A stretch of 8,191 nucleotides of DNA from Fusobacteriota bacterium (GTDB lineage Bacteria; Fusobacteriota; Fusobacteriia; JAPLKR01). Under the pieces are notes generated by a model. The model was not told where the DNA came from, made no database searches, and worked only from the letters and a program-made list of their open reading frames with translations. The translations under genes and the position numbers were made by a program. The stretch lies in contig JAPLKR010000007.1 in NCBI GenBank assembly GCA_026387965.1, forward strand, positions 1-8,191, written 5' to 3'. Positions 1-8,191 of this stretch are shown in pieces; the stretch's first letter is position 1; the number at the start of each line of letters is the position of its first letter.

Positions 1-1
1 T

Positions 2-55
2 GGAGAGTGTTCGAGAGCAGTGGAAGCTTTGCATAAAGGGGTGATAGTCGTATGA
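2..55 (+). CDS. 3' end of an unidentified upstream gene
   Basis: An open frame enters from the left edge and encodes 17 residues ending in HKGVIVV before a TGA at 53-55. The stop overlaps the ATG of the following hydrolase in the arrangement ATGA, a common form of translational coupling, which is the main reason to think it is a real gene end. The other two frames entering from the left give shorter or less plausible tails. The fragment is too short to assign to a family. Confidence 0.45.
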   Translation, partial: GECSRAVEALHKGVIVV

Positions 56-933
56 TAAAAAAAATCTCCATAGTATTAATAGTATTTATTATTTCTGTTT
101 GTGTGGTTTTTTCAACAGGTATAAAGATTCAATCGGTTGAAATTTCAGGTCATAAGGTATATTTTAATGAATCGGGAAGTGGAGAGAAGAACATTCTGTT
201 TGTTCATGGCCTTTTTGCAAGTAAGGAACAGTGGAATGGAATGATGCAATTTTTTTCAGAAAAAGGTTATCACTGCTACGCATTAGATCTTCCAGGCTAT
301 GGTCAAAGTGTGGGTTATCCGCTTAATTCGTATACCTTTCAAAATGAAGCCAATTATTTGAGTGAGTTTATAGAAAGGGAGCAGATTACGCATGTGAATT
401 TGGTTGGAAATTCTATGGGAACAGCCATTGTGTCGCTTTATACGCATCAACATTTTAGAAATGTGAATACATTGACCTATATTGGTGGAGCTGTCGGCGT
501 ATCAAATACATCAGATGCATTTTCTTTTCATCAAAAAACGGGAGTAAACCCGTTTATTCCAACAACAGTAGATCAGTTCAAATTTGAACTTTCTCTTTTG
601 TTTTATAAACCACCAGTATTAAGTAGCAGCCAAATGGAAAATATTGTTAAAATGTACACTGAAAATTTGTCACATTATCAAGCAGTTTACAAAATTTTTG
701 CGCAGCAAAATGACGAATTTTACAAAAAATATAATGGGAAATTTTCTTGTCCAGTCTTCGTAATATGGGGTGAACAAGATAAAATTTTAATACCACCACC
801 ACTTTCTCAAATTAAAAAGCGTGTGGAGAATAGCCAAGTAATTCTTCTATCAGAGTGTGGTCATTTACCGATGATTGAAAAAACGAATATAACCAATCAA
901 GCGTATTTAAATTTCATACAGAGTGTTAAGTAA
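52..933 (+). CDS. Membrane-anchored alpha/beta hydrolase
   Basis: A 293-residue serine hydrolase of the alpha/beta fold, probably an esterase or acylglycerol-lipase-type enzyme acting outside the cytoplasmic membrane. Residues 5-22 are a hydrophobic N-terminal helix after a MIKK start. It could be a signal anchor or an uncleaved signal peptide; there is no lipobox. The core shows the oxyanion strand FVHGLF (50-55), the nucleophile elbow GNSMG with Ser121, the acid in WGEQD (Asp243) and the base in ECGHLPMIE (His271), so the catalytic triad is complete and the length is normal. The start is supported by AAAGGGGTG at 35-43, eight bases upstream. It lies 56 bases before gcvH with no terminator and no clear promoter between, so cotranscription is likely. 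The substrate cannot be read from sequence; a link to lipoate or octanoate metabolism is only suggested by position. Confidence 0.9.
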   Translation: MIKKISIVLIVFIISVCVVFSTGIKIQSVEISGHKVYFNESGSGEKNILFVHGLFASKEQWNGMMQFFSEKGYHCYALDLPGYGQSVGYPLNSYTFQNEANYLSEFIEREQITHVNLVGNSMGTAIVSLYTHQHFRNVNTLTYIGGAVGVSNTSDAFSFHQKTGVNPFIPTTVDQFKFELSLLFYKPPVLSSSQMENIVKMYTENLSHYQAVYKIFAQQNDEFYKKYNGKFSCPVFVIWGEQDKILIPPPLSQIKKRVENSQVILLSECGHLPMIEKTNITNQAYLNFIQSVK

Positions 934-989
934 ATAGGTGAATATTACATAAAAAAAAGTATTGAAATATTAAGTTGGAGGATTTTTAA

Positions 990-1358
990 ATGAAAAATTA
1001 TAATAAAAGTCATGAATGGATTGAAATTGAGGGAAATGTTGCAACTGTAGGAATATCAGACTTTGCACAAGAGCATTTAGGTGATATTGTATTCATTGAT
1101 ATGCCTGAAGTGGGTGATGAATTTGAGGCAAATGAGTGTTTTGCCATTGTGGATTCAGTTAAAGCAACTTCTGATATATATTCGCCCGTTGCTGGGAAAA
1201 TTATAGAAGTGAATGAAGCGCTAAGTGATAGGCCAGAGCTTCTTAATGAGGATGCAAATCACAACTGGATTGTTAAGTTTGAATTTTCAAATTTAGATGA
1301 TTCTAATTTTCTTAGCGAAGAGGCTTATACACTATTTTGTGAGCAAGAGGGGAACTGA
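990..1358 (+). CDS. gcvH: Glycine cleavage system H protein (lipoyl carrier)
   Basis: A 122-residue H protein, full length for the family. It carries lipoate on a swinging lysine and shuttles the aminomethyl group between the P, T and L proteins of the glycine cleavage system in the cytoplasm. Family signatures are all present: SHEW (7-10), VGISDFAQEHLGDIVFIDMPEVG (19-42) and the lipoylation loop FAIVDSVKATSDIYSP, with Lys58 as the modified residue, followed by VNEAL and PELLNEDA. The loop has Asp where many H proteins have Glu (DSVK for ESVK), a mild change. The start is set by TTGGAGG at 975-981, eight bases upstream. Its TGA overlaps the ATG of the next gene. No gcvT, gcvP or lpd is in view, so here it sits as substrate of the downstream modifying enzymes. 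The motifs fit true H proteins better than the H-like lipoate carriers of sulfur oxidation (LbpA), but that was judged by eye. Confidence 0.97.
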   Translation: MKNYNKSHEWIEIEGNVATVGISDFAQEHLGDIVFIDMPEVGDEFEANECFAIVDSVKATSDIYSPVAGKIIEVNEALSDRPELLNEDANHNWIVKFEFSNLDDSNFLSEEAYTLFCEQEGN

Positions 1359-2164
1359 TGAAAAAAATAGAGTTTGTATATCCAGCAACGCTCTCCATCA
1401 ATATGGGTTCAAGGGTGTGTGAACTAAATTGCAAACACTGTGGGGGCCACTACTTAGAAGTGATGACTCCCACTTTTTTATTGAAAAATAGTAGTATGAG
1501 TACCTATAATTCGATACTTCTGAGTGGTGGGTGTGATAGTAGTGGAAAAATGCTATTTAATTCGGAAGTATTTGACCATATAGAAAATAAAAAAATTAAT
1601 TTACACATTGGGCATTACGACTTTGAACAGTTCTTACCCTTTATGGAAAAAATTCATTACATCTCTTTAGATTTCACGCTAGACAGTGAAATTATTCAAA
1701 ATATTTACCATCTCAAACAAACATCAGAGGATTTTAAGCTTCGATTTTCCACACTGCACGCTCTTTACCTTAATAAAGTAGTGCCACATATTTGTGTGGG
1801 GTTAAATTTTGGAAAGTGTGTAAAAGAGTATGAGGCAATTGAATATTTATCAAACTATAAGTTAGAGAAGCTCGTATTGATAATTTTTATTCCAACTAGA
1901 AACACCTATATGGAATCTTGTGAAAAACCTAATATTGATGAAGTGGTAGAGGTATTTAAGTTTGCAAAGCAAAAACTTCCAGAGTGCAAAATTCAACTGG
2001 GATGCATGAGACCCACAGGGAGATATCGAGTTGATTTAGAAACGCGTTTGATAAAAGAGGGGTGTGTTGATACCATTGTTAAGCCAAGTCGAAAAGCGGT
2101 TGAATTTACAAAAGAACTAGGGATTTTAACTACTGTAAAGGAGGCATGTTGTGTTTTTGAATAA
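1358..2164 (+). CDS. lipS2: Radical SAM protein, LipS2-like lipoyl synthase component
   Basis: A 268-residue radical SAM enzyme. The [4Fe-4S]/SAM motif CX3CX2C is at Cys21, Cys25 and Cys28 within CELNCKHCGGHYLEVM, followed by a LLSGGCD strand (54-60) in the place of the SAM-binding GGE motif. CMRPTGRYR (216-224), Cys236 and a terminal Cys264-Cys265 pair offer possible ligands for an auxiliary iron-sulfur cluster. This layout fits the archaeal biotin-synthase-like group containing LipS2. In Thermococcus, LipS1 and LipS2 together insert two sulfurs into octanoyl-H-protein. It lacks the N-terminal CX4CX5C and C-terminal RSSY features of canonical LipA. The gene overlaps gcvH by one base (TGATG), with AGAGGGGA just upstream as its ribosome binding site. 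Family membership is from remembered motifs. Assignment to LipS2 rather than LipS1 is moderately sure, supported by the paired gene downstream. Confidence 0.8.
   Translation: MKKIEFVYPATLSINMGSRVCELNCKHCGGHYLEVMTPTFLLKNSSMSTYNSILLSGGCDSSGKMLFNSEVFDHIENKKINLHIGHYDFEQFLPFMEKIHYISLDFTLDSEIIQNIYHLKQTSEDFKLRFSTLHALYLNKVVPHICVGLNFGKCVKEYEAIEYLSNYKLEKLVLIIFIPTRNTYMESCEKPNIDEVVEVFKFAKQKLPECKIQLGCMRPTGRYRVDLETRLIKEGCVDTIVKPSRKAVEFTKELGILTTVKEACCVFE
2137..2153 (+). promoter_or_regulatory. Ribosome binding site fixing a GTG start
   Basis: AAAGGAGG at 2137-2144 lies six bases before GTG at 2151-2153, inside the end of the preceding radical SAM gene. No better-placed ATG exists nearby, so this near-perfect Shine-Dalgarno decides the GTG start and a 14-base overlap between the two genes. 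Confidence 0.85.
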
Positions 2165-3101
2165 TAATGTGAAGATAGGAACCTCACTTTCAACAGCTTA
2201 TACTCTAGGTCTTAGAAATATCAGAATAGATGTTGAGTGTAAAACAGCTTATTTATTGATCGGCAGCAGTTGTGAAAGAGCATGTGATTTTTGTGGGATG
2301 TCAAAAAAAGAGGAAAAATCTTTATCACGAATAAAATGGCCACTATTTGACTTGAAAGAAGTCGTTGAAAGCTTAAAATTAAAAGTTCAAGAGAAAAAAA
2401 TAGAGAGAGTTTGCTTACAAGTGACCTGTTCGGATAATGGGGCGTTATTGAAAGATTTGATATATCAAATCAAAGAGATGAATGTCCCTCTTTCCCTTTC
2501 AAAATCCGTTGAGAGTCTCGTAGAAATTGAAGCCTATCTAGAATTAGGTGTTGATAAAGTAACGGTTAATTTGGATTTAGTTCAAGAGAGGGATTACCTA
2601 TCCTATAAAGGCATATCATATGTTGAAAAAAAAGAACTTCTTATAGCAGCAGCAAAAAAGTTTTCAAATAAAATTGTGTGTCATATTATTATAGGGTTTA
2701 GTGAAAGTGAACAAGAGTGTGTAGAACTTTTTAATGCGCTGATTAATCATAGAATTACTGTAGCACTTTTTGCATTTTTTCCTATAAAAGGAACAAAGCT
2801 TGAAAATCACCCTCAGCCAGAAATGGGAAAATACCGACGTTTACAATTGGTAAAATATCTTTTAGAGCAAAAAAAAATGGTTTTTGAAAAAATTAAATTT
2901 GATAAGTTTGGAAAAATCAACTCAATTTCAGAAGTTTTTGATGTAATGGATAGAAATTTATCTAAAGCGTTTCAAACAACAGGGTGTCAAGGGTGTACAC
3001 GACCGTATTATACGGAGAGACCGAGTGCTCCTCTCTATAATTTCCCCTATGCACTTTCATGTCAAGAAATCGAAGTATGTATAAAGGAGAGTGGACTTTG
3101 A
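2151..3101 (+). CDS. lipS1: Radical SAM protein, LipS1-like lipoyl synthase component
   Basis: A 316-residue radical SAM enzyme started at GTG. The SAM/cluster motif CX3CX2C is Cys41, Cys45 and Cys48 in SSCERACDFCGMS. Near the C-terminus, GCQGCTRPYYTERP (278-291) followed by PLYNFP contains Cys279 and Cys282. This is characteristic of the biotin-synthase-related group that includes LipS1, and the two cysteines plausibly help hold the auxiliary cluster that donates sulfur. The protein is clearly a paralogue-type partner of the preceding radical SAM protein rather than a duplicate, because outside the CX3CX2C motif the two share little. Encoded back to back, overlapping by 14 bases, they probably form one two-component lipoyl synthase acting on octanoylated H protein. 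Biotin synthase proper is unlikely: no other biotin gene is present and the neighbours are lipoylation genes. Which of the two inserts sulfur at C6 or C8 cannot be told from sequence. Confidence 0.8.
   Translation: MFLNNNVKIGTSLSTAYTLGLRNIRIDVECKTAYLLIGSSCERACDFCGMSKKEEKSLSRIKWPLFDLKEVVESLKLKVQEKKIERVCLQVTCSDNGALLKDLIYQIKEMNVPLSLSKSVESLVEIEAYLELGVDKVTVNLDLVQERDYLSYKGISYVEKKELLIAAAKKFSNKIVCHIIIGFSESEQECVELFNALINHRITVALFAFFPIKGTKLENHPQPEMGKYRRLQLVKYLLEQKKMVFEKIKFDKFGKINSISEVFDVMDRNLSKAFQTTGCQGCTRPYYTERPSAPLYNFPYALSCQEIEVCIKESGL
3085..3100 (+). promoter_or_regulatory. Ribosome binding site fixing a TTG start
   Basis: AGGAG at 3085-3089 is followed eight bases later by TTG at 3098-3100, and the TTG overlaps the TGA of the preceding gene (TTGA). 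Two upstream in-frame ATGs at 3059 and 3077 have no Shine-Dalgarno and would add 13 or 7 residues that precede the conserved start of the family. TTG is therefore the best start. Confidence 0.75.
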
Positions 3102-3850
3102 AAGAAAAATGGTACTTTATGCCTTATCAGACATTAAGTGGCAGAGAAAATATGGCTATCGATGAGTATTTTTTAGACTTTCCAAGAAAGTGCCCTCTAC
3201 TAAGAGGGTATGGTTTTATAAAGCCGACAGTTACAGTGGGACGATTGCAGAAAGTTGGGAAAAGTTTTCAGGAAGAGTGTATGGCTCAAAATGTGGAGAT
3301 AGTCAAACGGATCTCAGGAGGACGTGCAGTACTGCATTATCAAGATTTTACTTATTCTATAATAATTCCAAAAGAGCACACCTTGGCGAAACTGAGTGTA
3401 ATGGAGAGTTATAAAGAGATATCACACATATTTAGTGAATTTTTTAAAAGGTTAAGTCTTAACGTTCAGAGTGTTAGTAGAGTGAAGAGAGATGCAGAGA
3501 GAAGTGAGTTGTGTTTTGAGCTAGCTTCTTACTATGAACTTCTAATTGGTGGAAAAAAAATAATTGGAAGTGCACAATGTAGAAAAAAATATGCAGTGTT
3601 ACAACATGGAACACTGCTTCAAAAAATCGATGCCACTATTTATGAAAAATTATTTGGGTTAAAGGCGTCTAAAGAACTTTTTGAAAACTTTACCTCTCTA
3701 GAAGAAGTAGATATTCAAATCAGTGAAGAAGCGTTATATCAATTGCTTCTAAGCACTTTTCAAAGATTTAATATTGAATTGGAGGCATATCATCTTACAG
3801 AAGGGGATAGGACTCAAATCAAAGATTATTTATTGAAAAAATATCTATAA
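3098..3850 (+). CDS. lipM: LipM-like octanoyltransferase (BirA/LplA fold)
   Basis: A cytoplasmic protein of 250 residues from the TTG start, belonging to the biotin/lipoate ligase-transferase fold. The acyl-pocket motif RISGGRAVLHYQDFTYS (71-87) is of the LipM/LipL type rather than the SGGGAVFHD form of lipoate ligase LplA. Further on, CFELASYYEL leads into GGKKIIGSAQ, with the conserved lysine at 153 or 154. Cys139 in CFE aligns, by eye, with the catalytic cysteine that carries the octanoyl intermediate in Bacillus LipM. I therefore infer transfer of octanoyl from acyl carrier protein to Lys58 of the H protein, supplying the substrate of the two radical SAM proteins encoded directly upstream. 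ATP-dependent ligation of free lipoate or octanoate, as done by the Thermococcus ligase in an equivalent pathway, remains possible. The gene ends the operon; no U-tailed terminator follows before the next promoter. Confidence 0.82.
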   Translation: MKEKWYFMPYQTLSGRENMAIDEYFLDFPRKCPLLRGYGFIKPTVTVGRLQKVGKSFQEECMAQNVEIVKRISGGRAVLHYQDFTYSIIIPKEHTLAKLSVMESYKEISHIFSEFFKRLSLNVQSVSRVKRDAERSELCFELASYYELLIGGKKIIGSAQCRKKYAVLQHGTLLQKIDATIYEKLFGLKASKELFENFTSLEEVDIQISEEALYQLLLSTFQRFNIELEAYHLTEGDRTQIKDYLLKKYL

Positions 3851-3861
3851 TAATTTGTAGA

Positions 3862-3890
3862 TGGAAAAGTTTCTAAAATTTTGATATAAT
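3862..3890 (+). promoter_or_regulatory. Sigma-A type promoter of the transporter gene
   Basis: The -10 box is a perfect TATAAT at 3885-3890, extended by TG at 3882-3883. A 4/6 match to the -35 consensus, TGGAAA at 3862-3867, stands 17 bases upstream. Transcription would start near 3897, about 28 bases before the ATG, leaving room only for the AAGGAG at 3915-3920. Confidence 0.7.
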
Positions 3891-3912
3891 ATAAAAAATA
3901 TACAAAATTTTA
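3874..3912. repeat. Inverted repeat around the -10 box, possible operator
   Basis: TAAAATTTTG at 3874-3883 is repeated as its exact reverse complement CAAAATTTTA at 3903-3912. The arms flank the -10 box and the expected start of transcription. Each arm contains the palindrome AAAATTTT, so arms can also be viewed as two copies of one symmetrical site, 29 bases apart or nearly three helical turns. A repressor bound here would block RNA polymerase. The repeat could also be chance in very AT-rich DNA. Confidence 0.45.
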
Positions 3913-3924
3913 TCAAGGAGTCTT

Positions 3925-5157
3925 ATGAAGAGTAAAAAAATAAATTGGATAGCTGTTTCATTCGGAACATGTATGGGCGCAGGGGTTCTGTTCCTCCCAA
4001 CTCAAGTGGGACTCTCAGGAATTTGGGCATTTATTTGTGCCATTCCTATTGTATTTATAGTGAGTTATTTTGGTCAAAGGTACATTGCTGATTTGGTTGC
4101 GAGTTATCCTGATTTGGAAAATAAAAAGATTAATTACAGCGATATTATCAAGGAGTGCTTTGGAAATATTGGCGGAAAAATTTTGATATTTCTTTTCTTC
4201 TTGATCATGTTTGGGATTGTCATTGCCTATATCTCGGGATTCAAAAATGATCTTTTTTCATTTTTTCATAATTACTTTCAGGGCAGTGTACCAAAAGAGG
4301 ATAGTTTAGGGTTTATTATTTTGGTTACGATGATTTTTGGTATTCTATTGATATTTAAAAATCAAATAATTATGTGGGTAATGCGATTTAAAACTATTCT
4401 TATCATGATACTTTTGCTAATTTTCTCAATACTTCTTATTCCGTATTGGCATATTGATGAGATCAAAACTTTTCCTAGTGGTATCGCTTTATTGAGAGGA
4501 ATGCTTACAGTAATTCCCATTATGATAACAGGAACTTCATTTTTTGGAAGTGTTTCTGAAATGGTTGTGGATTTTAAATACGATAAAAAATATGAGAAAA
4601 ATTATGCTCAAACAACTCGGAAAATAGTGCTGAATGCAGAGGTACTCATTTTTATTTTTATTGTATTTTTTGCCATTTCTTCTACACTTGCGCTATCACA
4701 CTCTCAACTAGTATATGCAGCTGACAACAGTCAAACGGCAATGAGTGTCCTTAAAATCCCTGGACTTTCACTACTTGCAAGATGGATAGGGCTCATAATA
4801 CTGCCGATATCATTTTTAGGTGTGTATATTGCGATTAATGAGACCCTTAAAATACTGTTTTTTCAAAGTTATGTGAAAAAAATTGTAGATGATAAGAGAG
4901 CAACAAATCGTTTGGAGAGAAACATTTCACTAGGGGTAATTGTACTTATATTTATTATACTATTTCTCAAAGTAAATGTACTTGGTCTTATTGGACTTTT
5001 TATCTCTCCGATTATGTGTATCTTGGTATTTGTCGTTCCAGTAATCATTATTCTAAAAATGAAAAAATTAAAGTTAAAATCATCACCAATGCATATGATT
5101 ATTTTAATTTTAGGTCTTATTTTAACCGTCTCTTACTTACTTGGCGGTATTATATAA
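3925..5157 (+). CDS. HAAAP-family amino acid permease, SdaC-like
   Basis: A 410-residue integral membrane protein with about 11 predicted hydrophobic helices (roughly 8-29, 31-49, 84-104, 128-144, 154-173, 187-209, 234-256, 282-304, 333-350, 352-377 and 388-408). The first helix carries GTCMGAGVLFLPTQVGLSG (14-32). That matches the GTAIGAGVLFLP signature of the hydroxy and aromatic amino acid permeases SdaC and TdcC, and the following stretch with YSDIIKECFGNIGGK also follows SdaC. The length is close to SdaC. It most likely imports serine or threonine with a cation across the cytoplasmic membrane, but substrate choice within the family cannot be fixed. It has its own promoter 28-60 bases upstream and a terminator at its stop, so it is a single-gene unit. 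Serine feeds glycine and one-carbon metabolism, which would suit the H protein gene upstream. Confidence 0.85.
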   Translation: MKSKKINWIAVSFGTCMGAGVLFLPTQVGLSGIWAFICAIPIVFIVSYFGQRYIADLVASYPDLENKKINYSDIIKECFGNIGGKILIFLFFLIMFGIVIAYISGFKNDLFSFFHNYFQGSVPKEDSLGFIILVTMIFGILLIFKNQIIMWVMRFKTILIMILLLIFSILLIPYWHIDEIKTFPSGIALLRGMLTVIPIMITGTSFFGSVSEMVVDFKYDKKYEKNYAQTTRKIVLNAEVLIFIFIVFFAISSTLALSHSQLVYAADNSQTAMSVLKIPGLSLLARWIGLIILPISFLGVYIAINETLKILFFQSYVKKIVDDKRATNRLERNISLGVIVLIFIILFLKVNVLGLIGLFISPIMCILVFVVPVIIILKMKKLKLKSSPMHMIILILGLILTVSYLLGGII

Positions 5158-5185
5158 AAAAAATCGGAAAATTGCCGATTTTTTT
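5157..5185. terminator. Bidirectional intrinsic terminator
   Basis: An 11-base-pair stem pairs 5157-5167 with 5175-5185, centred on TCGG/CCGA with a seven-base loop, and has T-runs on both strands. On the + strand it begins at the last base of the permease stop codon. On the - strand it overlaps the stop codon of a leftward reading frame, the usual arrangement between convergent genes. Confidence 0.85.
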
Positions 5186-5366
5186 ATACATCTAAAGCTT
5201 CGTCTATAAGCTCACGATTGTTTTTTATAAATAACTTGCCGTATTCAGGATTTTTTGTGTCTAGAATTTCGCCAGATGCAAAAATTATTTCAATACATTT
5301 AAGCATTATCAAAGACATCCATTTCACGGACTCAATGACACGCACCTTACACTCTGTTGTACTTAA
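5184..5366 (-). pseudogene. Relic or small ORF, C-terminal tail only
   Basis: A leftward frame is open from 5366 to the TAA at 5186-5184. It ends in the well-formed sequence FIKNNRELIDEALDV directly at the bidirectional terminator. An in-frame TAA lies at 5369-5367, and the possible starts (GTG 5345, GTG 5327, ATG 5318) have no Shine-Dalgarno sequence. The best reading is the surviving 3' end of a gene whose upstream part was lost or scrambled; a genuine peptide of 44-54 residues is less likely. I do not recognise the family. The neighbouring frames upstream on the same strand do not restore a convincing continuation. Confidence 0.35.
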
Positions 5367-5436
5367 TTATACAATTGCCTAATCTTACATTTATTCGCAA
5401 AAAGGTAAAATGAGTTACATTACACAAAAATATTGG

Positions 5437-5465
5437 TTGTAAAAATACTGAATTCGTTATATAAT
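5437..5465 (+). promoter_or_regulatory. Orphan promoter in the intergenic region
   Basis: TTGTAA at 5437-5442 and a perfect TATAAT at 5460-5465 are separated by exactly 17 bases, the best -35/-10 pair in the gene-poor stretch. The predicted start is near 5472. It could drive a short RNA ending at the hairpin at 5572-5595, or the STAS gene with a leader of about 350 bases. Confidence 0.6.
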
Positions 5466-5565
5466 TCCTACAATAGCTTGATTAGAACATTTATATGAAT
5501 ATGTAGAATTAGTGCAATAATTTCCAAATCTGATGGACAATACATCTCAAAGAAATATTTAAGTG

Positions 5566-5742
5566 ATGACACGACACTATTCAATGTCGCTTTTTATGTT
5601 GGCGATTGACGCTTTATGTGGAACCCAAGCAACAATTGTTATTTTTAAGCTGTGGTACAACTCTTATAAACTACTACAGAGGGTTATGGCAAAAACAAAA
5701 GATGTGAAAATGCAACTAAATAAATTGGCAAATTGTGCTTAA
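5566..5742 (+). other. Doubtful 58-codon ORF
   Basis: ATG at 5566 opens a 58-residue frame ending NKLANCA, with a hydrophobic N-terminal half and a lysine-rich C-terminal half. There is no Shine-Dalgarno before the ATG, and the same frame has stops at 5515-5517 and 5560-5562 just upstream. It may be a remnant or simply chance. I do not recognise it and would not call it a gene without expression or conservation data. Confidence 0.15.
5572..5595 (+). terminator. Weak terminator-like hairpin
   Basis: CGACA at 5572-5576 can pair with TGTCG at 5585-5589 across an eight-base loop, followed by CTTTTT. The stem has only five pairs, so termination would be inefficient. Its interest comes from lying about 120 bases downstream of the orphan promoter. 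Confidence 0.25.
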
Positions 5743-5779
5743 TACTTTAAAAACAGAGAGGGTTAATAAAGAGCAATAT

Positions 5780-5806
5780 ATGAAAATAATGGCTCTCATG
5801 AGCTAA
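5780..5806 (+). other. Possible eight-codon leader peptide
   Basis: ATG at 5780 encodes MKIMALMS and stops at TAA 5804-5806, 13 bases before the STAS start and just before its ribosome binding site. AAAGAG at 5768-5773 is a passable Shine-Dalgarno. Translation of it could bring ribosomes to the STAS start. An ORF this short also arises easily by chance. Confidence 0.2.
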
Positions 5807-5819
5807 GAAAGGATTAAAG

Positions 5820-6128
5820 ATGACGATAAAAATCATTGAACAAGAGAAGCAAATAGTAGCAAAAGTATCTGGACGCCTTGATATTCAAGAAGTAGAAAGT
5901 TTTTGTGATAAGCTTTTGCCATATGCAAAAGTAAGTGAGAAAATTATTCTTGATTTTTCTGAGCTTGACTATATTAGTAGTGCTGGGCTTAGAGGAATTG
6001 CTCAAGTAGGTAAAGAAATTTCCAAAAATGGCGGAATTCTTAATTTTTATCATTTAAAAGGAATGGTTAAAGAAGTTATTACACTAACAGGGTTTAGCAA
6101 TATTTTTAAAGAGATTGATACGCTATAA
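5820..6128 (+). CDS. STAS-domain anti-anti-sigma factor (RsbV/SpoIIAA-like)
   Basis: A 102-residue single STAS domain, the usual length for this family. In partner switching the unphosphorylated protein binds an RsbW-type kinase and frees its target, and phosphorylation on a conserved serine ends this. The core ILDFSELDYISSAGLRGIAQVG (43-64) matches the phosphorylation loop; Ser54 aligns by eye with the modified serine of RsbV and SpoIIAA, preceded by Ser53 where those proteins usually have Asp. The N-terminal strand, SGRLD turn and C-terminal FSNIFKEI helix are typical. AAAGGA at 5808-5813, six bases upstream, fixes the start. It is followed by a hairpin and then by a membrane PP2C phosphatase, its probable dephosphorylating partner. 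The final output may be a sigma factor or another protein, since many such modules in bacteria control non-sigma targets. Confidence 0.93.
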   Translation: MTIKIIEQEKQIVAKVSGRLDIQEVESFCDKLLPYAKVSEKIILDFSELDYISSAGLRGIAQVGKEISKNGGILNFYHLKGMVKEVITLTGFSNIFKEIDTL

Positions 6129-6129
6129 T
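6124..6129 (+). promoter_or_regulatory. Possible -10 box of the phosphatase gene
   Basis: A perfect TATAAT overlaps the stop codon of the STAS gene. No good -35 box is seen at 16-18 bases (TATTTT at 6101-6106 is poor), so this is tentative. If used, transcription would start near 6136, exactly where the hairpin begins, giving the phosphatase mRNA a 5' stem-loop. Confidence 0.3.
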
Positions 6130-6135
6130 ATTAAT

Positions 6136-6170
6136 AAAAGCTAGAGATGCCTTGATTCTCTAGCTTTTTT
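6136..6170 (+). terminator. Intrinsic terminator between STAS and phosphatase genes
   Basis: A perfect 12-base-pair stem pairs 6136-6147 with 6157-6168 (core GCTAGAGA/TCTCTAGC) around a nine-base loop and ends in a run of six T. It should end much of the STAS transcript. The ribosome binding site of the next gene begins at 6171, directly after the T-run, so read-through or a separate start is needed for phosphatase expression. Confidence 0.85.
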
Positions 6171-6180
6171 GGGAGTAAGG

Positions 6181-8191
6181 ATGAAAAAAAAAACGATATC
6201 ATCAGTAATTTTAAAGCCTATTATTTGGTTTGTAATTAGTATAATGTTCGTGTTCTTTTTTTATGTCGTTTATAATACTTTGAATTATAGCATTAAAACT
6301 AATATAGCTTATTTAAATGGATTTCAATATATAATCGAAAATAAAATTGAATCCTTTTCAAATGAAAATTATAATACAATGAAAGCATATCAACATGTAT
6401 TAAACAACTATCCGCTTGAAAATACAAAAGCAAATATTTTCACACTAGAAACATTGAAATTAGGAAATCATAACATTTATGGAATAGGGTTCGCTCCAAT
6501 TCCGTCATTATTACCCCAACTTGGGGCAAAATACATAACCGTTAAAGAAAAAAATAATAAGTTTGCATATAGAGTGTTTGATATTGAAAAATATGACTTA
6601 AAGCACGGTCATAAGGGAAATTACTGGGAGGACCCGTGGTATAAACAGGATTTAAATGCACCCGAAACAAATGTATATCAGCCCGTATATCTTGATGATC
6701 TCAGTCATAAATATATGGTAACTTATGCTTCTAAGATTTATGATAAAAATCACAAGTTTGAAGGCGTTTTAGTACAGGATTTAAGTGCGAGTTTTCTTTT
6801 AAATATGTTGAAAAACACATATGAAATATTTCCTGGTTCATATGTGAAAGTATTGATAAAACGCGATGGCATAATTACTCAATATAAAAATAATAAATAT
6901 GTACTTGAAAGTTCAGAATCGTACGCTAAAATGTTAGATAAAATAGATTTATCTAAAGGTGAAAAATTAGGCCCAAACGATAATGTTATATTTTATAAAA
7001 AGATAGAATATCATGGACAGATTATTCAAGCAATTACACTAAAAGGTTCTAATTTAGGAGTTTACTGTGTATTAGATATGAGGAAAATTCTATTTATGAA
7101 ATTGATTCCACCGATAGTGCTACTTCTTCTTTTAATAATGCTAATGTTGCTGTTTTTTAGAAAAGTTGTTTTAAAAATTGAAGGCATATTAAATTCATTT
7201 AGAAAGCAAATAGCTCAGTTACGGCGTATAGCTGTTCATAAAAAGTACGAAGAGAATATAGACTCAAGTAGTATTTATGAGTTCGAAGAACTACAAAAAT
7301 CCGTAAATCAGCTTTCCAGTGATATTTTAGATTCAATGGATGAGTTGAAGAAAAAATGTAAAATGGAGAATGAATATAAAACGGCTACACTGCTTCAAAA
7401 AAGTATGTTACTAAGTCAAAAATCATTTGATGCAAAGACTCTCACCAATATATCAATAACCAGTGGTTTTATTCCTGCAAGAATTGTAGGTGGGGATTTT
7501 TATGATTATTATGAAGATGATGAATATGTTCATGCATGCATTGGAGATGTATCCGGTAAAGGGCTGAGCGCATCAATTTTGGCGACAATTGCCCTTTCTT
7601 ATATTCGCTCTACAAGAAACATCACAGATGCAAATATTAGAGTAAAACAGCTTAATAATCAAATTTCTTCAATTAACAAAGATACTCATTTTGTGTCGTT
7701 TATCGCTATTAAAATTCATAAAAAAACATTTTTGATGAGTTATTGTAACGCTGGTCATAATTTGCCCCTTATTTATAACAATCGGGAAGTGAAAAAAATT
7801 AAAAATAATTCCGGAACGGTTTTAGGGTTGTTTGAGAATATTGAATTTGATGAAATAAACATACAGTTAAAGGCAAATGATAGAGTATTTTTATACAGTG
7901 ATGGAATCTCTGAGGCAGAAAATGAATTTGAAGAACTTTTTGGAGTAGAGCGAATCGAGAATATCTTGAAAAAATTCTATTATAAATCTTCAGTAGATTC
8001 TTTGCGGCAACTTTGGTGTGAAGTTGTCCAATTTTCGGATATAAATAAAGCAGATGACGCTACAATGCTGACATGTATTGTTGATAGACCAAATCAATAT
8101 AGATATAATTTTACTAAGAAAAGATATGTGAATGAGTTATTTGATTTTAGAAAGTTAAGCTATTTGTCACAAAATTCAGAAATCAAATATA
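6181..8191 (+). CDS. Membrane sensor PP2C phosphatase (RsbU/SpoIIE type), 3' end outside window
   Basis: An open frame of 670 codons runs off the right edge. A first transmembrane helix (about 14-31) is followed by an extracytoplasmic sensor region of some 270 residues. Its YWEDPWYKQD (148-157), VYQPVYLDD and FEGVLVQDLS stretches resemble a dCache domain. A second helix spans 305-326, then a HAMP-like and coiled-coil linker leads through LLQKSML to a SpoIIE phosphatase domain (about 425-635). Metal-binding motifs are intact: GGDFYDYY with Asp439, GDVSGKG with Asp456, NAGHN (523-527), YSDGISEAE with Asp574 and ADDATML with Asp626. It should therefore be an active serine phosphatase, likely removing phosphate from the adjacent STAS protein when its external ligand changes. 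GGGAG at 6171-6175 is the ribosome binding site. About 40 residues continue past the PP2C domain, so a further domain or tail is possible. Confidence 0.92.
   Translation, partial: MKKKTISSVILKPIIWFVISIMFVFFFYVVYNTLNYSIKTNIAYLNGFQYIIENKIESFSNENYNTMKAYQHVLNNYPLENTKANIFTLETLKLGNHNIYGIGFAPIPSLLPQLGAKYITVKEKNNKFAYRVFDIEKYDLKHGHKGNYWEDPWYKQDLNAPETNVYQPVYLDDLSHKYMVTYASKIYDKNHKFEGVLVQDLSASFLLNMLKNTYEIFPGSYVKVLIKRDGIITQYKNNKYVLESSESYAKMLDKIDLSKGEKLGPNDNVIFYKKIEYHGQIIQAITLKGSNLGVYCVLDMRKILFMKLIPPIVLLLLLIMLMLLFFRKVVLKIEGILNSFRKQIAQLRRIAVHKKYEENIDSSSIYEFEELQKSVNQLSSDILDSMDELKKKCKMENEYKTATLLQKSMLLSQKSFDAKTLTNISITSGFIPARIVGGDFYDYYEDDEYVHACIGDVSGKGLSASILATIALSYIRSTRNITDANIRVKQLNNQISSINKDTHFVSFIAIKIHKKTFLMSYCNAGHNLPLIYNNREVKKIKNNSGTVLGLFENIEFDEINIQLKANDRVFLYSDGISEAENEFEELFGVERIENILKKFYYKSSVDSLRQLWCEVVQFSDINKADDATMLTCIVDRPNQYRYNFTKKRYVNELFDFRKLSYLSQNSEIKY

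Follow-up and report, generated by a model that had tools for sequence, protein, structure and literature searches.

The stretch of DNA analysed here (the window) is an entire contig of 8,191 bases from a genome of 1.79 Mb in 141 contigs, assigned to the class Fusobacteriia (GCA_026387965.1; 95.5% complete, 1.15% contamination); since it is already the whole contig, it offers no wider gene context. It carries on its forward strand a compact cassette in the order gcvH-lipS1-lipS2-lipM, and the one-, 14- and four-base overlaps between these genes, described in an earlier note on this DNA, agree exactly with the coordinates in the list of ORFs:

990-1358, forward strand: gcvH, glycine cleavage H protein; TGA stop at 1356-1358
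1358-2164, forward strand: lipS1, predicted radical SAM lipoyl synthase subunit; ATG start at 1358
2151-3101, forward strand: lipS2, predicted radical SAM lipoyl synthase subunit; GTG start at 2151, TGA stop at 3099-3101
3098-3850, forward strand: lipM, predicted single-domain octanoyltransferase; TTG start

These ORFs are long and match known families, and are thus not chance ORFs. The ribosome-binding site of gcvH, TTGGAGGA, lies at 975-982; gcvH and lipS1 share the single base 1358, and the GTG start of lipS2, which overlaps lipS1 by 14 bases, is preceded by AAAGGAGG at 2137-2144. At the last junction, AAAGGAGA occupies 3083-3090, seven bases 5' of the TTG at 3098, which is most likely the start of lipM, giving the four-base overlap with lipS2; an in-frame ATG at 3059, 5' of this TTG, is a possible alternative. 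No Rfam families or tRNAs were found within the 8,191 bases, promoter-like sites in the window are at chance level, and its terminator-like sites (4 as opposed to 1.2 expected) are inside genes. Upstream on the same strand, an alpha/beta hydrolase gene (52-933) ends 57 bases 5' of gcvH and is possibly part of the same transcript; an acetoin dehydrogenase E2 model is matched by the hydrolase part only. Further along the contig, approximately 650 bases (5158-5819) hold no credible gene and are possibly gene remnants, with stop-to-stop pieces of 60 aa (5184-5366, reverse strand) and 59 aa (5563-5742, forward strand). They are followed at 5820-8191 by genes for a STAS-domain protein and a dCache and SpoIIE phosphatase sensor truncated by the contig end, which are a probable partner-switching regulator.

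Both central genes code for proteins with the radical SAM motif CX3CX2C to which the earlier note had drawn attention (C21/C25/C28 in LipS1; C41/C45/C48 in LipS2). LipS2 scores 290.7 bits against NF053743, above the equivalog cut-off of 270, while LipS1 matches NF053742 over its full length at 221.1 bits (E 1.9e-65), 9 bits under the cut-off of 230; since the NCBIfam LipS1 scores of relatives in other genomes range from 166 to 266 bits, this shortfall probably reflects divergence and is not diagnostic. On both proteins, the models for BioB and LipA give scores far below those for LipS1 and LipS2. In a radical SAM tree of LipS1 and LipS2 that included BioB, LipA and the HydE of the host as controls, five of which were checked by profile, the window LipS1 falls inside a LipS1 clade of 18 rows (support 100), apart from BioB, LipA and HydE, and the window LipS2 inside a LipS2 clade of 18 rows (support 94), apart from BioB and LipA. 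Neither groups with another function, and the synthase type proposed in the note withstands this check, with both proteins on long branches whose best identity to other family members is 38-40%.

The residues that would bind the auxiliary clusters are also in place. H144, C216, C264 and C265 of LipS1, whose columns are invariant in 31 sequences, correspond by motif and order in an alignment of relatives to H159, C230, C276 and C277 of the Thermococcus kodakarensis protein, and C88, C279 and C282 of LipS2, in conserved columns, correspond likewise to C85, C276 and C279, the ligands in Thermococcus having been established by mutagenesis (PMC9585515). By position in this alignment, T. kodakarensis LipS1 and LipS2 (TK2109 and TK2248) share all radical SAM and auxiliary ligand positions with the window; their genes, unlike those of the window, do not lie together, and the ligase that goes with them is bipartite (PMC9585515; PMC10332631). 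The AlphaFold model of LipS1 (pLDDT 93.9) has biotin synthase 8vdw as its best structural match in the PDB, where a sequence search recovered no LipS1 relative and only distant relatives of LipS2. On the basis of profiles, trees and residue tests, we identify the two radical SAM proteins as LipS1 and LipS2, expected to place sulfur at C6 and C8 respectively; the order of insertion is C8 by LipS2, then C6 by LipS1 (PMC9585515).

The product of the first gene passes equivalog and subfamily cut-offs for GcvH (144.1 bits against NF002270, cut-off 117; 131.8 against TIGR00527, cut-off 115.85), scores 129.4 bits against PF01597, and has the lipoyl lysine at K58 (codon 1161-1163), where the note had placed it. 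It is the sole GcvH match in a profile search of the host genome. Two other biotin/lipoyl-domain matches over the cut-off resemble biotin carriers, one of them adjoining an AccC-like gene; the weaker matches that were sampled resemble efflux adaptors, and no 2-oxoacid dehydrogenase E2 was seen among the biotin/lipoyl-domain matches of the host. GcvH is therefore the only evident lipoyl acceptor, and LipL is thus not needed.

The last gene of the cassette codes for a protein with a single LplA-type domain (90.8 bits against PF21948, LplA-B_cat, cut-off 27), with no adjoining LplB. Its model (pLDDT 93.2) folds like LplA, LipL and LipB structures and ends at the catalytic domain. The protein, in which the note had seen transferase motifs, has the cysteine C139 (codon 3512-3514) in a CF motif and the lysine K154 (3557-3559), both invariant among 33 cassette LipMs. 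The CF-motif cysteine occurs in 57 of the 68 LplA/LipM-family sequences compared, the window's included, and 10 of the 11 that lack it form one clade of archaeal and LplAB-type proteins (support 99). The equivalent of C139 is presumably the nucleophile of LipM in Bacillus subtilis, a protein which we take to share with the window LipM its single-domain fold, the CF...YE...GKK...GSAQ.R...LQHG motif and the position of the cysteine. The window's transferase is thus LipM-type, with the LipM cysteine that is absent from the LplA ligases in this set; as opposed to B. subtilis LipM, it is predicted to work with LipS1/LipS2 instead of LipA, and there is no LipL-type second ligase-family gene in its genome.

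The rest of the host genome was surveyed by profile searches, on which the following absences rest. There is no match to the LipA model TIGR00510 at E 0.001, and as the cassette lipM is the only LipB/LplA/LipM-family match, the survey gave no LipB, no LipL and no further ligase; with 141 contigs and possibly 4.5% of the genome missing, lipA could be absent by chance. The genes gcvT, gcvPA and gcvPB, for which the note had advised a search, lie together on another contig (C87) without an H protein, lpd is on C140 (467.8 bits) and the gene for ACP on C108 (111.6 bits). On C87, gcvT and gcvPA are separated by a NUDIX-family gene (L044:1099-1524).

Taken together, the four genes very probably constitute a module, complete in itself, that supplies the host glycine cleavage system with lipoyl-H protein. 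LipM would take octanoyl from octanoyl-ACP onto its C139 and pass it to Lys58 of the H protein, upon which LipS2 would insert sulfur at C8 and then LipS1 at C6 to yield lipoyl-GcvH, each of the two by SAM radical chemistry and with an auxiliary [4Fe-4S] cluster of its own. The product would then work with GcvT, GcvPA, GcvPB and Lpd, whose genes lie in other parts of the genome. We infer these reactions from homology, and with them their order, ACP as the donor and the cotranscription of the cassette. Lipoylation by LipS1/S2 has been demonstrated experimentally in both archaea and bacteria (PMC9585515; Tanabe et al., 2023, PMC10332631), and a route to lipoyl-H protein without LipA or LipB, as envisaged in the note, is supported here by the lack of a LipA match, the single ligase-family gene and the presence of the partner genes.

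Could the last gene instead be an ATP-dependent lipoate/octanoate ligase of the LplA type, so that the cassette activates free octanoate and not octanoyl-ACP? Among NCBIfam models, it matches that of the LplA large subunit best, although at 80.2 bits against a cut-off of 480, the fold of its model is closest to Thermoplasma LplA, and LipS1/S2 genes are described as often adjoining ligases (PMC10332631). However, the invariance of C139 in the 33 cassette LipMs and its absence from the LplA/LplAB clade, along with the single-domain form, the lack of an adjoining LplB and the presence of ACP, render a ligase improbable, and we retain LipM. Doubt might equally fall on the acceptor, in that it could be an LbpA-like protein for another system, such as heterodisulfide-reductase-like sulfur oxidation, rather than for glycine cleavage: LipS1/S2 are reported to have first come to light alongside LbpA in sulfur oxidisers (PMC10332631), gcvT and gcvP do not adjoin the window's gcvH, and its product has two cysteines, C50 and C117. 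These are, however, not at both ends of the protein as described for LbpA (PMC6067878), and a protein that passes both GcvH cut-offs and is the only GcvH of a genome with gcvT, gcvPA, gcvPB and lpd is hardly plausible as anything other than the H protein of glycine cleavage.

A different kind of objection is that the contig stems from a contaminating Clostridia genome, making the assignment to Fusobacteriia wrong. What speaks for this is that the contig is short, that the assembly has 141 contigs and 1.15% contamination, and that the cassette has its closest relatives in Bacillota. Against this, its tetranucleotide correlation is 0.43-0.57 with contigs of its own genome as opposed to 0.12-0.40 with the compared genomes, it supplies the H protein missing beside the host P and T genes, and none of the sequences is close to those of the Clostridia sampled. 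We hence regard contamination as very unlikely and treat the cassette as belonging to its Fusobacteriia host. The class of this host follows from a genome of the same class with a plasmid identical to one of Leptotrichia shahii; none of the other genomes compared is from the family of the host.

Across 84,980 species genomes, a search with a LipS2 alignment recovered at least 579 relatives. The top 80, a set biased towards the query, were taken as named loci; single-protein LipS2 searches gave no matches in viral contigs and genome contigs, and LipS2 had no match in plasmids. Among these best 80 of at least 579, lipS1, lipS2 and an LplA/LipM gene are consecutive in 45, and 30 have a full gcvT-gcvH-gcvPA-gcvPB-lipS1-lipS2-lipM operon, mostly in Clostridia (Bacillota), often with lpd next. 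This operon is routine in Clostridia, and its radical SAM pair has been annotated as biotin synthases. In Halothermothrix, Candidatus Frackibacter and Desulfosporosinus, it shows the window's four genes in unchanged order, the same LipM cysteine and a lipS1/lipS2 overlap of similar style (16 bases in 30 loci versus 14 in the window); in the window, by contrast, gcvH abuts lipS1, gcvT, gcvPA and gcvPB are on another contig and lpd is elsewhere. In Desulfofundulus, gcvH is directly 5' of lipS1, as in the window. In the Peptostreptococcaceae Clostridioides difficile and Tepidibacter, gcvH and lipS1-lipS2-lipM are together and away from gcvT/gcvP; unlike the window, these have acsV inserted after gcvH, ahead of lipS1, and the block is flanked by acs genes (the Wood-Ljungdahl cluster). 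At these two loci (L094:195-9798 in C. difficile; L137), acsC, acsE and acsB are upstream of gcvH-acsV-lipS1-lipS2-lipM, with no gcvT/gcvP there, and L112, L133 and L139 have a similarly spaced gcvH-lipS1-lipS2-lipM. One genome (G174; L066 and L207), judged by eye from sequence, has an overlapping gcvT-gcvH-gcvPA-gcvPB-lipS1-lipS2 with a LipB-like gene elsewhere and no clustered LipM.

The pairing of an 'archaeal-type' synthase with a cysteine transferase, held in the earlier note to be the most notable point, accordingly loses its novelty: it is routine in Clostridia and already published (PMC10332631), and the label itself is misleading, as bacterial members are abundant. Clustering of bacterial LipS1/LipS2 with an H protein gene and one of the lipoate ligase family has been reported (Neti et al., 2022; PMC9585515), as have a bacterial LipS1/S2 pathway and the occurrence of LipS1/S2 with LipM in several phyla (Tanabe et al., 2023; PMC10332631), so that neither the tight gene order nor the pairing is new. 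The main text of the latter paper makes no mention of Fusobacteria.

It is within the Fusobacteriia that the window stands apart. In profile searches of 98 genomes of this class, LipS1 was found only in that of the window, GcvH in seven and LipA in six; the one such locus read in detail (L205) has the order lipA-gcvT-gcvH-gcvPA-gcvPB. The host GcvPA/PB fall with Halanaerobia and a Fusobacteriaceae relative (support 97), which is consistent with an ancestral or a transferred operon alike. We tentatively suggest, as a possibility rather than the likelier course of events, that the Fusobacteriia have exchanged the lipoyl synthase of glycine cleavage, with a few relatives having a lipA-gcv operon and the window lineage LipS1/LipS2/LipM alongside a related GcvP; the sulfur-insertion step would in that event have been swapped while the glycine-cleaving enzymes stayed. 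In a concatenated LipS1 and LipS2 tree, the window is a long branch joining another long branch, and for this reason we do not name a donor lineage.

In summary, the cassette is a real lipoylation operon whose function was correctly interpreted and which is ordinary in kind. What is new is the presence of LipS1/LipS2 in a Fusobacteriia genome and a compact gcvH-lipS1-lipS2-lipM that lies apart from the P and T genes. This is a modest extension of range, by which the LipS1/LipS2 pathway becomes known from one more class of bacteria, and it offers in addition a minimal example with a single acceptor, one H protein, convenient for testing LipM, LipS1 and LipS2 as a four-gene kit.
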